Shown here in pieces: positions 1 to 64,000 of a stretch of DNA of 64,000 nucleotides. The notes beneath the pieces were generated by a model. The model saw nothing but the letters and a program-made list of their open reading frames with translations, ran no database searches and was not told the DNA's origin. Where the stretch lies: the NCBI GenBank assembly GCA_027449885.1, contig DAIDKS010000024.1:1-64000 (forward strand), written 5' to 3'. The position numbers and the translations under genes were made by a program. The stretch's first letter is position 1. Every line of letters begins with the position of its first letter. Source of the stretch: Acidimicrobiaceae bacterium (GTDB taxonomy: Bacteria; Actinomycetota; Acidimicrobiia; Acidimicrobiales; RAAP-2).

Positions 1-67
1 CGAAGTCGCCGTACTCGTCCTCGATGAGTCCGAGGAACCCCAGCGCCTTTCGAATCGTGTCTCTCAT
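1..67 (-). CDS. sepF: Cell division protein SepF, N-terminal fragment cut by the window edge
   Basis: Only the first 22 codons are inside the window. They read MRDTIRKALGFLGLIEDEY and then GDF, the amphipathic N-terminal helix plus 'LGL-ED' segment with which SepF proteins begin. In known SepF this helix binds the membrane, and the protein anchors and aligns FtsZ filaments. A GAGGAG ribosome binding site lies just upstream of the ATG at 67. Its place directly after ftsZ and yggS is the usual one in Actinobacteria. The identification rests on a short stretch plus context, so the rest of the protein cannot be judged. Confidence 0.82.
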   Translation of the reverse strand, partial: MRDTIRKALGFLGLIEDEYGDF

Positions 68-105
68 CTCGCTCTCCTCGGCGAACGGCAGGTTCCCATG
101 TTAGG

Positions 106-798
106 TCAGGGCTTGCTCGGATAGGCCCGAGGGCCGAAGAGCCGTCGACCGAGCCGGATCTCGGTGGTTCCCCACGCCGCCGCCAGCTCGAAGTCCTCGC
201 TCATCCCCATCGACCTCTCGACCAGGGACAACGAGTCGGCGAGCCGCGTGAGCGTCCGGAAGGCCTCGCGCGCGCCGTCGGCGTCCGGCGGCGCCACCGT
301 CATCAGCCCCTCGACGTCGAGCCCCTGATCGCGCGCTCGCGACACCAGCTCGGGAACCTCGTCGGCGCCCGCCCCGGGACGCTGCGCTCGCCCCGTCGTG
401 TCGAGCTCGACGTAGATGGCCGCCCCGGGGCGACGCGCGGCGATGCGATCGATCTCGCTCGCCCGCGCCACGCCGCAGAGCAGGTCCGCCGCGGCGAGGG
501 CCCGGGCGATCTTGTTGGACTGCAGGGCCCCGAGGAAGTGCCAGCGCACCGCCACGTCACGCGTGGCGGCCCGCTTCTCCTCGAGCTCGGCGACGTAGTT
601 CTCGCCCACCGCCGTGATGCCGGCCCGGGCCGCCGCCCGCACCGCCTCGGGTCCGAACGTCTTGGTCACCGCGACCACCCGTACGCGCTCGGGGTCGGCC
701 CCGGCGCGCGCCAGTCGTTCGGTGACGTCGCCGAGAGCGGCCCGCACGCGGGCCGTCAGCTCGTCCTCAGTGCTGGAGGAAGGTGGGGAGGTCGTCAT
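106..798 (-). CDS. yggS: PLP-binding homeostasis protein YggS/PLPBP
   Basis: A 230-residue protein of the YggS/PROSC family, a single-domain alanine-racemase-like barrel that carries pyridoxal phosphate and buffers its pool but has no known catalytic turnover. The PLP lysine sits in VAVTKTF near residue 46. The family motifs [16 protein letters not shown], the SMGMS-D stretch and the C-terminal [13 protein letters not shown] are all visible. The ATG at 798 lies inside the end of ftsZ (32-base overlap), so translation may be coupled. A GTG at 747 is possible but would shorten the usual N-terminal helix. yggS between ftsZ and sepF is a common arrangement in Gram-positive division clusters. Confidence 0.93.
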
Positions 799-1858
799 CT
801 CCGCCGATGTCGAAGAAGTCCTCGTCGGCGCTGGCGAAGATGTCCGTGCGCGGCCCCTCGGTCATGACGGGCTGACTCGTCGTCGTGGACGGACGGGGCG
901 CGGCCGGGGTCAACTGGTCGAAACCGGCCGCGATCACGGTGACGCGGACGGCGTCGCCGATCGAGTCGTCGATGACGCTGCCGAAGATGATGTTCGCGTC
1001 GGGGTGGGCCACCGAGTGAACGATGTTGGCGGCGTCGGTCACCTCGCTGAGCGTGATGCTGGACCCGCCGACGATGTTCATGAGGATGCCCCGGGCCCCG
1101 TCGATCTGGGCCTCGAGCAGCGGCGAGGTGATGGCCGCACGGGCCGCGTTGACCGCCCGCCCCTCGCCGGTCGACTGCCCCACGCCCATGATGGCCGTTC
1201 CGGCGTTGCGCATGATGGCGTTGACGTCGGCGAAGTCGGTGTTGATCAGTCCGGGCACCGTGATGAGATCCGTCACACCCCGCACCGCCGACAGCAGGAC
1301 GTCGTCGGCGATCTTGAAGGCGTCGATCATCGAGGTCTCCGCCGCCGTGACCGAGAGCAGTCGGTCGTTCGGGATGACGATCAGCGTGTCCACCTTCGCC
1401 CGCAGGGCCTCGATCCCCTTCTCGGCCTGCGTGGCGCGACGCTTTCCCTCGAAGGAGAAGGGCCGCGTGACGACGCCGATCGTGAGGATGCCGAGGCTGC
1501 GCGCGATATCGGCCACCACCGGGGCCGCACCGGTCCCGGTGCCGCCGCCCTCACCCGCCGTGATGAACACCATGTCGGTGTCGCGCAGCGCGTCCTCGAT
1601 CTCCGCGCGGTGCTCCTCGGCGGCCTGCCGGCCGACCTCCGGATCCGATCCCGCCCCGAGACCACGGGTGAGCTGACGGCCGATGTCGATCTTGAGATCG
1701 GCCTCACTGAGCAGAAGGGCCTGCGCGTCCGTGTTGGCCGCGATGAACTCGATGTTGCGCAGCCCGGCTGCGATCATCCGGTTCACCGCGTTGACGCCAC
1801 CACCACCAACGCCGACCACCTTGATCACGGCGTGGTAGTTGCTCTGGCTCAGACTCAT
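767..1858 (-). CDS. ftsZ: Cell division GTPase FtsZ
   Basis: Tubulin-like GTPase that polymerises into the division ring. This 363-residue protein has the N-terminal [14 protein letters not shown] nucleotide motif, the tubulin signature [11 protein letters not shown] near residues 104-114, and the T7 catalytic loop NTDFADV near 207. A short variable linker (about residues 315-345) leads to a conserved-looking tail, [12 protein letters not shown], the docking site for FtsZ partners such as SepF. The linker is short for an actinobacterium. An AAGGGGG ribosome binding site precedes the ATG, and a separate promoter lies in the 110-base gap after ftsQ. Identification is secure. Confidence 0.99.
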
Positions 1859-1930
1859 GAAACCCCCTTCGGGCTGCTCTCCCTATTGTGTCCCATCGAG
1901 CCGAGCGCCCGACCGCATAAGTGCCCTGTC

Positions 1931-1959
1931 AGGCTAGTCTTCACCGGATTTTCGGTCAA
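1931..1959 (-). promoter_or_regulatory. Candidate ftsZ promoter
   Basis: Read on the minus strand, TTGACC (1954-1959) and TAGCCT (1931-1936) are separated by 17 bases, a good fit to a housekeeping-sigma promoter. It lies in the 110-base gap between the ftsQ stop and the ftsZ start, about 70 bases before ftsZ, so ftsZ can be transcribed independently of the upstream cell-wall genes. This is a sequence match only. Confidence 0.6.
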
Positions 1960-1968
1960 CTACGGGCC

Positions 1969-2853
1969 TCACGACGGAGCCGGACCGGTCACGGCCAGCG
2001 ATCCGGGAACGGTCACGTCGACGACGTCACCCGGCCGCAGGGTCGCGTGGGCGATCACCGAGGCGATCGAGGTGAACTTGTCACCCAGCTGGACGGGCAG
2101 GCCGATCACGAAGCGCACCGGCGTCGTCATCTGTAGCGTCACCCAGCCCGACGCCGCGACGTCGACGCTGGACACCTGCGCCGAGAAGGCCCGCGGGAGC
2201 CGGGCGGCGACCGTCGCCGCGTTGCGCCCGGCGCGAGCGAAGGGCCACGTGGGCGACAGCGGGTGCTCGTAGACGAGGGTGGGGTAGTTCGCGCCGAGAG
2301 GCGCGACCGAGAGCTCCCGACCGTCCGCGCCGACGTAGTGGAGCACGTGATGGGCGTCGAAGGCGACGGCCACGGGTCGCTGCTCGCTCACCCGGATCGC
2401 CACGGTGTCGGGCCAGTGCACCGCGACGTGCGCCGACGAGATCCACGGGAAGTGGCGCACGATCCGCCGGGCGACGGTGCTCGCGCGCACGTCGATCAGG
2501 GGCGGGTGACTCCCGAGCCCCGAGGCGGCGACGACGGCGGCCGCGCTCTCGTGCTGCGCCCCCGTCACCGTGACGTGGCGCACGGAGAAGAACGACCGGT
2601 GGATCACCCAGTTCCCTGCGACGACGAGGGTGACGAGGAGGAGGAGCGCCGCGAGGACGGCGCTGAGGACCCGGCGGCGGCGTGAGGGGATACGCCGGGG
2701 GCGGCGCGATCGGGGTGCCGGCGCCGACGCGGCCCCCCGCGTCGCCGACCGCGTCGGCTCACTCGAGCGCCCCGCGCGGGACCGCGTCGCGGGGCGTCCC
2801 GCGCGGGGCCGCGCGGACGACGTCCGGTCGCGTGAGGGGCGGCGCCGGCTCAC
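1969..2853 (-). CDS. ftsQ: Cell division protein FtsQ/DivIB
   Basis: A 294-residue bitopic divisome protein. It has a very basic, Arg/Pro/Ser-rich cytoplasmic tail (about residues 1-61), one membrane segment (about 62-84, LSAVLAALLLLVTLVVAG), an extracytoplasmic POTRA domain beginning SVRHVTVTGAQH, then a beta domain with VRVSEQRPVAV-like sequence. FtsQ scaffolds FtsL and FtsB/DivIC at the septum. I place the start at the GTG at 2853, which overlaps the murB stop in a GTGA. The open frame runs further upstream, but that part is inside murB. The unusually long basic tail is typical of high-GC Actinobacteria. Confidence 0.92.
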   Translation of the reverse strand: MSRRRPSRDRTSSARPRAGRPATRSRAGRSSEPTRSATRGAASAPAPRSRRPRRIPSRRRRVLSAVLAALLLLVTLVVAGNWVIHRSFFSVRHVTVTGAQHESAAAVVAASGLGSHPPLIDVRASTVARRIVRHFPWISSAHVAVHWPDTVAIRVSEQRPVAVAFDAHHVLHYVGADGRELSVAPLGANYPTLVYEHPLSPTWPFARAGRNAATVAARLPRAFSAQVSSVDVAASGWVTLQMTTPVRFVIGLPVQLGDKFTSIASVIAHATLRPGDVVDVTVPGSLAVTGPAPS

Positions 2854-3749
2854 GGTGCCTCGGCGAAGCCTACGAACCGGTTCTCCGTGACGAGTCGCAC
2901 CCCACTCGTCGACTGCACCGCTTCGCGGACGGCCCGGATCAGTTCGACGAGGTCGCTCGCGGTTCCTCCCGGCTCGACCTGGATGAAGTTGGCGTGCTTC
3001 TCGCTCACCACCGCACCGCCTCGCCGCCACCCCTTGCATCCGGCGGCCTCGATCAGGCGTCCGGCGCTGTCGCCCGGGGGATTCCGAAAGACCGAGCCGG
3101 CGTTGGCCCCGCCGGGCTGGTGCTCACGGCGCCAGGTCACGATCTCGCGTAGCCGCTCGCGACTCGCGTCCGGGTCGCCCTCGGCGAGGGTGAGTCGTGC
3201 GCCCAGCACCATGTCGCCGGCCGAGATGGCGCTGGTGCGGTATCCGGGGCTCCAGCGCTCCGGCGTCCACCACTCGACGGCGCCCGCGCGCCAGACTTCG
3301 ACCGCACTCACGCACGCCCCCATGTCCGAACCGTGACCCCCCGCGTTCATCGCGACGGCGCCTCCCACGGTCCCGGGGACGCCCACGGCCCACTCGAATC
3401 CCGTGAGGCCCCGAGCGCTCAGCTGTCGCGCGGCGACGGGCAGCGCCATGGCCGCGCCGACCACCGCCTCCTCGCCCCGCACCTCGAGCCTGTCGAAGTC
3501 GCCGGTCAGCCGGACGGCGACGAGGTCGAGGGCGCCGTCGGCGATGACCAGATTCGAGCCGTTGCCGACGACGAACCACGGAACCTCCAGGTCGACGAGG
3601 GCCGGACCGATCTCGTCCAGGTCGGCTCGCGAGGCGAGGACCACGAGGGCCCGCGCCTCTCCCCCGACGCGGTAGGTGGTGTACGGAGCGAGGGACTCGC
3701 CCTCGCGCACCCGGTCCCCGCCACGACGACGCAGCTCGGTCCAGGTCAC
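2850..3749 (-). CDS. murB: UDP-N-acetylenolpyruvoylglucosamine reductase
   Basis: FAD-dependent enzyme that uses NADPH to reduce UDP-GlcNAc-enolpyruvate to UDP-MurNAc, the second committed step of peptidoglycan precursor synthesis. At 299 residues it has the FAD-binding motifs VGNGSNLVI (about 61-69) and GVPGTVGGAVAMNAGGHG (about 123-140), the catalytic-serine segment NAGSVFRNP, and KHANFI near residue 251 with a late glutamate in TENRFVG. The compact form without the extra C-terminal loop indicates a type II enzyme. It overlaps murC by ATGA and ftsQ by GTGA. Confidence 0.98.
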   Translation of the reverse strand: MTWTELRRRGGDRVREGESLAPYTTYRVGGEARALVVLASRADLDEIGPALVDLEVPWFVVGNGSNLVIADGALDLVAVRLTGDFDRLEVRGEEAVVGAAMALPVAARQLSARGLTGFEWAVGVPGTVGGAVAMNAGGHGSDMGACVSAVEVWRAGAVEWWTPERWSPGYRTSAISAGDMVLGARLTLAEGDPDASRERLREIVTWRREHQPGGANAGSVFRNPPGDSAGRLIEAAGCKGWRRGGAVVSEKHANFIQVEPGGTASDLVELIRAVREAVQSTSGVRLVTENRFVGFAEAP

Positions 3750-5107
3750 GGCTCGAGTCCCTCGAGCCCGTCGACGACGCGGGCGGCGATGTCGCCCGCG
3801 CCGAGCAGGAGGACCGCATCGGCCGGTCGCCCGGCGACGCTCTCCTCCAACACGGTGATCACCTCGCTCGGGGTCGCCGCGTAGTGCACGCCGGCCCGCC
3901 CCCCCGCCACGACGTCCGACACGACCCGTCCCGTGACCCCCTCGGGATTGGGCTCGCCCGCCGCGTACAGGTCGGTGATGATGACCTCGTCAGCGTCGTC
4001 GAAGGCTCCCGCGAACTGAGCGGCCAGAGCCACGGTCCGACTGACGCGATGGGGCTGGAACACGGCGACCACCCGGTCGTAGCCCGCGGCCCGCGTCGCC
4101 TGAACCGTGGCCCGGATCTCCCCGGGCAGGTGGGCGTAGTCCTCGATCACGACCGCACCGTGCCAGTGTCCGCGCCGATCGAAGCGCCGCGGAGCTCCGT
4201 GGAAGCTCGCGAGACCTCGCTCCACCGCCGACCGTTCGATCCCGAGGTCGAGACAGAGGGTCGCCACCACCGCCGCGTCGATCGCGTTGTGTCGACCCGG
4301 CACGGCGAGGTCGAGGGCTACCTCCCCCGCCTCCGGATGCGTCAGCCGGGCCCGCGTTCCCGTCGCGTCCACGCGCACCTCGCCTAGTCGGACGTCGGCC
4401 GTTGCCCCCACCGTGCGCACGTCGCGGCCCACGCGACGGGCCACCGCGGCCGCCCCGGGGTCGTCGATCCAGACCGCGACCGGCCCCGTGGTCCGCTCGA
4501 CCAGGTCGACGAAGGCGTCGTGCAGGGCCTCGACCGACCCGTAGTGGTCGAGGTGGTCGGCCTCCACGTTGAGGAGCCCGAGGGCAGCCGGCGCCAGTCG
4601 CGCGAAGGTGCCGTAGCTCTCGTCGACCTCGAGCAGCAGGTCGGGCCCACCCCAGTGCCCGTTCGCCCCGACGCCCCGTACCGGCGCGCCGAGGAGCCGC
4701 GAGTCGTCACGCCCCGCCGCCGACATCACCCACACGAGCATCGAGGTCGCGGTCGTCTTGCCGTGCGTACCCGTGATCCCGACGACGGGCTGCAGCCGGC
4801 CGAGTTCGGCCAACAGGTCCGCCCGGGGCAGCAGCGTCGCTCCCCGGACCCGCGCCGCGGCGAGCTCGGGGTGGTCCGCCGCGACCGCTGGCGACCACAG
4901 CACGACCTCCGCGTCCGCGCCGTGGGTCGCGTCAGCGCCCACGTCGACCCTCACGCCGTGGGCCACCAGTTCGTCGAGCACCGGCCCGGCCTGAGCATCA
5001 CTGCCGCTCACCCGGCATCCCCGTTCGCTGAGGAGTCGCGCGACGCCGCTCATGCCCGCCCCGCCCACTCCGACGATGTGGACCCGTCGACCCACCTCGA
5101 AGGTCAT
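3746..5107 (-). CDS. murC: UDP-N-acetylmuramate--L-alanine ligase
   Basis: ATP-dependent Mur ligase adding L-Ala to UDP-MurNAc. The 453-residue protein shows the N-terminal UDP-binding HIVGVGGAGMSG, the P-loop GITGTHGKTTATSM (about 109-122), the central NVEADHLDHYG, and the C-terminal domain with FQPHRVSRT. In MurC the hinge motif is normally DYAHHP; here it is DYAHLP (H to L), a point worth checking. Four-base ATGA overlaps join it to murG upstream and murB downstream. In this cluster only murC and murE represent the four amino-acid-adding Mur ligases. Confidence 0.97.
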   Translation of the reverse strand: MTFEVGRRVHIVGVGGAGMSGVARLLSERGCRVSGSDAQAGPVLDELVAHGVRVDVGADATHGADAEVVLWSPAVAADHPELAAARVRGATLLPRADLLAELGRLQPVVGITGTHGKTTATSMLVWVMSAAGRDDSRLLGAPVRGVGANGHWGGPDLLLEVDESYGTFARLAPAALGLLNVEADHLDHYGSVEALHDAFVDLVERTTGPVAVWIDDPGAAAVARRVGRDVRTVGATADVRLGEVRVDATGTRARLTHPEAGEVALDLAVPGRHNAIDAAVVATLCLDLGIERSAVERGLASFHGAPRRFDRRGHWHGAVVIEDYAHLPGEIRATVQATRAAGYDRVVAVFQPHRVSRTVALAAQFAGAFDDADEVIITDLYAAGEPNPEGVTGRVVSDVVAGGRAGVHYAATPSEVITVLEESVAGRPADAVLLLGAGDIAARVVDGLEGLEP

Positions 5108-6222
5108 CGTCCCTCCGCCGCGTCACGCACCACCGCCGCGATCGCGGCGGCGCCGTCCGTGCGACCGAGGGCCGCACTCGCGCGGGACCGCGCATCCAGC
5201 GCCGCGGGCTCCAGCAGGTCGTCGAGGGCCGTCCCGAGGCGAGCCGCGTCGCACTCGGCGTCGGACACCATGATCGCGGCGCCCGCCGATACCAGGGCCC
5301 GTGCGTTCGCCGTCTGATGATCCCCGGGGGCCCCGGGCAGCGGCACGAGGACCGCCGGGATCCCGAGGGCCGTGAGCTCCGCCGTGGTCATGGCCCCGGC
5401 GCGGCAGACCGCCACGTCGGCCACCGCCCAGAGTGGCGGCATGTCGACGAAGTCGAAGATGCGGTAGTCGAGACCGGTGGTCGCCGGTCGAGCGGCGCGG
5501 ACCCGCTCGGCGTCGCGTCGGCCCGTCACGTGCAGGAGCACGACGTCCTCGCGGTCGGACCAGCGAGCCGCCAGTTCGGAGATCGCGTCGTTGACCCGCC
5601 GTGAGCCCAGCGAGCCGGTCATGACGACGACCACGGAGCGAGTCGGCTCGAGCGGCGGGTCGACGGCCTCCCGGGCCGTCCGGCGGGCCGCCGCGGAGCG
5701 GTCGAGCGACGCGATGGCCTCGCTCACCGGCGTCCCCGTCACGACGTCGCGACCCGCGGACACGCCGGTGGCGAGGCACCGGCGCCGAGCGAAGCGCGCG
5801 AGCAGGCGATGGGTCGCGCCCGGCTGGGCGTCGAGCTCGACGAGTACCAGGGGTCGCCGCCACAGAGCGGCGGCGAGACCCATCGCCACCGACGCGTACC
5901 CGCCCACGGAGACGACCACCGCGGGTCGCCAACGGGCGACGAGGACGCCGGCCCGTACGATCGCGGTCACCAGTCCCGCCACGGCCCCCGCGTTGCGCGC
6001 GAGCGCCCCCGGTCGCAGGGACCGCTCGAGCCCGCGCCCCGGGAGCAGGGTGAGGGGGTAGCCCGTGTCCGCGAGGAGGCGGCGCTCCTGGCCCCGTCGA
6101 CTGCCCACCAGATGGATGTCCGCCGGGGGAACGCCCTCGCGAGCCAGGGCGTCGGCGATGGCCCTCATCGGGAAGATATGTCCACCCGTGCCGCCGCCCG
6201 TGATGACGACGGGCCCCCTCAT
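5104..6222 (-). CDS. murG: Lipid II synthase MurG
   Basis: GT-B glycosyltransferase that adds GlcNAc from UDP-GlcNAc to lipid I at the inner membrane face, making lipid II. The 372-residue protein starts MRGPVVITGGGTGGHIFP with the glycine-rich lipid-I loop. The N-domain has VVVSVGGYASVAMGLAA. The C-domain donor site is recognisable as CRAGAMTTAELTALGIPAV followed by DHQTANARAL. ATGA overlaps connect it to ftsW and murC. Confident by motif and by position. Confidence 0.97.
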   Translation of the reverse strand: MRGPVVITGGGTGGHIFPMRAIADALAREGVPPADIHLVGSRRGQERRLLADTGYPLTLLPGRGLERSLRPGALARNAGAVAGLVTAIVRAGVLVARWRPAVVVSVGGYASVAMGLAAALWRRPLVLVELDAQPGATHRLLARFARRRCLATGVSAGRDVVTGTPVSEAIASLDRSAAARRTAREAVDPPLEPTRSVVVVMTGSLGSRRVNDAISELAARWSDREDVVLLHVTGRRDAERVRAARPATTGLDYRIFDFVDMPPLWAVADVAVCRAGAMTTAELTALGIPAVLVPLPGAPGDHQTANARALVSAGAAIMVSDAECDAARLGTALDDLLEPAALDARSRASAALGRTDGAAAIAAVVRDAAEGR

Positions 6223-7478
6223 CTCACGAACCGGGAACGACTCCGGGGGCCGTAGCCCGTGGCGCGCGACGCCGGCGACGCGACTCTCACGCCGTCACGA
6301 TAGGCCGGAGCCGCGGGGCGACGAACGGCGCCGGGGACGGTCCGGCGAATGGCGAGGTCGGGGCCGGACGACCGATCGTGACCGATCCCGTAGAGCAGTC
6401 CCACGGCGAAGAGCTGCGAGATGAGGGCCGTCCCCCCGTAGGAGAAGAACGGCAGGGGGATCCCGGTCACGGCCCAGCCCCCGACCACGGAGGCGACGTT
6501 GATCACGGCCTCGAGAACGATCCACGTCGTGATGCCGACGGCGATCAACCGGTTCGTCCCGTGCCGACTCTCCTGGACGACGCGGGTGGCGCTCCAGAGG
6601 AACCACGCGAAGAGCCCGAGGACGGCCAGCGTGCCGATGAGGCCGAGCTCCTCGCCGATGATGGTGAAGATGAAATCGGTGTGGGGATTCGGCAACAGCC
6701 CCCACTTCTCCCGCGAGTGACCCAGACCGAGGCCCGTGAGGCCACCCGCCCCCAGGCCGATCTTGGACTGCAGGAGCTGGTAACCAGCTCCCTGCAGGTT
6801 CTGATTGGGATGGAGGAACGAGAAGAAGCGCTGTGCGGTGTAGGGCTTGAGCGCCATCATCGCTCCGAATCCGAGCAGCGACAGGCCGATGGTCCGTCCG
6901 AGGAGCACGCGCGGCAGATCGGCGACCGCCAGCATCGCCAGGGCGATGGCGAAGACGACCGACGACGTCCCGAGGTCCGGCTCGATGACGATGAGGCCGA
7001 TGCCGGCGATCACCGGGAGCATCCACCGAACGAGTCCCGAGCCACTGCCGAGCTCGTCACGGTGGCGCGCGACGGCCCAGGCCACGAAGACGATCGTGGA
7101 GAGCTTGAACAGCTCCGAGGGCTGCAGGAAGATCACGTGCAGGTTGAGCCAGCGCTTGCCCCCGTTGGCGGAGACACCCCCGACCTTGACGGCGACCAGC
7201 AGCAGCAGACCCGCGCCCATGAGCAGCGGAGCCCGCGACACGAGGGCCCCGACGCGCAACCGTCCACCGAGGTACAGCGCGACGAGGCCGAAGCCCAAGT
7301 ACACGAGATCGTGGATCGTGATGCTCCAGGGCGATCCGCCGTTGGCCACCGACTGCCCCTCGCTCGCGGACGCGACCATCACCGTGCCGTAGGTGACCAT
7401 GACGAGCGTCGCGATGAGCACCGAGCGCGCCGCGTGATCGCCGCGGGGCCAGGGGTGGAAGAGCCGCTCCCCCGACAT
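6219..7478 (-). CDS. ftsW: SEDS peptidoglycan glycosyltransferase FtsW
   Basis: Multi-span SEDS protein of 419 residues that polymerises lipid II at the septum with its partner transpeptidase (here FtsI). Signature segments are visible: GGKRWLNL, LQPSELFKLSTIVFVA, IEPDLGTSSVVFAIALAM, the TDFIFTIIGEELGLIG loop and PFFSYGGTALISQL near the C-terminus. About ten membrane segments are predicted, followed by a basic 45-residue cytoplasmic tail. The ATG at 7478 overlaps the mraY stop. In most clusters murD lies between mraY and ftsW; here there is no room for it. Confidence 0.97.
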   Translation of the reverse strand: MSGERLFHPWPRGDHAARSVLIATLVMVTYGTVMVASASEGQSVANGGSPWSITIHDLVYLGFGLVALYLGGRLRVGALVSRAPLLMGAGLLLLVAVKVGGVSANGGKRWLNLHVIFLQPSELFKLSTIVFVAWAVARHRDELGSGSGLVRWMLPVIAGIGLIVIEPDLGTSSVVFAIALAMLAVADLPRVLLGRTIGLSLLGFGAMMALKPYTAQRFFSFLHPNQNLQGAGYQLLQSKIGLGAGGLTGLGLGHSREKWGLLPNPHTDFIFTIIGEELGLIGTLAVLGLFAWFLWSATRVVQESRHGTNRLIAVGITTWIVLEAVINVASVVGGWAVTGIPLPFFSYGGTALISQLFAVGLLYGIGHDRSSGPDLAIRRTVPGAVRRPAAPAYRDGVRVASPASRATGYGPRSRSRFVR

Positions 7479-8512
7479 CACACGACCTTCGCGATCTTGA
7501 GGAAGTCTCCGTAGAAGATCCCGAGGGCCAGCGCCGCGAAGAGCCCCGCGAGGATCCAGAAGCGGATGATCACGGTGGTCTCGGGCCACCCCTTCAGCTC
7601 GAAGTGGTGGTGGAAGGGCGCCATCCGGAAGATGCGCCGCCCGAACAGCCGGAAGCTCACGACCTGCAGGATCACCGACGCCGTCTCGGCGACGAAGAGC
7701 CCGCCCAGGATGACGAGGAGGAGGTCCAGGTTCATCAGCAGCGCGATCGCGCCGAGCGCGGTGCCGATGGCCAGGGATCCGGTGTCGCCCATGATGATGC
7801 GGGCGGGAGCGGCGTTCCACCATAGGAAGCCGAGGGACGAGCCGAGGAGCCCGACCGCCAGGAGCCCCAGGTCGAGGGCGGCGTGCACGTGGTAGATGGA
7901 GAAGTGACGGAACTCCCAGTACCCGATGATCGACAGCACGCTGAACGCGAAGGTCGCCGAGCCCGCCGCCAGTCCGTCGAGGCCGTCGGTGAGGTTGACC
8001 GCGTTCGAGGTGGCGATCACCACGACGACGGCCAGCAGCAGCCAGCCCACGGCCGTGAGGTTCCAGCCCGGCAGTGAGAATCGGGTGAACGAGAGGTTGG
8101 TCGACGTCCGGACCCACCACACGGCTGCGGCGGCGAAGCCCCCGGCGATCACCAGTTGGCCGGCGAGCTTGCCCCGCTTGTTGAGTCCGAGGTTGCGAGC
8201 GTTGCGGATCGCGAGGTAGTCGTCGACGAACCCGAGCAGCCCGCTCGCCACCGTCACGAGGCACGCGAGGACGCCCGACCGGGTGAAGTCGATCGACGTC
8301 CCGACGTGACCCATCAGGTATCCGGTCGCCCCGGCCCCCACGATGATCACGCCGCCCATGGTCGGCGTCCCCGCCTTCGCGAGGTGCGTCGCGGGTGCGT
8401 CGGCTCGAATGTGCTGACCGAGGGAGCGGCGGGCCACGAAACGGATCCACAGTGGCATGACGACGAGCGACAGCAGGAAGGCGACCCCGCCCGACTCCAT
8501 GAGGCTCAGCAT
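7478..8512 (-). CDS. mraY: Phospho-N-acetylmuramoyl-pentapeptide transferase
   Basis: Integral membrane enzyme transferring phospho-MurNAc-pentapeptide to undecaprenyl phosphate to give lipid I. The 344-residue protein has all MraY landmarks: THLAKAGTPTMGG, the catalytic FVDDYLAIRN with GLNKRGKLAGQ, NAVNLTDGLDGLA, MGDTGSLAIG, and the FHHHFELKGW histidine loop. About ten membrane spans fit. I chose the ATG at 8512 (7-base overlap with murE); a second ATG lies at 8500. It follows murE directly with no murF between them, which is unusual. Confidence 0.97.
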   Translation of the reverse strand: MLSLMESGGVAFLLSLVVMPLWIRFVARRSLGQHIRADAPATHLAKAGTPTMGGVIIVGAGATGYLMGHVGTSIDFTRSGVLACLVTVASGLLGFVDDYLAIRNARNLGLNKRGKLAGQLVIAGGFAAAAVWWVRTSTNLSFTRFSLPGWNLTAVGWLLLAVVVVIATSNAVNLTDGLDGLAAGSATFAFSVLSIIGYWEFRHFSIYHVHAALDLGLLAVGLLGSSLGFLWWNAAPARIIMGDTGSLAIGTALGAIALLMNLDLLLVILGGLFVAETASVILQVVSFRLFGRRIFRMAPFHHHFELKGWPETTVIIRFWILAGLFAALALGIFYGDFLKIAKVV

Positions 8513-9909
8513 CGCCCGCTCCACTCCCGCACGACGACCCGGTCGTCGAACGGCTCGACCCGGTCCCCCGTCGTCTGGGTGGTCTCGTGACCCTTGCCCG
8601 CGATGACCACCACGTCGCCCGGGGCTGCCGTCGTGAGCGCCCACTCGATCGCGGTGCGGCGGTCGACGTCACGGTGCACTGCGTGGGCCGCCGCCATTCC
8701 CGACATGATCGCGTCAATAATGGCATCGGGCGACTCGGACCTCGGATTATCCGAGGTCACGACGACTCGATCGGACCACTCCTCGGCCACCGAGCCCATG
8801 ACGGGGCGCTTGGCCTGATCGCGGTCGCCCCCGCACCCGAAGACGACGGTGACCCGGCGATCGGGCGCGAGTTCGCGGACGTCGCGCAGGAGCCGCTCCA
8901 GACCCGCCGGGGTGTGCGCGTAGTCGACGATGACCGTCGGATCGGCGTCGCGCACGACTTGGAATCGCCCCGGGACGCCGTGAACGTCGCCGAGCGCCGC
9001 CGCCACCTCCTCGTCCGGCGCGCCGAGAACCGAGAGGACGGTCATCGCCACCAGGGCGTTGTCGACGTTGTAGGCCCCCACGAGTGGCGACCGCACGAGG
9101 TGACCGCGCCAGAAGAACGACGTTCCGAGGATGGACGACGTCACGGCGTGGGCGTCCGCCCGCGTGACCGGCACGGCGGGCACGCGAACGGCGTCGCGTA
9201 GTCGCGCACCGTAGGCGTCGTCGACCCAGATGACGGCGCGCTTCGTCCGGTCGGCGGAGAACAGCGCCGACTTCGCACCGAAGTAGGCCTCCATCGTCCC
9301 GTGGTAGTCGAGGTGATCGTGGCTGAGGTTGGTGAAGGCGGCCACCTCGAACACCAGCCCGTCGACCCGCCCCTGATCGAGAGCGTGACTCGAGACCTCC
9401 AGTCCCACGACGGCCCTCGGTTTGGCCTCGGTGAACCCGTCGACGATGCGTCGGAGCGTGCGGTAGAGCTCGGGGGGCGCCGGGGTGGTGCGCAGGTTCG
9501 TCAGGGTCCCGACGCTCGCTCCGTTCCAGCCGAGGATCTGAGCCATCTCCCCCACGAGCGTCGTCACCGTCGTCTTGCCGTTGGTCCCGGTGACTCCCAC
9601 GAGCTCGAGTTCGCGCTCCGGATGTCCCACGATGCTCGACGACACGTCCGCGGCGAGTGCTCGAACCTGACTCGTCGGCACGACGACGACGGGCACTCGA
9701 TCGGTCACCACCGACGTCGCCATCACGGCGACGGCCCCGCGCTCGATCGCGTCGTCGACGTAGCGCTCGCCATTGTCCTGCGTGCCCGGCATCGCGAGGA
9801 AGAGAGACCCGGGAGTGCAGCGCCGCGAGTCGTTCTCGACGCTGTGGATCTCGACGGTGGCCGTCGCCAAGTCGAGCCGCGCGTCGTCGAAGAGGTCGCC
9901 GAGCTGCAT
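8506..9909 (-). CDS. murE: UDP-MurNAc-tripeptide synthetase (meso-diaminopimelate-adding)
   Basis: Mur ligase adding the third stem-peptide residue. At 467 residues it has the P-loop GVTGTNGKTTVTT (about 105-117), the EVSSHAL and NLSHDHLDYHG motifs, the carbamylated-lysine region FGAKSALF, and VIVDYAHTP. The C-domain carries SDNPRSE. The DNPR motif is the known marker of meso-diaminopimelate specificity, as opposed to lysine. Start and stop overlap neighbours: TGATG with ftsI and 7 bases with mraY. Confidence 0.97.
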   Translation of the reverse strand: MQLGDLFDDARLDLATATVEIHSVENDSRRCTPGSLFLAMPGTQDNGERYVDDAIERGAVAVMATSVVTDRVPVVVVPTSQVRALAADVSSSIVGHPERELELVGVTGTNGKTTVTTLVGEMAQILGWNGASVGTLTNLRTTPAPPELYRTLRRIVDGFTEAKPRAVVGLEVSSHALDQGRVDGLVFEVAAFTNLSHDHLDYHGTMEAYFGAKSALFSADRTKRAVIWVDDAYGARLRDAVRVPAVPVTRADAHAVTSSILGTSFFWRGHLVRSPLVGAYNVDNALVAMTVLSVLGAPDEEVAAALGDVHGVPGRFQVVRDADPTVIVDYAHTPAGLERLLRDVRELAPDRRVTVVFGCGGDRDQAKRPVMGSVAEEWSDRVVVTSDNPRSESPDAIIDAIMSGMAAAHAVHRDVDRRTAIEWALTTAAPGDVVVIAGKGHETTQTTGDRVEPFDDRVVVREWSGRC

Positions 9910-11732
9910 CAGGTCACGTCCGAGGCCACGCTGGCGCTACCGGTCAGCGGCTTGACGGTGATTCCGGTGGACGGGATCCCGTAGTGGTGCAGGGCGTAGG
10001 ACATCACTTGCTGGAAGACCGGAGCGGCGGCCGTACCACCGTAGATCGTCGTGAGAGGACGCTCAACGACCACGATCATGGAGAACGTCGGACGCTCGGC
10101 GGGCGCGAAACCCACGAAGGTCGCGTTATACCAGGACGTCAGCTGCGCTCGGCCCGGGTACGGGATCGTCGCCGTACCGGTCTTGCCCGCGACGGGATAG
10201 CCCGGGATGATCGCGTTGACGCCCGTCCCCGCGAGCACGACCTGCTGGAGCATCGAGGTAAGCGTCGCGGCGGTCGTCGCGCTCATCACTCGACGGGTCG
10301 CACCGGCGGGGGCTGCGGTCACGGCTCCCGTGGAGCTCACGTAGCCGCGCACCAGCTGGGGCTCCACGAAGACGCCTCCGTTGGCGATGGCGTTGTAGGC
10401 GTCGAGCACCTGGATGGGTGGAACGGCGTCAACCTGTCCGATGGGCATGGCGGCCATGTCGGACGGGTACCAACTGTTCGCGTTGACGAGCAGTCCCGCC
10501 GTCTCACCGGGATACTGCAGGGTCGTCAGCTGTCCGAATCCGAGGCGCTCGACCTGGCTCAAGAGTCCCGACTCGCCGAGGCGGTTCGTGATCTCGTAGG
10601 TTCCGATGTTCGACGACAGAGCGAGGACCTGGGTGGCCGTCAGGTGCTCGAAGCCGTGGGGCTCCGCGTCGTGGAAGACGCGCGTTCCGACGACGACGCT
10701 CGGCGGGACGTTGAGCACCGTGTGCGGCGTGATGATCCCGTCCTGGAGCGCCGCGGAGAACGTCACGGCCTTGAAGACCGACCCGGGCTCGTAGGCGTAG
10801 CTGAACGCGAGGTCGTTGATCGTCTGCTGGATGCCGGGAACGCCGACGTTGACGCCCCACGACGGGATGGGTCCGAGAATGCCGGCCTTCGCCTTGGTGT
10901 TGACGAGTGAGGCGTTCGCGAGGATCTGGCCGGTGTGGACGTCCATGACGATGGCCGTGCCCGCCACCGCGTCGGTTGACGCCAGGTCACGGGCGAGAGC
11001 GCGCTCGGTGACGAACTGGAGCGAGTTGTCGATGGTCAGCTCGAGCCCGACGCCCGGCGTCGCCTTGCGGATGACCGTGCTGTAGGAGGCGGGGAGGTTG
11101 ACCCCACTCGCCGAGACGAAGGCTCGCGTGACCCCGGACTGACCGGCCAGCAGCTTCTGGTACTGGTACTCGAGCCCGGCCGAGCCCGTGCCCGACGAGT
11201 TGACCCCTCCCACGAGGGACGTCGCGACGGGGCCGTTCGGGTAGTCACGTACCGAGGAGTTCTGGACCACGATGCCGGGGAAGTTCATCGCGGTGATCGT
11301 CCGACCGGTCGTGACGTCCAACGTGTTCGTGAGAATCACGTAGCCGTTGCGCTGGCTGAGCAGCGTCGTGAGCTTCGCCACGGGAACCTTGACCAGCGGC
11401 GAGAGAGCGGCGGCCTCGGTCGCCGGATGGGCGATCTGGAAGTCATCGGCGATGACGACGGCGGTGGGGCGCGACACGGCGATGATCTGACCGTTGCGGT
11501 CGTAGATGCCGGCGCGCAGCGCCTGGGTCGTCAGGTCCACGCGGACCTGTGCGACCGAGAGCTTGGCGTAGTAGGCGTGATCCAGTACCTGCAGCGCCAC
11601 GAGCCGCAGGCTGAGGAGCAGTAGCGCTACGGCGAAGAGTCCACGCAGGAGACGGAGTCGCCGGGGCAGAGCCCGTCGCGGTCGCTCGGGTCGGCGGACC
11701 GTTCGGGTGGGTGGCGCCAGGGTGGGGCTCAC
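9909..11732 (-). CDS. ftsI: Division-specific penicillin-binding protein (class B, FtsI/PBP3)
   Basis: Septal transpeptidase of 607 residues. It has a basic N-terminus, one membrane anchor (about residues 29-50), a pedestal domain beginning QALRAGIYDRNGQIIA, and a transpeptidase domain. Catalytic motifs are all present: SVFK with S318 and K321, SSN at 373-375, and KTGTA starting at K517. The GTG start overlaps the ftsL-like stop in a GTGA. It ends in a short Ser/Thr/Val tail with no PASTA repeats. It should pair with FtsW in the divisome. Confidence 0.96.
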   Translation of the reverse strand: MSPTLAPPTRTVRRPERPRRALPRRLRLLRGLFAVALLLLSLRLVALQVLDHAYYAKLSVAQVRVDLTTQALRAGIYDRNGQIIAVSRPTAVVIADDFQIAHPATEAAALSPLVKVPVAKLTTLLSQRNGYVILTNTLDVTTGRTITAMNFPGIVVQNSSVRDYPNGPVATSLVGGVNSSGTGSAGLEYQYQKLLAGQSGVTRAFVSASGVNLPASYSTVIRKATPGVGLELTIDNSLQFVTERALARDLASTDAVAGTAIVMDVHTGQILANASLVNTKAKAGILGPIPSWGVNVGVPGIQQTINDLAFSYAYEPGSVFKAVTFSAALQDGIITPHTVLNVPPSVVVGTRVFHDAEPHGFEHLTATQVLALSSNIGTYEITNRLGESGLLSQVERLGFGQLTTLQYPGETAGLLVNANSWYPSDMAAMPIGQVDAVPPIQVLDAYNAIANGGVFVEPQLVRGYVSSTGAVTAAPAGATRRVMSATTAATLTSMLQQVVLAGTGVNAIIPGYPVAGKTGTATIPYPGRAQLTSWYNATFVGFAPAERPTFSMIVVVERPLTTIYGGTAAAPVFQQVMSYALHHYGIPSTGITVKPLTGSASVASDVT

Positions 11733-12193
11733 CGGGACGTCCGTGGCGTGACCGGGGCATAGCCCACGAACTGCGGCACGGGAAGTGGCTTGTTGAGTGC
11801 GACGGAGGGCACCTGGATGATCACGGTGGGGTCGACCAGGTGGAGGGCTCCGGCGTGCGACGCAACGGAGCCCGGAGCGGCGACGTTGGTCAGAGAACCC
11901 ACTTGCTCGGCGTAGCTGGACTGGACCTGCAAGACCTCATTCTGCAACGCGTGCAGCTCAACCTGGCGACTCGCGACCTCCATGCTGCCCACGAGCGACG
12001 CCGCGACCGCCAAGCCAACGATGATGACCGCGCGGCGCGTCGGCGTCGCACCCCGCCACAGAGAGCGCAAGGCGTTGCGACGGGGCTGGCCGGCGCGGTG
12101 CGCGCCGGGGCGTGGCGAAACCGTCCCCGGCACCGGCCGTAGCGTCTCGCGCGGGGTGACGTGGGGCCGCCGGGGAAGGGTAACGACGCTCAC
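11729..12193 (-). CDS. ftsL: FtsL-like bitopic division protein
   Basis: A 154-residue protein assigned mainly by position between rsmH and ftsI and by architecture. It has a basic cytoplasmic N-terminus (about 1-53), a single membrane segment (about 54-72, RAVIIVGLAVAASLVGS), then a probable short coiled coil (RQVELHALQNEVLQVQSSYAEQ) and a Pro/Val-rich tail. FtsL forms a coiled-coil complex with FtsB/DivIC and FtsQ. The frame extends upstream, but the GTG at 12193 makes a GTGA overlap with rsmH, as at neighbouring junctions. FtsL sequences diverge fast, so homology is inferred rather than seen. Confidence 0.75.
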   Translation of the reverse strand: MSVVTLPRRPHVTPRETLRPVPGTVSPRPGAHRAGQPRRNALRSLWRGATPTRRAVIIVGLAVAASLVGSMEVASRQVELHALQNEVLQVQSSYAEQVGSLTNVAAPGSVASHAGALHLVDPTVIIQVPSVALNKPLPVPQFVGYAPVTPRTSR

Positions 12194-13194
12194 GCCGCGA
12201 CCTTCCACGCACTCCGCAGACGCGCCGAGTGGGCGCGAGGGTTCTCGGCGACCTCGTCAGCACTCGCCAGTCGCGCGCTGGCTCGAGGGACGCGGGCCGT
12301 CGGCACCGCCCCGCAGACGCACCCGATCTCCGGCGGGCAGTGGCAACCTCCGGTGGCGGCGTCGTGGAAGAACGCCTTCACCATTCGGTCCTCACCCGAG
12401 TGGTACGAGATCACGATCATGACCCCGCCCACCGACAGGGCGTCCCAGCCGGCTTCGAGGCCGTCCCCCAGTTGGTCGATTTCGTGGTTCACGGCGATCC
12501 GCAAGGCCTGGAAGACCCGCGAGGCCGCGTTGCCACGTCGGCGCGCAGCCGGCGGAACCGCCGCCTCGACGGCGCGAACGAGTTCGAACGTGGTGACGGG
12601 TCGCTCGGCGATCACGCGGTCCGCGATGGCCCCGGCGAACCGCGCCTCACCGTTGTCGCGCAGTAGTTCGATCAACTCCGCCCGGCTGAGTCCCGCGAGG
12701 ACCTCGGCCGCGGTGGCCCCCCGCGTGGGATCCATGCGCATGTCGAGCGGGGCGTCGAAGCGGTAGGAGAAGCCCCGCTCGGGGTCGTCGAGCTGTCGTG
12801 ACGAGACGCCGAGGTCGTAGAGGATGGCGACGATCGGGTCGGACCCGATGAAGTCGCGCTCCGCCGCCACCAGCGCCGACACGTCGGCGAAGGTCCCGGC
12901 GACGACGCGAACGCGATCCCCGTAGGGAGCGAGTCGGGAGAGGGCGGCCACGCGGGCCGCGGGATCGCGATCCACCCCGAGAACCCGTAGGTCAGAACGG
13001 GCCTGGAGTATCGCTGCGGCGTGTCCCCCACCCCCGAGCGTCGCGTCGATCAGGACACCGGGCCCCTCGCTCTCCATGAGGGTAAGGACCTCGCCGACCA
13101 TGACCGGGGCGTGATAGCTCTCGGCGGTGGTCGGCCGCTCTGCGCGACCACGATGTGGCGGTCGACGACGGGGACGAACATCGATCTCGATCAC
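12190..13194 (-). CDS. rsmH: 16S rRNA (cytosine-1402-N4)-methyltransferase
   Basis: SAM-dependent methyltransferase (MraW) modifying C1402 in the ribosomal decoding site. The 334-residue protein shows YHAPVMVGEVL, the SAM loop IDATLGGGGHA, GVDRDPAA, the family hallmark YDLGVSSRQLDDPERGFSY, DMRMDP, and the C-terminal ISYHSGEDR segment. A cysteine-rich insertion near the end (CHCPPEIGCVCG) is frequent in this family. The start is the GTG at 13194, overlapping mraZ by GTGA. A much longer open frame upstream only reads through mraZ and is not used. Confidence 0.97.
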   Translation of the reverse strand: MIEIDVRPRRRPPHRGRAERPTTAESYHAPVMVGEVLTLMESEGPGVLIDATLGGGGHAAAILQARSDLRVLGVDRDPAARVAALSRLAPYGDRVRVVAGTFADVSALVAAERDFIGSDPIVAILYDLGVSSRQLDDPERGFSYRFDAPLDMRMDPTRGATAAEVLAGLSRAELIELLRDNGEARFAGAIADRVIAERPVTTFELVRAVEAAVPPAARRRGNAASRVFQALRIAVNHEIDQLGDGLEAGWDALSVGGVMIVISYHSGEDRMVKAFFHDAATGGCHCPPEIGCVCGAVPTARVPRASARLASADEVAENPRAHSARLRSAWKVAA

Positions 13195-13613
13195 GCGAGG
13201 ACTCCATCGCGGAACGTGCTCTCGGCGGGGGCCACCTTGTCGCGATAGGCCCCCGGGCTCCAGAGCTCGAGGTGGTCCAGCGCCCCGACGACCAGCACAT
13301 CGCCCGTGAGGCCCCCGAACTCCCGGATGGCCCCGGGCAGGGCGAAGCGACCCTGGCGGTCGAACTCGACGTCGGACGAGTTGGCGGCCCAGAAGCGGGC
13401 CAGACGCCGCTGCTCGGGGTCGCCGCTGCGACTCTGGGACAGACGCAGCTCGCTCTCTCGCGTGAACTCCGCCGGCGTCCACAAGGCGACGCAACCCTCA
13501 CTGTGGGGGCTCAGATGCCCACCGCGCTCGAACTCCGGGCGAAAGCGGGCGGGCAGGATCAAGCGTCCCTTCGCGTCCAGCGTGTGCTGGAACTGGCCGA
13601 CGAACCCGCTCAC
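13191..13613 (-). CDS. mraZ: Transcriptional regulator MraZ
   Basis: A 140-residue protein with two AbrB-like SpoVT folds. The two DxxxR repeats are clear: LDAKGRLILPARFR (about 12-25) and FDRQGRFALPGAIREF (about 83-98). MraZ forms a ring-shaped oligomer that binds repeats ahead of its own gene and represses the dcw operon. The GTG start has a strong AAGGGAGG site about eight bases upstream. Three matching operator repeats lie immediately upstream, so autoregulation is likely here. Confidence 0.97.
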   Translation of the reverse strand: MSGFVGQFQHTLDAKGRLILPARFRPEFERGGHLSPHSEGCVALWTPAEFTRESELRLSQSRSGDPEQRRLARFWAANSSDVEFDRQGRFALPGAIREFGGLTGDVLVVGALDHLELWSPGAYRDKVAPAESTFRDGVLA

Positions 13614-13634
13614 CGCCTTGCCCTCCCTTTAGCA

Positions 13635-13671
13635 CCACTTCGCCCCACTTCGTGACACAGTACACCACTTC
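13635..13671 (-). promoter_or_regulatory. MraZ operator boxes upstream of the dcw operon
   Basis: On the minus strand the heptamer GAAGTGG occurs three times, at 13665-13671, 13645-13651 and 13635-13641. The spacings are 20 and 10 bases, so all copies face the same side of the helix. Known MraZ operators are GTGG-containing direct repeats about 10 bases apart. A TACTGT (13657-13662) that could be the -10 box lies between the first and second copies, in a position where MraZ binding would block RNA polymerase. Confidence 0.8.
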
Positions 13672-13769
13672 GTGGGACGGGCGCGCCCGAAAGCGGTTCG
13701 TCAGTGGTGGTGGCGCCCCACTCGGCGCGGCACGGACGAGAGGGCGGCGAGCGCCGATGGAGGCGTCGT

Positions 13770-14432
13770 TCAGGCGTCGAGGATGAGGCGACGGCGTCGC
13801 CAAGGACCCGACTCGTCCTCGAGACGAGCGAGTAGCGCCCCGGGATCGATGCCGAGGTCGACGAGGGTCGCGTGGTCGAGGGCGCGGTCCAGCCCGACGG
13901 GTGGAGCTGCGAGGGCCGCGACGATGTCGCGAGAGTCCTCCACCGGACACACGGTCGAGAGGAAGGTGCCTTCGCGAACTCGCCACTGGGTCACTCCGAC
14001 GACCTTGCGACCGCCCACGAAGACCTCGCCCGGACCCGCGCCCGTGAAGCAGGCCACGCGGAAGTGGGGGTCATCGACGACGGCGCCCACGTGCACCGTG
14101 AGATCGATCGCCCCCTCTCCCCGCAACGCGGCGTACCACCATCGCCCGACCTTGTCGGCCGCGGCTCGGACGTCGTCGTGGTGCCGTCGATCGTTCGCGG
14201 GAATCCACCAGTCAACCCAGAGGTCGTCGGGGTGCAGCGCGACCACGCCGCCACCCCCGCGGCGGCGGCGGATCGCCCACCGGGTCGCGGCGTCCGCGTT
14301 CAGCACGCGGGAGGGCTGCGCACTGCCCAGGACGAGAGTGGTACGCGTCGGACTCACCTCGAACATGGTCGGCTCGTCGATCCGGCGCAGCGCGTCGTAG
14401 TCGTACAGCTCCTCGAGCTCGTCGTCGATCAC
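13770..14432 (-). CDS. Lipoate-protein ligase A-like / biotin-lipoate ligase family protein
   Basis: A 220-residue protein with the core of the BPL/LplA fold. RRRGGGGVVALHPDDLWVDWW matches the R-R-x-G-G-G lipoyl-AMP loop, and VFVGGRKVVGVTQ carries the lysine (GRK) expected to contact the acyl-adenylate, followed by a short C-terminal helical part. It lacks the larger accessory domain of stand-alone LplA, so it may be an amidotransferase or a ligase with a distant substrate. The GTG at 14432 overlaps the HNH gene stop (GTGA), so the two are probably translated together. The family call is fairly firm; the substrate is not. Confidence 0.75.
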   Translation of the reverse strand: MIDDELEELYDYDALRRIDEPTMFEVSPTRTTLVLGSAQPSRVLNADAATRWAIRRRRGGGGVVALHPDDLWVDWWIPANDRRHHDDVRAAADKVGRWWYAALRGEGAIDLTVHVGAVVDDPHFRVACFTGAGPGEVFVGGRKVVGVTQWRVREGTFLSTVCPVEDSRDIVAALAAPPVGLDRALDHATLVDLGIDPGALLARLEDESGPWRRRRLILDA

Positions 14433-14935
14433 GAAGCGCGTTGCAGGTAGGTCGCCCACTCCGGATGAGGGTCCGGAACGTAGCGCCACCGCCACCACGG
14501 CCCCTCGGGGACCTTCGGCTCGAAGTGGAGTCGCCACCCGATCTCCTCGAGAAGCCGATCACCCTTTTGCATGTTGTGACGACGGCACGCGGCCACCACG
14601 TTCGTCCACACGTGCTGCCCCCCACGGCTGCGGGGGACGACGTGATCGATAGTGTCCGCGTGCTCGAGGCAGTACGCGCAGCGGTAGCCGTCGCGAATCA
14701 GGAGGGCCCGGCGCGTCAGCGGTGGGACGCGAACCTTGATGGGTAGACGGACGACGTCGTGCAGGCGCACGATCGTGGGGACCGGCACCGAGAGTGAGGC
14801 CGAGTGAAACACCGGGGCGTCGTCCTCCACGGCCACCGGCTCGGCGCGGCCGCCGAGCATCAGGACGACGGCTCGCCGCTCGCTGACCAACTGGAGTGGC
14901 TCGAACGTGGCGTTGAGCAGCAGCACGCGGCTCAT
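14429..14935 (-). CDS. HNH endonuclease family protein
   Basis: A 168-residue protein starting MSRVLLLNATFEPLQLVSERRAV, followed by an HNH/McrA-type zinc-binding nuclease core. CAYCLEHADTIDHVVPRSRGG holds a CxxC pair and the DHVVP metal motif, then the WTNVVAACRRHNMQKGD knuckle with C/H and N. This stand-alone form without a restriction partner is widespread in Actinobacteria and of unknown role, perhaps DNA repair or processing. The ATG at 14935 was chosen over an upstream ATG because the conserved N-terminus begins there. It is coupled to the lipoate-ligase-like gene. Confidence 0.87.
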   Translation of the reverse strand: MSRVLLLNATFEPLQLVSERRAVVLMLGGRAEPVAVEDDAPVFHSASLSVPVPTIVRLHDVVRLPIKVRVPPLTRRALLIRDGYRCAYCLEHADTIDHVVPRSRGGQHVWTNVVAACRRHNMQKGDRLLEEIGWRLHFEPKVPEGPWWRWRYVPDPHPEWATYLQRAS

Positions 14936-14945
14936 GCGAAGAAAC

Positions 14946-15236
14946 CTACCGCCCGCGCGACTGCGCTCGTGACCACTTCGCCGCCGCGACCACCTCGCGA
15001 GGATCGAGGATCCCATCGCGATCGCCCGTGGCCGTCGCGACTCGGAACGCCCAGTAGCGCGGATCCGGCACCGGGACGTACGGGGAGTGCCGCCACCAAC
15101 CGGGACGACGGAGCCGCCAGGCCGCGACCAGGACGGGAGCGAGGTCGGCCGGGTGACGGACCAGGTAGCGAGCGAGGTCCCTCGCCGTGCGGTTCAGAGT
15201 GCTCCGGCCACCACTCGTGGCGTCCGGATGATTCAC
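14946..15236 (-). CDS. Small uncharacterised protein upstream of the HNH gene
   Basis: A 96-residue basic protein that I cannot assign a function. It is rich in Arg and Trp, with LRRPGWWRHSPYVPVPDPRY in the middle and an acidic ILDPREVVAAAKW segment near the end. There is no membrane segment or signal peptide. It lies 10 bases upstream of the HNH gene and 16 bases downstream of the DUF3040 gene, all on the same strand, so it is probably part of their transcript. Codon use (G/C third positions) fits a real gene. The start is GTG with a weak ribosome binding site. Confidence 0.6.
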   Translation of the reverse strand: MNHPDATSGGRSTLNRTARDLARYLVRHPADLAPVLVAAWRLRRPGWWRHSPYVPVPDPRYWAFRVATATGDRDGILDPREVVAAAKWSRAQSRGR

Positions 15237-15252
15237 CGTCCGGCCCGTCCGA

Positions 15253-15639
15253 TCACTGCTGACGGCGCCGTTGACGCGTGATCCACTCCCGCAGCGAACG
15301 GGTTCGCGGGCCGATGGTCGCTGTCGGGTCTTCCCCCTGAGCCGGTCGCGTTAGGTCGCGCCAGGAGGCCCGGCCGAGAAGTCGTGCGTTGCGCTCCACG
15401 ACGATCGCCGACACGAACATGAGAGCGACGCCCAGCAGGCCCAGGGCCACCGAGTGGGAGAAGAAGAGGACCAGGATGAGCAGCCCGGCGATGAAGCCGG
15501 CGATTCCCCAGCGGACCCGCCGCCCCCCGTGGGCGTAGACGCTGGTCGCGCGCACGTTCTTGGCGAAGTGGGGGTCCTGGCGCGTGAGGGACTCCTCCAA
15601 CTGCGCCAAGATTCGCTGCTCGTGCTCGGATAGCGGCAC
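15253..15639 (-). CDS. DUF3040 membrane protein
   Basis: A 128-residue protein with the actinobacterial DUF3040 layout: an N-terminal PLSEHEQRILAQLEESL helix, a polar loop, two close membrane segments (WGIAGFIAGLLILVLFFSHS and ALGLLGVALMFVSAIVV), and a basic cytoplasmic tail. The function is unknown. I set the start at the GTG at 15639 because an excellent AAGGAGG (15644-15650) stands five bases ahead and PLSEHEQ is the typical beginning. The upstream in-frame ATG at 15711 lacks such a site. It is the first gene of the DUF3040, small unknown, HNH, lipoate-ligase-like run. Confidence 0.85.
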   Translation of the reverse strand: MPLSEHEQRILAQLEESLTRQDPHFAKNVRATSVYAHGGRRVRWGIAGFIAGLLILVLFFSHSVALGLLGVALMFVSAIVVERNARLLGRASWRDLTRPAQGEDPTATIGPRTRSLREWITRQRRRQQ

Positions 15640-15740
15640 CGCCCCTCCTTCCGCGTCTACCGAGGGCTCTGGTCGCATCGTACCGTCCGCCACCGACAAT
15701 CCGCACATCACGCGGCGCGGAACCAGGGTACCGACTCAGA

Positions 15741-16241
15741 ATGGAGAACGTGCGCCTCGCCTTCATCTGCACCGGCAACATCTGCCGCTCCCCCATGGCT
15801 GAAGTGTCGGCCCGGCACCTGCTCGACGAGGACCCCCTCACGCGCGGCCGCGTCACCGTCTCGAGCGCCGGGACGGCCCGGTGGCACGTGGGCGAGCAGA
15901 TGGATCCGCGCGCCCGATCCGCGCTCGATCGTGGCGGCTTCACCGGTCCCGGCTCCCCGGCGGCCTTCGCCGATCGGGACTACCTGAACGCGCAGGACCT
16001 CGTCGTCGTGATGACCCAAGAGCACCTGCGCGACGTGCGCTCCCGGCTGACGGCGCCGCACGTGAGAGTCGAGCTGGCGCGCGATCTCCTCGGATCCCCC
16101 CGGGGGCTCGAGGTCGCCGACCCGTACTACGGCAACGCGGCGGACTTCGACGCCTGTCTCGCCCAACTCACAGAAGTGGGTCGGTATTTGAGAACGGAAT
16201 TTCGTCAGCGATGGGGTGGTGAATCGTCGAGCGGAGGGTGA
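15741..16241 (+). CDS. Low-molecular-weight protein tyrosine phosphatase
   Basis: A 166-residue phosphatase. The P-loop FICTGNICRSPMAE holds the nucleophilic Cys10 and Arg16, and the general-acid loop is DPYYG near residue 130. In bacteria these enzymes dephosphorylate tyrosine kinases of capsule synthesis or act on small aryl phosphates. Start choice is open: the ATG at 15741, or a GTG at 15750 that sits 7 bases after CAGAAT. The last 74 bases overlap the convergent MFS gene, so the C-terminal Gly/Ser tail is encoded antisense to the end of that exporter. Confidence 0.92.
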   Translation: MENVRLAFICTGNICRSPMAEVSARHLLDEDPLTRGRVTVSSAGTARWHVGEQMDPRARSALDRGGFTGPGSPAAFADRDYLNAQDLVVVMTQEHLRDVRSRLTAPHVRVELARDLLGSPRGLEVADPYYGNAADFDACLAQLTEVGRYLRTEFRQRWGGESSSGG

Positions 16242-17724
16242 CCTCGGGCAGTGTGAGCGACAGGATGACCGCGACGGCTCCGATCGGGATCGCCCAGCGG
16301 TAGACGAACTGGATCGAGTTCGCGATGGCGCGCAGTATGAGGGCCAACTCCGCGGCCGGCAGCCGCCGCAGGGTTGACGGCGTCCACGAGCCGAGCCCGG
16401 TCGCCGGCAGGTGGCCGCCGAAGGCTCGCGTCAACTGGCGCGGGAGTTCGTTCGCGTAGAGGGCTCCGAACACGGCCGTCCCGAAGGAACCTCCGATGGA
16501 CCGGAAGAAGTTGGCCCCCGCGGTCGCCGCGCCCAGGTCGCGCTGTTCGACGGCGTTCTGTACCGCCGTGATGAGTACCTGCATCACGAGCCCGAGCCCG
16601 AGCCCGAGCACCACCATGTCGACGTCGAGGACGACGGTGGACGTCGCCACGCCAACGGTCGACATGAGGATGAGGCCGAGGGTCATGACCAAGGAGCCCA
16701 CGATGGGGAACGGACGATAGCGCCAACCCTTCGATACGAGCTGGCCCACCGTGATGGACGCGACGAGGAAGGCCCCCATGAGCGGGAGGAGCTTGAGACC
16801 CGACATCGTCGGGGACGCTCCCCGCACCGTCTGGAAGAAGAGCGGGAGGAACACCATCGAGCCGAACATTGCGAAACCGATGACGAAGCCGATCGCCGAC
16901 GCCGAGCCGAAGACGCGGTTGCGGAAGAGATGGGGGGCGAGCACCGGTTCCGGTGATCGCCGCTCCACCAGGACGAAGAGCCCCGTCGCCACGAGCGCCA
17001 GCACCGTGAGCGCGACCGACGGCCACGAGAGCCACGCGAACGAGACGCCCCCGAGGGAGGTCACCAGGATGAGGGCCGACGTCGCCACCGTCAGTATGAC
17101 GACGCCGAGGTAGTCGATCACGTGGTTCACCCGTCGCGAGGTCGAGGGCAGCACCGTGGCGGTCACGGCGAGGGCGACGATGCCGAGCGGGATGTTCACG
17201 AAGAAGATCCACCGCCAACTCCAGTAGTCGACGATGAAGCCACCGATCAGCGGCCCGAGGACCGTCGCCGCACCGAAGACCCCGCCGAACATCCCGGCGT
17301 AGCGGCCCCGATCACGAGGCGGCACGATGTCGCCGATGACGGCCTGCGCCCCCACCATCAGTCCGCCTCCGCCGAGCCCCTGCAGCGCGCGGAAGAGGAT
17401 CAGCGAGAGCATCGACCCCGCCAGTCCGGACAGCACGCTGCCGATGAGGAAGATCAGGATCGACGCCTGGAAGAAGGCCTTGCGACCGTAGAGGTCGCCC
17501 AACTTCCCCCACAGTGGCGTGCTCACCGTCGACGTGAGCAGGTACCCCACGACGACCCAGCTCAGGTGATTGGCCCCGTGGAGATCACCCACGATCGTGG
17601 GGAGCGCCGTCGAGACGATCGTGCTGTCGAGCGCGGCGAGGAGCATGCCGAGCATGAGCGCCCCGAACACCCAGTAGAGCTCACGCTTGGGGAGCACCAC
17701 GGGAACCGCCGATTCCCCCGTCAT
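16168..17724 (-). CDS. DHA2-family MFS drug/solute exporter (14 membrane segments)
   Basis: A 518-residue major-facilitator exporter of the EmrB/QacA branch. It has motif D1 (LAALDSTIVSTALPTI) in helix 1, motif A (GKLGDLYGRK) in loop 2-3, and motif C-like GGVFGAATVLGPLIGG in helix 5. The length fits 14 spans. Such proteins use the proton gradient to expel hydrophobic drugs, dyes or lipids; the substrate cannot be told from sequence. No TetR regulator lies next to it. The divergent nhaA starts 95 bases away. Its 3' end overlaps the tyrosine phosphatase gene tail-to-tail by 74 bases. Confidence 0.93.
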   Translation of the reverse strand: MTGESAVPVVLPKRELYWVFGALMLGMLLAALDSTIVSTALPTIVGDLHGANHLSWVVVGYLLTSTVSTPLWGKLGDLYGRKAFFQASILIFLIGSVLSGLAGSMLSLILFRALQGLGGGGLMVGAQAVIGDIVPPRDRGRYAGMFGGVFGAATVLGPLIGGFIVDYWSWRWIFFVNIPLGIVALAVTATVLPSTSRRVNHVIDYLGVVILTVATSALILVTSLGGVSFAWLSWPSVALTVLALVATGLFVLVERRSPEPVLAPHLFRNRVFGSASAIGFVIGFAMFGSMVFLPLFFQTVRGASPTMSGLKLLPLMGAFLVASITVGQLVSKGWRYRPFPIVGSLVMTLGLILMSTVGVATSTVVLDVDMVVLGLGLGLVMQVLITAVQNAVEQRDLGAATAGANFFRSIGGSFGTAVFGALYANELPRQLTRAFGGHLPATGLGSWTPSTLRRLPAAELALILRAIANSIQFVYRWAIPIGAVAVILSLTLPEVTLRSTIHHPIADEIPFSNTDPLL

Positions 17725-17806
17725 CGTCCCCTCCTCGTCGCGTCGAGCCTACCCTCGCGGACCCGAGAGCACTCCGAGAACGACGTCGCGGCCCGACGCC
17801 CGTCGC

Positions 17807-17821
17807 TATCGTCGAGGCGTG
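17807..17821 (+). promoter_or_regulatory. Candidate leaderless promoter of nhaA
   Basis: TATCGT (17807-17812) is followed after exactly six bases by the GTG start at 17819, with no Shine-Dalgarno sequence. Transcription would start at or within a base or two of the GTG. Confidence 0.5.
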
Positions 17822-18949
17822 GTCCGGCTCTCGCGCCGCGAGCGCGACGCCGCGCCCGCGCTCACCCTCCTCGCGGGCGTGACCGCTGCCCTCGTGTGGT
17901 CGGCACTCGACGGCGCGGGCTACCAGCGCGTGGTGAACCGGTCGTGGATCCCCCTCACGAGCCTCGGGATCGGATCGGTGCACGACCTCGTCGCTCAGGG
18001 AGCCATGGCCGTCTTCTTCGTGGCGGTGGGCTTTGAGTTGAAGCGCGAGTACGCGAGGGGGGCGCTTCACCACTGGCGTCACGCCATCCCCGCCTCCCTC
18101 GGGGCGGTGGGCGGGATGGCCGCTCCGGCGGCCCTGGCGATCGGGATCGGGTTGCTCACTCGGACTCCCGCCCTGGTCCACGGCTGGGGCATCCCGATGT
18201 CGACGGACGTCGCCTTCACCCTGGGCGTCGTCGGACTCCTCGCCCGCGGAGCGCCGCCGACGCTGCGGGTCTTCCTGCTCACCCTGGCGATCGCCGACGA
18301 CGTCCTCGGCGTCGTCGTCCTCACGGTGGCCGGATCCAGCCACCTTCGACCCGGATACCTGGTGCTCGCCGCCGCCGTCGTCGGCGCGTCGGTGCTCCTC
18401 GGACGTCGTCACGCTCCGGCGTCCCTCATCACCGTCGCCATCGCGGCTCTCTGGCTCACCCTCGCCGCGGCTCGTCTCGAGCCGGTCCTCGCCGGGGTGA
18501 TCGTGGGCCTGGCGACTCCCGCGGACACCGGCGCCGAGAGGATCGAGACGTGGGCCACCCGAGTGTCCACGGTGCTCGCCCTCCCCCTCTTCGCCCTCGT
18601 CTCGACGGGAGTCGACTGGTCGACCCTCTCCGGTCGTGGTTCGACCGGCACGATCGTGATCACCACCTTGGTCGCGCGGATCGTCGGCAAGGTCGTCGGC
18701 ATCGTGGGGGGCGTCGCCCTCGCTCGCCGCCTCGGCGCTCCGCCGCCGTCGTCCCTGCCCGTTCGACTCGTCGCCGCGGCCGCGGTGCCCTGCGCGATCG
18801 GCTTCACCGTCCCCCTGCTCTTCCTCCGCGCAGACTTCTCGCCCAGCAGCTCGACCTACGCGGCCTTCACCGTGGCCCTGGTCGTCACCACGGTCGTGGC
18901 GACCCTCCTCGCGGCGCCCAGCCTGCGCGGCGCTCTCCGCCGGCGCTAG
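17819..18949 (+). CDS. nhaA: Na+/H+ antiporter NhaA
   Basis: Sodium-proton antiporter of 376 residues for pH and sodium homeostasis. Recognisable family segments are AMAVFFVAVGFELKREY, the discontinuous-helix motif STDVAFTLGVVGLL, and LTLAIADDVLGVVVL with the two aspartates (DD) equivalent to D163/D164 of E. coli NhaA. Later helices contain the IVGKVVGI lysine region. An upstream ATG exists at 17687, but that stretch overlaps the mfs gene and is not hydrophobic. The GTG at 17819 follows a TATCGT box by six bases and gives the usual family length. Confidence 0.93.
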   Translation: MVRLSRRERDAAPALTLLAGVTAALVWSALDGAGYQRVVNRSWIPLTSLGIGSVHDLVAQGAMAVFFVAVGFELKREYARGALHHWRHAIPASLGAVGGMAAPAALAIGIGLLTRTPALVHGWGIPMSTDVAFTLGVVGLLARGAPPTLRVFLLTLAIADDVLGVVVLTVAGSSHLRPGYLVLAAAVVGASVLLGRRHAPASLITVAIAALWLTLAAARLEPVLAGVIVGLATPADTGAERIETWATRVSTVLALPLFALVSTGVDWSTLSGRGSTGTIVITTLVARIVGKVVGIVGGVALARRLGAPPPSSLPVRLVAAAAVPCAIGFTVPLLFLRADFSPSSSTYAAFTVALVVTTVVATLLAAPSLRGALRRR

Positions 18950-18973
18950 TTTCCCGAGGGACGGGGGGATGAC

Positions 18974-19933
18974 GTGAGGACACGACTGACCGAACTGCTG
19001 TCCATCGAGCACCCGGTGATGCTCGCCGGCATGGGGGGTGTCGCCTACGCACCCCTGGTCGCGGCCGTCTCGGCCGCCGGCGGCTACGGATGTCTCGGGG
19101 CGTCGACCATGACGAGCGACGAGCTCGTCGCCGAGATCGCCGAGGTGCGGTCGCGAACGTCGGCGCCCTTCGGCGTGGACCTCCTGACGGCCTTCCCCGA
19201 CGATCTCGAGAGGAACGTGGAGATCCTGATCGAGGGAGGTGCGAGCTCACTCGTTGCGGGTCTCGGCGTCCCTACCCACCTGGTGGAGCGCTGCCACCGC
19301 GCGGGCGTCCTCGTCATCTCGCTGTGCGGGAAGGTCACCCACGCGCGGCGCGCCCGCGACGCCGGCTGTGACGTGGTGGTCGCCCAGGGGACCGAAGCGG
19401 GGGGGCACACCGGGACGGTCGCCACGCTGCCCCTCGTACCCCTCATCGTCGACGCCGTCGGCGCCGACATCCCGGTCGTCGCGGCGGGAGGAATCTTTGA
19501 CGGTCGAGGACTGGCCGCCGCCCTCGCACTCGGAGCTGACGGCGCGTGGATCGGCACTCGCTTCATTGCCACTCCCGAGGCGCGCGCCGTTCCCGGCTTC
19601 AAGGAGCGGATCATCGAGAGTCGCGAGGACGAGACCGTGATCAGCCGCGCCTACACCGGCAAGACGATGCGCGTTCTGCGCAACGAGACGACCGCTCACT
19701 ACGACGCCCACCCGGAACTGCTGCGCCCCTTCCCCGAACAGCTGGCGCACGCCCTGTCGGACGGGTCGTTCCACCTCGGTGGCGATGCCACGACGACGGT
19801 CGACCCACGGCGCGAGGTCTATCCGGCGGGCCAAGCCGTCGGGGGCATCAGCGAACTCGAGTCGGCGGGCGACCTCGTTCGCCGCTTCGTGAGCGAGGCC
19901 GAGGCCGCGATCGGTCGGATTGCGCGCGGCTAG
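18974..19933 (+). CDS. Nitronate monooxygenase family flavoprotein
   Basis: A 319-residue FMN-binding barrel of the nitronate monooxygenase (2-nitropropane dioxygenase) family, which oxidises toxic nitronates such as propionate-3-nitronate. Seen are the N-terminal [25 protein letters not shown], the FMN/substrate motif [11 protein letters not shown] with the active-site histidine, [25 protein letters not shown], and [11 protein letters not shown]. FabK-type enoyl reductases share this fold, but the QGTEAGGH form favours the monooxygenase. The start is the GTG at 18974. It shares its stop bases (CTAG) with convergent msrA. Confidence 0.88.
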
Positions 19934-20574
19934 GCCGGGGTGAGCCCGACCGGACAGCTGACACCGGTCCCTCCGAGACCGCAGTAGCCGTTGGGGTTGG
20001 CCTCCAAGTACTGCTGGTGGTACTCCTCGGCGATATAGAAGGGTCCCGCAGGCGTGATCTCGGTGGTGATCTCGCCGTAGCCGGCGCGACGGAGAGCTGC
20101 CTGATATTCGCGGGCTACCTCACTCGCCGCTCGGGCCTGGTCCGGGTCCCGCGTGAAGATGGCACTGCGGTACTGAGTGCCCACGTCGTTACCCTGCCGG
20201 TTCCCCTGCGTCGGATCGTGGTTCTCGAAGAAGACGCGGACCAGATCGGCGAATGTGATCCGTTGCGGGTCGAAGATGACCCTCACGGTCTCGGCGTGCC
20301 CGGTGCGCCCCGTACAGACCTCCTGGTAGGTGGGATTCGGCGTGAAGCCGCCCTGGTACCCGACGGCCGTCCAGATGACGCCCGGCTGACGGTAGAAGAC
20401 GCGTTCGGCGCCCCAGAAGCACCCGAGGGCGAAGAAGGCTTCCTCCTCACCCGCGTCCGTCGCACGGCCGTCGATCGGGGTGCCGACCACGAGGTGAGGG
20501 CGGCCAACGACGAGGGGTGTCGCCCGACCGGGCAGGGCCTGGTCCGGAGTGATCATCGTGATGGGTGAGCGCAC
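19930..20574 (-). CDS. msrA: Peptide methionine-S-sulfoxide reductase MsrA
   Basis: Repairs the S-epimer of methionine sulfoxide. In the 214-residue form the nucleophilic Cys52 lies in [12 protein letters not shown]. The substrate pocket motifs [24 protein letters not shown] and FFENHDPTQ follow, and the C-terminal resolving cysteines are in [17 protein letters not shown]. The N-terminal ALPGR segment is typical of this subgroup. The GTG at 20574 follows TATCCT by six bases, consistent with leaderless initiation; an ATG at 20556 is an alternative. It is divergent from fur, which suggests shared stress control but does not prove it. Confidence 0.96.
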
Positions 20575-20586
20575 GATTCGAGGATA
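20575..20586 (-). promoter_or_regulatory. Candidate leaderless -10 box of msrA
   Basis: TATCCT (20581-20586, minus strand) stands six bases before the GTG at 20574. There is no ribosome binding site. Confidence 0.45.
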
Positions 20587-20590
20587 GGGA

Positions 20591-20629
20591 CTGACCGCCC
20601 GACCCGTACCGGGTTAGGGTTCCCCCGTG
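20591..20629 (+). promoter_or_regulatory. Candidate fur promoter, leaderless
   Basis: CTGACC (20591-20596) as -35 and TAGGGT (20615-20620) as -10, 18 bases apart. The GTG start at 20627 comes six bases after the -10, so the mRNA probably begins at the start codon. Confidence 0.55.
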
Positions 20630-21070
20630 GACGAACGGCTCGGGCTGGAGGACCTGATCACGGCGATTCGCGAGTCGGGGGGGCGCGTCACCTCCGCCAA
20701 GCGGGCCGTCGCCGCGACCCTCGCCGACGCCCGCGATCACCTCAGCGCCGACGAGATCACGCGACGCGTCCAGGTCGGTCAACCCGACGTCAGCCCGTCG
20801 ACCGTGTACCGGATTCTGGAGGAGCTCGAGTCACTGGGCGTCGTCGTCCACAGCCACGTCGGTCACGCCGCGGCCGTCTACCACGTCGTCGGCCCCGCCC
20901 ACGGGCACCTGGTCTGCTCGCGCTGCGGCGTGACGACGGAGATCGCCGCCCGAGCCTTCGACGGGCTGAGCCGCGACCTGCGCCACCACTACGGCTTCGA
21001 GCTCGACCGCCACCACGTCGCGCTCGCGGGACTCTGCCGCCAGTGTCGCGAGATGGTGAAGGACCTCTAG
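20627..21070 (+). CDS. Fur-family metalloregulator
   Basis: A 147-residue winged-helix repressor of the Fur/PerR/Zur family. The DNA-binding domain covers about residues 1-85 (RVTSAKRAVAATLADARDHLSADEI, then SPSTVYRILEELESLGVV). The dimerisation domain has HGHLVCSRCG with the first CxxC and LAGLCRQCREM with the second CxxC, the structural zinc site. Regulatory-site histidines include HHYGFELDRHHVALAG. Whether it senses iron, zinc, manganese or peroxide cannot be told. It is divergent from msrA and 46 bases ahead of an ABC exporter. Confidence 0.92.
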   Translation: MDERLGLEDLITAIRESGGRVTSAKRAVAATLADARDHLSADEITRRVQVGQPDVSPSTVYRILEELESLGVVVHSHVGHAAAVYHVVGPAHGHLVCSRCGVTTEIAARAFDGLSRDLRHHYGFELDRHHVALAGLCRQCREMVKDL

Positions 21071-21116
21071 GTCGTTCGACGCGACGGCGCGCGTGGCTGG
21101 CTAGGGTCGAGTCGAC

Positions 21117-22031
21117 ATGATCCGACTCACCTCCCTGACGAAGCGCTACGGCGACACCGTCGCGGTCGACGACCTGGACGTGGAGATCCGGCCCGGCGTC
21201 GTCACCGGCTTCCTCGGCCCCAACGGGTCGGGCAAGTCCACGACGATGCGGATCATCATGGGTCTCGACGCGCCCACCTCCGGCTCGGCGACGATCAACG
21301 GTCGCCGCTACCACGACCTCGAGCGCCCCCTCCACGACGTGGGGGCGCTGCTCGACGCCAAGTCCGTCCATCCGGGTCGCAGCGCACGAAACCATCTCCG
21401 GGCCCTGGCCGCCTCCAACCGCATCCCCCCACGACGCATCGACGAAGTCCTGGACTTCGCGGGTATCACGTCGGTGGCGGACAAGAAGGTCGGGGGCTTC
21501 TCTCTCGGCATGAGCCAGCGCCTGGGGATCGCCGCCGCGATGCTCGGTGACCCCGGGGTGCTGCTCTTCGACGAACCAGTCAACGGCCTCGACCCCGAGG
21601 GGATCCGCTGGATCCGCGAGCTCTTCCGATCACTGGCGACGGAGGGCCGTACCGTCTTCGTCTCGAGTCACCTCATGAGCGAGATGGCCCTCTCGGCCGA
21701 CGAGATCATCGTCATCGGCCGAGGACGCCTGATCACCCAGGGGACCGTCGGGGATCTCACGGCGAGCGCCGACGGAGTGGTCACCGTGCGGGCGGTGGAC
21801 GCCGATCGCCTCGCGAACGCGATCGAGGTCGGCGGTGGCCACGTGGAGCGGCGCAATGACGGGACCCTGGCGGTCAGCTCGCTCGCCGCCGAGGCCATCG
21901 GACGAATCGCCCTCGACGCGGGCGTCGCGCTCTCGGAGCTGACCCCCCGTCGCGCCTCACTCGAGGAGGTCTACATGGATCTGACGGCGGACGCCGTCGA
22001 GTACTCGAGCACGGCGGCGCCCCATGAGTGA
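21117..22031 (+). CDS. ABC-2-type exporter, ATP-binding subunit
   Basis: A 304-residue ATPase with Walker A (LGPNGSGKST), an ABC signature shifted to FSLGMSQR, Walker B (VLLFDEPVNGLDPEG) and the H-loop (VSSHLMSEM). About 80 further C-terminal residues are typical of DrrA/BcrA-like exporters. It works with the membrane protein encoded next, with which it overlaps by eight bases. TAGGGT lies nine bases upstream of the ATG. The substrate is unknown; relatives export antibiotics, lipids or peptides. Confidence 0.92.
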   Translation: MIRLTSLTKRYGDTVAVDDLDVEIRPGVVTGFLGPNGSGKSTTMRIIMGLDAPTSGSATINGRRYHDLERPLHDVGALLDAKSVHPGRSARNHLRALAASNRIPPRRIDEVLDFAGITSVADKKVGGFSLGMSQRLGIAAAMLGDPGVLLFDEPVNGLDPEGIRWIRELFRSLATEGRTVFVSSHLMSEMALSADEIIVIGRGRLITQGTVGDLTASADGVVTVRAVDADRLANAIEVGGGHVERRNDGTLAVSSLAAEAIGRIALDAGVALSELTPRRASLEEVYMDLTADAVEYSSTAAPHE

Positions 22032-22809
22032 TCGCGTGACCCTCGCCTCGACGACGCGCGCGGAGTGGATCAAGTTCCGCTCCGTGCGCTCGACCCTGAC
22101 GGGTTACCTCGTGACCGTCGTGCTCACCATCGGACTCGCGGCGCTGATCACGTCGGCCATTCGCACCCACTGGACGTCCACGACCGAGTTGCGACGCATC
22201 ACGTTCGACCCCGTGTCCAGCAGCCTCGGGGGGACTCTCTTCGCGCAGTTCGCCGTGGGCGTCATCGGGATCCTCTTCATCACCAGCGAGTACGCGTCGG
22301 GATCGATTCGCACCACCTTCGCCGCGACGCCGCGCCGCGGTGCGGTGATGGTCGCGAAGCTGCTCGTTCTGGGCGCGACCACACTGGTCATGGCCGAGGT
22401 TGTCGTCCTCGCGGCCTTCCTCCTGGGCCAACGCATCTACCAGGGAGTCGTCCCCACGGCGTCCCTCGGCGACGGGGCCGTCCTGCGCGCCGTCCTGCTG
22501 GGCGGTGTCTATCTCACGCTCCTCGCCATCCTCGGATTCGGGCTCGGCCTCATCCTGCGCTCCCAGTCGGCGGCTATCAGCGTCTTCACCTCCCTGCTGC
22601 TCGTCCTGCCGATCATCGTGATCATCCTGCCCACGAGCTGGCAGAACACGATCACCAAGTGGGAGCCCTCGGCCCTCGGGCGGGCCATGATGTCGCCCAC
22701 CCCCGCCCTCGACACCTTCGGCTGGGCGACCGGAACCCTGGTGCTCTGCCTCTACGTGACGGCCGTGGTCGTCGCGGGCATCGTGCTCGTCAACCGGCGC
22801 GACGCCTAG
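22024..22809 (+). CDS. ABC-2-type exporter, membrane subunit
   Basis: A 261-residue membrane protein with six predicted helices, starting with an N-terminal amphipathic segment (RAEWIKFRSVRSTLTGYLVT) typical of ABC-2 permeases. The large first outer loop, EYASGSIRTTFAATPRRGAV and the paired glycine-rich helices LGFGLGLIL fit the BcrB/ABC2_membrane group. It overlaps the ATPase gene by eight bases and surely forms one transporter with it. Confidence 0.9.
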   Translation: MSDRVTLASTTRAEWIKFRSVRSTLTGYLVTVVLTIGLAALITSAIRTHWTSTTELRRITFDPVSSSLGGTLFAQFAVGVIGILFITSEYASGSIRTTFAATPRRGAVMVAKLLVLGATTLVMAEVVVLAAFLLGQRIYQGVVPTASLGDGAVLRAVLLGGVYLTLLAILGFGLGLILRSQSAAISVFTSLLLVLPIIVIILPTSWQNTITKWEPSALGRAMMSPTPALDTFGWATGTLVLCLYVTAVVVAGIVLVNRRDA

Positions 22810-22816
22810 GTCCCGC

Positions 22817-23494
22817 ATGGATCTCCGCCTCGCTCTGACGACGACGGGAGCCGTCCGAGACTTCACCGATCGACCGGTGGACGACGACGTCCTGCGCGCG
22901 GTCCTGGACGACGCTCGCTTCGCGCCGTCCGGGGGCAATCGCCAGCCCTGGAGCGTCGCCGTGATCACCGACTCGTCGGTGCGCCGCGCTGTCCGGGACG
23001 CCTACCTCGACGCGTGGCACGACTACGTGGCCCACCACCTGGTCGGCGTGACGCCCTTCGCGCCCACGGCGACCGACGACGAGCGCGCCGCGGTCGCCCG
23101 ACGACGCGAGGAGGCTCGCGGCCTATCGCGGCCCGACGGGTTTCCCGAGACGCTGGACACCGTTCCCGCGATGCTCGCCGTCGCGGCCGATCTCGACGTC
23201 CTCGCCGCGACCGACCGGGATCTCGCCCGCTTCCCCCTCGTCGCCGGTGCCTCCGTCTACCCGTTCGTGTGGAGCATCCTGCTCGCGGCACGGGAGCGGG
23301 GCCTCGGGGGCGTCATGACCACGGTCGCCAGCGCCCGTGAAGAGGATCTCCGCGCCGCCCTCGGGCTGCCGCTGCGCTCGGCCCTCGCGGCCGTCGTCAT
23401 CCTGGGCTGGCCAGCGTCCGCGCCCACTCGACTTCGACGCCGCCCGGTCGCGGACTTCGCGACACGCGATCGCTTCGACGGACCCAGCTTCTAG
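22817..23494 (+). CDS. Nitroreductase-family FMN protein
   Basis: A 225-residue NfsA/NfnB-fold oxidoreductase. FMN-contacting segments are AVRDFTDRPVDDD, RFAPSGGNRQPWSVAVI and LLAARERGLGGVMTT near the C-terminus. Relatives reduce nitro compounds, quinones or flavins with NAD(P)H; the true substrate here is unknown. It begins seven bases after the ABC permease, so it is probably on the same transcript. It ends tail-to-tail with the CoA-transferase gene, sharing a CTAG that supplies both stops. Confidence 0.88.
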   Translation: MDLRLALTTTGAVRDFTDRPVDDDVLRAVLDDARFAPSGGNRQPWSVAVITDSSVRRAVRDAYLDAWHDYVAHHLVGVTPFAPTATDDERAAVARRREEARGLSRPDGFPETLDTVPAMLAVAADLDVLAATDRDLARFPLVAGASVYPFVWSILLAARERGLGGVMTTVASAREEDLRAALGLPLRSALAAVVILGWPASAPTRLRRRPVADFATRDRFDGPSF

Positions 23495-24666
23495 CCCTGG
23501 GAGACGGGCCGCTCCCCCAGCACCTCCGCCGTGTCCTCGCCGAGGCGACGGGGGCCCCGACGGATCGGGGGTCGACGTCCGTCCACGAGGAGGGGGGATC
23601 GCATGGCCCTCGTCGGGCCCGCGGGGCTGTCCATCACGTCGACGAAGTCCTCCCCCGCGATCTGGGGCTGAGCGAAGGCGTCGGCCACGTCGTAGATCGG
23701 CCCGTGGGGCACGCCCCGCCCCGCCAGGCGATCGAGCCACTCGGTCGTCGTCGCCGTCGTGAAGGAGCGTTCGAGGGCGGCGCGCACGTCATCCAGTTCC
23801 GCGACGCGCACGGCATTCGTGGCCCAGCGCTCGACCGCGGCGAGGTCGGGATCGCCCAACAGCTCGACCAGTCGCGCGTACTGGGAATCGGTGCCGACCG
23901 CGAGGAGCAGATACCCGTCGGCCGTGCGCACCGGTCCGTAGGGGGCGATCGAGGGATGGTCGTTGCCGAGCCGCCGGGGCGGCACGCCCGTTGAGAGGTA
24001 TCCCTGAGCCTGGTTGATGAGAGCGCTCATCGTCGACTCGAGGAGGGGGGCCTCGAAGCGTCGGCCCGGTCGCCCGGCGAGTCGGGCGTAGAGGCCCGTC
24101 ATGAGGGCGATCCCCGCGTAGAGACCCGTCACGACGTCGGCGAGCGGTGACCCGACCTTCGTCGGTTCGCCGTCCGCGCGCCCGGTGACGCCCATCAGGC
24201 CCGAGCGAGCCTGGGCCAGCAGGTCGAAGGACGGGTCGGCGGCGACGGGTCCCCCGGACGTGGCCGGCGTCACCGAGACCCACACCGCGTCGGGATTGAG
24301 CTCGCGGAGTGCGTCGATGCCGAGGCTGCGCGCCTGATTGGGCAGGAAGTTCTCGACGATGGCGTCCGCCTGGCGGACGAGATCCTCGACGGCGGCACGG
24401 TCGAACGGATCGCGCAGGTCGGCGACGACGTTACGGCGATGGCGGTTGACTGCCAGGTAGTACGTCGCGTCATCACCGAGCACAGGCGGACGCAGGGATC
24501 GAACGGGGTCGCCGTCGGGTCCCTCGACCTTGACGACGTCCGCTCCCAGATCGCCCGCGATCATCGCGCACAGGGGCCCGGCGAGCACTCGGGAGAAGTC
24601 GAGGACGCGTACGCCCTCGAGGGGCAGCCCGGTCCCGACGTTGCTCGGGTGAAGGTTCCAGTGCAC
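23491..24666 (-). CDS. Class III (CaiB/BaiF) acyl-CoA transferase
   Basis: A 391-residue family III CoA-transferase that moves CoA between carboxylic acids by a ping-pong mechanism. Landmarks: GVRVLDFSRVLAGPLCAMIAGDLGADVVKVE at the start, the catalytic aspartate expected in PSFDLLAQARSGLMGVTGR, GSPLADVVTGLYAG, and the C-terminal GVPHGPIYDVADAFAQPQ. The carboxylic acid cannot be predicted. The start is the GTG at 24666, overlapping the stop of the amino-acid ABC ATPase by one base, so it is probably the distal gene of that operon although functionally unrelated. Confidence 0.9.
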   Translation of the reverse strand: MHWNLHPSNVGTGLPLEGVRVLDFSRVLAGPLCAMIAGDLGADVVKVEGPDGDPVRSLRPPVLGDDATYYLAVNRHRRNVVADLRDPFDRAAVEDLVRQADAIVENFLPNQARSLGIDALRELNPDAVWVSVTPATSGGPVAADPSFDLLAQARSGLMGVTGRADGEPTKVGSPLADVVTGLYAGIALMTGLYARLAGRPGRRFEAPLLESTMSALINQAQGYLSTGVPPRRLGNDHPSIAPYGPVRTADGYLLLAVGTDSQYARLVELLGDPDLAAVERWATNAVRVAELDDVRAALERSFTTATTTEWLDRLAGRGVPHGPIYDVADAFAQPQIAGEDFVDVMDSPAGPTRAMRSPLLVDGRRPPIRRGPRRLGEDTAEVLGERPVSQG

Positions 24667-25448
24667 TAGAGCACCTTGGAGAGGAACCCCTTGAGTCGCT
24701 CCGAACGCGGAGCGGTGAGCACCTCTCGGGGGTCACCCGACTCCTCGATCACTCCGTGATCGAGGAAGTAGACGGTGTCCGCCACCTCGCGAGCAAAACC
24801 CATCTCGTGGGTCACCACGACCATCGTCATGCCGGAGCGGGCGAGGTCCTTCATCACGTCGAGCACCTCACCGACCAGCTCGGGGTCGAGGGCCGACGTG
24901 GGCTCGTCGAAGAGCATCAACTTGGGCTCCATGGCGAGGGCGCGCGCGATCGCGACGCGCTGTTGCTGACCGCCGGACAGCTGGCTCGGGTAGGCCCCCT
25001 CCTTGCCCGCCAGCCCCACGCGAGCGAGGAGCTCCTTCGCGCGCACGGCCGCCTGGTCGTTGGCGACGCGACGGACCTTCACCTGTCCGATCGTGACGTT
25101 GTCCAGGACGGTGAGGTGCTGGAAGAGGTTGAAGCGCTGGAAGACCATGCCGATCTTCGCGCGTTCCGCGCAGATCTGCTTGTCGTTGCGCTCGTAGAGC
25201 TTTCCGTCGCGAAACTCGTAACCGACCAGATGGCCGTCGACACGCAGTTCGCCCGCGTCGTGCTTCTCGAGGTGGTTGATGCAGCGCAGCAGCGTCGACT
25301 TGCCCGAACCCGACGGCCCGATGAGGCAGGTCACCTCGCCCCGCTTGACGACGAGGTCCACGCCCTTCAGGACCTCGACGCCCGCGAACGACTTGCAGAC
25401 GCCCCGCGCCTCCACCATCGGCGTCGCCTCCGACGTCACGACGCTCAC
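24666..25448 (-). CDS. Polar amino-acid ABC importer, ATP-binding subunit
   Basis: A 260-residue importer ATPase of the GlnQ/HisP group. It has Walker A ([20 protein letters not shown]), the Q-loop [17 protein letters not shown], the signature [16 protein letters not shown], Walker B ([15 protein letters not shown]) and the H-loop [10 protein letters not shown]. The phrase 'QRFNLFPHxT' with '[11 protein letters not shown]' is typical of amino-acid importers. A longer open frame upstream is only read-through of the permease region. The GTG at 25448 makes a GTGA overlap with the permease stop. Confidence 0.95.
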
Positions 25449-26389
25449 GCGGCCACCTCCGCGACGACACCGCGCCGGGTCCGGAACTTTCCGGCGATGC
25501 CGCGCACGTCGGCCTTCAGGCGGGCGATCGGCGTCGGTGGAGGCGTCCGGTGCGCGCCCTTCGCGAAGTGGCGCTCCAGGTAGAACTGCCCGATCGAGAG
25601 GACGGTCGTCACCACGAGGTACCAGAGGCTGGCCGTGATGAGCAGCGGCATGACCTCGTAGTTCGCGGCGTAGATGTTCTGGGCGGCCCCGAGGGTCTCG
25701 ATCACCGAGATGGCGCTCGCCAGCGAGGTGGTCTTCAGCATCGAGATCACCTCGTTGCCCGTCGGTGGGATGATCACGCGCATCGCCTGGGGAAGGACCA
25801 CGAGGCGCAGGGTCTGGGACCGGCGCATCCCCAGCGAGCTCGCCGCCTCGATCTGACCCTCGTCGACCGAGATGAGCCCCGAGCGAGCGATCTCTGACAT
25901 GTAGGCGGCCTCGTTGAGGCCGAGTCCGATGAAGGCCGCGTTGAAGGGGGTGAAGAAGTTGCCGGCGTTGAAGCGCAAGAAGGCGGCGTGGACGAACGGG
26001 ATCCCGATCGAGAGCTGGGGGAACAGAGCCGCGATGTTGAACCAGAAGAGGAGCTGCACGTACACGGGGGTGCCCCGGAAGAACCACGTATAGGCCCACG
26101 CCGGCGCCGACAGGAGCCGGTTGGGTGAGAGGCGCATGATCGCGATGGCCACGCCCAGCACGATCCCGATCGCCATCGCCAGGACCGTGAGCTCCAGGGT
26201 CTTCACCACGCCCTGGATGATCTCCGACGTCCCGAAGTAGTGGAAGACGATGCTCCACGTGAAGCGCGAGGTGAACAGCAGCGTGTGGAACAACATCGCC
26301 GTCAGCACGACCATGACGACCGCGCCGATCCACCTCCCCACGTGACGAACGGGGACGACCTGTACCGCGTCGCCCCCGTTCGTCGTCAT
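25445..26389 (-). CDS. Polar amino-acid ABC importer, permease subunit
   Basis: A 314-residue permease of the HisMQ/GlnP family. It has an extended N-terminal membrane segment, the domain core from [23 protein letters not shown], and the EAA loop [29 protein letters not shown] that docks the ATPase. [18 protein letters not shown] is the conserved segment before the central helices. Only one permease gene is present, so it should act as a homodimer. It sits 33 bases after the binding-protein gene. Confidence 0.95.
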
Positions 26390-26422
26390 GGGTATGTGTT
26401 TACTACAGACTCGCCGGACGGC

Positions 26423-27304
26423 CTACGAGAGGGCCCCGTTGAGGGTGATCTTGCTCACCGGGAGCGCACCGGCCTGGACGCCGTAGGACTTCAGGATCTT
26501 GCCGTAGGTCCCGTTGGTCACGAGTACCTTGAGCGCGGCCTGGATGGCCTTCGCCAACTGGAGACCCGCCGCCGTCTTCGGTGTCGCGATGCCGTACGGG
26601 GCGACGTTCACGGCCTTGCCCACCAGCTTGAAGGCACCCTTCGACGTCGCGGCGATGTAGCCGGCGATCTGGCTGTCGGCGAACCCGAAGGTCGCGTGTC
26701 CCGACGCCACGGCCACGTTGGCCTCGGTCTGGGTCGAGAACGTGAGGACCGTTAGCTTCTTGCTCGACGGGCAGGACTTCGCCGCCGTCTGGGCGTCCGT
26801 CTGCTCCACCGTTCCGGTCTCGACGGCCACCTTGTAGCCGCAGAAGCTCTTGAAGCCAGTGAAGGTGACCTTGGCGTTGGACTTCGCGTACACGCCCTCG
26901 CCCGCCTGGAAGTAGTCGACGAAGTTGACCTGCGCCTCGCGGGCCTTCGTGTCGGTGAACGACGAGTTGCCGATCACGTACTTGCCCGACTTGATGCCCG
27001 CGATGATGTTGTCGAACGTGACGTTGTTCTCGTTGACCTTGATCCCGAGCGTCTTCGCGACGGCGTTGATCAGGTCGATGTCGAAGCCGACCATCTTCGA
27101 GCCCTGCATGTACTCGTCGGGCGCGTAAGTGGCGTCGGTCGCGACCTGAAGGACCTTGCCCTTGTACACGGCCGGTACGAGCTTCGCCGCCGCGGCGTTG
27201 TAGGTCCCGGTCGGAGCCGCACCGGCGACCGCCGACGAGGCCAGGACGAGCGTGGCCACGCCCGCCGTCGCGAGCATCGACCGCACACGTGAAATGCGCT
27301 GCAT
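26423..27304 (-). CDS. Polar amino-acid ABC importer, substrate-binding protein
   Basis: A 293-residue family 3 binding protein. The N-terminal signal peptide (MQRISRVRSMLATAGVATL, then VLASSAVAGA) ends in an AxA-type site and has no lipobox cysteine, which is odd for a Gram-positive binding protein. The mature part has VLQVATDATYAPDEYMQGSK, GFDIDLINAVAKTLGI and AVETGTVEQTDAQ, typical of glutamine/cystine/arginine binders. Two cysteines (FCGYK and SCPSSK) may form a disulfide. The ATG at 27304 has a GAGGGAG ribosome binding site. It leads the importer operon. Confidence 0.92.
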   Translation of the reverse strand: MQRISRVRSMLATAGVATLVLASSAVAGAAPTGTYNAAAAKLVPAVYKGKVLQVATDATYAPDEYMQGSKMVGFDIDLINAVAKTLGIKVNENNVTFDNIIAGIKSGKYVIGNSSFTDTKAREAQVNFVDYFQAGEGVYAKSNAKVTFTGFKSFCGYKVAVETGTVEQTDAQTAAKSCPSSKKLTVLTFSTQTEANVAVASGHATFGFADSQIAGYIAATSKGAFKLVGKAVNVAPYGIATPKTAAGLQLAKAIQAALKVLVTNGTYGKILKSYGVQAGALPVSKITLNGALS

Positions 27305-27449
27305 TGAATCTCCCTCTTCACTGCGTCGCTGTTGACGCAGGGGACATCTTTCCAGATGAGTGCCACCGCAGCAGGTCACGGGGTCAAATGTGCGATGTCG
27401 CGATCGAGTCCGTCGCCCCGATGCCATTCTCATCCCTGATCAGAGGGAC
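27305..27449 (-). promoter_or_regulatory. Leader region of the amino-acid importer operon
   Basis: This 145-base gap must hold the importer promoter. TTGACC (minus strand, near 27385) could be a -35, but no convincing -10 follows at standard spacing. A 7-base inverted repeat, CTGCGTC/GACGCAG (27321-27327 and 27334-27340), lies about 17 bases ahead of the start codon and could be an operator or an mRNA hairpin. Confidence 0.35.
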
Positions 27450-28889
27450 TTACCAGCCGAGGTCGGGCCAGCGGCCGCGGCGGTCGGGACCGAGCAGCAT
27501 CTCCGTCAGCTCCCGATCCAGGTGCTCCTGACGCCAGACGAGCATCTCCTGGGCTAACGGGAGGACGCGATCGGCCTCCGTCGTGAGCGTTCGCCACGTC
27601 GGGTCGGCGGCCAGGTCGAAGCAGAGCCAGCTCCCGTCTCCGAACTGGACGTAGGCGAGGTCCTCTCCCACCGACACGGCGAGGTTCTGGCGGGCGGTCG
27701 AGCGGTCGGTCGGCGTCCAACCCGACGTGCCGATCGCGTAGCGGCGATAGTCCCACTCGTAGTGGGCGACCGCTCGCCACGGTCCGTCCGGGTCCGCCCA
27801 GAGGTCCTGGAGGGGCCGCCCGTCGCACTCGGGTGGTGGGGGCCCGCCCAGCGCGACGGCGAGACTCGGCAGCAGATCGACGTTCTCGGTGAACCGCTCC
27901 GTCACGGTCCCGGCGAGTTCCGGCGTTCGGGGATCGCGCCAGAGGCCGAGGATGTGATAGCTCTGCGGGAAGTAGCCGAGCTTCTCGATGAGCCCGTGGT
28001 CGCCCAACTGGTCCCCGTGATCGGCCGTCACGACCACGAGGGTGTCGGCCCACTCGCCCCGCTCCTCGACCGCCGCCACGACTCGAGCGAGTTGCGAGTC
28101 GACCTCGCTCACCATTCCGTAGTACTGGGCCCGCAGGGCGCGGACGCCGTCGGGTGTCGTCGGCGCGGCGGCTCCGGGCAGCGTCAGCGCCACGTCGTGG
28201 ATCGGGTGGCGGCCCCGCTCGGCTGGTTCGATCGCGTCGGGGACGTCGGCCGGATCGTAGAGGGAGCTGAAGCGTCCAGCGGCCGCGTACGGCGGGTGCG
28301 GGCGGAGGTAGCTGAGGTGGGCGAACCATCCCGACTCCTGGTGATCGAGCCACTCGAGGAAGCGATCCGTGAGGAAGGCCGCCAACGAGTGCTCCGCCGG
28401 CCGATCCGGCTCGCCGCGCAGCGCGGGTGCCCAGCCGGAGGGCACGTCGTATCCGAGGGAGCGCAGGTGCTGCACCCAGCCGGCCTGGCTCTCGGGGAGG
28501 TACAGACCGACCGATAGCCCCGGGAGGACTCCGTCGTAGTCATTGAGGCGGGGGTCCTCGGGTCCGACGGCGGCGTGGGGATCGAGTCCCTGATCGGTGT
28601 AGCCGAAGAGCGTCGGGTCGTAGCCCGCCCGGCGGGCGACGGTCGCGAGCGAGGGGGTGCCCCGACGCAGGGGCGTCCCGTTGGCCACCACCCGATTGTT
28701 CATCTGGTACGTCCCCGTGTAGAGGGCGGCTCGACCGGGTGCACACGGCGCAGCCTGCGAGTAGTGCCGGGCCAGACGAACCCCCTCCCCGGCCAGACGA
28801 TCGAGAGTGGGGGTCGTCACCAGGGGGTGGCCGGCCGCCCCGTAGGAGTCACCCCGGAACTGGTCCAGCGTGATGAAGAGGACGTTCAC
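27450..28889 (-). CDS. Alkaline-phosphatase-superfamily sulfatase / phosphonate monoester hydrolase
   Basis: A 479-residue hydrolase. Metal ligands are expected in MNVLFITLDQFRGDSYG (Asp9) and VTADHGDQLGDHG. The CxPxR motif is CAPGR with Cys49, the residue converted to formylglycine in this family. The following TGTYQMNNRVVANGTPL and GYDPTLFGYTDQGLDP resemble phosphonate monoester hydrolases more than arylsulfatases, although family members are promiscuous. No formylglycine-generating enzyme is in the window. There is no signal peptide, so it acts in the cytoplasm. ATGA overlap with the esterase gene upstream suggests a joint operon. Confidence 0.85.
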   Translation of the reverse strand: MNVLFITLDQFRGDSYGAAGHPLVTTPTLDRLAGEGVRLARHYSQAAPCAPGRAALYTGTYQMNNRVVANGTPLRRGTPSLATVARRAGYDPTLFGYTDQGLDPHAAVGPEDPRLNDYDGVLPGLSVGLYLPESQAGWVQHLRSLGYDVPSGWAPALRGEPDRPAEHSLAAFLTDRFLEWLDHQESGWFAHLSYLRPHPPYAAAGRFSSLYDPADVPDAIEPAERGRHPIHDVALTLPGAAAPTTPDGVRALRAQYYGMVSEVDSQLARVVAAVEERGEWADTLVVVTADHGDQLGDHGLIEKLGYFPQSYHILGLWRDPRTPELAGTVTERFTENVDLLPSLAVALGGPPPPECDGRPLQDLWADPDGPWRAVAHYEWDYRRYAIGTSGWTPTDRSTARQNLAVSVGEDLAYVQFGDGSWLCFDLAADPTWRTLTTEADRVLPLAQEMLVWRQEHLDRELTEMLLGPDRRGRWPDLGW

Positions 28890-29815
28890 GCCCGCTCCGC
28901 GATCCGCCGGTGCAGCTGCTCAGCGACATCATCCACGATCGCCAGGGCCTGGGGGATCGTTCCCCCCAGGCGGATGAAGCCGTGGACCATCCCTTCGGCC
29001 TCGAGCAGGGTGACCGGGACGCCGAAGTGCTCCAGGAGCCCGGCGTACGCGACCGCCTCGTCGCGCAGGGGATCGCACTGGGCCACCACGATGATGGCCG
29101 GAGGAGCCCCCGTGAGGTCCTCGCTCATCAGGGGTGACGCGCGTGGATCGGTGTGATCCACCTGTCCCGCGAGGTAGAGCCCGTAGTCGTAGCGGAGGTG
29201 ATCGAGTTCGATGCCGTAGCCGGTGGCGTAGACGTGAGCCGAGTCGGTCAGCATCTCGGGACCGAGCGTCGGGTACAGGAGCACCTGGGCCGCGAGGCCG
29301 ACTTCGCGACCGACGGACGAGGCCGCGACCGCGGCGATCGTCGCCCCCGCCGAGTCGCCCATGACGACGAGCGCGGCGTCGTGCTGGGCCACGTCTCCGC
29401 GATGGGCGGCGAGGTAGCGAACGACATCGACCGCGTCGTCGATCGCGGCCGGGAAGGGATTCTCCGGGGCGAGGCGGTAGTCAATGGCGAGGAGGCGCAC
29501 CCGGGCGTCCGCCGCCAGTCGTCGGCAGAGCCCGTCGTGGCTGTCGAGGTCGCCGACGACGAACGAACCGCCGTGGAAGTAGACGACGAGAGCACGGCCC
29601 TCATCGTCGGCGGGCACGTACAGCCTCGCGGCCAGGCGGCGATCGGCGAGGTCGAGGGACAGGTCTCGAACCTCGACGGGGTGGGGCTCGGGCCACCACG
29701 CTCGCGTGGCCTCACGGTACTGGGTGCGGCGCTCGTCCAGGGTCATGGTCGACGGATGCGGTGGCGGCGCCTGGCGCAGCGACTCGATGTAGCGGTGCAG
29801 TGCAGGGTGGATCAT
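28886..29815 (-). CDS. HSL/family IV alpha/beta-hydrolase (carboxylesterase)
   Basis: A 309-residue esterase of the hormone-sensitive-lipase group. It has the oxyanion motif VVYFHGGSFVVGD, the nucleophile elbow VMGDSAGATIA, the acid in VVAQCDPLRDEAVAY and the histidine in EGMVHGFIR. The family hydrolyses short acyl esters or lactones in the cytoplasm. The ATG at 29815 has a GGAGG site; the open frame further upstream is read-through. ATGA coupling with the sulfatase gene suggests a two-step catabolic pair, but the substrate is unknown. Confidence 0.9.
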   Translation of the reverse strand: MIHPALHRYIESLRQAPPPHPSTMTLDERRTQYREATRAWWPEPHPVEVRDLSLDLADRRLAARLYVPADDEGRALVVYFHGGSFVVGDLDSHDGLCRRLAADARVRLLAIDYRLAPENPFPAAIDDAVDVVRYLAAHRGDVAQHDAALVVMGDSAGATIAAVAASSVGREVGLAAQVLLYPTLGPEMLTDSAHVYATGYGIELDHLRYDYGLYLAGQVDHTDPRASPLMSEDLTGAPPAIIVVAQCDPLRDEAVAYAGLLEHFGVPVTLLEAEGMVHGFIRLGGTIPQALAIVDDVAEQLHRRIAERA

Positions 29816-29853
29816 CGGTCCTCCGCCACGCAGCCTACGCAGCCTCCGTCCGA

Positions 29854-31083
29854 CTAGAGCAGACCGAGGCGGGCGGCGGCCTGCCCGAGATCGTCGCGGG
29901 CCCGGGGATCGGCCGCCCGCGAGATCAGCGCGGCCGCCTGCTCGCTCTGGCTGAAGCCCCACAGCGCCGCCACGCCGTGCTCGGTGACGACGGCGCTGTG
30001 CTGAAAGGAGCAGACCGGTGCCGAGAGGAGGGGGACGATCGTCGAGGATCCCGACTTCTCGTGCCACGACCTGAGGGCCAAGATGGCCTGACCGTCGCGC
30101 GAGTGCAGTGCCCCGCTCACGAAGTCGGGCTGACCCCCGAAGCCGGAGAAGACGCGACCCCTGACGTAGCTGGCGTTCGCTTGAGCGTAGAGGTCCACCT
30201 CGACGGCGGTGTTGATCGAGATCATGGACGGCTGGTCGGCGATGCGGGCGGGATTGTTCGCCACTTCGGTCCGCCGGAGCACCACGCGCGGATTGCGGTG
30301 CGCCCATCGGTAGAGATCCTCGGTGCCGAACATGAAGGTCGTCGAGATGACGCGATCGATGTCGAGGCTGCCCGCCCGGTCCAGCGCGACGACGCCATCC
30401 GAGATCATCTCCGACCAGATTCCCAGGTGTCGACGCTCCCCCAGGAACTGGAGCGCCGCGTCCGGCAACTGGCCGATGCCCATCTGCAAGGTCGCGCCGT
30501 CCCCGATCCTCGACGCGATCCGCTCCCCGATCCCTCGGGCGGCGTCGTCGATGAACCGGGGTTCGAGGATCGGCAGCGGAGCGTCGACCTCCAGAGCGAA
30601 GTCCACCAGATCCTCGTCGAGCTCGGCGTCCCCGAACGTGTAGGGCATCTGCGGATTGACCTGCGCGATCACCAGCCCGCCCTCACGACGTACTGCCTGG
30701 ATGGCGGCGGGAAGGATATTGACTTCAATGCCCAGCGAGACCCGTCCCCGGTGGGGCGCCGAGGTCTGGACGAGGACGATGTCCGGCCGTCGCGACGTGG
30801 CGAACAGCCGCGGCACCAATGACAGGCGCATCGGCAGGAAGTCCACGTCGTCGCGGCCCCGCACCCCCGGCCCGATGAAGGGGGACTCGGTCGTCAGCCC
30901 GTCACGCTGAGGCCAGGGATCCTGGGGGTTGAGGACGAAGACCCGATAGCGCGGCAGGGCGTGGTCGACCGCACGGAGGATCTCCCACGGGGTGGCGGTG
31001 TTGCCCCCGACGACCACGCGGGGCTCGTCACGGCGAAGGGCGGCGACCGCCGCTCGGATCTCCGACTCCCCGACGATGCGCAT
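29854..31083 (-). CDS. Acetyl-CoA hydrolase/CoA-transferase (4-hydroxybutyrate CoA-transferase type)
   Basis: A 409-residue class I CoA-transferase fold protein. The N-domain includes RVVVGGNTATPWEIL and the C-domain includes LQMGIGQLPDAAL. The catalytic glutamate is in HLGIWSEMISDGVV, corresponding to the family motif G-x-x-(S/T)EM-x-SDG. FSGFGGQPDFVSGA and the C-terminal VVTEHGVAALWG are also characteristic. It could transfer CoA between acetate and another acid, or hydrolyse acyl-CoA. GGAGGAGG precedes the ATG. It lies 38 bases upstream of the esterase gene on the same strand, so the three may be co-transcribed. Confidence 0.88.
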   Translation of the reverse strand: MRIVGESEIRAAVAALRRDEPRVVVGGNTATPWEILRAVDHALPRYRVFVLNPQDPWPQRDGLTTESPFIGPGVRGRDDVDFLPMRLSLVPRLFATSRRPDIVLVQTSAPHRGRVSLGIEVNILPAAIQAVRREGGLVIAQVNPQMPYTFGDAELDEDLVDFALEVDAPLPILEPRFIDDAARGIGERIASRIGDGATLQMGIGQLPDAALQFLGERRHLGIWSEMISDGVVALDRAGSLDIDRVISTTFMFGTEDLYRWAHRNPRVVLRRTEVANNPARIADQPSMISINTAVEVDLYAQANASYVRGRVFSGFGGQPDFVSGALHSRDGQAILALRSWHEKSGSSTIVPLLSAPVCSFQHSAVVTEHGVAALWGFSQSEQAAALISRAADPRARDDLGQAAARLGLL

Positions 31084-31120
31084 GGGCCTCCTCCGTCACC
31101 GGACCAACGTCCACCAAAGC

Positions 31121-31152
31121 GATGAGCCCCGGCCAAGTGGCCGGGGCTCATC
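31121..31152 (-). terminator. Perfect hairpin downstream of tRNA-Gly
   Basis: Two perfectly complementary 15-base arms (31121-31135 and 31138-31152) begin GATGAGCCCC and meet over a two-base gap. It lies directly after the tRNA-Gly 3' end on the minus strand, as expected for an intrinsic terminator. The T-run after it is weak (GCTTTGG). Confidence 0.75.
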
Positions 31153-31154
31153 GG

Positions 31155-31230
31155 TGGAGCGGACGACCGGGCTCGAACCGGCGACCTCGACCTTGGCAAG
31201 GTCGCGCTCTACCAACTGAGCTACGTCCGC
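31155..31230 (-). tRNA. tRNA-Gly (anticodon GCC)
   Basis: A full cloverleaf on the minus strand: acceptor GCGGACG/CGTCCGC, D arm GCTC/GAGC, anticodon stem CGACC/GGTCG with loop TTGCCAA (anticodon GCC), T arm GCCGG/CCGGT with TTCGAGC loop, discriminator T. The terminal CCA is encoded (TCCA). A TAGTAT box (31240-31245) nine bases upstream is a good -10. A strong hairpin terminator follows. Confidence 0.97.
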
Positions 31231-31266
31231 GTCGGCTCCATACTAGCGGAGCGAGGTCGGTGCCGC

Positions 31267-31701
31267 TCACCTCCCGGAACTGCCGAAACCCCCCACCCCT
31301 CGCAAGGACACGGGCAACTCCTCGACTTCTCGGAACTCGAGGGTCGGGATCGGCAGCACCACGAGCTGGGCGATGCGATCACCGGGACGAACGACGTAGG
31401 CCTCGCGCGGATCCAGGTTCACGAGGGCCACTCGAATCTCGCCTCGGTAGCCGGCGTCGATCAGTCCCGGAGAGTTCACGCAGGTCACGCCGTGATGCGT
31501 GGCCAGCCCGCTGCGGGGCAGGACGAAGCCGGCGTAGCCATCAGGGAGGGCGATCGCGAGGCCGGTCCCTACGAGGGCCCGCCCGCCCCCCGGCTCCAGA
31601 CGCTCGGTATCGATGGCGACCAGGTCGAAGCCGGCGTCGCCACTGTGGGCGTTGCGGGGCAGCGCGGCCCCGGGTCGCACGACGCGAAAGGGAATGTCCA
31701 C
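31267..31701 (-). CDS. dut: dUTP diphosphatase
   Basis: Trimeric dUTPase of 144 residues that hydrolyses dUTP to dUMP, keeping uracil out of DNA and feeding dTMP synthesis. All five motifs are visible: HSGDAGFDL (1), PRSGLATHHG (2), GLIDAGYRGEIRV with the catalytic Asp (3), RPGDRIAQLVV (4), and the Gly-rich C-terminal GVGGFGSSGR (5). It is divergent from orn and 36 bases upstream of tRNA-Gly on the same strand. Confidence 0.97.
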   Translation of the reverse strand: MDIPFRVVRPGAALPRNAHSGDAGFDLVAIDTERLEPGGGRALVGTGLAIALPDGYAGFVLPRSGLATHHGVTCVNSPGLIDAGYRGEIRVALVNLDPREAYVVRPGDRIAQLVVLPIPTLEFREVEELPVSLRGVGGFGSSGR

Positions 31702-31736
31702 GGCCCCAGGCTACCGAGACCCGATCACGGGTCCTC

Positions 31737-31752
31737 TAGTGTCGTCGTCGTG
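31737..31752 (+). promoter_or_regulatory. Candidate leaderless -10 of orn
   Basis: TAGTGT (31737-31742) precedes the GTG start at 31750 by seven bases. No ribosome binding site is present. Confidence 0.5.
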
Positions 31753-32301
31753 CTCGCCTGGATAGACCTCGAGATGACCGGACTCGACCCGCGACGCCAC
31801 GTGATCGTCGAGATCGCGTCGATCGTGACCGACGACGACCTGAACGTCGTCGCCGTGGGTCCCGACCTCGTCATTCGGGCGACGGCCGAGCAGCTCGCCC
31901 AGATGGAGGACGTCGTCATCGGGATGCATCAGCGCTCGGGCCTGCTTGACGACCTGCGCACCGCCACCACGGAGCTCGTCGACGCCGAAGCGGCGACGCT
32001 GGACTTCCTGCGCCAGCACATCGCCGAACCGCGAACCGTGCCGCTGTGCGGCAACTCCATCGGGACCGACCGCCGGTTCCTGCAGGAGTACATGCCGACG
32101 CTGGAGGCCTTCTTCCACTATCGCAACGTCGACGTCTCGACCATCAAGGAACTCCTGCGGCGGTGGCGTCCCGACATCCTCGACGCGATGCCCGACAAGT
32201 CGAGCACCCACCGCGCACTCGACGACATCCGGGAGTCCGTCGCGGAGCTCGCCTTCTACCGGGAGCGAGCCTTCCGCACTGGCGAAACGCCGCCGCAGTA
32301 A
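31750..32301 (+). CDS. orn: Oligoribonuclease
   Basis: DEDDh 3'-5' exonuclease of 183 residues that degrades 2-5-mer RNAs, including pGpG from cyclic-di-GMP turnover. Exo I is WIDLEMTGLD, Exo II contains CGNSIGTDRRFL, and Exo III is HRALDDIRES with the catalytic histidine; YRNVDVSTIKEL is also a hallmark. The start is the GTG at 31750 (VLAWIDLEMTG); the frame is open upstream but overlaps dut. Essential in several bacteria. The acyl-CoA synthetase gene starts 10 bases downstream. Confidence 0.96.
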   Translation: MLAWIDLEMTGLDPRRHVIVEIASIVTDDDLNVVAVGPDLVIRATAEQLAQMEDVVIGMHQRSGLLDDLRTATTELVDAEAATLDFLRQHIAEPRTVPLCGNSIGTDRRFLQEYMPTLEAFFHYRNVDVSTIKELLRRWRPDILDAMPDKSSTHRALDDIRESVAELAFYRERAFRTGETPPQ

Positions 32302-32311
32302 GGTCGCGCCA

Positions 32312-34045
32312 ATGGCGATGACCGTCGACGAGGCAACCGCCGTGCTCACGGCGCCGGGCCAGATGTTCGAGATCGAGCGCGCCGTTGTCGTGGGACGTGA
32401 GATGTCGGTATGGCGTCACGCACCCCGAACCCTTCGCGACGTCCTCGACCTCTCACTTCGTCACGCCGAGCGCGACTTTCTCGTCTACGAGGGTGAGCGC
32501 GTGACGTTCGACCAGCACTACCGTCGGGCGGCCACCCTCTCGCGCCGCCTCCACGCCGACGGTGTGCGCCCGGGCGACCGCGTGGCCGTCGCCGCCCGGA
32601 ACCTCCCCACGTGGGTCATCGCCTTCTGGGGGGCCATCAGTGCGGGCGCGATCGCCGTGTTGCTCAACGCGTGGTGGAGCGCCGACGAACTCGAATACGG
32701 GCTCATGGACTCCTCGACCAGTGTGCTGTTCGTCGACGACGAGCGACTCACGCGGATCGCGGCGCTCCTCGATCGACTGCCCGCCCTGCGCACGGTGGTC
32801 GTCCTGCCCTCGGCCGCCGCGCCCGCGGAGCGCCCGTCGCACCCGCGGGTGCGCATCATCGACTACGCCGACTTCCTGGGCGACGTCGCGGCCGACGCGA
32901 CCCCGGTCGACGTCGCGATCTCTCCCGACGACGACGCCACGATGTTCTACACGTCGGGGACGACGGGTCACCCGAAGGGCGCGGTCGGAACGCACCGCAA
33001 CGCCACCACGAACCTGATGAACCTGTTCTTCATCTCGCAGCGCTCGGCACTGCGGTTCCCCCCCTCGGAGGAGGAGCGACGGCGCGAGTCCCCGAACGCC
33101 AGCCTCCTGAATGTGCCCCTCTTCCACGCCACGGGATGCCTCGCCGTCATGGTCGTCAACACGGCCGCGGGCGGCAAGATCGTGATGATGCACCACTTCG
33201 ACGCGGGCGACGCCCTGCGGCTCATCGAAAGGGAGCGCATCACCCTGATCGGCGGCGTCCCGACGATCGCCATGCAGATCCTGGACCACCCGGCGTTCAC
33301 GACGACGGACACCTCGAGCGTCCGCTCCGTCTCGTACGGCGGGGCCCCCGCACCCCCGGATCTCGTCCGGCGCATTCGTGAGGGCTTCGACCTCGCCCAA
33401 CCCGGCAATGGGTACGGGCTGACGGAGACGTCGGCGGCCATCGCCCTCAACTCGGGCCCCGACTACGTGGAGCGACCCACGAGCTGTGGGCCCGTCGTCC
33501 CCGTGTGCGAGGCGGCCATCGTCCCGGAAGGATGGGATGAGCCCGATCCACCCGTCGAGCGGCTCTCTGGTGAGGAACTCGGCGAGCTGTGGGTCCGCGG
33601 CCCGAGCGTCGTGCGCGGCTACTGGAACAAGCCTGAGGAGACGGCCCGCGCCTTCACCGACGGGTGGCTCCATACGGGCGACATCGCCCGTATGGATCCC
33701 GACGGGTTCATCCACATCGTCGACCGAGCGAAGGACATGATCATCCGGGGCGGGGAGAACGTGTACTCCGTCGGCGTCGAGGCCGCTCTCTTCGAGCACC
33801 CCGACGTCGCGGACTGCGCCGTCGTCGGCCTTCCCCACCCCGTGTGGGGCGAGGAGGTCGCCGCGGTCATCGTCCCGCGCCCCGGCCGACGCATCGATCC
33901 CGAGGAGCTGCGGTCGTTCCTGCGCCCCCTCCTCGCCCACTTCGAAGTCCCGACGCGAATCTTCCTGCGCGACGAGCCCCTGCCCCGCAATCCCCAGGGG
34001 AAGGTGCTGAAGCGCCAGCTACGGAGCGACGTCTCGGGTGAGTGA
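32312..34045 (+). CDS. AMP-forming acyl-CoA synthetase (long/medium chain)
   Basis: A 577-residue adenylate-forming enzyme activating a carboxylic acid to acyl-CoA. ATP/AMP motifs: FYTSGTTGHPKGAVGTHRN (P-loop), GYGLTETSAAIA, DGWLHTGDIARMDPDG, and the C-terminal catalytic lysine in NPQGKVLKRQ. The domain begins after about 60 residues of N-terminal extension. It resembles fatty-acid CoA ligases of the FadD/caiC branch; chain length cannot be told. Two in-frame ATGs (32312, 32318) compete as start. It abuts the convergent aldo-keto reductase gene with no spare base. Confidence 0.92.
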   Translation: MAMTVDEATAVLTAPGQMFEIERAVVVGREMSVWRHAPRTLRDVLDLSLRHAERDFLVYEGERVTFDQHYRRAATLSRRLHADGVRPGDRVAVAARNLPTWVIAFWGAISAGAIAVLLNAWWSADELEYGLMDSSTSVLFVDDERLTRIAALLDRLPALRTVVVLPSAAAPAERPSHPRVRIIDYADFLGDVAADATPVDVAISPDDDATMFYTSGTTGHPKGAVGTHRNATTNLMNLFFISQRSALRFPPSEEERRRESPNASLLNVPLFHATGCLAVMVVNTAAGGKIVMMHHFDAGDALRLIERERITLIGGVPTIAMQILDHPAFTTTDTSSVRSVSYGGAPAPPDLVRRIREGFDLAQPGNGYGLTETSAAIALNSGPDYVERPTSCGPVVPVCEAAIVPEGWDEPDPPVERLSGEELGELWVRGPSVVRGYWNKPEETARAFTDGWLHTGDIARMDPDGFIHIVDRAKDMIIRGGENVYSVGVEAALFEHPDVADCAVVGLPHPVWGEEVAAVIVPRPGRRIDPEELRSFLRPLLAHFEVPTRIFLRDEPLPRNPQGKVLKRQLRSDVSGE

Positions 34046-34882
34046 CTAGTCCTGCAGCTGATCCAGTTGCGCGACGACCTCGTCCGGCAGCACGATCGAG
34101 CCGGCCCCGCAGTTCTCCTCGAGGTGGGCGACGCTCCCCGTACCCGGGATCGGGAGCATCACCGGACTCTTCGCGAGTAGCCACGCGATCGCCAGCTGGG
34201 CCACCGTGATGCCGAGACCGGTGGCCGCGGTGTCGAGCGGCCCACCCGGACGCGCGAGTCGCCCGGCGGCGACCGGGAACCACGGAATGAATCCGATGCC
34301 CTGCTCCTCGCAGTAGCCGAGGACGTCCTCGCTCTGGCGATTCGCGACGTTGTAGAGATTCTGCACGGTCGAGATCGGGACCACCTGCTGGGCCGCCCGG
34401 ATCTCCTCGACGCTCACCTCGGAGAGTCCGACCGCCCGGACCTTGCCCTCATCGAGCAGCGCCTTCAGTAGCCCGAACTGCTCCTCGGCGGGCACCGTCG
34501 GGTCGATCCGGTGCAACTGGAACAGGTCGATCGACTCGACGCCGAGACGACGTAGGGACAGCTCGCACTGCTGACGGAGGTAGTCGGGACGTCCACACGG
34601 TGTCCACTGGTCGGGCCCCGTGCGAAGGAGACCCGCCTTCGTCGCGACACGCACCGTGCCGTACGGGTGAAGGGCCTCGTGAATCAACTCCTCCGAGACG
34701 ACCGGTCCGTAGGAGTCGGCCGTGTCGATGAAGTCCACGCCCAGCTCGACGGCCCGGCGCAGGACGCGAAGGGCCTCGTCGTGGTCGGCCGGCGGACCCC
34801 ACACCCCGGGACCGGTGATGCGCATCGCGCCGAAACCCAGCCGGCGGACCGTCTGACCAGCGAACGTGAACGTGCTCGACAT
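34046..34882 (-). CDS. Aldo-keto reductase
   Basis: A 278-residue NADPH-dependent reductase of the AKR superfamily. It has [17 protein letters not shown] at the start, the catalytic Asp in [11 protein letters not shown] (with Tyr), Lys in VATKAGL and His in DLFQLHRID. The C-terminal NADP-binding site includes [15 protein letters not shown]. Substrates of such enzymes are aldehydes, ketones or sugars and are not predictable. The ATG at 34882 has an AAGGAG site; longer upstream starts are rejected. Confidence 0.93.
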
Positions 34883-34984
34883 GAAGACTCCTTCGCTCCG
34901 GTGCCCCAGCCTAGGGTCGGCGCACGACGTCCGATTCGTGCCGACGCGTCGACGAGAACCGCCGACACCTGTGAGAATGGACCC

Positions 34985-35659
34985 ATGCCTCACGCCCCGT
35001 CACCCGTCGTGGCCGCCTTCGACCTCGACGGGACGCTGACCGACGGCGGAAGCGTCTTCAAGTGGCTCGAGCACGTCGCGGGACGCGGCACCGCCCTCCG
35101 GGCCGCGGGACGGCTGATCGTCCCCCTGACCCTGGGCGCCCTGAGATCCGGGCGCACCGCCGACCGGGCCAAGGAACGGCTCTTCCGCTCACTCCTCGCG
35201 GGGCGCGAGTGGTCCAGCGTGGAGCACGCGTCGCGGTCCTTCATTCTCGAGCACCTGCAGCGACACCTACGCCGTCCGACCGTGGCCCGACTGCGCTGGC
35301 ACCTGGAGCAGGGCCACGACGTCGTCCTGGTCTCCGCGTCCCCCGAGGTCTACGTCGACATCGTGGCCCGCGAACTGGGTGCGCACGGTGCGCTCGGCAC
35401 GCGCCTCGCGGTCGACCCACTGGGACGCCTCACGGGCGGCTACCTGGGCCGCAACTGTAGGGGCAAGGAGAAGATGCGGCGCCTCGATGAGTGGATCGAC
35501 GGCCGGGGCTATTCCACTCCGCCCGATATCTACGCCTACGGGAACTCGCGCGGTGATCGCCGGCTCCTGGCGCGCGCGACCTACCCGTTCAACCTCGGAC
35601 GGCTGGGTCGCTGGGGAGCCTTACGCCGCTACCCCTCGCTACCGGTCACCACTGGGTGA
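34985..35659 (+). CDS. HAD-IB family phosphatase (SerB-like)
   Basis: A 224-residue haloacid-dehalogenase-superfamily hydrolase. Motif I is [12 protein letters not shown] with the nucleophilic Asp, motif II is [11 protein letters not shown], motif III lysine is in GKEKMRRL and motif IV is [11 protein letters not shown]. The subfamily IB includes phosphoserine phosphatases and phosphatidylglycerophosphatase-like enzymes (CicA). GAGAAT lies six bases ahead of the ATG at 34985. The end overlaps the convergent Wzt-like gene by 14 bases. Confidence 0.88.
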
Positions 35660-36794
35660 CGGCGGCGTCGAGGGCGACGACGCCGCCGGCACGGCCGTCG
35701 TAGATCACCTGGATGGCGGCCGCCTTCTCCCGCCATCCCAGGACCGTTCCCCCCTGCGGATCGACGACCCCGACGTTCACGTCGTAGACGCCGTCGAGCA
35801 GTGGCACGTCACTCAGTCCGACCGTCACGCGCGTCGCCCCCGGTGTGAGGTCGACCGGGGCGGCCTGAGAGTCGTTGCGGCTGACGAGAAGACCCGAGCG
35901 CGTATAGATCTCGATCACGAGGTTGCCACTAACCGCCTGGTCCGAGACGAGGTCGACCTCGAGGTTGAGCTGGCCACCGTGTCGGACCTCGAACGAGCCC
36001 GACGGAGCGCTCACTGCCTCGACGCGGACAGCGGGTGCGGACGACGTCGAGCCCGGCGCCGCACCACCCAACAGGTGCTCGCGGAAGATGCGCAAGCCCT
36101 CTCCCACCTCTCCATCGGCGACCTTGAGCCCGTGGTCGAGGACGATCGCCCGGTCACAGATCGCCTTCACCGTGTCGGCCTGGTGCGTCACGAGGAGGAT
36201 CGTTCGGCCCTCGCGCTGAAACGTGCGGATGCGGTCGATGCACTTCGCCTGGAAGCGCTCGTCGCCCACCGCCAGCACCTCGTCGACCACCAGGATGTCG
36301 GGGTCGACGTTGACGGCCACGGCGAAGGCGAGACGAACGTACATGCCGCTCGAATAGAACTTGACCGGCGTGTCGATGAAGTGGGCGAGTTCGCTGAAGT
36401 CCACGATGTCGTCGAAGATCTGGTCGACGCGCTTGCGCGAGAAGCCGAGCATCGAACCGTACAGGTACACGTTGTCGCGCCCGGAGAGCTCGTGCTGAAA
36501 CCCGGCGCCCAGCTCGAGCAGAGCGGCGAGGGAGCCGCGCAGGCGAATCTGGCCCTCCGAGGGCTGGAGGACGCCGCACACGCACTTCAGCAGCGTCGAC
36601 TTGCCCGAGCCGTTGTGTCCGAGGATGCCCACGGTCTCACCCTCGCCCACCGAGAAGCTCACGTCCCGCAGGGCGTCGAAGAGTTCCGTGTTGCCCGCGC
36701 CCGGATGAAGGATCCTCTCCTTCAGTGAGTTGTGGCGCTCGTGGTGGATCTTGAAGCGCTTCGAGACGCCGTCGACCTCAATGACTTCCGACAT
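35646..36794 (-). CDS. Polysaccharide exporter ATPase with C-terminal glycan-binding domain (Wzt/TagH type)
   Basis: A 382-residue ATPase. Walker A is [16 protein letters not shown], followed by the characteristic GSLAALLELGAGFQHELSGRDN, signature region KFYSSGMYVRLAFAVA, Walker B DILVVDEVLAVGD and H-loop VTHQADTV. The first 240 residues match O-antigen/teichoic-acid exporters. The final ~130 residues form a beta-rich domain (EVRHGGQLNLEVDLVSD) like Wzt-C, which reads the end of the glycan. Start: ATG 36794 (ATGA overlap with the permease) or GTG 36797. No glycan-synthesis genes flank it here. Confidence 0.92.
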   Translation of the reverse strand: MSEVIEVDGVSKRFKIHHERHNSLKERILHPGAGNTELFDALRDVSFSVGEGETVGILGHNGSGKSTLLKCVCGVLQPSEGQIRLRGSLAALLELGAGFQHELSGRDNVYLYGSMLGFSRKRVDQIFDDIVDFSELAHFIDTPVKFYSSGMYVRLAFAVAVNVDPDILVVDEVLAVGDERFQAKCIDRIRTFQREGRTILLVTHQADTVKAICDRAIVLDHGLKVADGEVGEGLRIFREHLLGGAAPGSTSSAPAVRVEAVSAPSGSFEVRHGGQLNLEVDLVSDQAVSGNLVIEIYTRSGLLVSRNDSQAAPVDLTPGATRVTVGLSDVPLLDGVYDVNVGVVDPQGGTVLGWREKAAAIQVIYDGRAGGVVALDAAVTQW

Positions 36795-37720
36795 CACAGT
36801 TCCGATTCGAAGTTGCCCTCGAGGCGCCCGAACACGACCAGCGCGAGGAGGAACAGCACGAAGGAGCCCACGACGAGGCCCGCGTTGATGACGACGAACT
36901 CACCCAGCGACCACGACGGCAGGACGTGGAGAGGGAGTCCCGTTGTCGTTGAGCGCACGACGGGCGCGGCGTAGAAGGCCCGCTGGAACGTGATGATGAT
37001 CGGTGTCACCGGATTGAGGAAGTAGAGGGCCGTGAGCCCGTGACGCCGCAGGGGCGCCGCGATCGAGTTCTCGTAGGAGTACACGACCGGCGAGAGCCAG
37101 AACCACAACTGGAGAACCACGTCCATCAGGTGCCGAACGTCACGGAGATAGACGGTGATCGCCGACATCACGATGCCGATGGCCGCCGTCAAGAAGTACA
37201 GGGCGAGGAAGGCTAGCGGCAGCACGGCGACGAATCCCCACGCCGGCGCGTGACCAATGATCAGGAGGAAGACGGCGAGGACACCCACTTGGATGAGGAA
37301 GTAGATGACGGCCGCACCGATGTTCGAGAGTGCCAGGATCTCCCGGGGAAACGAGACCTTCTTCACCAGGCCCGCGCGGTCCACGATCACCCCGGTCGAC
37401 GCGGATACACCGCCCTGGAAGAGGTTCCATACGACGAGTCCCGCGAACAGGTACACGACGAAGTCGGGGATCCCGTTCTTCAGGAAGATCGAGAAGACGA
37501 GGTAGTAGGTGGCCAGGGTGAGCGCCGGTGACAGCATCGACCAGAAGATGCCGAGGGCGGAGCCCTTGTACTTGATCCGGATGTCCGACGTGATGAGTCC
37601 GGTGAGCAACTCGCGTCGATCCGCCAGATTGCGCAGTCGTGCGCCCAGACTCGGGCGTGCACTGACCACCCGCACCGGCGCCGCCAACCCGGAGCGACGT
37701 GTCGCCGGCGCGTCGTCCAC
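36794..37720 (-). CDS. Polysaccharide exporter permease (Wzm/TagG type)
   Basis: A 308-residue ABC-2 membrane protein of the O-antigen/teichoic-acid export group. Seen are the N-terminal amphipathic region ending RRELLTGLITSDIRIKYKGSALG, PALTLATYYLVFS, and the conserved LNPVTPIIITFQRAFY near the C-terminus; six membrane segments. It pairs with the ATPase encoded just downstream. Its GTG start overlaps the clpP stop (TAGTG), an unexpected linkage to a housekeeping protease. Confidence 0.92.
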   Translation of the reverse strand: MDDAPATRRSGLAAPVRVVSARPSLGARLRNLADRRELLTGLITSDIRIKYKGSALGIFWSMLSPALTLATYYLVFSIFLKNGIPDFVVYLFAGLVVWNLFQGGVSASTGVIVDRAGLVKKVSFPREILALSNIGAAVIYFLIQVGVLAVFLLIIGHAPAWGFVAVLPLAFLALYFLTAAIGIVMSAITVYLRDVRHLMDVVLQLWFWLSPVVYSYENSIAAPLRRHGLTALYFLNPVTPIIITFQRAFYAAPVVRSTTTGLPLHVLPSWSLGEFVVINAGLVVGSFVLFLLALVVFGRLEGNFESEL

Positions 37721-38307
37721 TAGGCCTCTTGGCGCAGGGCCGACCGGTCAATGACCGCGTCGATGAATCCGTACTCGAGGGCCTCGTCCGCAGTGAACCA
37801 GCGGTCTCGGTCGGAGTCCGCCTCGATCCGATCGAGGGGCTGACCAGTGTGGAACGCGATTCGCTCGGCCAGCATCTTCTTCAGGTACACGATCTGCTCG
37901 GCCTGGATCGCGATGTCCGATGCCTGTCCCTGCATGCCCCCCATTGAGGGCTGGTGCATGAGGATGCGAGAGTGCGGCAGGGCGAAGCGCTTGCCCTTGG
38001 TTCCCGCGCAGAGCAGGAACTGTCCCATGGACGCGGCCATCCCCAGGCAGATCGTGCGAATGTCGCACTTCACGTACTGCATCGTGTCGTAGATCGCCAG
38101 CCCATCGGTCACCGAGCCGCCGGGTGAGTTGATGTAGAGGCTGATGTCGCGGTCGGGGTCCTCAGCCTCGAGCAGCAGCAGTTCTGAGCAGATTCGGTTC
38201 GCCGTGGCCTGGTCCACCTGGGTGCCGAGGAAGACGATCCTCTCGCGAAGGAGTCGCTGATTGAGGTCGTTTCCGGCCATCGAGTCGGACATTGCCGCTG
38301 TATCCAT
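37720..38307 (-). CDS. clpP: ATP-dependent Clp protease proteolytic subunit
   Basis: A 195-residue serine peptidase forming the 14-mer chamber that degrades proteins delivered by ClpX or ClpC, including tmRNA-tagged ones. The catalytic triad is Ser93 in [12 protein letters not shown], His118 in LMHQPSMGG and an Asp in [26 protein letters not shown] is the oxyanion strand. Actinobacteria usually carry adjacent clpP1-clpP2, but only one copy is here. ATG 38307 follows TAGATT by six bases, without a ribosome binding site. Neighbours upstream are not clpX or tig. Confidence 0.97.
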
Positions 38308-38319
38308 GGGAACAATCTA
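38308..38319 (-). promoter_or_regulatory. Candidate leaderless -10 of clpP
   Basis: TAGATT (38314-38319 on the minus strand) is six bases from the ATG at 38307. Confidence 0.5.
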
Positions 38320-38365
38320 CTGGACGGTCCTTCACGCTCGGCCCGGTCCCGTAGAGTGGGGCCGC

Positions 38366-38445
38366 GCGGGCGTGGCGAAATTGGCAGACGCGCTGGTTTT
38401 AGGTACCAGTTCTTCGGAGTGTGGGTTCGAGTCCCGCCGCCCGCA
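38366..38445 (+). tRNA. tRNA-Leu (anticodon TAG)
   Basis: Acceptor GCGGGCG/CGCCCGC, D arm with AATTGGCAGAC, anticodon stem CTGGT/ACCAG around TTTAGGT (anticodon TAG), a short class II variable arm built on TTCG, and a T arm GTGGG/CCCGC with the TTCGAGT loop. The discriminator is A; CCA is not encoded (next bases CCG). TAGAGT (38352-38357) eight bases upstream is a likely -10 box. Confidence 0.96.
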
Positions 38446-38470
38446 CCGATCGCCGCCGAATCCCCCCTAC

Positions 38471-38485
38471 TAGATTCGTGGCGTG
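38471..38485 (+). promoter_or_regulatory. Candidate leaderless -10 of the FKBP gene
   Basis: TAGATT (38471-38476) lies exactly six bases before the GTG at 38483. Confidence 0.5.
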
Positions 38486-38851
38486 CCCAAGCCTCTCGTA
38501 GAACCCATCGACGGCAGCCTGCCGGATCACCTCGACGTCACCGACCTCACGGTGGGTGGCGGTGCCGAAGCCCAGGCGGGCCAGACCGCCGTCGTCCACT
38601 ACGTAGGCGTCGCCGCCTCGACCGGCGAGCAATTCGATGCGTCGTGGGACCGCGACGAACCGTTCGCCTTCTCGCTCGGGGCGGGCCACGTCATCTCCGG
38701 ATGGGACCAGGGCGTCGTCGGAATGCGCGTCGGCGGTCGCCGGCGGCTCGTCATCCCGCCACACCTCGGCTACGGCGCCCGTGGGGCCGGTGGGGTCATC
38801 CGACCCAACGAGACGTTGATCTTCGTCGTCGACCTACTCGACGTCCGTTAG
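38483..38851 (+). CDS. FKBP-type peptidyl-prolyl isomerase
   Basis: A 122-residue single-domain isomerase speeding cis-trans proline isomerisation in folding proteins. The FK506-binding core is complete: VVHYVGVAASTGEQFDASWDR, FSLGAGHVISGWDQGVVGM, RRRLVIPPHLGYGARG and IRPNETLIFVVDLLDV. There is no signal peptide, so it is cytoplasmic. The GTG start follows a TAGATT box by six bases. Its TAG stop overlaps the TAA of the convergent LON-domain gene. Confidence 0.95.
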   Translation: MPKPLVEPIDGSLPDHLDVTDLTVGGGAEAQAGQTAVVHYVGVAASTGEQFDASWDRDEPFAFSLGAGHVISGWDQGVVGMRVGGRRRLVIPPHLGYGARGAGGVIRPNETLIFVVDLLDVR

Positions 38852-39489
38852 GACCAGTCGTCGCGCGAGGGCTCGACCAGCATTCGCTGGTAGTCCCCGT
38901 AGCGTTCACAGCAGATCTCAGCCACGAGCCGAAGCCGATCGTTGGGGTCCGACAGGCTGAGGACGCTGAACTGATCAAGGACCGCCATCGGTGTCATCGC
39001 GCAGAGTTGCCACGCCCGGACCGCGGGATCGGGTGACAACTCCCCCGCTGGCAGGGGTGCGTCGTCGAGGTGGACCTCGCTGTGGAGCGCCCGCAGCGCC
39101 CGCACCGCCGACTCCGCCGACTTCAGCAGCGTCGGCTCGATCGGGACCTCGTCACAACACCGCTCACTCACGGTGGCTCGGGGATACGGAGAGTCGGGAA
39201 GCCAGTCCGCGACCTGGATACATCGTTCCCCCTCGACCATGAGCAGGGTCTGTCCGTCGACGAGCGGCTGAGAGGCGACGATCCGCAAGACGGTGCCGAC
39301 CATCGTTCGCTCGTCGCCACCACCGACCTCGGATCCTCGGGCGATGAGGCATGTCGCGAACTCGGCGTCCTCGACGGAGAGGTCGCGCAGCATCTGTCGG
39401 TATCGCGGCTCGAAGACGCACAGTCCTACCGTCTGATGCGGGAACACCACCATCCCCAACGGGAACATCGGCAGCTCAGCGCTCTCCAC
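38848..39489 (-). CDS. LON substrate-binding-domain protein
   Basis: A 213-residue protein consisting of the N-terminal domain of Lon protease alone, without ATPase or peptidase. It starts ELPMFPLGMVVFPHQTVGLCVFEPRYRQ, the usual LAN motif, with VGTVLRIVASQ and MVEGERCIQVADW further on. Stand-alone LON-domain proteins are common in Actinobacteria; the role is unknown, perhaps peptide binding or adaptor. The GTG at 39489 follows TAGTCT (39496-39501) by six bases. That box also contains the stop codon of rdgB. Confidence 0.88.
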   Translation of the reverse strand: MESAELPMFPLGMVVFPHQTVGLCVFEPRYRQMLRDLSVEDAEFATCLIARGSEVGGGDERTMVGTVLRIVASQPLVDGQTLLMVEGERCIQVADWLPDSPYPRATVSERCCDEVPIEPTLLKSAESAVRALRALHSEVHLDDAPLPAGELSPDPAVRAWQLCAMTPMAVLDQFSVLSLSDPNDRLRLVAEICCERYGDYQRMLVEPSRDDWS

Positions 39490-39501
39490 GTCGCCAGACT
39501 A
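39490..39501 (-). promoter_or_regulatory. Candidate leaderless -10 of the LON-domain gene
   Basis: TAGTCT (39496-39501, minus strand), six bases before the GTG at 39489; its first three bases are the stop codon of rdgB. Confidence 0.5.
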
Positions 39502-40122
39502 AGGGTGAGTGGGCCGAGTTCCTTCCTCCGAGGCCCGGTGGGCGAGGACGCGGGCCAGTTCCCTCAATGCTCGGGCCCGGTGCGAGACTCGATTCTTCTC
39601 CTCGGCACCGACTTCGCTCAGAGTTCGTCCCGCGGTATCGGGTGACGCGAACACGGGGTCGTAGCCGAATCCGCTCTCACCGCGAGGCGACGCCTCGATC
39701 CACCCGTCGAGCTGACCCGCGACGACGACCTCGTCCCCGCCGGGCGTCACCACGGCGATGACCGTGCGAAACCGTGCGGAGCGCTCGTGGCTACCCACAC
39801 GGCTCGCCAACTCACCGAGCAGCTTGGCCACGTTCTCGTCGTCCGAGGCGTCGTCGCCCGCGTAACGGGCGCTCCGTACGCCGGGTCGACCGTCCAGCGC
39901 ATCGACGAAGAGTCCCGTGTCGTCGGCCACGGCCGTTCGACCCGTGGCTCGGGCGATCGCTCGCGCCTTGAGCAGGGCGTTCCCCTCCAGGGTGTCGCTC
40001 GTCTCGTCGACGTCCGCCAACCCCGCAGGGCGCGGTTCGACCTCAATGCCGAGACCCGACAGCACCTCGCGCATCTCTCGCGCCTTGTGCGGATTGGCCG
40101 TCGCCAGCACCCACGCCGTCAT
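39499..40122 (-). CDS. rdgB: Non-canonical purine NTP pyrophosphatase (RdgB/HAM1)
   Basis: A 207-residue enzyme hydrolysing dITP/XTP to monophosphates so that deaminated purines stay out of DNA and RNA. Motifs: [17 protein letters not shown] at the N-terminus, the [12 protein letters not shown] segment, the metal-binding [25 protein letters not shown], and [14 protein letters not shown]. The C-terminal [14 protein letters not shown] is also standard. It overlaps rph by ATGA; the rph-rdgB pair is one of the commonest bacterial gene couples. Confidence 0.96.
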
Positions 40123-40853
40123 CGTGGCGTCGGCGGCGTCGAGAGGAGCGCCCGCTGGACCTCGTGCACCCGGCGGATTCCCCCCTCCGCGAGGTCGAGC
40201 AACTGGTCGAGTTCGCGACGGGAGAACGCCGTTCGCTCGGCGGTCCCTTGGACCTCGACGAAGTCTCCGGCCCCGGTCATCACGACGTTCATGTCCGTCT
40301 CGGCCCGGGAATCCTCAACGTAGGGAAGGTCGAGTACCGGCTGGCCGTCCACCACGCCCACCGAGATGGCGGCGACGACGTCACTCAGCGGGTGCTCGGA
40401 GATCAGGCCCCGCTGCAGCAGTCGGGTCGCCGCGTCGTGGAGGGCGACGTAGCCACCGCAGATGGACGCCGTTCGAGTCCCACCGTCGGCCTGGAGGACG
40501 TCACAGTCGACCGTCACCTGTAGGTCAGACATCAGTTCCAGCCGAGTAACCGCTCGGAGAGACCGACCGATCAGTCGCTGGATCTCCTGGGTGCGACCCG
40601 AGGGGCGCCCCTTCGCGGCCTCTCGCGTCACGCGCTCGGGTGACGACCCGGGCAGCATCGAGTACTCCGCCGTGACCCAACCGCGACCCGAGTTGCGCAA
40701 CCATCGAGGAACGTCCGTCTCCACGGACGCGGTGCAGAGCACGCGCGTACGGCCGACGGTCACGAGGACCGACCCGAGGGCCATCTCCGTGAAGTCGCGA
40801 GTGAACTCGAGGGGTCGGGCTTCGTCGGGCGCACGCCCGTCCGCACGGGTCAT
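40119..40853 (-). CDS. rph: Ribonuclease PH
   Basis: Phosphate-dependent 3'-5' exoribonuclease trimming tRNA 3' ends, a hexamer of the PNPase fold. The 244-residue protein shows [81 protein letters not shown] and [20 protein letters not shown] 40853 has a GAGGAGG site. Coupled to rdgB. No abnormality is visible. Confidence 0.97.
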
Positions 40854-40933
40854 AGGTTTCCTCCTCGCAGGGCATCGCCACGGTAGTCCACGCCCGTCCC
40901 CATCGATCACCGGGGACGACGAGATCGGAACGC

Positions 40934-41455
40934 CTACACGTCACGCTCGCGCGACGGGCGATAGAAGGCGGCCAACTGGAGAGCCGCGGCTCCCACACCC
41001 AACCCGAGCGTCAGGACGAGGCGCAGCGTCGGGGACCACGCTGCGACACCCCACAGGTGATCCAGTGAGAAACGACCGGGACCGAGCACGCCGGGGACGA
41101 GCGAGCAGACCGCTACCCCGAGCGTGTACTCGATACCCTCACCGTGATTGAAGATGAAGAAGCCGTTCCTGCGGTGCACCGTGACGATCGCGACGGTCAT
41201 CAGGGACACCAGGCCGGCCGCCGCCAGTGGAGTGAGAAGGCCCAGGAGCAGAAGAACGCCGACGCCCACCTCGGTCGATGCGGCGGCGACGGCGTTGAAG
41301 GCGCCGGGGCGAACGCCGATGGACTCGAACCACCGGGCCGTGCCGGGCAATCGGCCTCCCCCGAAGAACTTCCGATAGCCGTGGGCGAGGATCATCCCGC
41401 CCAGGAAGGCCCTCACGGCCACCAGCACCACGTCGACCGGGACTGTGTCACGCAT
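40934..41455 (-). CDS. DoxX-family membrane protein
   Basis: A 173-residue protein with four to five membrane segments: [21 protein letters not shown], then [42 protein letters not shown], and a last helix [17 protein letters not shown]. DoxX proteins are poorly understood and in mycobacteria are linked with a membrane-bound redox complex. Here no partner (SodA/SseA) is near. ATG 41455 has a GGGGAGGTGA site. Confidence 0.85.
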
Positions 41456-41592
41456 CGGGTCACCTCCCCGCTCCCGCCAGGACGGACGAATCCAATCTAG
41501 GCACGCCCCACGCTCACTCGACACGGGTCCGCTCTCCACCGGTTCCCGCGGCGAATCACTCGGCGTCTACCGGTCGCGGAGCGACGCGTCAC

Positions 41593-41607
41593 TACTCTGG
41601 CGAGATG
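41593..41607 (+). promoter_or_regulatory. Candidate leaderless -10 of smpB
   Basis: TACTCT (41593-41598) is six bases from the ATG at 41605. Confidence 0.5.
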
Positions 41608-42120
41608 GCTCGAGCGAAGACGATGCAGGCGCGCCGCGCCGCACGACCGGACCCCGGCTCGGATCGTGTCATCGCCACCAACCGCAAGGCACGACACGAC
41701 TTCGAGATCCTCGACCGGCTGGAATGCGGCATCGTCCTCACCGGTTCGGAGGTCAAGAGCCTGCGCAACGGAACCGCCCAGATCACCGAGGGTTTCGCCC
41801 GCATCGAAGACGGGGAGATCTGGCTCTACGGGGTCCACATCCCGCCCTGGACCTACGCCGTTGGCTTCGGCAGTCACGACCCCGATCGTCGCCGGAAGCT
41901 CCTGGCCCACCACCGACAGATCGCCCACTGGTACAACGAGACCACCACCCAGGCATTGACCCTGGTCCCGCTATCCCTCTACTTCCGAGACGGCCGCGCC
42001 AAGGTTGAACTGGGCCTCGCTCGGGGACGCAAGCAGCAGGACCGGCGTCAGGCCCTCGCGCAGCGCGACGCGGAGCGGGAGATGGCTCGCGTCCAGCGGG
42101 CCTTCGAGAAGTACGGGTGA
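41605..42120 (+). CDS. smpB: SsrA-binding protein SmpB
   Basis: A 171-residue RNA-binding protein that delivers tmRNA to stalled ribosomes. The OB-fold core has VIATNRKARHDFEILDRLECGIVLTG, EVKSLRNGTAQITEGFARI and LLAHHRQIAHWYN; the C-terminal basic helix (RGRKQQDRRQALAQRDAERE) enters the decoding site. A somewhat longer N-terminus than usual (about 20 residues). ssrA follows 67 bases downstream, the classical pair. Confidence 0.97.
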   Translation: MARAKTMQARRAARPDPGSDRVIATNRKARHDFEILDRLECGIVLTGSEVKSLRNGTAQITEGFARIEDGEIWLYGVHIPPWTYAVGFGSHDPDRRRKLLAHHRQIAHWYNETTTQALTLVPLSLYFRDGRAKVELGLARGRKQQDRRQALAQRDAEREMARVQRAFEKYG

Positions 42121-42187
42121 CGAACCGGATTCGCCCGGCGATCGGCACGGTACCCTGGGACAGCGAGTCACGTCGACCCGCAGCCAA

Positions 42188-42533
42188 GGGGGTGAGTGGT
42201 TTCGACATCAGTTGTCTAGGTGGAAGCAGCGAGCCGTGGTCTCCGGAGCCACGTAAAAGAGCCGGAAAACAACAAAAAACGGCAAAGCACAGCTTAGCCT
42301 TGCTGCTTAGGTAGCAACGTCCGACCGGACTCATCCCTACGGTTCGGAATTCGGGCGTCAGAAAGTAGGGATTACTCAATGGAGCGGTCAGTGATCCAGC
42401 GAGGACAATTCAGCTGACTACGGCTGGTACACGGTGCCCGTGACAGGACCAGCCCGACAATTCCCCATGGGCTGCGCTCGGAGAATGTCTACTGCGGCCC
42501 TGATGGACCTGGGTTCGACTCCCAGCACCTCCA
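42188..42533 (+). ncRNA. ssrA: Transfer-messenger RNA (tmRNA)
   Basis: Trans-translation RNA of about 346 nt. The 5' end, GGGGGTGAGTGGTTTCGACA, pairs through GGGGGTG with CACCTCC at the 3' end, and the T arm is CTGGG TTCGACT CCCAG. The discriminator A is at 42533; CCA is not encoded. The tag frame runs 42260-42310 and would add SRKTTKNGKAQLSLAA (resume codon AGC, or possibly the preceding AAG), ending TAG with a second TAG four bases on. The Leu-Ala-Ala end fits ClpXP recognition. It lies directly after smpB. Confidence 0.95.
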
Positions 42534-42547
42534 CAAGATCGGCCGTG

Positions 42548-42574
42548 TCGGGTCACACTCGAGTGTCGTCCCGA
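42548..42574 (+). terminator. Possible hairpin terminator after ssrA
   Basis: TCGGG (42548-42552) pairs with CCCGA (42570-42574), enclosing a second stem ACACT/AGTGT. There is an internal bulge and no T-run, so this is only a candidate. Confidence 0.4.
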
Positions 42575-42694
42575 GACGACTTGCCCAGCCAGTGCGGCCT
42601 CGCGCGACCTAGCGCACACGATTCACGTGATCTAACGCGTGCGGGCCCGAACACATGAACCGACGCAGCTACGCATGGGGATCGACGTCGAGCG

Positions 42695-43171
42695 TTACAA
42701 GGTGGTCTTCGGGTTCCGGTAGTCGAACACCGCCACCGTCAGTCCGTGCTTGCCGAGGGTCGTCCAGTGCCGATCCGCGGTCAGAACCGGGTAACCCATC
42801 TCGGCGGCGTATCCGAGACAAACGATGTCGGCCAGAGAGAGTGACTTGGGCGAGGTAGTGCCCACACGCCTCTGCGCCGCGCGACTCCGCTCGTCGATCT
42901 GCTTGAGTTCCAGGAAGCGTCGACTGACACCCACGTTGACGCTGACGACCGACAGACCCGTCGCGGTCAACGCCGCCTCGACCTCATCCGGCGCCAGGGA
43001 GTTCACTATCCCCAACTCGTAGAGAACCTCGCCGAAATTGACAGAGGTGACCTCCGCCCGACCTAGCACCTGCGTGAACCGCTTCGCGGCGCGCACCCCT
43101 CGAATGACGTCGATCAGCAGCGTGGCGTCGACAACCACCGGTCCTGCGGGGACCGCACGTGACTCGGGCAC
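42695..43171 (-). CDS. PIN-domain ribonuclease toxin (VapC family)
   Basis: A 158-residue PIN-domain protein. The acidic metal site is intact: Asp15 in VVVDATLLIDVI, Glu48 in VNFGEVLYEL, Asp115 in LSLADIVCLGYA and Asp133 in VLTADRHW. VapC toxins cleave tRNA or rRNA when not held by VapB. The GTG at 43171 lies three bases after the antitoxin stop. The antitoxin gene itself appears frameshifted, which is unexpected next to an intact toxin. It sits about 160 bases beyond ssrA. Confidence 0.85.
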   Translation of the reverse strand: MPESRAVPAGPVVVDATLLIDVIRGVRAAKRFTQVLGRAEVTSVNFGEVLYELGIVNSLAPDEVEAALTATGLSVVSVNVGVSRRFLELKQIDERSRAAQRRVGTTSPKSLSLADIVCLGYAAEMGYPVLTADRHWTTLGKHGLTVAVFDYRNPKTTL

Positions 43172-43174
43172 GCT

Positions 43175-43464
43175 CTACCGGAGGCTCTCGTCGTGCTGGC
43201 GCTCGTCAATGAGTTCGAGAGCCACGTCCCGTGTGTCGCCCCGCCGTGACATTCCCCGAGCGACACGTTCCTGCAGGTCACGTAGCAGCGCCGTCGGATC
43301 CTCGAGCACGACACGCCCAGGACCCTCCACCCGGGCGATGAGGTCGGTACCCTCGCCGTCGATCTCCGCTTCCTCGAGCAGCGCCACCGGCAGCGTGGGC
43401 GTCGCCGGCTATCGAGTCGCACTCGATACGAGTTCACGTGCTTGGAAGTGGGGCGGGTGCTCAT
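43175..43464 (-). pseudogene. VapB-like antitoxin with a one-base frameshift
   Basis: Two frames together encode one plausible AbrB-type antitoxin. The first begins at ATG 43464 (or GTG 43473) and gives HVNSYRVRLDSRRRP. After the CCC at about 43397-43399 the other frame continues TLPVALLEEAEIDGEG, then LIARVEGPGRVVLEDPTALL and ends at 43175. One extra C in the CCC run would restore a 96-residue protein. The downstream part alone could start at GTG 43387 (70 residues) but would lack the DNA-binding N-terminus. It could be a real mutation or a sequencing error. Confidence 0.6.
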
Positions 43465-43473
43465 AGGTCCCAC

Positions 43474-44066
43474 CGTGCCCGTTGGCGTGGGTCATGCACA
43501 CGACTACCCACGAAGTTAGGAAATTCCCACCCGGTACCGCCGTCGCCCCACCACCTCCAGCACCGGATCTTCCTCTCGCCTCCGGTGTGCCAATCGGCAC
43601 AGCGCTCGATTGATCGCCCAGCGTCGACCGGTTCCGCCGAGTTCGCGAGACGGCTCGATCAACAACGCCATCTTCCGGCGGCGCGATGATGGGGCCAGAT
43701 GGTCATCACTCCCGCCGCGCGGCCACCACTCGATGCCTCCGTCAGCGAGGCAGCGCCACGCCTGGTCGTCGCGTCGAATTCCTAGCGGGACCCATTACCG
43801 TCTCCCTGACGAACAGCAGGCTCCCGTCGCGACGTCGGCGACACTGGCTTCCGTCGCTTCGTCGTAGCGGGCCGGCGCGCCCCCAGGAGGCGGTCACAGC
43901 CCGCCACCGCCACGTCACCCGCGAATCGACTCCTCGAAACGAGGGCCCGTGATCCCCTGATCTCGCCAAGGCACCCGTCGCGACTCCTCGTGGACCAGCG
44001 ACGCCCGAGAAGCGGTGTTCCTCGAGGTTCCTCAAGGTCACCCCGAGCGCGGGATACTTCACCTAC
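43474..44066. other. 593-base region without a recognisable gene
   Basis: No frame here shows a known family. A 51-codon minus-strand frame (43516-43671, starting MALLIEPSRELGG) has plausible codon use but matches nothing I know. Several stops break every longer frame. The stretch looks like decayed coding DNA between the toxin-antitoxin pair and the next hydrolase. TACTTC (44055-44060), six bases before the ATG at 44067, may be the -10 of that gene. Confidence 0.4.
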
Positions 44067-44765
44067 ATGGCACGAGCGATGGTCAACGGCATCGAGATCT
44101 ACTACGAAGAGCACGGCAGCGGCCCGTCGCTGCTGCTCATTCCCGGTCTGGGAGCGGACGCTCGCCTCTTCGGTGGCGTCGTGCCGTTACTTGCGCACTC
44201 GCACCACGTCATCACCTTCGACCCCCGTGGCGCCGGACGCAGCACCGCTCCCCCCGGCCCTTATCGCATCGAGCAGATGGCGGATGACTCTGCGGTCCTC
44301 CTGAGCGCCCTGAACGTCGAGCGGGCCGACGTCGTCGGGTACTCCATGGGCGGTCGCATCGCCCTCAGCCTCGCTCTCGACCACCCCGAACGCGTCCGTC
44401 GCCTCGTCCTCGCAGCGACGAGCGCACGCTCTCCGGTGACTCGGCGATTCACGCGCCGATGGTGGGCTCTCGAGGTGCTGAGCCGATTGCCCACCCCCGG
44501 TGAGCGACAACCGCGTTGGGCGTGGGAACTCCAGCGCGACGCGTCCTTCGCGTACGACGCGTCCGCTCGCTTGGGCGAGATCGTCGCGCCAACCCTCGTC
44601 CTCCACGGCCGTAACGACCACATGACGCCCCTCGCGCTCGCCGAGGAGATGCGAGCGGAGATCGTCGCAGCGACGCTGCGGACGGTGCCCGGAGGTCACC
44701 TGTCGCTCGTCACGCGAGAGCGACGCCGATTTGCCACGGAGGTCGACGCCTTCACCGCAGTGTAA
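44067..44765 (+). CDS. Alpha/beta-fold hydrolase
   Basis: A 232-residue hydrolase, short for the fold. It has LLLIPGLGADARLFGG with the oxyanion region, ITFDPRGAGRSTAPPGPYRIEQMADD, and the nucleophile elbow GYSMGGRIALSLAL. The acid is in LHGRNDHMTPL and the histidine is in VPGGHLSLV. The cap domain is very reduced, about 40 residues. It resembles 3-oxoadipate-enol-lactonase-like or general esterase members, but the substrate is unknown. Alone on the plus strand beyond a probably decayed region. Confidence 0.85.
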   Translation: MARAMVNGIEIYYEEHGSGPSLLLIPGLGADARLFGGVVPLLAHSHHVITFDPRGAGRSTAPPGPYRIEQMADDSAVLLSALNVERADVVGYSMGGRIALSLALDHPERVRRLVLAATSARSPVTRRFTRRWWALEVLSRLPTPGERQPRWAWELQRDASFAYDASARLGEIVAPTLVLHGRNDHMTPLALAEEMRAEIVAATLRTVPGGHLSLVTRERRRFATEVDAFTAV

Positions 44766-44792
44766 GTCGACCACTCAATGGTCACCGGGCCC

Positions 44793-45623
44793 TCACCGAA
44801 TGGTGAATTGTCCCGACGCCACACCCCCTCGACACGAGACGACGTAGGCGGCGACACCGGTACCCGTCGAGCTCGCCACCCGCCATCGCCACACGACATC
44901 GCCGTGGGCGTCGGTTATCCGAGATCCGAGACCACTCGCCGTGCTGACGCGCCCGCTGGGCAGGGTCACCATCAACGAGCACGTATCGCGTGCTCGCGCG
45001 CTGTGCACGCCGATCGACTCACCTTGCCCGGGCACCACCGTGACCGGCGCTCGCGTCAGTCGCACGCCCCCGCGCCCTGACGGTGCAGCCGCGACCGACC
45101 TCGTCGTGCTCGCCCCACCCGTGCTCGGCCAGTAGCCGAGAATGGCGTGGAACTCGCTGACCCAGTTGCTCGCGATCGCTCGTTGCGCCCCGATCAGCGC
45201 CACGCGGCCCGCGCAGACGAGGACGTGGAGGCGATTCTCGAGGACGTCCTTGCTGTTGAGGTAGCCGCGGGGATGGTCGTTCAACTGCGGCCAGAGGTTC
45301 TTGATGCTGTTGTCACCACCCAGCTCCAGGGGGATCACGTGGTCGATCTCGTACTGGCCCGGGGAGTGCGAGACGATGCCGTACTCGTCGTAGACGTGCC
45401 GCTTCTCGGACTCGGGGACGTCACGCACCGACGTGGCATAGCCCGGCTGGCAGATCCGCGACACGCCCACCGGGAACACGGCACCCGGTGAGATGCGTCG
45501 GTCGTTCAGGGGCTCGCCGTGACTGAGGCGAACGTGGGCCCCACCCGACGCACCGGCCACGCTGCCGAGCGCGAGCGAGATGCCGACCACGATCGCCCCT
45601 ACGCGGGTCGTCCGGTGGCGCAC
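44793..45623 (-). CDS. Secreted HNH-type nuclease-like protein with a C-terminal beta domain
   Basis: A 276-residue protein with an N-terminal signal peptide (GAIVVGISLALGSVAGA). A central HNH-like motif reads GQYEIDHVIPLELGGDN followed by IKNLWPQ, the D-H...N arrangement found in bacterial HNH enzymes. A Ser/Gly/Pro linker leads to a beta-rich tail with two cysteines (DTCSLMVTLPSGR and YVVSCRGGVASG), which looks like an Ig-type or cell-wall-binding fold. Probably exported. It could degrade extracellular DNA or act against competitors; no immunity gene is evident. GGGAGGA precedes the GTG. Confidence 0.7.
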   Translation of the reverse strand: MRHRTTRVGAIVVGISLALGSVAGASGGAHVRLSHGEPLNDRRISPGAVFPVGVSRICQPGYATSVRDVPESEKRHVYDEYGIVSHSPGQYEIDHVIPLELGGDNSIKNLWPQLNDHPRGYLNSKDVLENRLHVLVCAGRVALIGAQRAIASNWVSEFHAILGYWPSTGGASTTRSVAAAPSGRGGVRLTRAPVTVVPGQGESIGVHSARARDTCSLMVTLPSGRVSTASGLGSRITDAHGDVVWRWRVASSTGTGVAAYVVSCRGGVASGQFTIR

Positions 45624-45680
45624 GATGTCCTCCCTCCCACGGGTGAGTGTTGACGGGCGTACGTCGGCACGGTGCCGGCG

Positions 45681-46364
45681 TCACTCGTCGGACTCGACGT
45701 CGCGGCGCGGCTCCGGGGACGGCGAACCCGCGGGCCGCCGGCGCTCGCTCGGAGCGACCGGCAACTGGATGTCGAATCGGATGCCGACCACCCGAGCGAT
45801 GAAGCAGACCGCGAGACCGATCAGTGGGAAGGCGACGCTGTGCGAGCCCGCACTGTGGGCGCCGACGACGACCGCGGCCCCCGCGAGGGCGGGCACGGCG
45901 TAGAGGTCCTGGCGAAGCACCGTCGGGATCTGGCGCAACAGGACGTCGCGCAGGACGCCACCCCCGATACCCGTGACGGCGCCAATGATGATCGCGGGTG
46001 CGGGGCCCAAGTGAAACTCCACCGCCTTCACGGCGCCGGCGACGCTGAACAGCGCGAGTCCCGCCGCGTCGAGCACCTGGATCACGTTCCACACCCGTTC
46101 GAGGACCGGCCGCGCCGCGAACGTGGCGACTCCCGCGAGACCGGCGGCCGCGAGGAAGCGCCAGTCGCGAAACGTGGCCGGCGGCGTTCCGATCAGTACG
46201 TCACGTACGACGCCTCCGGTCATCGCCACGACCAAGGCGAGGACCAGGACGCCGAAGAGATCGAGGCGCGCTCGCACGCCCGCGAGGCCCCCACTCAGCC
46301 CAAAGACGAACGTTCCCGCCAGATTGAGCCACAGGATGAGAGCGGGGTCGAAACCCGGGACCAT
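45681..46364 (-). CDS. TRIC/YadS-type (UPF0126) trimeric cation channel protein
   Basis: A 227-residue membrane protein of two repeated three-helix units plus a seventh helix. Each repeat bears the family glycine motif: MTGGVVRDVLIGTPPA in the first and GIGGGVLRDVLLRQIP in the second. Prokaryotic TRIC homologues form trimeric potassium/cation channels; YadS relatives may transport glycine. The last 25 residues are polar. ATG 46364 follows TAGATT (46371-46376) by six bases, without a ribosome binding site. Confidence 0.9.
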   Translation of the reverse strand: MVPGFDPALILWLNLAGTFVFGLSGGLAGVRARLDLFGVLVLALVVAMTGGVVRDVLIGTPPATFRDWRFLAAAGLAGVATFAARPVLERVWNVIQVLDAAGLALFSVAGAVKAVEFHLGPAPAIIIGAVTGIGGGVLRDVLLRQIPTVLRQDLYAVPALAGAAVVVGAHSAGSHSVAFPLIGLAVCFIARVVGIRFDIQLPVAPSERRRPAGSPSPEPRRDVESDE

Positions 46365-46376
46365 GAGGGAAATCTA
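46365..46376 (-). promoter_or_regulatory. Candidate leaderless -10 of the TRIC gene
   Basis: TAGATT (46371-46376, minus strand), six bases before the ATG at 46364. Confidence 0.5.
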
Positions 46377-46557
46377 TTCGCACGCCGTCACGCCCCTGCG
46401 CGTCGGCGGCGCTCCCCACGTCAGCGCGCGATACGCCCCAGCGCCGTCCGAGCCGTCGTCACCGGTCACGAGATCCCGTGACGTCCTCGTGCTCGGCCGG
46501 TCCGTGCAACAATCGGCATGGGGCCATCCGGTTCGAGACGGTCAGGAGGTGGAGTTC

Positions 46558-46626
46558 GTGCTCTCCCCCGCCCCGTCGCCGGGCATCGACGGTCGCCGCG
46601 ACGCGCCACCAGCGAGGACGCGGTGA
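46558..46626 (+). CDS. Possible 22-residue leader ORF coupled to the P-type ATPase gene
   Basis: A strong AGGAGG (46544-46549) sits eight bases ahead of GTG 46558. This opens a 22-codon frame (VLSPAPSPGIDGRR...) whose TGA overlaps the GTG of the ATPase gene in a GTGA, as at genuine operon junctions here. The ATPase start itself has only a weak site. The mini-ORF may deliver ribosomes to the ATPase or act as a regulatory leader peptide. The same frame is open further upstream (GTG 46504), so a longer product is possible. Confidence 0.35.
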   Translation: MLSPAPSPGIDGRRDAPPARTR

Positions 46627-48971
46627 ACGGCGCCGGCGCGTCACCCGGCGACGTCGTCGCCGGGCTCTCGAGCACCGAAGTCGCGGCGCGCCTCGCCGAT
46701 GGGCGGAGCAACGCGGCGGCGACGACGACGAGCCGCACCATGCGCGAGATCCTGCGTTCGAACATCCTGACGCGATTCAACGCCATCCTCGGAACCCTGC
46801 TGCTCGTGATCGTCGCCATCGGCCGCTGGCAGGACGGACTCTTCGGTCTCGTCCTCGTGGCGAACACGCTCATCGGCGTCGTCCAGGAGACGCGCGCGAA
46901 GCGACAGCTCGATCGCCTCGCCATCCTGCACGCCCCTCGCGCTCACGTCCGTCGTGACGGAGCCAGCCGTGACGTCGCCGTCGACGACGTCGTCCAAGAC
47001 GACCTCGTGATCGTCGGCGCCGGAGACCAGATCGTCGCCGACGGCGACGTGGTGGCCAGCACGTCGCTCCACGTCGACGAGTCGCTCCTGAGCGGCGAAT
47101 CGGAGCCCGTCGCGAAGGTGGTCGGCGATCGCGTCTTGTCCGGCAGCTACGTCGTCAGCGGGAGTGGCCTGTTCCGAGCGACCGACGTCGGCGAACGCTC
47201 CTACGCCCGTCGGCTCACGAGCGAGTCGCGGGGCTTCGCCCTCGTGCACTCCGAGATACTCGCCGGGGTCAACCGTCTCCTTCGCTACATCACCTGGGCG
47301 ATCCCTCCGGTCGCCCTGCTGCTCCTGCGTCAGCGCTATCCGAGTTCCTCGTGGCGCGACATCGCCACGGGCGTCGTGGCGGGGCTCGTCGGCATGGTCC
47401 CCCAGGGGCTCGTCCTCCTCACCAGCATCGCCTTCGGCGCGGCGGCCCTCGCACTGTCACGACGCCACGTCCTCCTCCAGCAGATGCCCGCGGTGGAGGC
47501 TCTCGCCCGGGTCGACGTCGCCTGCTTCGACAAGACCGGCACTCTCACCGATGGATCCGTGGCGTTCGACCGACTCGAGGTGATCGAGGGGGACGTCGCG
47601 GACCTTCACGGTGCTCTCGCCGAATTGCTCGGGGCCGACGCCACGACCTCAACGATGGCCGCGCTTCACGAGGGCCTACGACTCGAGCCGCGCGCCACGG
47701 CCCGGGTCGTCGTCCCCTTCGCCTCGGCGCGCAAGTGGAGCGGCGTGACCCTCGCGGACTCGCACAGCTGGGTGCTCGGAGCACCCGAGATCGTCCTCGA
47801 CTCGAACGACAACCGGTCCGCACGCGAGCGAGCCGCCCTCGTCGCCGCGTCGGGAGCTCGCGTCATCGCCCTAGCCCACTCATCGGAACCCCTCCTCGAG
47901 ACCGGACTGCCCGACGACCTACGGGCCGCGGGGCTGATCGTCCTCACCGAGCGGGTGCGGCCGGATGCCCGCGAGACCATCGATTACTTCATCCGCGAGG
48001 GGGTCCGGTGCTGGGTCATCTCGGGAGACCATCCGGCGACGGTGGGCGAGATCGCTCGCCGCGCCGGTGTTCCGGGCGCCGACACCCCGCGCGACGCCCG
48101 CACCCTCGTCGACGACGACGCCGTACGGCTCGCCCTCGAGTCGACGACGGTCTTCGGTCGGGTCACGCCGCACCAGAAGCGCGTGATGGTGGAGGGGCTT
48201 CAGGCCCGGGGCCACACGGTAGCGATGACCGGTGACGGAGTGAACGACGTTCCGGCCCTCAAGCGGGCCGACGTCGCCATCGCCCTCGGCACCGCGACGC
48301 CCGCCACACGTGCCGTCGCCGAGATCGTCCTGCTGGACAACCGCTTCGCCTCGCTGCCGGTGGCAGTCGCCGAGGGACGTCGCGTCGCCGCCAACATCGA
48401 GCGCGTGGCGAACACGTTCCTCACCAAGACCGTGTGGGCCACGGCCCTGGCGCTGATCGTCGGCATCGCCGCGTGGCCCTTTCCCCTCCTGCCGCGCCAC
48501 TTGACGATCATCGACTCGCTCACCATCGGGATCCCCTCCTTCTTCCTCGCGCTGGCCCCGAACGCCCGGCGCTACGTCCCCGGCTTCGTCGGCCGGGTCC
48601 TGCGCTTCGCGGTGCCGGGCGGACTCGTCGTCGCCGCGGGCCTGCTCATCAGCTACGCGGTGACCCGGGGGCGCGGCGCGCCCCGGACCGAGCAGAGCTC
48701 CGAGGCCCTCCTCGTCGCCCTCGGTCTCGGACTCGTCATCCTCGCCCTCACCGCCTATCCGCTGACCTGGCGTCGCTGGGTCCTCCTGATCGGCGTCGCC
48801 GCGGGTGGCACCCTGCCCTTTGCCTGTTCCGAGGGTCGCCGTTTCCTCGAGTTGTCGTCGCCCTCGTGGCGCGTCGCCGTCGAGTCCACCGCGATCGTGC
48901 TCGCGGGGTCCGCCATCCTCGTCGCCACCTGGAACGGCACCCGGCGCTCCACTCGACGGGCTCGCCCGTAG
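46623..48971 (+). CDS. CtpE-like cation-transporting P-type ATPase
   Basis: A 782-residue class II-like pump. Actuator motif is LLSGESEPVAK, phosphorylation motif is CFDKTGTLTDG with Asp303, and the hinge is MTGDGVNDVPALKRADVAIALG. The fourth helix reads MVPQGLVLLTSIAFG; relatives such as mycobacterial CtpE, a calcium importer, usually have PEGL, so Gln261 replaces an expected cation-binding Glu. No heavy-metal-binding N-domain. Eight to ten membrane spans. I chose the GTG at 46623, coupled to a preceding mini-ORF. The likely ion is calcium or another divalent cation, but this is inference. Confidence 0.9.
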   Translation: MNGAGASPGDVVAGLSSTEVAARLADGRSNAAATTTSRTMREILRSNILTRFNAILGTLLLVIVAIGRWQDGLFGLVLVANTLIGVVQETRAKRQLDRLAILHAPRAHVRRDGASRDVAVDDVVQDDLVIVGAGDQIVADGDVVASTSLHVDESLLSGESEPVAKVVGDRVLSGSYVVSGSGLFRATDVGERSYARRLTSESRGFALVHSEILAGVNRLLRYITWAIPPVALLLLRQRYPSSSWRDIATGVVAGLVGMVPQGLVLLTSIAFGAAALALSRRHVLLQQMPAVEALARVDVACFDKTGTLTDGSVAFDRLEVIEGDVADLHGALAELLGADATTSTMAALHEGLRLEPRATARVVVPFASARKWSGVTLADSHSWVLGAPEIVLDSNDNRSARERAALVAASGARVIALAHSSEPLLETGLPDDLRAAGLIVLTERVRPDARETIDYFIREGVRCWVISGDHPATVGEIARRAGVPGADTPRDARTLVDDDAVRLALESTTVFGRVTPHQKRVMVEGLQARGHTVAMTGDGVNDVPALKRADVAIALGTATPATRAVAEIVLLDNRFASLPVAVAEGRRVAANIERVANTFLTKTVWATALALIVGIAAWPFPLLPRHLTIIDSLTIGIPSFFLALAPNARRYVPGFVGRVLRFAVPGGLVVAAGLLISYAVTRGRGAPRTEQSSEALLVALGLGLVILALTAYPLTWRRWVLLIGVAAGGTLPFACSEGRRFLELSSPSWRVAVESTAIVLAGSAILVATWNGTRRSTRRARP

Positions 48972-49093
48972 CGTCGCACCGGCGGCTGCCGTCGGCCGCG
49001 AGGGTCGTAGGTCGTGAGGGCCCGCCGGGCGTGGCACTCTGGACCTCGTCGATCCGCGCGGACGAGTCGACGCGGCGAGGATGGAGACCGACG

Positions 49094-49987
49094 ATGGCTG
49101 AGCCCCGAATCGGAGCGATCGAGGCGGGCGGGACGAAGATGGTGGTGGCCGTCGGACGCACGCCCGAGGAGATCCGCGACGCCGAGCGATTCGTGACGCC
49201 GACGACCGACCCGGCGGACACGATGCGCCGGGTGCTCGACTGGTTGCGCGAGCGCCACGACGAGGACCCGCTCCAGGCGATCGGTGTCGCGTCGTTCGGC
49301 CCGGTCGACTTCGTGCGACGAGGTATCGCCCCTTCGACGCCGAAGCTCCTGTGGCGGGGCGTCTCGTGGGCCGACGCCATCGGCACCGCCTTCGGCGACA
49401 TCCCGCTCGGCTTCGACACCGACACCGGAGCGGCGGCCCTCGCCGAGCAACGATGGGGTGCCGGACGCGATCGTGACGTCGTCGTCTACGTCACGATCGG
49501 AACGGGCATCGGTGGCGGCCTCGTCGTCGATGGTCGGGTCGTGCACGGACTCCTCCACCCCGAGTTCGGCCACATGGTCGTGCGCCACCGCGCCGACGAC
49601 GAGTTCGCCGGTACCTGTCCGTCCCACGGTGACTGCCTCGAGGGGCTCGCCTCCGGGGAGTCCGTGAAGCGTCGCTGGCACCGGTCGGGTGGGCCGCAGC
49701 TGCCACCGGACCACCCGGCGTGGGAGCTCGAGAGTCACTACCTGGTCGACGCCGTCGTGAACATCGTGACCATCACAGCGGCCCAAGTGGTCATTCTCGG
49801 CGGAGGCGTGATGAGTGTCCCGGGGCTCCTCGATCGGGTGAGGTCAGGGGTGCGCGACCACTTGAACGGCTACCTCGACGTTCCCGACCTGACGACGGAC
49901 ATCGATCGCTACATCGTGAGCCCGCAACTCGGCAGTGCCGCGGGGGCCGTCGGGGCCTTCGCCCTCGGGCGCGACGCCCTGGCCTAG
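49094..49987 (+). CDS. ROK-family sugar kinase (fructokinase type)
   Basis: A 297-residue ROK kinase. The ATP phosphate loop is GAIEAGGTKMVVAVG, the catalytic Asp lies in GFDTDTGAAALAEQRWG, and the second glycine motif is TIGTGIGGGLVVDG. The substrate/zinc segment HPEFGHMVVRH is followed by CPSHGDCLEGLASG, whose H/C ligands mark the ROK fructokinase branch (GmuE/ScrK-like). It phosphorylates a hexose, most likely fructose, at C6. It lies upstream of a LacI repressor and sugar importer and probably acts on the imported sugar. Confidence 0.9.
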   Translation: MAEPRIGAIEAGGTKMVVAVGRTPEEIRDAERFVTPTTDPADTMRRVLDWLRERHDEDPLQAIGVASFGPVDFVRRGIAPSTPKLLWRGVSWADAIGTAFGDIPLGFDTDTGAAALAEQRWGAGRDRDVVVYVTIGTGIGGGLVVDGRVVHGLLHPEFGHMVVRHRADDEFAGTCPSHGDCLEGLASGESVKRRWHRSGGPQLPPDHPAWELESHYLVDAVVNIVTITAAQVVILGGGVMSVPGLLDRVRSGVRDHLNGYLDVPDLTTDIDRYIVSPQLGSAAGAVGAFALGRDALA

Positions 49988-50018
49988 CACGAGTGCTCCC
50001 GGAACGTCGACGGGTGTG

Positions 50019-50050
50019 TAGTCTCAGCACGCCGAACAAGGAGAACCGTG
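50019..50050 (+). promoter_or_regulatory. Candidate promoter and ribosome binding site of lacI-type gene
   Basis: TAGTCT (50019-50024) as -10 and AAGGAG (50038-50043) as ribosome binding site ahead of the GTG at 50048. A conventional leader, unlike the leaderless genes nearby. Confidence 0.45.
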
Positions 50051-51103
50051 TCGGAAGAACTCGGGCCCCGAATCGCGAAGAGCCGGGCGACGATGAACGA
50101 CGTCGCCCGTCACGCCGGCGTGTCGCTGAAGACCGTCTCGCGCGTCGTCAACGGCGAGCCGGGAGTCGTCGCGGAGCTCTCCGCCCGGGTGCGCGACGCC
50201 ATCGCCGCCCTCAACTACGAGCCGAATCTGAGCGCGCGCTCCCTGCGTCGCCTGGATCGACGTTCGTCGACGATCGCCGTCCTCCTCGAGGACCTCTCGA
50301 ATCCCTACTCCGCTCACGTGCTGCGCGCCATCGAGGGGGCCGCTCGGCAGCGAGGCGTCTCGCTCCTCGCCGCGAGCCTGGAGGAGAACCCGGATCGCGA
50401 ACGTCAGCTGGTGAGGGCGATGTCGCGACACCGAGTCGACGGCGTCATCATCGCCCCGGCCAGTGACGATCAGGGATACATCACCGACGAGCAGAGAGCC
50501 GGCGTTCCCTTCGTCTTCGTGGACCGGCCGCCACGCAATATCGACGCCGACGCGGTCATCGTGGACTCGCGCGCCGGAACGCGGAGGGCCGTCGCTCACC
50601 TCATCGCCCACGGCCATCGACGCATCGGGTTCCTCGGTGACCTGACGCGCATCTCGACGGCCCACGAGCGACTGTCGGGCTATCGCACCGCGTTGGGGGA
50701 CGCCGGCATCGCGTACGACCCCACCCTCGTGGTCGCGGATCTCCGTTCCGTGGACGCCGCTCGAGCCGCCGCGCTTCGACTACGGCAGCTGTCCGATCCC
50801 CCGACGGCCTTCTTCGCGGGACAGAATCTCCTCACCATGGGCGTCGTCTACGCCCTGCGGGATCGCGCCGAGTCGCACGCGGTCGCGGTCGTGGGCTTCG
50901 ACGACTTCGACCTCGCCGACATGCTCGACCCACCCGTCACGGTCGTCGCCCAGGACCTCGAGGCGATCGGCCTGCGGGCCGCTGACCTGCTCTTCGCGCG
51001 GATCGACGGTGACGGATCCCCCGCCCGACTCGAGGCTCCCGTGACGACGCTCATCGCCCGAGGATCTGGTGAAATTGCCGGGCCCGAGAGTCGTCCCTCG
51101 TGA
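50048..51103 (+). CDS. LacI-family transcriptional repressor
   Basis: A 351-residue regulator. The N-terminal helix-turn-helix is complete (TMNDVARHAGVSLKTVSRVVNGEPGV, then the hinge helix NLSARSLRR). The effector domain is a periplasmic-binding fold with STIAVLLEDLSNPYSAHVL, VDRPPRNIDADAV, HGHRRIGFLGDL and AVVGFDDFDLADML. A matching palindrome lies in the promoter just downstream, ahead of the binding-protein gene, so it most likely represses the importer until a sugar (or sugar phosphate) binds. Confidence 0.94.
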   Translation: MSEELGPRIAKSRATMNDVARHAGVSLKTVSRVVNGEPGVVAELSARVRDAIAALNYEPNLSARSLRRLDRRSSTIAVLLEDLSNPYSAHVLRAIEGAARQRGVSLLAASLEENPDRERQLVRAMSRHRVDGVIIAPASDDQGYITDEQRAGVPFVFVDRPPRNIDADAVIVDSRAGTRRAVAHLIAHGHRRIGFLGDLTRISTAHERLSGYRTALGDAGIAYDPTLVVADLRSVDAARAAALRLRQLSDPPTAFFAGQNLLTMGVVYALRDRAESHAVAVVGFDDFDLADMLDPPVTVVAQDLEAIGLRAADLLFARIDGDGSPARLEAPVTTLIARGSGEIAGPESRPS

Positions 51104-51104
51104 A

Positions 51105-51133
51105 TTGACAACGATGTCAGACCCCGCTAGGGT
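51105..51133 (+). promoter_or_regulatory. Sugar-importer promoter with overlapping LacI-type operator
   Basis: TTGACA (51105-51110) and TAGGGT (51128-51133) are 17 bases apart, the best promoter match in the window. The palindrome TGACAACGATGTCA (51106-51119) has a central CG and one mismatched pair, the form used by LacI-family proteins. It overlaps the -35, so bound repressor would block polymerase. An AAGGGGG site precedes the gene start. Confidence 0.8.
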
Positions 51134-51194
51134 CCGACCAGACTGCTGGTGTCACTCCGATGCCCGCAGCCTCGACCAAGGGGGTTAGGGAAAC

Positions 51195-52217
51195 ATGAAG
51201 TCACGTTCGTGGCGCGTTGTCCAGGGAGCGGCGATCGCCTCCACGCTGGCCGCGTCGTCCATGGCGTTCGTCGGGGGCGCGGCCTCCGTCGCCGGCGCCG
51301 CTAGTTCGAAGTACACCATCGCCTTCGTCGTCGGGGCCGAGGCCGACCCGTTCTTCCAGTCGATGTACGTCGGCGCCAAGGCCGAAGCGGCGAAGCTCCA
51401 CGTGAACCTCATCTGGCAGGGTGACCCGGTCGACTACTCGCCCGCCACTCAGATCCCGGTCGTGCAGCAGGTGCTGGCACTCAAGCCCAACGCGCTCGTG
51501 ATCGCCCCGACCGACACCAAGGCCCTCAACCCCTACATCGCCTCCGCGGTGAAGTCGGGCATCAAGGTCCTCAACGTGGACTCCGGCTCCTCGTACCAGA
51601 AGAACATCACGTCGTGGGTGACGGGCAACAACTCGCAGGGTGGCAAGGCTGCGGCCGACGCTCTCGCCCAGGCCATGGACTACGCGAAGAACTGCACCTC
51701 GTCGAACAAGTGCAACGTCGCCATCGGCGTCTCCTCGCTCACGACGTCGACCGACGCGGCACGCGTGGCGGGATTCAAGGCCGAGGTCAAGGCCAAGTAC
51801 CCGAACATCACGATGTTGAACGACGTGGTGAGCCAGTCCCAGCCGTCGGTCGCCCAGTCGGCCTTCGCGCAGGACATCTCGGCCCACAACCTCGCGGGAA
51901 TCTTCGCGGTGGACGGCACGGACTCTGAGGGAGCGACCAACGCCGTGAAGGCGGCGGGCTCGGCCGGCGCCAAGATCAAGATCGTGGGCTACGACGCCTA
52001 CGCGGCCAACATCTCCTCAATGACCGCGGGCGGTCTGGGAGCCATCTCGGCGATCATCTCGCAGCAGCCGACCCTCGAGGGCCAGCTCATCATCCAGTAC
52101 GCCGTCCAGGCGCTCCAGCACAAGAAGGTTCCGCACCTGCGTACGCTGCCGAACATCACGCTGACGCCCACGACGTCGGCCTCGGTGCTCGCGAAGTACC
52201 AGTACGTCGCCAGCTGA
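51195..52217 (+). CDS. Sugar ABC importer, periplasmic-type binding protein
   Basis: A 340-residue type I (ribose/galactose-like) binding protein. The signal peptide (about 1-35, ending SVAGAASS) lacks a lipobox cysteine. The mature protein has YTIAFVVGAEADPFFQSMYVG, NALVIAPTDTKALNPYI, the ligand loop KVLNVDSGSS, IFAVDGTDSEGATNAV and IVGYDAY. Two cysteines (NCTSSNKC) may pair. With the ROK kinase nearby, fructose or a related hexose is the best guess; the FrcB family has this layout. It heads the importer operon. Confidence 0.92.
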   Translation: MKSRSWRVVQGAAIASTLAASSMAFVGGAASVAGAASSKYTIAFVVGAEADPFFQSMYVGAKAEAAKLHVNLIWQGDPVDYSPATQIPVVQQVLALKPNALVIAPTDTKALNPYIASAVKSGIKVLNVDSGSSYQKNITSWVTGNNSQGGKAAADALAQAMDYAKNCTSSNKCNVAIGVSSLTTSTDAARVAGFKAEVKAKYPNITMLNDVVSQSQPSVAQSAFAQDISAHNLAGIFAVDGTDSEGATNAVKAAGSAGAKIKIVGYDAYAANISSMTAGGLGAISAIISQQPTLEGQLIIQYAVQALQHKKVPHLRTLPNITLTPTTSASVLAKYQYVAS

Positions 52218-52229
52218 TCGGTCTCCCCG

Positions 52230-52267
52230 GAGGACCGGGTCGGGCTCTCCCGCCCGGCCCGGTCCTC
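52230..52267 (+). terminator. Strong hairpin between binding-protein and permease genes
   Basis: Sixteen-base arms (52230-52245 and 52252-52267) pair with a single G-U and enclose a six-base loop (TCTCCC). No T-run follows. It is probably a partial terminator or a 3' stabiliser that keeps binding-protein mRNA in excess of permease/ATPase mRNA, as known for maltose and other importer operons. Confidence 0.8.
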
Positions 52268-52302
52268 GCCATTAGTAGATTCGACTGAGCCGTCCAAGGA
52301 GT

Positions 52303-53334
52303 GTGGTGAGCACCTCGTCCGATCGAGTCGGGAGCCCCGTCGTCGCGGCCCCCGCACCGTCGCGCCTGCGCCGCGTGGTGACCAATCAGCAGTTCGTGCT
52401 GTTCCTGGTCCTGCTCGCACTGATCGTCTTCTTCGGTAGTCGTAACTCCCTCTTCTTTCGCACCGGGGAGTTCTCGAACCTCCTGACCGACTTCAGCGGG
52501 CTCGTCCTCATCGCCATCGCCGAGACCTTCGTGATTACCGCCGGCGGCATCGACCTCGCCGTGGGCTCCACGACCGCCGTCACGGGCGTCATCGTCGCCG
52601 GGTGGATCCAGCCCCTCGTCAACCACAACGTCAACCAGGCGGTGGTGCTCCTCGTCGGCACCCTCGCCTCCATCGTGATCGGGGCCCTCGCCGGCGGCTT
52701 CAGCGCCCTGCTCATCACGGTCTTCGACCTCGTCCCGTTCGTGGCCACGCTCGTCACCTACAGCGTGGGTGCCGGACTCGCGCTGGTCATCTCGCACGGC
52801 GCCCCCGTGGGCTACAACCCGGGTGCCATCTACTGGAGCGCCTCCGGGGTCGGCATGGTCACCTGGCTGGTCGCCATCGTGTTGGTCGTCGCCGTCACGC
52901 TCGGCGTCGTCCTGCACCTCACCGTCTACGGGCGCTACAACTTCGCCATCGGCTCCAACGAGTTCGCGGCCCGAGCGGCCGGCATCAACGTGCGCCGACA
53001 CCTGGTGTCCGTCTACGTCCTCGCCGGCATCCTGGCCGGACTTACCGGAATGTTCTTCTACATCCGATCGGGCTCGGGGGCCGCCACGACGGGGGTGACC
53101 AACTCGGCCAACCTGGTCGCGATCGCCGCCGTCGTCATTGGTGGGGCATCGCTCGTCGGCGGCGTGGGCCGCTGGGCCGGCACCATGCTCGGCGCCGCCG
53201 TCCTCACGGTGGTGAGCGACGGCCTGATCTTCATCAACGTCCCTCCCACCTGGATCCAGGTCGTCGTCGGAGCGCTCATCGCGCTGGCGGCCCTCCTCCA
53301 GTCGTTCCGGCGCCGATCTCGGAGGATGACATGA
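52303..53334 (+). CDS. Sugar ABC importer, permease subunit
   Basis: A 343-residue permease of the RbsC/FrcC family with eight to ten membrane helices. Landmarks are IAIAETFVITAGGIDLAVGSTTAVTG, the coupling loop YGRYNFAIGSNEFAARAAGINV, and VVIGGASLVGGVGRWAGTMLG. AAGGAG (52296-52301) lies right before tandem GTG codons (52303, 52306); the second has the better spacing. The ATPase gene overlaps its end by ATGA. Confidence 0.94.
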   Translation: MVSTSSDRVGSPVVAAPAPSRLRRVVTNQQFVLFLVLLALIVFFGSRNSLFFRTGEFSNLLTDFSGLVLIAIAETFVITAGGIDLAVGSTTAVTGVIVAGWIQPLVNHNVNQAVVLLVGTLASIVIGALAGGFSALLITVFDLVPFVATLVTYSVGAGLALVISHGAPVGYNPGAIYWSASGVGMVTWLVAIVLVVAVTLGVVLHLTVYGRYNFAIGSNEFAARAAGINVRRHLVSVYVLAGILAGLTGMFFYIRSGSGAATTGVTNSANLVAIAAVVIGGASLVGGVGRWAGTMLGAAVLTVVSDGLIFINVPPTWIQVVVGALIALAALLQSFRRRSRRMT

Positions 53335-54095
53335 CCACGACCGCGACACGTCAGCCGGTCCTCGAGCTGCGCCACGTCAACCTCCACTACGGCTCCGTCG
53401 AGGCCCTGCACGACGTGAGCTTCAGCGCCTACGCGGGTGAGGTCATCGGGCTCGTCGGGGACAACGGCGCCGGAAAGTCCTCCCTGATCAAGACCATCTC
53501 CGGAGTGAACACGCCCGACTCGGGCGAGATCCTCGTCGACGGAACGCTCCGCCACTGGCGCAGCCCGCACGACTCCATGGAGGCGGGCATCGAGACGCTC
53601 TACCAGGACTCCGGACTGGCTCCCGACCTCTCCATCGGCTCGAACGTCTTCCTCGGTCGCGAGACGCGACGCCGAGGAGTCCTCGGGCGACTGGGGTTCG
53701 TCGACCAGACGTCGATGGAACGCGAGGCGCTCGAGCACCTGTCGCGCGTCGGGATCACCATATCCGAGACCAACCGCACGGTCTCCGAGCTCTCGGGGGG
53801 CCAGCGCCAGGCGGTCGCCATCGGTCGCGCGATCGCCTGGGCACGTCACGTCATCATCCTCGACGAGCCCACCAACCACCTCGGCGCTCGCCAGTCCGCC
53901 GAGGTGCTGAAGGTGATCACCTCGGCCCGCGAACACGGGCTGTGCGTCCTCTTCATCTCCCACACCCTCCCCCACGTCCTCGAGGTCACCGACCGCATCA
54001 TCGTGCTGCGGCTCGGTCGCGTGGTCCGCGACGCGCCGACGAGGGAGTTCACCGTGGAGAGCCTGCTCGGGGCCATCACGGGGCTCAACGAGTAG
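53331..54095 (+). CDS. Sugar ABC importer, single-domain ATPase
   Basis: A 254-residue ATPase. Walker A is LVGDNGAGKSSLIKTI, signature LSGGQRQAVAIGRAIAW, Walker B VIILDEPTNHLG, H-loop FISHTLPHV. RbsA-type sugar importers use a double-domain ATPase of about 500 residues; a single domain is the FrcA layout of fructose importers. The NHLG after Walker B, rather than the usual DG/DP, is also an FrcA-like trait. It starts with ATGA coupling to the permease and a GGAGG site. Confidence 0.93.
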   Translation: MTTTATRQPVLELRHVNLHYGSVEALHDVSFSAYAGEVIGLVGDNGAGKSSLIKTISGVNTPDSGEILVDGTLRHWRSPHDSMEAGIETLYQDSGLAPDLSIGSNVFLGRETRRRGVLGRLGFVDQTSMEREALEHLSRVGITISETNRTVSELSGGQRQAVAIGRAIAWARHVIILDEPTNHLGARQSAEVLKVITSAREHGLCVLFISHTLPHVLEVTDRIIVLRLGRVVRDAPTREFTVESLLGAITGLNE

Positions 54096-54178
54096 GTCGT
54101 CCCGTTCGCGCCGGCTCCTCCCGCCCGGGTGCGTATCCCCGCCCGCCCACCGCTGACCCGCGGGGATAGCCTCCAATG

Positions 54179-55075
54179 GTGACCAGCGGCCTCGTCCTCA
54201 GCGGTCTGCGCCGCCGGTTCGGAGACCTGGTCGCGCTGCGGGACCTCAGCTTCGACGTGGCGGGCGGCGTCGTCACCGGGTTCCTCGGACCCAATGGAGC
54301 GGGAAAGACCACCACGATGCGCGCCGTCTTCGGCCTCACCGACCTCGACGGGGGCTCGATTACCTGGAACGGACGCCCCGTCGACGCGACGGTACGCCAA
54401 CGCTTCGGCTACATGCCCGAGGAGCGGGGCCTCTACCCCACCATGCGCGTCGGCGACCAGGTCGAGTACCTCGGCCAGCTCCACGGGCTCTCGTCGCTCG
54501 ACGCCCGGCGTTCGACGCAGCAGTGGCTCGAGCGGCTCGGGATCGCCGATCGGGCCCAGGACCGCGTCGAGGACCTGTCGCACGGCAACCAGCAGCGAGT
54601 GCAGCTGGCCTCGGCGCTCGTGCACGAGCCCGACCTGCTCGTCCTCGACGAGCCCCTCGCCGGACTCGACCCGACCGGGATCGACGACATCGGGGCGGTG
54701 CTGGTCGAGCAGGCGCGCCTCGGGCGTGGCGTCCTCTTCTCGAGCCACCAACTTGATCAGGTCGAGGACCTGTGCGAGCAGGTCGTGATCATCGACCACG
54801 GCCAGCTGGTCGTCCGGGGAACCGTGGACGAGCTCGCGAGTGCCGGCCCACCCCGGTGGCGCGTGCGCGTCGACGGCGACCGTGACGGGTCGTGGGCGGC
54901 GTCACTGCCCGGCGTGACCGTGTCCGAGGTTCGTGGTGGTGAGGTCCGGCTCGTCCTCGACCCCGGGACGGACTCGTCCGCCGTGCTGGCGGCGGCGTCA
55001 CGCGTCGGCCGCGTCACGGAGTTCTCGCTCCAGCGCCGACGTATGTCGGAGGTCTTCCGCGAGGCGGTGCGATGA
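54179..55075 (+). CDS. NatA-like ABC exporter ATPase
   Basis: A 298-residue ATPase. Walker A is LGPNGAGKTTTMRAVFGL, with GYMPEERGLYPTMRVGDQVEYL (typical of NatA/YhaQ), signature LSHGNQQRVQLASAL, Walker B LLVLDEPLAGLDPTG and H-loop SSHQLDQVEDL. The C-terminal 80 residues resemble the DUF4162 segment. TAGCCT (54167-54172) is six bases before GTG 54179, so I prefer that start to the ATG at 54176 in the same frame. It acts with the following permease, possibly in sodium or drug extrusion. Confidence 0.9.
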   Translation: MTSGLVLSGLRRRFGDLVALRDLSFDVAGGVVTGFLGPNGAGKTTTMRAVFGLTDLDGGSITWNGRPVDATVRQRFGYMPEERGLYPTMRVGDQVEYLGQLHGLSSLDARRSTQQWLERLGIADRAQDRVEDLSHGNQQRVQLASALVHEPDLLVLDEPLAGLDPTGIDDIGAVLVEQARLGRGVLFSSHQLDQVEDLCEQVVIIDHGQLVVRGTVDELASAGPPRWRVRVDGDRDGSWAASLPGVTVSEVRGGEVRLVLDPGTDSSAVLAAASRVGRVTEFSLQRRRMSEVFREAVR

Positions 55076-56391
55076 CCCGCGCCCTCGCGATCCGGCTCGT
55101 CATCGCCGCCCTCGTCGTCGTGGCGGTGGTCCGTCGGCGATGGCGTCGACGCCCGCGGAGGGACCAGCCAGTCGCCACGCGCTCGGACGCCCGAGCCTCG
55201 TCCCACGCGAATCGCAGCGTGGTCCTCCTCGTCGCCACGCGCGAGATCCGCCAACGCCTACGGGGCCGGGTACTCAAGGTGTCGACCCTCGTCATCATGC
55301 TCGCCGTCGTCGCCGCGATCGTGCTGCCGACCATCCGCTCCCATACGTCGTCCCGCGTCCGCCTCGCCGTCGTGGCCGGGGCCCCCGCGTCGATCGACGC
55401 GCTCGCCGCGCGTACGGCGACCGCCCTCGGGTTGCACCTGCGGGTCTCGACCGTGACGACGACGTCGGCCGGCAAGGCGGACCTGACGACGAATCGCGTC
55501 GACCTCGTCGTCACCGACCACTCGAACGTGATCGTCGCTCGAGCCCCCTCACCCACCGACACGTCCCCGGCTGCCCAGTTCGTCCGCGACCTGGCGAACG
55601 AGCTGGGCACCGCCCGGGCCGTGGCCGCCGCGGGATTGACACCCGCTCAGGCCGACGCCCTGGCCCACGCGGCCCCGGTCACGATCACCGCGCTGAGCGG
55701 CTCGGGCCGCCGACACCTGGTCGACCCCACGTCCATCATCGGCATCATCCTCACCTTCGTCCTCCTCTCCCAGTACGACCAGTGGATCCTCACCGGCGTC
55801 ATGGAGGAGAAGTCGAGTCGCGTCATCGAGGTCCTTCTCGCCACCGTGAAGCCCCTCCAGCTCATCGCCGGCAAGGTCCTCGGCATCGGCGCCGTCGCCC
55901 TCGCCCAGGGGACCCTGATCGTGACGACCGCCCTCGTCGCGGCCTCGGCGGTCGGCTCGTCGATCCTGCACGGGACGGCCCCGTGGGTCCTCGCGTCGTC
56001 GCTGCTCTGGCTCGTCCTCGGCTACGTCTTCTACAGCTGGGTCTTCGCCGCCGCCGGGTCGATGGCCGAGCGGATGGACCAGGCCCAGTCCCTGGTCTTC
56101 CCCCTCACCGTCCCCCTGATCGTCGCCTACGTGTACGCGCTCTCGACCGCCAGCTCGGGCAACGCGTCACTCCTGTTCAAGGTCCTCGCCTACTTCCCCC
56201 CGACCGCACTCTTCGCCATGCCGACCCTCGTGGGTCTCCACGCCGTCAGCGTCGGGCCCTTCCTCGCGTCGGTCGCCATCGACCTCGTCGGGACGTACCT
56301 CATCGCTCAGGTAGCGGCGACCGTCTATCGGCGCGCCATCCTGCGCACGGGAGGACGGGTGCGCTGGCGCGACCTCACGCGGACGCGCTGA
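55072..56391 (+). CDS. NatB-like ABC exporter permease
   Basis: A 439-residue ABC-2 membrane protein. It has an unusual extra N-terminal helix (AIRLVIAALVVVAVV) followed by a basic linker, then the normal TREIRQRLRGRVLKVSTLVIML first span, a large extracytoplasmic domain (about residues 95-220), and five C-terminal spans. MEEKSSRVIEVLLATVKPLQLIAGKVLGIG is the hallmark of NatB/YhaP permeases. ATGA overlap with the ATPase gene. The substrate is unknown; NatAB of Bacillus exports sodium. Confidence 0.9.
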   Translation: MTRALAIRLVIAALVVVAVVRRRWRRRPRRDQPVATRSDARASSHANRSVVLLVATREIRQRLRGRVLKVSTLVIMLAVVAAIVLPTIRSHTSSRVRLAVVAGAPASIDALAARTATALGLHLRVSTVTTTSAGKADLTTNRVDLVVTDHSNVIVARAPSPTDTSPAAQFVRDLANELGTARAVAAAGLTPAQADALAHAAPVTITALSGSGRRHLVDPTSIIGIILTFVLLSQYDQWILTGVMEEKSSRVIEVLLATVKPLQLIAGKVLGIGAVALAQGTLIVTTALVAASAVGSSILHGTAPWVLASSLLWLVLGYVFYSWVFAAAGSMAERMDQAQSLVFPLTVPLIVAYVYALSTASSGNASLLFKVLAYFPPTALFAMPTLVGLHAVSVGPFLASVAIDLVGTYLIAQVAATVYRRAILRTGGRVRWRDLTRTR

Positions 56392-56395
56392 GCTC

Positions 56396-57283
56396 CTACT
56401 CCAGTCCCGACAGCCCGCGAATCGCTCGCGCCAGGGCCGCGTTGTCCTCGTCGCCGAAGCCGCGACCGATGAGCCCGTCCTCGAGCGTCGCCGCGAGGGC
56501 CGCCACCGGGAGCGTGGATCCCGACTGCGACGCGAGATCCAGCGCGATGCGAAGGTCCTTGCGGTGCAGGGAGAGGCGGAATCCCAGCGGGTAGTCGTTC
56601 TCGATCATTCGCCCCGCTCGATTGGCGAGCACCCACGATCCGGCCGCGCCTCCGGTGAGCGCCCCCACGACCGCACCGGCATCGAGTCCGGCCGCCAGGG
56701 CGAGCGTCACGCCCTCCGCGACCGCGAGGTAGGTCCCCGCGAGGATCACCTGGTTGACCGCCTTCGCCCACTGGCCGGATCCCACCGGACCGAGGTGGGT
56801 GATCGTGGACCCCACCGCGTCGAGCACCGGGCCGACGCGGGTGACGTCCCCGGGTTCGCCGCCCACGAGGACGCTCAGCGTTCCCCGGCGCGCCCCCTCC
56901 GTCCCGCCGGTCACGGGAGCGTCCACGAACCCCACGCCGCGAGCACGGAGCCGCTCCGCCACCTCCCGGGCCGTCACGGGACTGATCGTCGAGAAGTCGA
57001 CGACGACCGTTCCCGCCGCGAGGTGCTCCGCGAGGCCCTCGTCACCGAAGAGCACGTCGACCACGTCCGGACCGTCGGTCACGCACAGCGCCACGACGTC
57101 GGAGCCCGCGGCAACGGCCGAGCGGTCCGCGACGCGATCGACGCCGGAGGCACCCTCCCCGCGCCCCGGCGTGCGATTCCAGGCTCGCACCACCAGTCCG
57201 GTCGCCGCGATGTTCGCCGCCATCGGCGCGCCCATCTCGCCCAACCCGACGAAACCCACCTGCCGCACGTCACTCCCGCTCAT
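56396..57283 (-). CDS. Beta-hydroxyacid dehydrogenase, probable tartronate semialdehyde reductase
   Basis: A 295-residue NAD(P)-dependent enzyme of the 3-hydroxyisobutyrate/2-hydroxy-3-oxopropionate family. It has the Rossmann motif GFVGLGEMGAPMAANI, substrate motif VDAPVTGGTEGARRGTLSVLVGG, catalytic lysine in GQWAKAVNQ and the late LHRKDLRIAL. Members reduce tartronate or methylmalonate semialdehyde; the ATGA-coupled glycerate kinase gene upstream points to tartronate semialdehyde giving glycerate. Specificity is inferred from context, not from a diagnostic residue. Confidence 0.85.
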   Translation of the reverse strand: MSGSDVRQVGFVGLGEMGAPMAANIAATGLVVRAWNRTPGRGEGASGVDRVADRSAVAAGSDVVALCVTDGPDVVDVLFGDEGLAEHLAAGTVVVDFSTISPVTAREVAERLRARGVGFVDAPVTGGTEGARRGTLSVLVGGEPGDVTRVGPVLDAVGSTITHLGPVGSGQWAKAVNQVILAGTYLAVAEGVTLALAAGLDAGAVVGALTGGAAGSWVLANRAGRMIENDYPLGFRLSLHRKDLRIALDLASQSGSTLPVAALAATLEDGLIGRGFGDEDNAALARAIRGLSGLE

Positions 57284-58569
57284 GACCGCTCCTCTCGCGC
57301 GTCGAGCGTACCGGGGCTCGTGGGCGCCCCCTCGGCCCCGCCGTCGATGACGACGCCGTAGAGGTCGCAGAGGTTCCACCCCGTCGGCTCGCCGGGGAGG
57401 ACCGTGGCGACCGCCGTGGCCAGGGCGTGGGTGTCGTGGTCCGTGAAGGCTCCCGCCACGTCGATGCCGCGACGCGTCGCCGCGACGACATCCTCCGGCG
57501 CGACCACGACTCCCCCGACGTCGGGCTCGTGGTCCCGGCCGTCCGTGGCGACGGCGACGGCCACCGATCGGGCCCGGCCCGACGCGGCGAGCCGGTGCGC
57601 CGCGCGCAGGGCGAACTCCTGGCACCTTCCACCTCGGCCCGCACCCCCGACGCGAATCGCCACCTCCCCAGCCCCCAGCACGGCCACCCGTCCACCCGTG
57701 CGCCGGGCCACCTCGACGAACTCCTCAGCGACGTCGGCCACCTCACCGACGACCCGTGCGCCCATCGAGACGGAGGTGTAGCCGCGGGACGCGGCCTCGT
57801 CGAGTGCGAGGGCCAGGGCGTCGGCCGGCGTGGCGATCACCACCCGACGAACGGGCGGGGCGGGATGCTCGTCGAGCCACGCCTCCCGAGCGCGGCGAGC
57901 GGTGCGCCAGCGCTCCCCGAGCGGATCGTCGCTCAACCCGACGCCCCCGAGGAGCCGTTCGAGTTCGTCCGCCGACGGTGCGTACCGCGTCGCCGGCCCG
58001 GATCCGACCCAGTCGGGGCCGCTCACCACATTGTCGACCATCGTGACGAGGATGACCTCACGAGCGACCGTCGCGGCGGCCAGCGCCCCTCCCCCCACCC
58101 GCGAGACGGACGCGCGGAGTCGGTTGAGCTCTCCGATGTCGGTGCCGTGTCGAAGGGCGGCCCGCCAGAGTCCACGGAGGTCCGCGACGCCGACGGGCTC
58201 GACGGTCGCCGTCGCCAGGGCCGAGGCTCCACCCGAGAGAGCCATGACGAGGGGAACCTCCGGCGACCCGTCCTCCACGAACGCGATGGCGGCCCGCCCG
58301 CACGCGAGGCTGCGCTCACCGGCGATCGGGTGATCTCCCACGTGGTCGCCGGGACGGGCCGCCTCGGCCGTCGTCACCACGAGTCGGCGCCGTACGCGCA
58401 GGCCCGAGTCCTCCACGGCCCGGGCCATCGCCGAGGACGCCTTGCCGAGGGCCACGAGGTCGACCACGCGACCGCCCACGTCGGCGAGGGCCGCCCGCAT
58501 CCGGGCGCTCAGGTCGAGCCCCCGCCAGGCGGTCGCCATCGCGAGGGCATCCGCGCGCCACTCATCCAC
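57280..58569 (-). CDS. Glycerate kinase, type II (MOFRL family)
   Basis: A 429-residue glycerate 2-kinase of the GckA/TtuD group. The N-terminal GCKase domain has DLVALGKASSAMARAVED and VMALSGGASAL, then VTMVDNVVSGPDWVGSGPATR. The C-terminal MOFRL domain ends with CQEFALRAAHRL, ATDGRDHEPD and DHDTHALA. This class makes 2-phosphoglycerate. A GTG at 58578 is possible, but it lies within the TAGCGT box; GTG 58569, seven bases after the box, fits the leaderless pattern. It is coupled to the reductase gene. Confidence 0.9.
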   Translation of the reverse strand: MDEWRADALAMATAWRGLDLSARMRAALADVGGRVVDLVALGKASSAMARAVEDSGLRVRRRLVVTTAEAARPGDHVGDHPIAGERSLACGRAAIAFVEDGSPEVPLVMALSGGASALATATVEPVGVADLRGLWRAALRHGTDIGELNRLRASVSRVGGGALAAATVAREVILVTMVDNVVSGPDWVGSGPATRYAPSADELERLLGGVGLSDDPLGERWRTARRAREAWLDEHPAPPVRRVVIATPADALALALDEAASRGYTSVSMGARVVGEVADVAEEFVEVARRTGGRVAVLGAGEVAIRVGGAGRGGRCQEFALRAAHRLAASGRARSVAVAVATDGRDHEPDVGGVVVAPEDVVAATRRGIDVAGAFTDHDTHALATAVATVLPGEPTGWNLCDLYGVVIDGGAEGAPTSPGTLDAREERS

Positions 58570-58610
58570 CCCCTTCACGCTACGGCGGCCCGTCCCCTAG
58601 CGTGAAGGGG
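58570..58610. promoter_or_regulatory. Mirror-image divergent promoter (13-base inverted repeat)
   Basis: CCCCTTCACGCTA (58570-58582) and its exact reverse complement TAGCGTGAAGGGG (58598-58610) flank a 15-base centre. Each arm holds a TAGCGT box, and each leads to a GTG start six (plus strand, 58610) or seven (minus strand, 58569) bases later. The two genes therefore have twin leaderless promoters, and a dimeric regulator could cover both. Confidence 0.65.
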
Positions 58611-59260
58611 TGCCCGACCCGATCATCGTCTTCGACCTGGACGGCACCCTGGTCGACTCCGCCCCCGGCATCCTGGCGTCCTACCACCTCACCCTCGACG
58701 AGTGGGATCGGCCCGCGGACCCCCGGGTGCTCGCCACCCTCATCGGGCCGCCGCTCCACGACTCCTTCGCCCGGCTCGGCTTCGTACCCGAGGAGATTGA
58801 CGCGGTCGTCGCGCGCTATCGCGAGCACTACGCGATCGTGGGCCCCGCGGGCTGCACCCCCTACGCCGGCACCCGAGACCTGCTCGAGCGCAGCCACGAG
58901 GTCGCGACCCTCGCGATCGCGACCGCCAAGCGCGAGGACTTCGCCCGCCGCATACTCGGGGAGTGGGGCCTCGAGGGATACTTCCACACCATCGTCGGCG
59001 CCCCCGTCGACGGGCGGCGCGCCGACAAGACGAGCCTCGTGGCCACCGTCCTCGGACGGGAAGGTGGTTCGCCACCCGAGGGGTGGATGGTCGGCGACCG
59101 GCGATTCGACGTGGAGGCCGGACGGGCGCACGGCCTGCGCACGCTGGGCGTCCTCTGGGGCTACGGTTCGGCTGACGAGTTGACGGGCGCCGGGGTCGAC
59201 GCCCTCGCCCGCGACGCGGCCGACGCCGTCGCCCGGCTCACGGTCTCACTGGCGCCGTAG
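58610..59260 (+). CDS. HAD hydrolase, phosphoglycolate-phosphatase-like
   Basis: A 216-residue HAD subfamily IA phosphatase. Motif I is VFDLDGTLVDSAPGILASY with the nucleophilic Asp, motif II is TLAIATAKRED, the motif III lysine is in GRRADKTSLV and motif IV is GWMVGDRRFDVEAG. The cap domain follows motif I in the usual place. Gph and PpaX share this sequence pattern, and motif II ends in AK rather than the common SN/TN. Divergent from glycerate kinase and followed by a hydroxyacid dehydrogenase, it could release glycolate from phosphoglycolate. Confidence 0.85.
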   Translation: MPDPIIVFDLDGTLVDSAPGILASYHLTLDEWDRPADPRVLATLIGPPLHDSFARLGFVPEEIDAVVARYREHYAIVGPAGCTPYAGTRDLLERSHEVATLAIATAKREDFARRILGEWGLEGYFHTIVGAPVDGRRADKTSLVATVLGREGGSPPEGWMVGDRRFDVEAGRAHGLRTLGVLWGYGSADELTGAGVDALARDAADAVARLTVSLAP

Positions 59261-59275
59261 GGCCATACTGGGGAG

Positions 59276-60445
59276 ATGCTCGCGCGCGACCGCAGCCTCA
59301 ACCTCACCCCCGCCTCGGTCAGTGACTACCGGGAGCGAGCTCGGCGGCGTCTGCCGCGACAGCTCTTCGACTACCTCGACGGTGGAGCCTTCGCCGAAGT
59401 GACCCTCGAGCGCAACCGGGCCGACCTCGAGGCCATCGCGTTTCGCCAGCGAGTGCTGCGCGACGTCGCCGAGCGGCGACTCGCCACCCGAGTCCTCGGC
59501 CAGGACCTCGCCATGCCGGTCATCCTCGCCCCCGTCGGGTTCGGCGGCATGTTCGCGCCGAGAGCCGAGGTGCTCGCGGCACGAGCCGCGGCGGCGGCCG
59601 GGGTCCCCTTCGTCGAGTCGACGCTCTCGGTGTGCAGCCTCGAGGAGGTGTCGCGCGAGGTCGCTCCGCCCTGGTTCCAGCTCTACGTGATGAAGGACCG
59701 GCGCTACGCCGAGGACCTGATGGCGCGGGCCGAGGCGGTCCAGTGCCCGACCCTCGTCCTCACGGTGGATTTGCCCGTCGTGGGACAGCGCTACCGCGAC
59801 GCTCGCAACGGCATCGGCGCTCCCATCAGTCGGACCGCCCAGCTGCGTCGCGGCCTCGACGTGGCCCGCCACCTCCGATGGGTACGAGAGGTCGCACGCG
59901 GCGGGCGCCCCTTGACGTTCGGCAACCTCACCGCGGCCCTACCCGATGCGCGCGTCCCGAACGACTTCCAGCGCTGGGTCGCGGGCCAGTTCGATCCGAC
60001 GGTCACCTGGGACGATCTGGCGTGGGTTCGGCGTCACTGGAGGGGCCGGGTCGTCCTCAAGGGGATCCTCGACCCCGACGACGCGCGACGGGCCCGCGAC
60101 GCCGGCGTGGACGGCGTCATCGTCTCCAATCATGGCGGCCGGCAGCTCGACGGTGTCCCGTCGACGATTCGGGCCCTCCCCGCCGTCGCGGCGGCCGTGG
60201 GGTCCGACGTCGAGGTGCTGATGGATGGCGGCGTACGCAGCGGACTCGACGTGGCGAAGGCCGTGGCCCTCGGTGCCCGGGCCTGCCTCGTCGGCCGGGC
60301 CTGGGTCTACGCGGTGGCGGCGGACGGTGAGCGCGGCGTGCGTCGAGTGCTCGAGATCATGCGTGAAGAGATGCGAGTGACCTTGGGGCTCACGGGCGTC
60401 AACGACGTCGCGGACCTGACCCCCGACGCCCTGATCTCCTCCTAG
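59276..60445 (+). CDS. FMN-dependent alpha-hydroxy-acid dehydrogenase (LldD / glycolate oxidase family)
   Basis: A 389-residue flavoprotein oxidising L-2-hydroxy acids. The active-site Tyr is in LFDYLDGGAFAE, followed by PVILAPVGFGGMF, WFQLYVMKDRRYAEDL, LTVDLPVVGQRYRDARNG, and VSNHGGRQLDGV with the base His and substrate Arg, then MDGGVRSGLDVAKAVALGA. The FQLYVMKDR and GQRYRD forms resemble L-lactate dehydrogenase LldD; neighbours in glycerate metabolism make glycolate a possible substrate. CATACT lies six bases before the ATG. Confidence 0.9.
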   Translation: MLARDRSLNLTPASVSDYRERARRRLPRQLFDYLDGGAFAEVTLERNRADLEAIAFRQRVLRDVAERRLATRVLGQDLAMPVILAPVGFGGMFAPRAEVLAARAAAAAGVPFVESTLSVCSLEEVSREVAPPWFQLYVMKDRRYAEDLMARAEAVQCPTLVLTVDLPVVGQRYRDARNGIGAPISRTAQLRRGLDVARHLRWVREVARGGRPLTFGNLTAALPDARVPNDFQRWVAGQFDPTVTWDDLAWVRRHWRGRVVLKGILDPDDARRARDAGVDGVIVSNHGGRQLDGVPSTIRALPAVAAAVGSDVEVLMDGGVRSGLDVAKAVALGARACLVGRAWVYAVAADGERGVRRVLEIMREEMRVTLGLTGVNDVADLTPDALISS

Positions 60446-61236
60446 GGCGCGACGCCCAGGCGCTCGCTCACGAAGGCGACGACGCGATCGAGGGCCATCC
60501 GGGTCGGCGAGCCCGCGTCGTCGCGATAGTCCTCGGTGAGCACCGAGTGAGCGTGGCGGCCGTACTGCCAGGGGTCGTCGTCACCACTCGGGATCTCGAC
60601 GCCGTCGAAGGCGGTGCCGAGGAGTTCGCGCAGCGCCGCGAAGCGCTCCGGCGGCGACTTCGCATCCTCGCTGAATCGCAGTCCGAGGGCGCAGAGCCCG
60701 TTCGCCGCCCGCTGCGCCAGGACGGCACGGTCGGCCGCATCAACCCCCAGGTCACGGCGCCGGCGAGCCGACGTGGGGAGAGGCAGGGCGGGCTGACTCA
60801 GGACCGGGGCCAGGACGACCGGATCGACCGCCATGGCGAGGGCGAACCCACCCGTCACGCACATGCCGACCACTCCGACCCCCGGCCCTCCGCACCGGTC
60901 GTGCGCCTGATGGGCCACCTCGCGCAAGGATCCGACCACGCGGCTCGTTCGACCGGTCGCCCAGACCGCGAACTCGCGACTGACGCACACCCTCGCGAGC
61001 TGGAGGGCGCCACCGAACAGCGTCGGCTCCCGACCGGGCTCTCCGAAGAGCGAGGGGAGGACGACGGTCAGTCCCCGCTCCACCAGTCGCTCCGCGAACC
61101 CGAGCACTGCGGGCGTGACGCCCGGGACCTCGTGGAGGACGAGCACCGCCGGTCCCGTCCCCCGCCAGAAGGTCACGACGCGTCCCGCCGAGGTCGCGAC
61201 GTCGTCGCGACGCCACCCCTCGAGACCGGTGGTCAC
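60442..61236 (-). CDS. Dienelactone-hydrolase-family protein
   Basis: A 264-residue alpha/beta hydrolase of the DLH family. The oxyanion-side motif is LVLHEVPGVTPAV with the conserved Glu. The nucleophile elbow is GMCVTGGFALA, where Cys replaces the usual Ser, as in true dienelactone hydrolases. The acid and histidine lie in the C-terminal part (GDDDPWQYGRHAHSVL). The natural substrate is unknown. The GTG at 61236 overlaps the yaaA stop (GTGA); the longer upstream frame is read-through. Its stop shares a CTAG with the dehydrogenase gene. Confidence 0.85.
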   Translation of the reverse strand: MTTGLEGWRRDDVATSAGRVVTFWRGTGPAVLVLHEVPGVTPAVLGFAERLVERGLTVVLPSLFGEPGREPTLFGGALQLARVCVSREFAVWATGRTSRVVGSLREVAHQAHDRCGGPGVGVVGMCVTGGFALAMAVDPVVLAPVLSQPALPLPTSARRRRDLGVDAADRAVLAQRAANGLCALGLRFSEDAKSPPERFAALRELLGTAFDGVEIPSGDDDPWQYGRHAHSVLTEDYRDDAGSPTRMALDRVVAFVSERLGVAP

Positions 61237-61970
61237 GACGACGCCCCCGCAGTCGCGCCGGGGGCTCGGACGAGCACTCCGGATTCGTGGGACGACGCCC
61301 GCCATCCCCGCCAGTGGAATCGGGGCAGCGCGTCGAGACCATGGAGCAGGACCGCCCGGGCCAGTGCCCCCTTCACGGCCTTCGCCGCGTGACCCGCGGC
61401 GCGACGGCCGTCCGCCGCCACGAAGTCGACGGGTATCCGTCCCGGCAGACCCTCGAGCGCCCCGAGGGCCCGTCGGTGCTCGCTCGGCAGGAGGTCGACG
61501 ATCGGGCGGCTTCCGCACCGCTCTCGGACCACGTCACCGAGGATCGGACGCCAGAAGGCGTCCAGCCGACCCGGCCCGACCAACGCGGCGTCGAAGGTGA
61601 GCCGATAGTCGACGAGCCCATCTCGCCCCGTCGTGATGCCGTAGAGCGCCGACGGAATGAGGATGCGACCCCGCTGTGCGTCACCGAGCGACTCGGGTTC
61701 GAGGTGCTGCCACACCACCCCGTCATAGCGCCACCACGCCGGGGCCGTCGGGCCGTCGAGGTCGCCGCGTCGATACCGCTCCCACGTCGGCCCGCGCGCT
61801 CCGACGATCCGAGCGAAGCCCTCCGCGTCGCCGGCGGCCGCCGCGACGGCCTCTCGCACCATGGCCCGAGCGGACCCGAGAGCGACCCCGAACTCGTCAC
61901 GCCCACCCCGCCGCCCCCCGGAACGCTTGCCCTGGGACGGCGGCAGCAGGATGACGGGGCCGCGGGACAC
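61233..61970 (-). CDS. YaaA-family peroxide stress / DNA-binding protein (DUF328)
   Basis: A 245-residue protein of the YaaA family, which in E. coli limits free iron during peroxide stress and binds DNA. The N-terminus VILLPPSQGKRSGG matches the family LPPSEGK, and ILIPSALYGITTGRDGLVDYRL and VDLLPSEHRRAL are typical. An HhH-like region lies in the middle. The GTG at 61970 follows TAGCCT (61979-61984) by eight bases. It is coupled to the dienelactone-hydrolase-like gene. Confidence 0.85.
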   Translation of the reverse strand: MSRGPVILLPPSQGKRSGGRRGGRDEFGVALGSARAMVREAVAAAAGDAEGFARIVGARGPTWERYRRGDLDGPTAPAWWRYDGVVWQHLEPESLGDAQRGRILIPSALYGITTGRDGLVDYRLTFDAALVGPGRLDAFWRPILGDVVRERCGSRPIVDLLPSEHRRALGALEGLPGRIPVDFVAADGRRAAGHAAKAVKGALARAVLLHGLDALPRFHWRGWRASSHESGVLVRAPGATAGASS

Positions 61971-61989
61971 GGCCCCTCAGGCTAGTGAC

Positions 61990-62268
61990 TCACGCCGCCG
62001 AGACCCTCGCTGGTCCGAATCCCAACGACCGCAAGAAGTTGCGCACCTTGATCACCTGCTCCTCGGTCAGGTCGCGCGTGCGCGTCGGCCCGAAGGAGAC
62101 GGTCTCCCCCCCTACCGTGACGGCCCAATTGCCTCGGTGCGTCTCGTGGACGTCGCCGATTCGCTCGAGCAGGGCGCAGACGTCTCGCCACTGGATGTTG
62201 TGGTTGAGCGGGTGGGTGAAGAGCTTCTCCAGCGTCACCCGGTGGTGGTGATCCAACTTGCTGAGCAT
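61990..62268 (-). CDS. Small conserved protein of unknown function (HicA-like fold?)
   Basis: A 92-residue protein starting MLSKLDHHHRVTLEKLFTHP. The pattern HPLNHNIQWRDVCALLERIG, then a beta hairpin NWAVTVGGETVSFG and DLTEEQVIKVRNFLRSLGF, recalls small actinobacterial proteins with a HicA/double-stranded-RNA-binding-like fold. I know no function for them. No HicB-like partner is adjacent, so a toxin role is not supported. GGGGG upstream of the ATG is a moderate ribosome binding site. Confidence 0.7.
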   Translation of the reverse strand: MLSKLDHHHRVTLEKLFTHPLNHNIQWRDVCALLERIGDVHETHRGNWAVTVGGETVSFGPTRTRDLTEEQVIKVRNFLRSLGFGPARVSAA

Positions 62269-62301
62269 GCGGTACCCCCTTCGGAGGACGCCCGAGCGCC
62301 C

Positions 62302-63513
62302 TCACTGCGAACTATCGCCCCGCGGTCGGTCCGTGTCAAGCAACGCCACCAGCTCGATGTGCTCGGTCATGGGGAAGAGGTCGTGAACCTCCAAGTCCCG
62401 CAAGGAGAATCCGGTGTCTAAGAATTCTCTCAAATCTCGAGCGAATGTCGCGGCGTCGCACGACACGTACACCACCCGCGATGGTCGAACGTCCGCGAGG
62501 GCGCTGACCACCCCGCGAGCGAGGCCCGCCCGTGGAGGATCGAGGATGACGACGTCGCCCCGCTCCGCGGCCCCGCGCACGGCGCGGGCCGAGACCGGGG
62601 CCGATCGCACGCTGGCCCGGGGCGAGCCGCTGAGGTTCGCCCGCGCGTCGCGCACCGCTCCGGGCGACGACTCGACGGCGATGACGCGGCCGCGGGATCC
62701 GACCACGCGGGCGGCGGCCACCGCGAAGAGCCCGACCCCGCTGTAGAGGTCGACCACGCGCTCGCCCGGCTCCAGGGCGGCCAGGTCGAGGACGCGCTCG
62801 GTGAGGAGTGCGGGCGCGTCCACGTGCGACTGCCAGAACGACGTCGGCCCGACCTCGTAGTGGAGGTCGCCGACGGCGACCCTCGCCGCCACCGGTCCCC
62901 GGTAGGGATGCCCGTCGATCGTGCGCACGGTCGTCGAGCCGTCGTGGCGACGAACAACCGCGAGGGGCGTGTCGCCGAGCGCTCGCAGCTCCACCTCGAC
63001 CGCCTCGGGCCAACGCTCGGCGAAGGCGGGCGACACCCGGGGGTCGGCGAGCCAGCACGTCGTGAGGGCCTCGACGTCGTGCGATCGGTAGCGGCGCATC
63101 CCGAGCCGACCCGCGTCGTCGACCGCGGCCCGCACGCGGGTACGCGACCCCCGCGCCGGTGAGGGGGCGCGACGGACGTCGACGGAACGCTCCACGTGCG
63201 CGATGCGACGCAGGTGATCACTGACGAGCGCCGCCTTCCACGCCAGTTGCTCGGCGTCGTCGGCGTGCTGCAGGTCGCACCCCCCGCAGGAGTCCACGCC
63301 CCCATGGGGGCACGGAGGCGCCACCCGGTGAGGGCTCGCGGTCTCGACCTCGACGACCTCGGCTCGCGCGAAGCTCGAACTACGCTCGCGCACCGCGACG
63401 CGAACGCGCTCTCCCACGAGAGCGCCCCGCACGAAGGCGACCCGACCGTCGCTCAACCGGGCCACCCCTCCCCCGGCCGCCGGCCGGAGGATCTCGACGA
63501 CCTCGTCGCTCAC
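62302..63513 (-). CDS. RNA (uracil-5-)-methyltransferase, TrmA/RlmD type
   Basis: A 403-residue SAM-dependent m5U methyltransferase. An N-terminal TRAM domain (EILRPAAGGGVARLSDGRVAF) precedes a probable iron-sulfur motif CPHGGVDSCGGCDLQH, then the Rossmann methyltransferase domain with DLYSGVGLFAVAAARVVG, ILDPPRAGL and the catalytic Cys in VVYVSCDAATFARDL. The 4Fe-4S cysteines favour the 23S rRNA enzymes RlmC/RlmD; whether 23S rRNA or tRNA U54 is the target cannot be settled. The GTG at 63513 overlaps the amidotransferase stop by GTGA. Confidence 0.9.
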   Translation of the reverse strand: MSDEVVEILRPAAGGGVARLSDGRVAFVRGALVGERVRVAVRERSSSFARAEVVEVETASPHRVAPPCPHGGVDSCGGCDLQHADDAEQLAWKAALVSDHLRRIAHVERSVDVRRAPSPARGSRTRVRAAVDDAGRLGMRRYRSHDVEALTTCWLADPRVSPAFAERWPEAVEVELRALGDTPLAVVRRHDGSTTVRTIDGHPYRGPVAARVAVGDLHYEVGPTSFWQSHVDAPALLTERVLDLAALEPGERVVDLYSGVGLFAVAAARVVGSRGRVIAVESSPGAVRDARANLSGSPRASVRSAPVSARAVRGAAERGDVVILDPPRAGLARGVVSALADVRPSRVVYVSCDAATFARDLREFLDTGFSLRDLEVHDLFPMTEHIELVALLDTDRPRGDSSQ

Positions 63514-64000
63514 GGGTTGGCGGCGCCGAGACCGGCGTGCTCCAGGACGACGTCCACCAGGTGCGCCGCACGCCGTCGGGCCTCGGTCTCGCGCTCCCTC
63601 GTCTCGGCGACCATCGCCGCCACGTCGACGGCGGGACGACGTCCGGCCGCGGCGTCGGCGGCGAACCAGTCGGCGAGCTGGGCCGCGTCGACCTCGGGAT
63701 GGAACTGCACCCCCACGTGGCGGCCGATCGCGAACGCCTGAATCGCCCGAGGGGTGCGGGCCCACACACGCGCCTCGGCCGGTGGATGGCAGACGTCGAC
63801 GTGGTACTCGAGCCACGGGCCCGAGCCGACGGGACTATCGGGCTCCGGCGTCACCTCGTACCACCCCACCTCCCCCTCAGCGGACCGAACCACGGAGCCC
63901 CCGCTCAGTCGACAGAGGGCCTGCGCCCCGAAGCAGATGCCGAAGATGGCGACGCCACGCCGGTCGGCGTCCCGCAGCAGGTCGAGCTCGCGCCCGAACC
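63510..64000 (-). CDS. Class I glutamine amidotransferase (GMP-synthase-like), 5' part missing
   Basis: The window ends inside this gene; 163 C-terminal residues are visible. The nucleophile elbow is IFGICFGAQAL with the catalytic Cys, and the His-Glu dyad is in GVQFHPEVDAAQLADWF. GGSVVRSAEGEVGWYEV between them is typical of stand-alone GuaA-like amidotransferases that act on amino acids, nucleotides or unknown acceptors. An in-frame GTG at 63893 would exclude the Cys and is rejected as a start. Confidence 0.88.
   Translation of the reverse strand, partial: FGRELDLLRDADRRGVAIFGICFGAQALCRLSGGSVVRSAEGEVGWYEVTPEPDSPVGSGPWLEYHVDVCHPPAEARVWARTPRAIQAFAIGRHVGVQFHPEVDAAQLADWFAADAAAGRRPAVDVAAMVAETRERETEARRRAAHLVDVVLEHAGLGAANP

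Follow-up and report, generated by a model that had tools for sequence, protein, structure and literature searches.

The closest described counterpart of the system reported here is the MurD2-MurL pathway, known from Xanthomonas and Micromonospora and represented by XOO_1320/XOO_1319 of Xanthomonas oryzae, with a further occurrence in Salinispora (available parts of PMC8788868 and PMC5808125). Its MurL is a peptide epimerase, described in the accessible portion of PMC8788868 as having no known domains, and Micromonospora is a genus that includes a member confirmed in vitro. The Acidimicrobiales-type actinobacterium studied here falls outside the list of genera in that portion of PMC8788868. 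It shares with the described pathway a murL that has a MurD-like gene next to it, a negative search for MurI, the lack of murD in the dcw cluster (which also holds for 15 of the 20 named carriers of MurL), and arginine and proline at the positions of R358 and P433 of X. oryzae MurD2. It differs in its host, in carrying aspartate instead of glutamate at the E197 position, and in having pgeF ahead of murL.

The window, by which we mean the whole 64,000-nucleotide stretch analysed, carries on its minus strand the gene order mraZ, mraW, ftsL-like ORF, ftsI, murE, mraY, ftsW, murG, murC, murB, ftsQ-like ORF, ftsZ and yggS (Table 1), with murE, mraY, ftsW, ftsZ and yggS named by HMM and the remaining genes from their translations. 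In the canonical dcw cluster of E. coli, which served as a control, the corresponding order is murE-murF-mraY-murD-ftsW; the window cluster lacks murF and murD in those slots but otherwise matches it, as an initial annotation of this DNA had recognised in calling the remaining order textbook. That annotation also reported a 7-base overlap between murE and mraY, and the bases ATGCTGA are indeed present, with murE ending at 8506 and the ATG of mraY at 8512. It correctly described mraY and ftsW as abutting but gave the junction as ATGA: the mraY stop codon, TGA, occupies 7480-7478, and ftsW begins either with the ATG at 7478, producing TGATG and a 1-base overlap, or with the GTG at 7481, producing GTGA and a 4-base overlap. 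The best match of ftsW is TIGR02614 (ftsW, 314 bits), for which the curated cut-off of 337.5 is not reached. As proposed, these junctions leave no room for murF or murD, and whole-genome HMM searches recovered neither MurF nor MurD in the window, where the matches were murE and murC, the latter a weak MurD/MurF match. There is also no pgeF between ftsZ and yggS, nor a pgeF match anywhere in the window.

Table 1. Genes of the dcw cluster in the window, in order of transcription.
Feature	Coordinates	Strand	Evidence
ftsI/PBP gene, upstream of murE	9909..11732	-	translation
murE, 7-base overlap with mraY at its 3′ end, no murF after	8506..9909	-	TIGR01085, 448 bits (cut-off 257)
mraY, directly after murE, no murD after	7478..8512	-	TIGR00445, 303 bits (cut-off 192)
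ftsW, directly after mraY; ATG at 7478, GTG at 7481 also possible	6219..7478	-	
murG, next cluster gene	5104..6222	-	translation
murC, in place	3746..5107	-	translation
murB, in place	2850..3749	-	translation
ftsZ, yggS directly after	767..1858	-	TIGR00065, 415 bits
yggS-type gene, overlaps ftsZ end	106..798	-	TIGR00044, 93 bits (cut-off 106 not reached)

The genes for both ligases occur elsewhere in the genome, one of the outcomes foreseen by the initial annotation: MurD on contig C15 and MurF on contig C33. The genes on C15 are arranged as pgeF-murL-murD2. Their MurL homologue matches NF041275 over profile positions 10-436 of 447 (E 3e-87), with a score of 293 bits that is far below the curated cut-off of 700; two Micromonospora MurLs, at 404 and 414, fall below this cut-off as well. 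The adjoining MurD2, which likely begins at a GTG within the last 26 bases of murL, passes TIGR01087 (249 bits against a cut-off of 212), and the HMM search of the genome recovered no other MurD over cut-off. A MurD homologue likewise occurs at 77 of 80 named MurL loci.

We consider it very likely that two independent changes emptied the cluster, murD having been replaced by pgeF-murL-murD2 and murF having separately moved beside ddl. The enzyme activities, stereochemistry and order of events that we infer would be as follows. The dcw murD would have been lost because the separate pgeF-murL-murD2 locus took over its role; MurD2 would add L-Glu to the precursor, and MurL, which by its predicted fold would adenylate the alpha-carboxylate beforehand, would epimerise the added residue. 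Judging from sequence, D-Glu is thus most likely made on the precursor by MurD2-MurL, after which the MurE encoded in the window would continue the pathway as usual. The departure of murF would be an independent event that placed it beside ddl, whose product supplies the substrate of MurF. The gene arrangement would then reveal an essential, usually conserved cell-wall pathway that has been rearranged in an uncultured actinobacterium.

The distribution of candidate D-Glu sources is consistent with this proposal. No glutamate racemase MurI was detected at E 0.1 in the genome, which is 84% complete, nor did a search across 19 genomes of the genus, the source genome included, recover one. D-amino-acid transaminase was rejected as a source: none of 31 genomes has a match over the TIGR01121 cut-off, and the match in this genome is IlvE (NCBIfam). 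Among these 31 relatives, 20 encode MurL and nine MurI (eight over cut-off), none encodes both and two encode neither. A sample of 247 genomes from the class gives MurL in 30, MurI in 170 (149 over cut-off) and both in a single genome, G171, whose MurI match is weak (E 4.4e-7); this distribution has a Fisher p of 6e-16, calculated over genomes that are not independent. Same-genus members of the sample lack MurI in 13 of 14 cases, G171 being the remaining one. The absence of MurI does not by itself imply MurL, because 48 of the 247 class genomes show neither, including the same-genus genome G267 (96% complete). In six families (f7, f19, f21, f23, f24 and f27), MurL carriers without MurI occur beside another sampled member with MurI, which makes the exchange of an essential enzyme directly testable, and a dcw cluster without murD combined with murL elsewhere can be read from the genome as a signature of this alternative route to D-Glu.

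The initial annotation had suggested that exactly two ligases were cleanly excised or relocated, possibly as one ancestral murF-murD relocation. On such a plain joint relocation, both would persist elsewhere as ordinary enzymes and D-Glu would come from an undetected MurI; both are indeed encoded elsewhere, and MurI could be missing from a genome of this completeness. Against this reading, which we reject as very unlikely, the MurD and MurF genes are on separate contigs, one beside murL and the other beside ddl, and MurI was not found in the same-genus genomes apart from the weak match in G171. Moreover, the MurD on C15 is not the moved dcw gene, because it lies outside a clade that unites E. 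coli MurD with eight dcw MurDs of the order (support 97/96). The same canonical clade was recovered in a repeat tree with L192 and L214 added (95/90), and a third tree gave a 100/100 split between dcw MurDs and this genome's MurD. A single clade of all MurL-linked MurDs is not firm: its support is 97/95 without L192 and falls to 49/67 with L192 and L214 added, and the lineage argument is therefore based on the canonical MurD clade. Finally, in some relatives one gene is missing from the cluster without the other. Seven of 10 MurL-lacking genomes of the same order have lost murF from the cluster while retaining murD in its slot, the other three not being readable at both junctions, and G022 displays the converse pattern, with murF in its slot and murD absent. 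Neither the idea of a relocated pair nor that of a clean removal of exactly two ligases is supported by these comparisons.

In all 18 same-genus genomes in which murF was found, it adjoins ddl. The encoded protein, here termed membrane-type MurF, matches TIGR01143 from position 65 on (E 1e-56, 193 bits; the cut-off of 289 is not reached), and the best PDB match of its structural model is MurF 3zl8 (Z 38.0, 360 residues aligned). The ATP-binding middle and C-terminal domains are common to ordinary and membrane-type proteins, with DDTFNANPAS in the latter compared with DDSYNANVGS in E. coli MurF. Seven ordinary MurFs carry a C-terminal K-G/A-S, whereas six membrane-type proteins carry NDLPD or NDVPD. 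No N-terminal UDP-binding domain was recognised in the MurF of the genus by profiles, model or alignment; in the genus and in some relatives of the order membrane-type helices take its place, the first ~176 residues being modelled as helices, with hydrophobicity sufficient for a membrane span in three segments. A separately encoded N-terminal domain just upstream was considered and discarded, the upstream ORF being an alpha/beta hydrolase. A plasmid search with membrane-type MurF returned 97 records, all of which cover less than 80% of the query, and the eight matches listed among them involve its second part only. The putative ligation of D-Ala-D-Ala to the tripeptide precursor by this protein is suggested by one observation, its pairing with ddl. 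A MurF that lacks the UDP-binding domain raises the question of whether its substrate is still UDP-linked. It is conceivable, though we think it unlikely, that membrane-type MurF acts at the membrane on the lipid-linked tripeptide rather than on UDP-MurNAc-tripeptide, with D-Ala-D-Ala added after MraY. If so, together with MurD2-MurL, two of the four stem-peptide steps would use a different chemistry or compartment.

Could MurL-MurD2 instead form a side pathway, with the essential route served by another, unrecognised ligase? Fifteen of the 20 named MurL carriers have mraY followed by ftsW without murD. Two are undecided, and three retain a murD-like gene after mraY in the dcw cluster (Nocardioides, Kineosporia and HGW-Actinobacteria-2); these three, and the four of the 20 in which mraY is present as two full copies, would fit such an arrangement. 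However, this genome has no MurD over cut-off apart from the one beside murL, and the other Mur-ligase matches are murE, murC, a MurE paralogue, the membrane-type murF, FolC and MurT, of which murC and FolC were identified from their translations. We regard the side pathway as even less likely than a joint relocation.

A further possibility is that D-Glu and L-Glu are both substrates for the MurD2 of this clade, with D-Glu drawn from an unknown source and MurL acting as an accessory. The roles of E197, R358, P433 and F435 in X. oryzae MurD2 are described in the available part of PMC8788868, where E197D is reported to alter stereospecificity. Aspartate occupies the E197 position in this genome and in all 17 aligned same-genus MurD2 rows, and, because of that reported effect, the MurD2 of the genus may by analogy accept D-Glu; the presence of G267, with neither MurL nor MurI, points the same way. 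Profile searches nevertheless found no source of D-Glu, and the residues at the R358 and P433 positions are MurD2-like, the genome's protein having R and P there and F at the F435 position. The R358 position is R in 91 of 92 MurL-linked MurDs and K in nine of nine dcw MurDs, and the P433 position is P in 87 of 92 and in none of the nine; the F435 position does not discriminate in this set (F or Y in seven of nine dcw MurDs). Dual specificity ranks just below the side pathway in our estimate, and we retain synthesis of D-Glu on the precursor by MurD2-MurL as the preferred account.

No Pfam family was found in MurL, and because a sequence search of the PDB with its profile yielded nothing up to E 0.1, we turned to its predicted fold. 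The model (pLDDT 96.5) has QatC 9y02_B as its best PDB match (VIA-align Z 19.1, 3.6 Å, 312 aligned) and also resembles QueC 3bl5_E (Z 13.7, 3.4 Å, 191 aligned), and a GGGxDS loop (G139-G141, D143, S144) and four cysteines are invariant in 53 rows. MurL is thus predicted to be a QueC/QatC-like PP-loop ATPase, sharing the fold of these enzymes but differing in substrate and reaction, and the confident model offers a concrete candidate mechanism for the epimerase.

Among the mostly open-access papers listed by literature searches, titles and the beginnings of abstracts contained no report linking murD loss from the dcw cluster to MurL, none of MurL in Acidimicrobiia or as a PP-loop enzyme, and none of a membrane-type MurF. 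The passages of PMC8871954, on dcw gene order, that a term search brought up contain nothing on the absence of murF or murD, and MurL and peptidoglycan do not appear in the main text, as available, of two QueC papers (PMC13329287, PMC13279940). As far as these searches show, MurD2-MurL in Acidimicrobiales-type bacteria and membrane-type MurF are new, the pathway itself being known.

An assembly artefact, with sequence missing or collapsed at the two junctions, has a practically negligible probability: the assembly is fragmented (49 contigs), but the gene overlaps are clean and each junction recurs in 18 of 19 same-genus genomes, which excludes loss in a single assembly as the cause and disposes of the artefact that the initial annotation had raised. 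The exceptions, G013 for murE-mraY and G007 for mraY-ftsW, are contig edges. The gap between mraY and ftsW matches ranges from 2 to 113 nt among same-genus genomes, and in the closest named MAG, L156 (genome G031), the spacing is the same as in the window.

One congener, G012 (4% contamination), carries a second mraY fragment on contig C74, with a Mur-ligase match upstream of the fragment.

The dcw cluster in the window belongs to G000, the genome under study, a fragmentary actinobacterial genome of 1.98 Mb in 49 contigs that is 84% complete. Whereas the E. coli control cluster is arranged murE-murF-mraY-murD-ftsW, the window cluster is without murF and murD: murE and mraY share 7 bases, and ftsW follows immediately on mraY at a junction that reads TGATG, or GTGA if ftsW starts with GTG, and not ATGA as the initial annotation had it. 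The murE-mraY junction occurs in 18 of 19 same-genus genomes, as does mraY-ftsW, and each is present wherever the contig allows (genus, order and class are the kinship labels supplied with the genome collection). The reported absence of both ligase genes from the cluster is thus correct and biologically real. The accompanying proposal of a joint relocation is not supported, because the two losses are distributed differently among relatives. Seven MurL-free genomes of the order have the arrangement murE-mraY-murD, in which murF is gone and murD is in place, and G022, another member of the order, still carries murF in its cluster. The two ligases are missing from the cluster for two different reasons.

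A whole-genome profile search returned a sole MurD above the TIGR01087 cut-off, encoded on contig C15 beside murL. The G000 MurL scores 293 bits, under the curated cut-off of 700 bits (NF041275). Two Xanthomonadales MurLs reach 751 and 789 bits and two from Micromonospora 404 and 414, the latter genus having a member confirmed in vitro according to the available text of PMC8788868. The named records nearest to the G000 protein are metagenome-assembled genomes labelled Actinomycetes, Acidimicrobiaceae or Acidimicrobiales, and on this basis G000 is taken as an Acidimicrobiales-type bacterium. Upstream of murL lies pgeF (TIGR00726, 144 bits, cut-off 141); of the 80 named MurL loci, 26 have a pgeF match next to murL, which in 24 of these lies directly upstream and on the same strand. 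In actinobacteria, pgeF often occurs between ftsZ and yggS; in the window, yggS follows ftsZ directly.

No match to the glutamate racemase MurI was detected in the 84% complete G000 genome at E 0.1. Among 31 relatives, MurL was found in 20, MurI in 9 (8 above cut-off) and both in none; the two with neither are 75% and 70% complete, the former being the same-genus G018. Of 247 genomes sampled across the class, 30 have MurL and 170 have MurI (149 above cut-off); both occur only in G171, where the MurI match is weak (E 4.4e-7), and neither in 48, including the same-genus, 96% complete G267. The Fisher test gives p 6e-16 for genomes that are not independent; more telling are six families that hold both states, with MurL carriers lacking MurI and another sampled member possessing it. 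No D-amino-acid transaminase scored above cut-off in the 31 relatives, and the candidate in G000 proved to be IlvE.

We also inspected the mraY neighborhoods of 20 named MurL carriers chosen from the 80 loci. In 15, ftsW follows mraY without a MurD match between them, the gaps between matches reaching ~690 nt at most, which leaves no room for murD; three (Nocardioides, Kineosporia and HGW-Actinobacteria-2) keep a murD-like gene after mraY, and two (Solirubrobacter and Pontimonas) are undecided. Among these 20, murF still precedes mraY in each of the six proteobacterial and three Micromonosporaceae carriers. Carriage of MurL therefore tends to coincide with a cluster that has lost murD, but not with one that has lost murF. 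Most likely, a rare pathway already described elsewhere has taken over from the dcw murD here, in a lineage that the genus list in the available text of PMC8788868 does not include. Two mraY copies above cut-off occur in MurL carriers from Micromonospora, Actinoplanes, Longispora and Nocardioides (loci L243, L251-L253 and L257-L260), the second copy having no recognized dcw neighbors.

That the C15 gene is simply the dcw murD moved elsewhere is ruled out as far as the trees can tell. In a first tree of 63 rows, which took every one of the 28 rows from relatives but 35 of the 73 named ones out of an alignment of 101, a 100/100 branch splits 54 MurL-linked MurDs from nine dcw MurDs of the same order. 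A 32-row tree that added E. coli MurD, with MurE and MurF as outgroups, but lacked the deep row L192 recovers a canonical MurD clade (97/96) that excludes the G000 protein and a MurL-linked clade (97/95). When L192 and L214 were taken in, the resulting 33-row tree still gave the canonical clade 95/90, which places the G000 MurD outside the lineage of E. coli MurD and the order's dcw MurDs, as far as these trees can tell; the MurL-linked clade fell to 49/67, so that common descent of all MurL-linked MurDs is probable without being firmly established.

The available text of PMC8788868 reports four residues that differ in Xanthomonas oryzae MurD2: E197, R358, P433 and F435. Counts at these positions omit three of the 80 named loci that have no MurD, four MurDs too short to align and the split match of G007. 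Arginine occupies the R358 position in 91 of 92 MurL-linked rows and lysine in 9/9 dcw MurDs; proline occurs at P433 in 87 of 92 and in 0/9, respectively. Phenylalanine or tyrosine at F435 (90 of 92 and 7/9) does not discriminate. The E197 position holds D in all 17 aligned same-genus rows, which goes against a simple MurD2 reading; among the 92 rows there are 50 D, 41 E and 1 C, with E in those of Micromonospora and Rhodanobacter. A preference of the G000 MurD2 for L-Glu stands as a prediction, since mutants E197D and R358K altered specificity and the double mutant was D-Glu specific (PMC8788868, available text), and the genus of G000 has D at E197.

According to the same paper, MurL uses ATP, yields AMP, works from L to D only and has no known domains (PMC8788868). 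Our MurL model (53 sequences, pLDDT 96.5, pTM 0.95) matches QatC with Z 19.1 over 312 residues and QueC with Z 13.7; further PP-loop and other structures give Z of 9.3 or less. Foldseek alone gave a modest result (QatC, E 2e-4, TM 0.40). A GGGxDS loop and C305, C321, C324 and C327 are invariant in the 53 rows. From the modeled fold we infer an adenylation chemistry, in which MurL as a PP-loop ATPase would adenylate the alpha-carboxylate, consistent with the reported AMP (PMC8788868, available text).

The murF gene has moved to its substrate supplier, ddl, and was remodeled, a variant that is new as far as the literature we found extends. The best MurF match in G000, on contig C33, starts only at profile position 65. 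A ddl match lies 29-42 nt behind murF on the same strand in 18/18 same-genus genomes in which murF was found; G015 gave no match in this search. Within the order, G021, G025 and G027 share this arrangement, the gene of G026 is at a contig edge, an ordinary MurF adjoins a divergently read ddl in G020, G023, G024, G029 and G030, and the murF search gave no match in G019 and G028. The membrane-type murF-ddl pair is duplicated in G012 (L115, L137) and G025 (L149, L138).

The MurF model (19 sequences, pLDDT 86.4, pTM 0.77) best matches the MurF structure 3zl8 (Z 38.0, rmsd 4.9, 360 aligned); the aligned range starts at residue 102, so that the helical region is partly laid over the first MurF domain. 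Residues 1 to ~176 are modeled as helical, with three hydrophobic stretches and a low-confidence stretch at 43-52. The HMM match, model secondary structure and alignment together indicate that the UDP-binding domain is absent; it is not encoded separately upstream, where the gene is an alpha/beta hydrolase. Where seven ordinary MurFs have a K-G/A-S motif close to the C-terminus, 6/6 membrane-type proteins read NDLPD or NDVPD. No ordinary MurF was found in G000 by whole-genome profile search. The same-genus search with the G000 MurF, which detects the order's ordinary MurFs at E 6e-25 to 4e-44, found none at that level, and weaker partial matches in G006 (C46) and G012 (C74).

On the simple view, this membrane-tethered MurF still uses UDP-MurNAc-tripeptide. 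The absent UDP-binding domain, the helices, the lack of an ordinary MurF and the parallel with MurT could also be read as action on a lipid-linked tripeptide, with D-Ala-D-Ala added after MraY, a reading we consider improbable. MurT acts on lipid II. The MurT of G000 has only the domains Mur_ligase_M and MurT_C. The next ORF resembles a GatD amidotransferase, and G000 therefore probably amidates lipid II. A second MurE-like ligase has DSPG where the window MurE reads DNPR.

Locations of additional features in G000 and a same-genus genome
Feature	Location	Strand	Match or remark
MurT	L020:5783-7003 (G000 C47)	minus	PF08353
Second MurE-like ligase fused to family 2 glycosyltransferase domain	L017:8667-10697 (G000 C22)	minus	TIGR01085, 417 bits
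pgeF directly before murL	L018:7314-9463 (G000 C15)		pgeF match; none found in window
Second mraY fragment	G012 C74:220-1689		partial Mur-ligase match upstream; contamination or second cluster
tmRNA gene	window 42188-42536		Rfam, 138 bits
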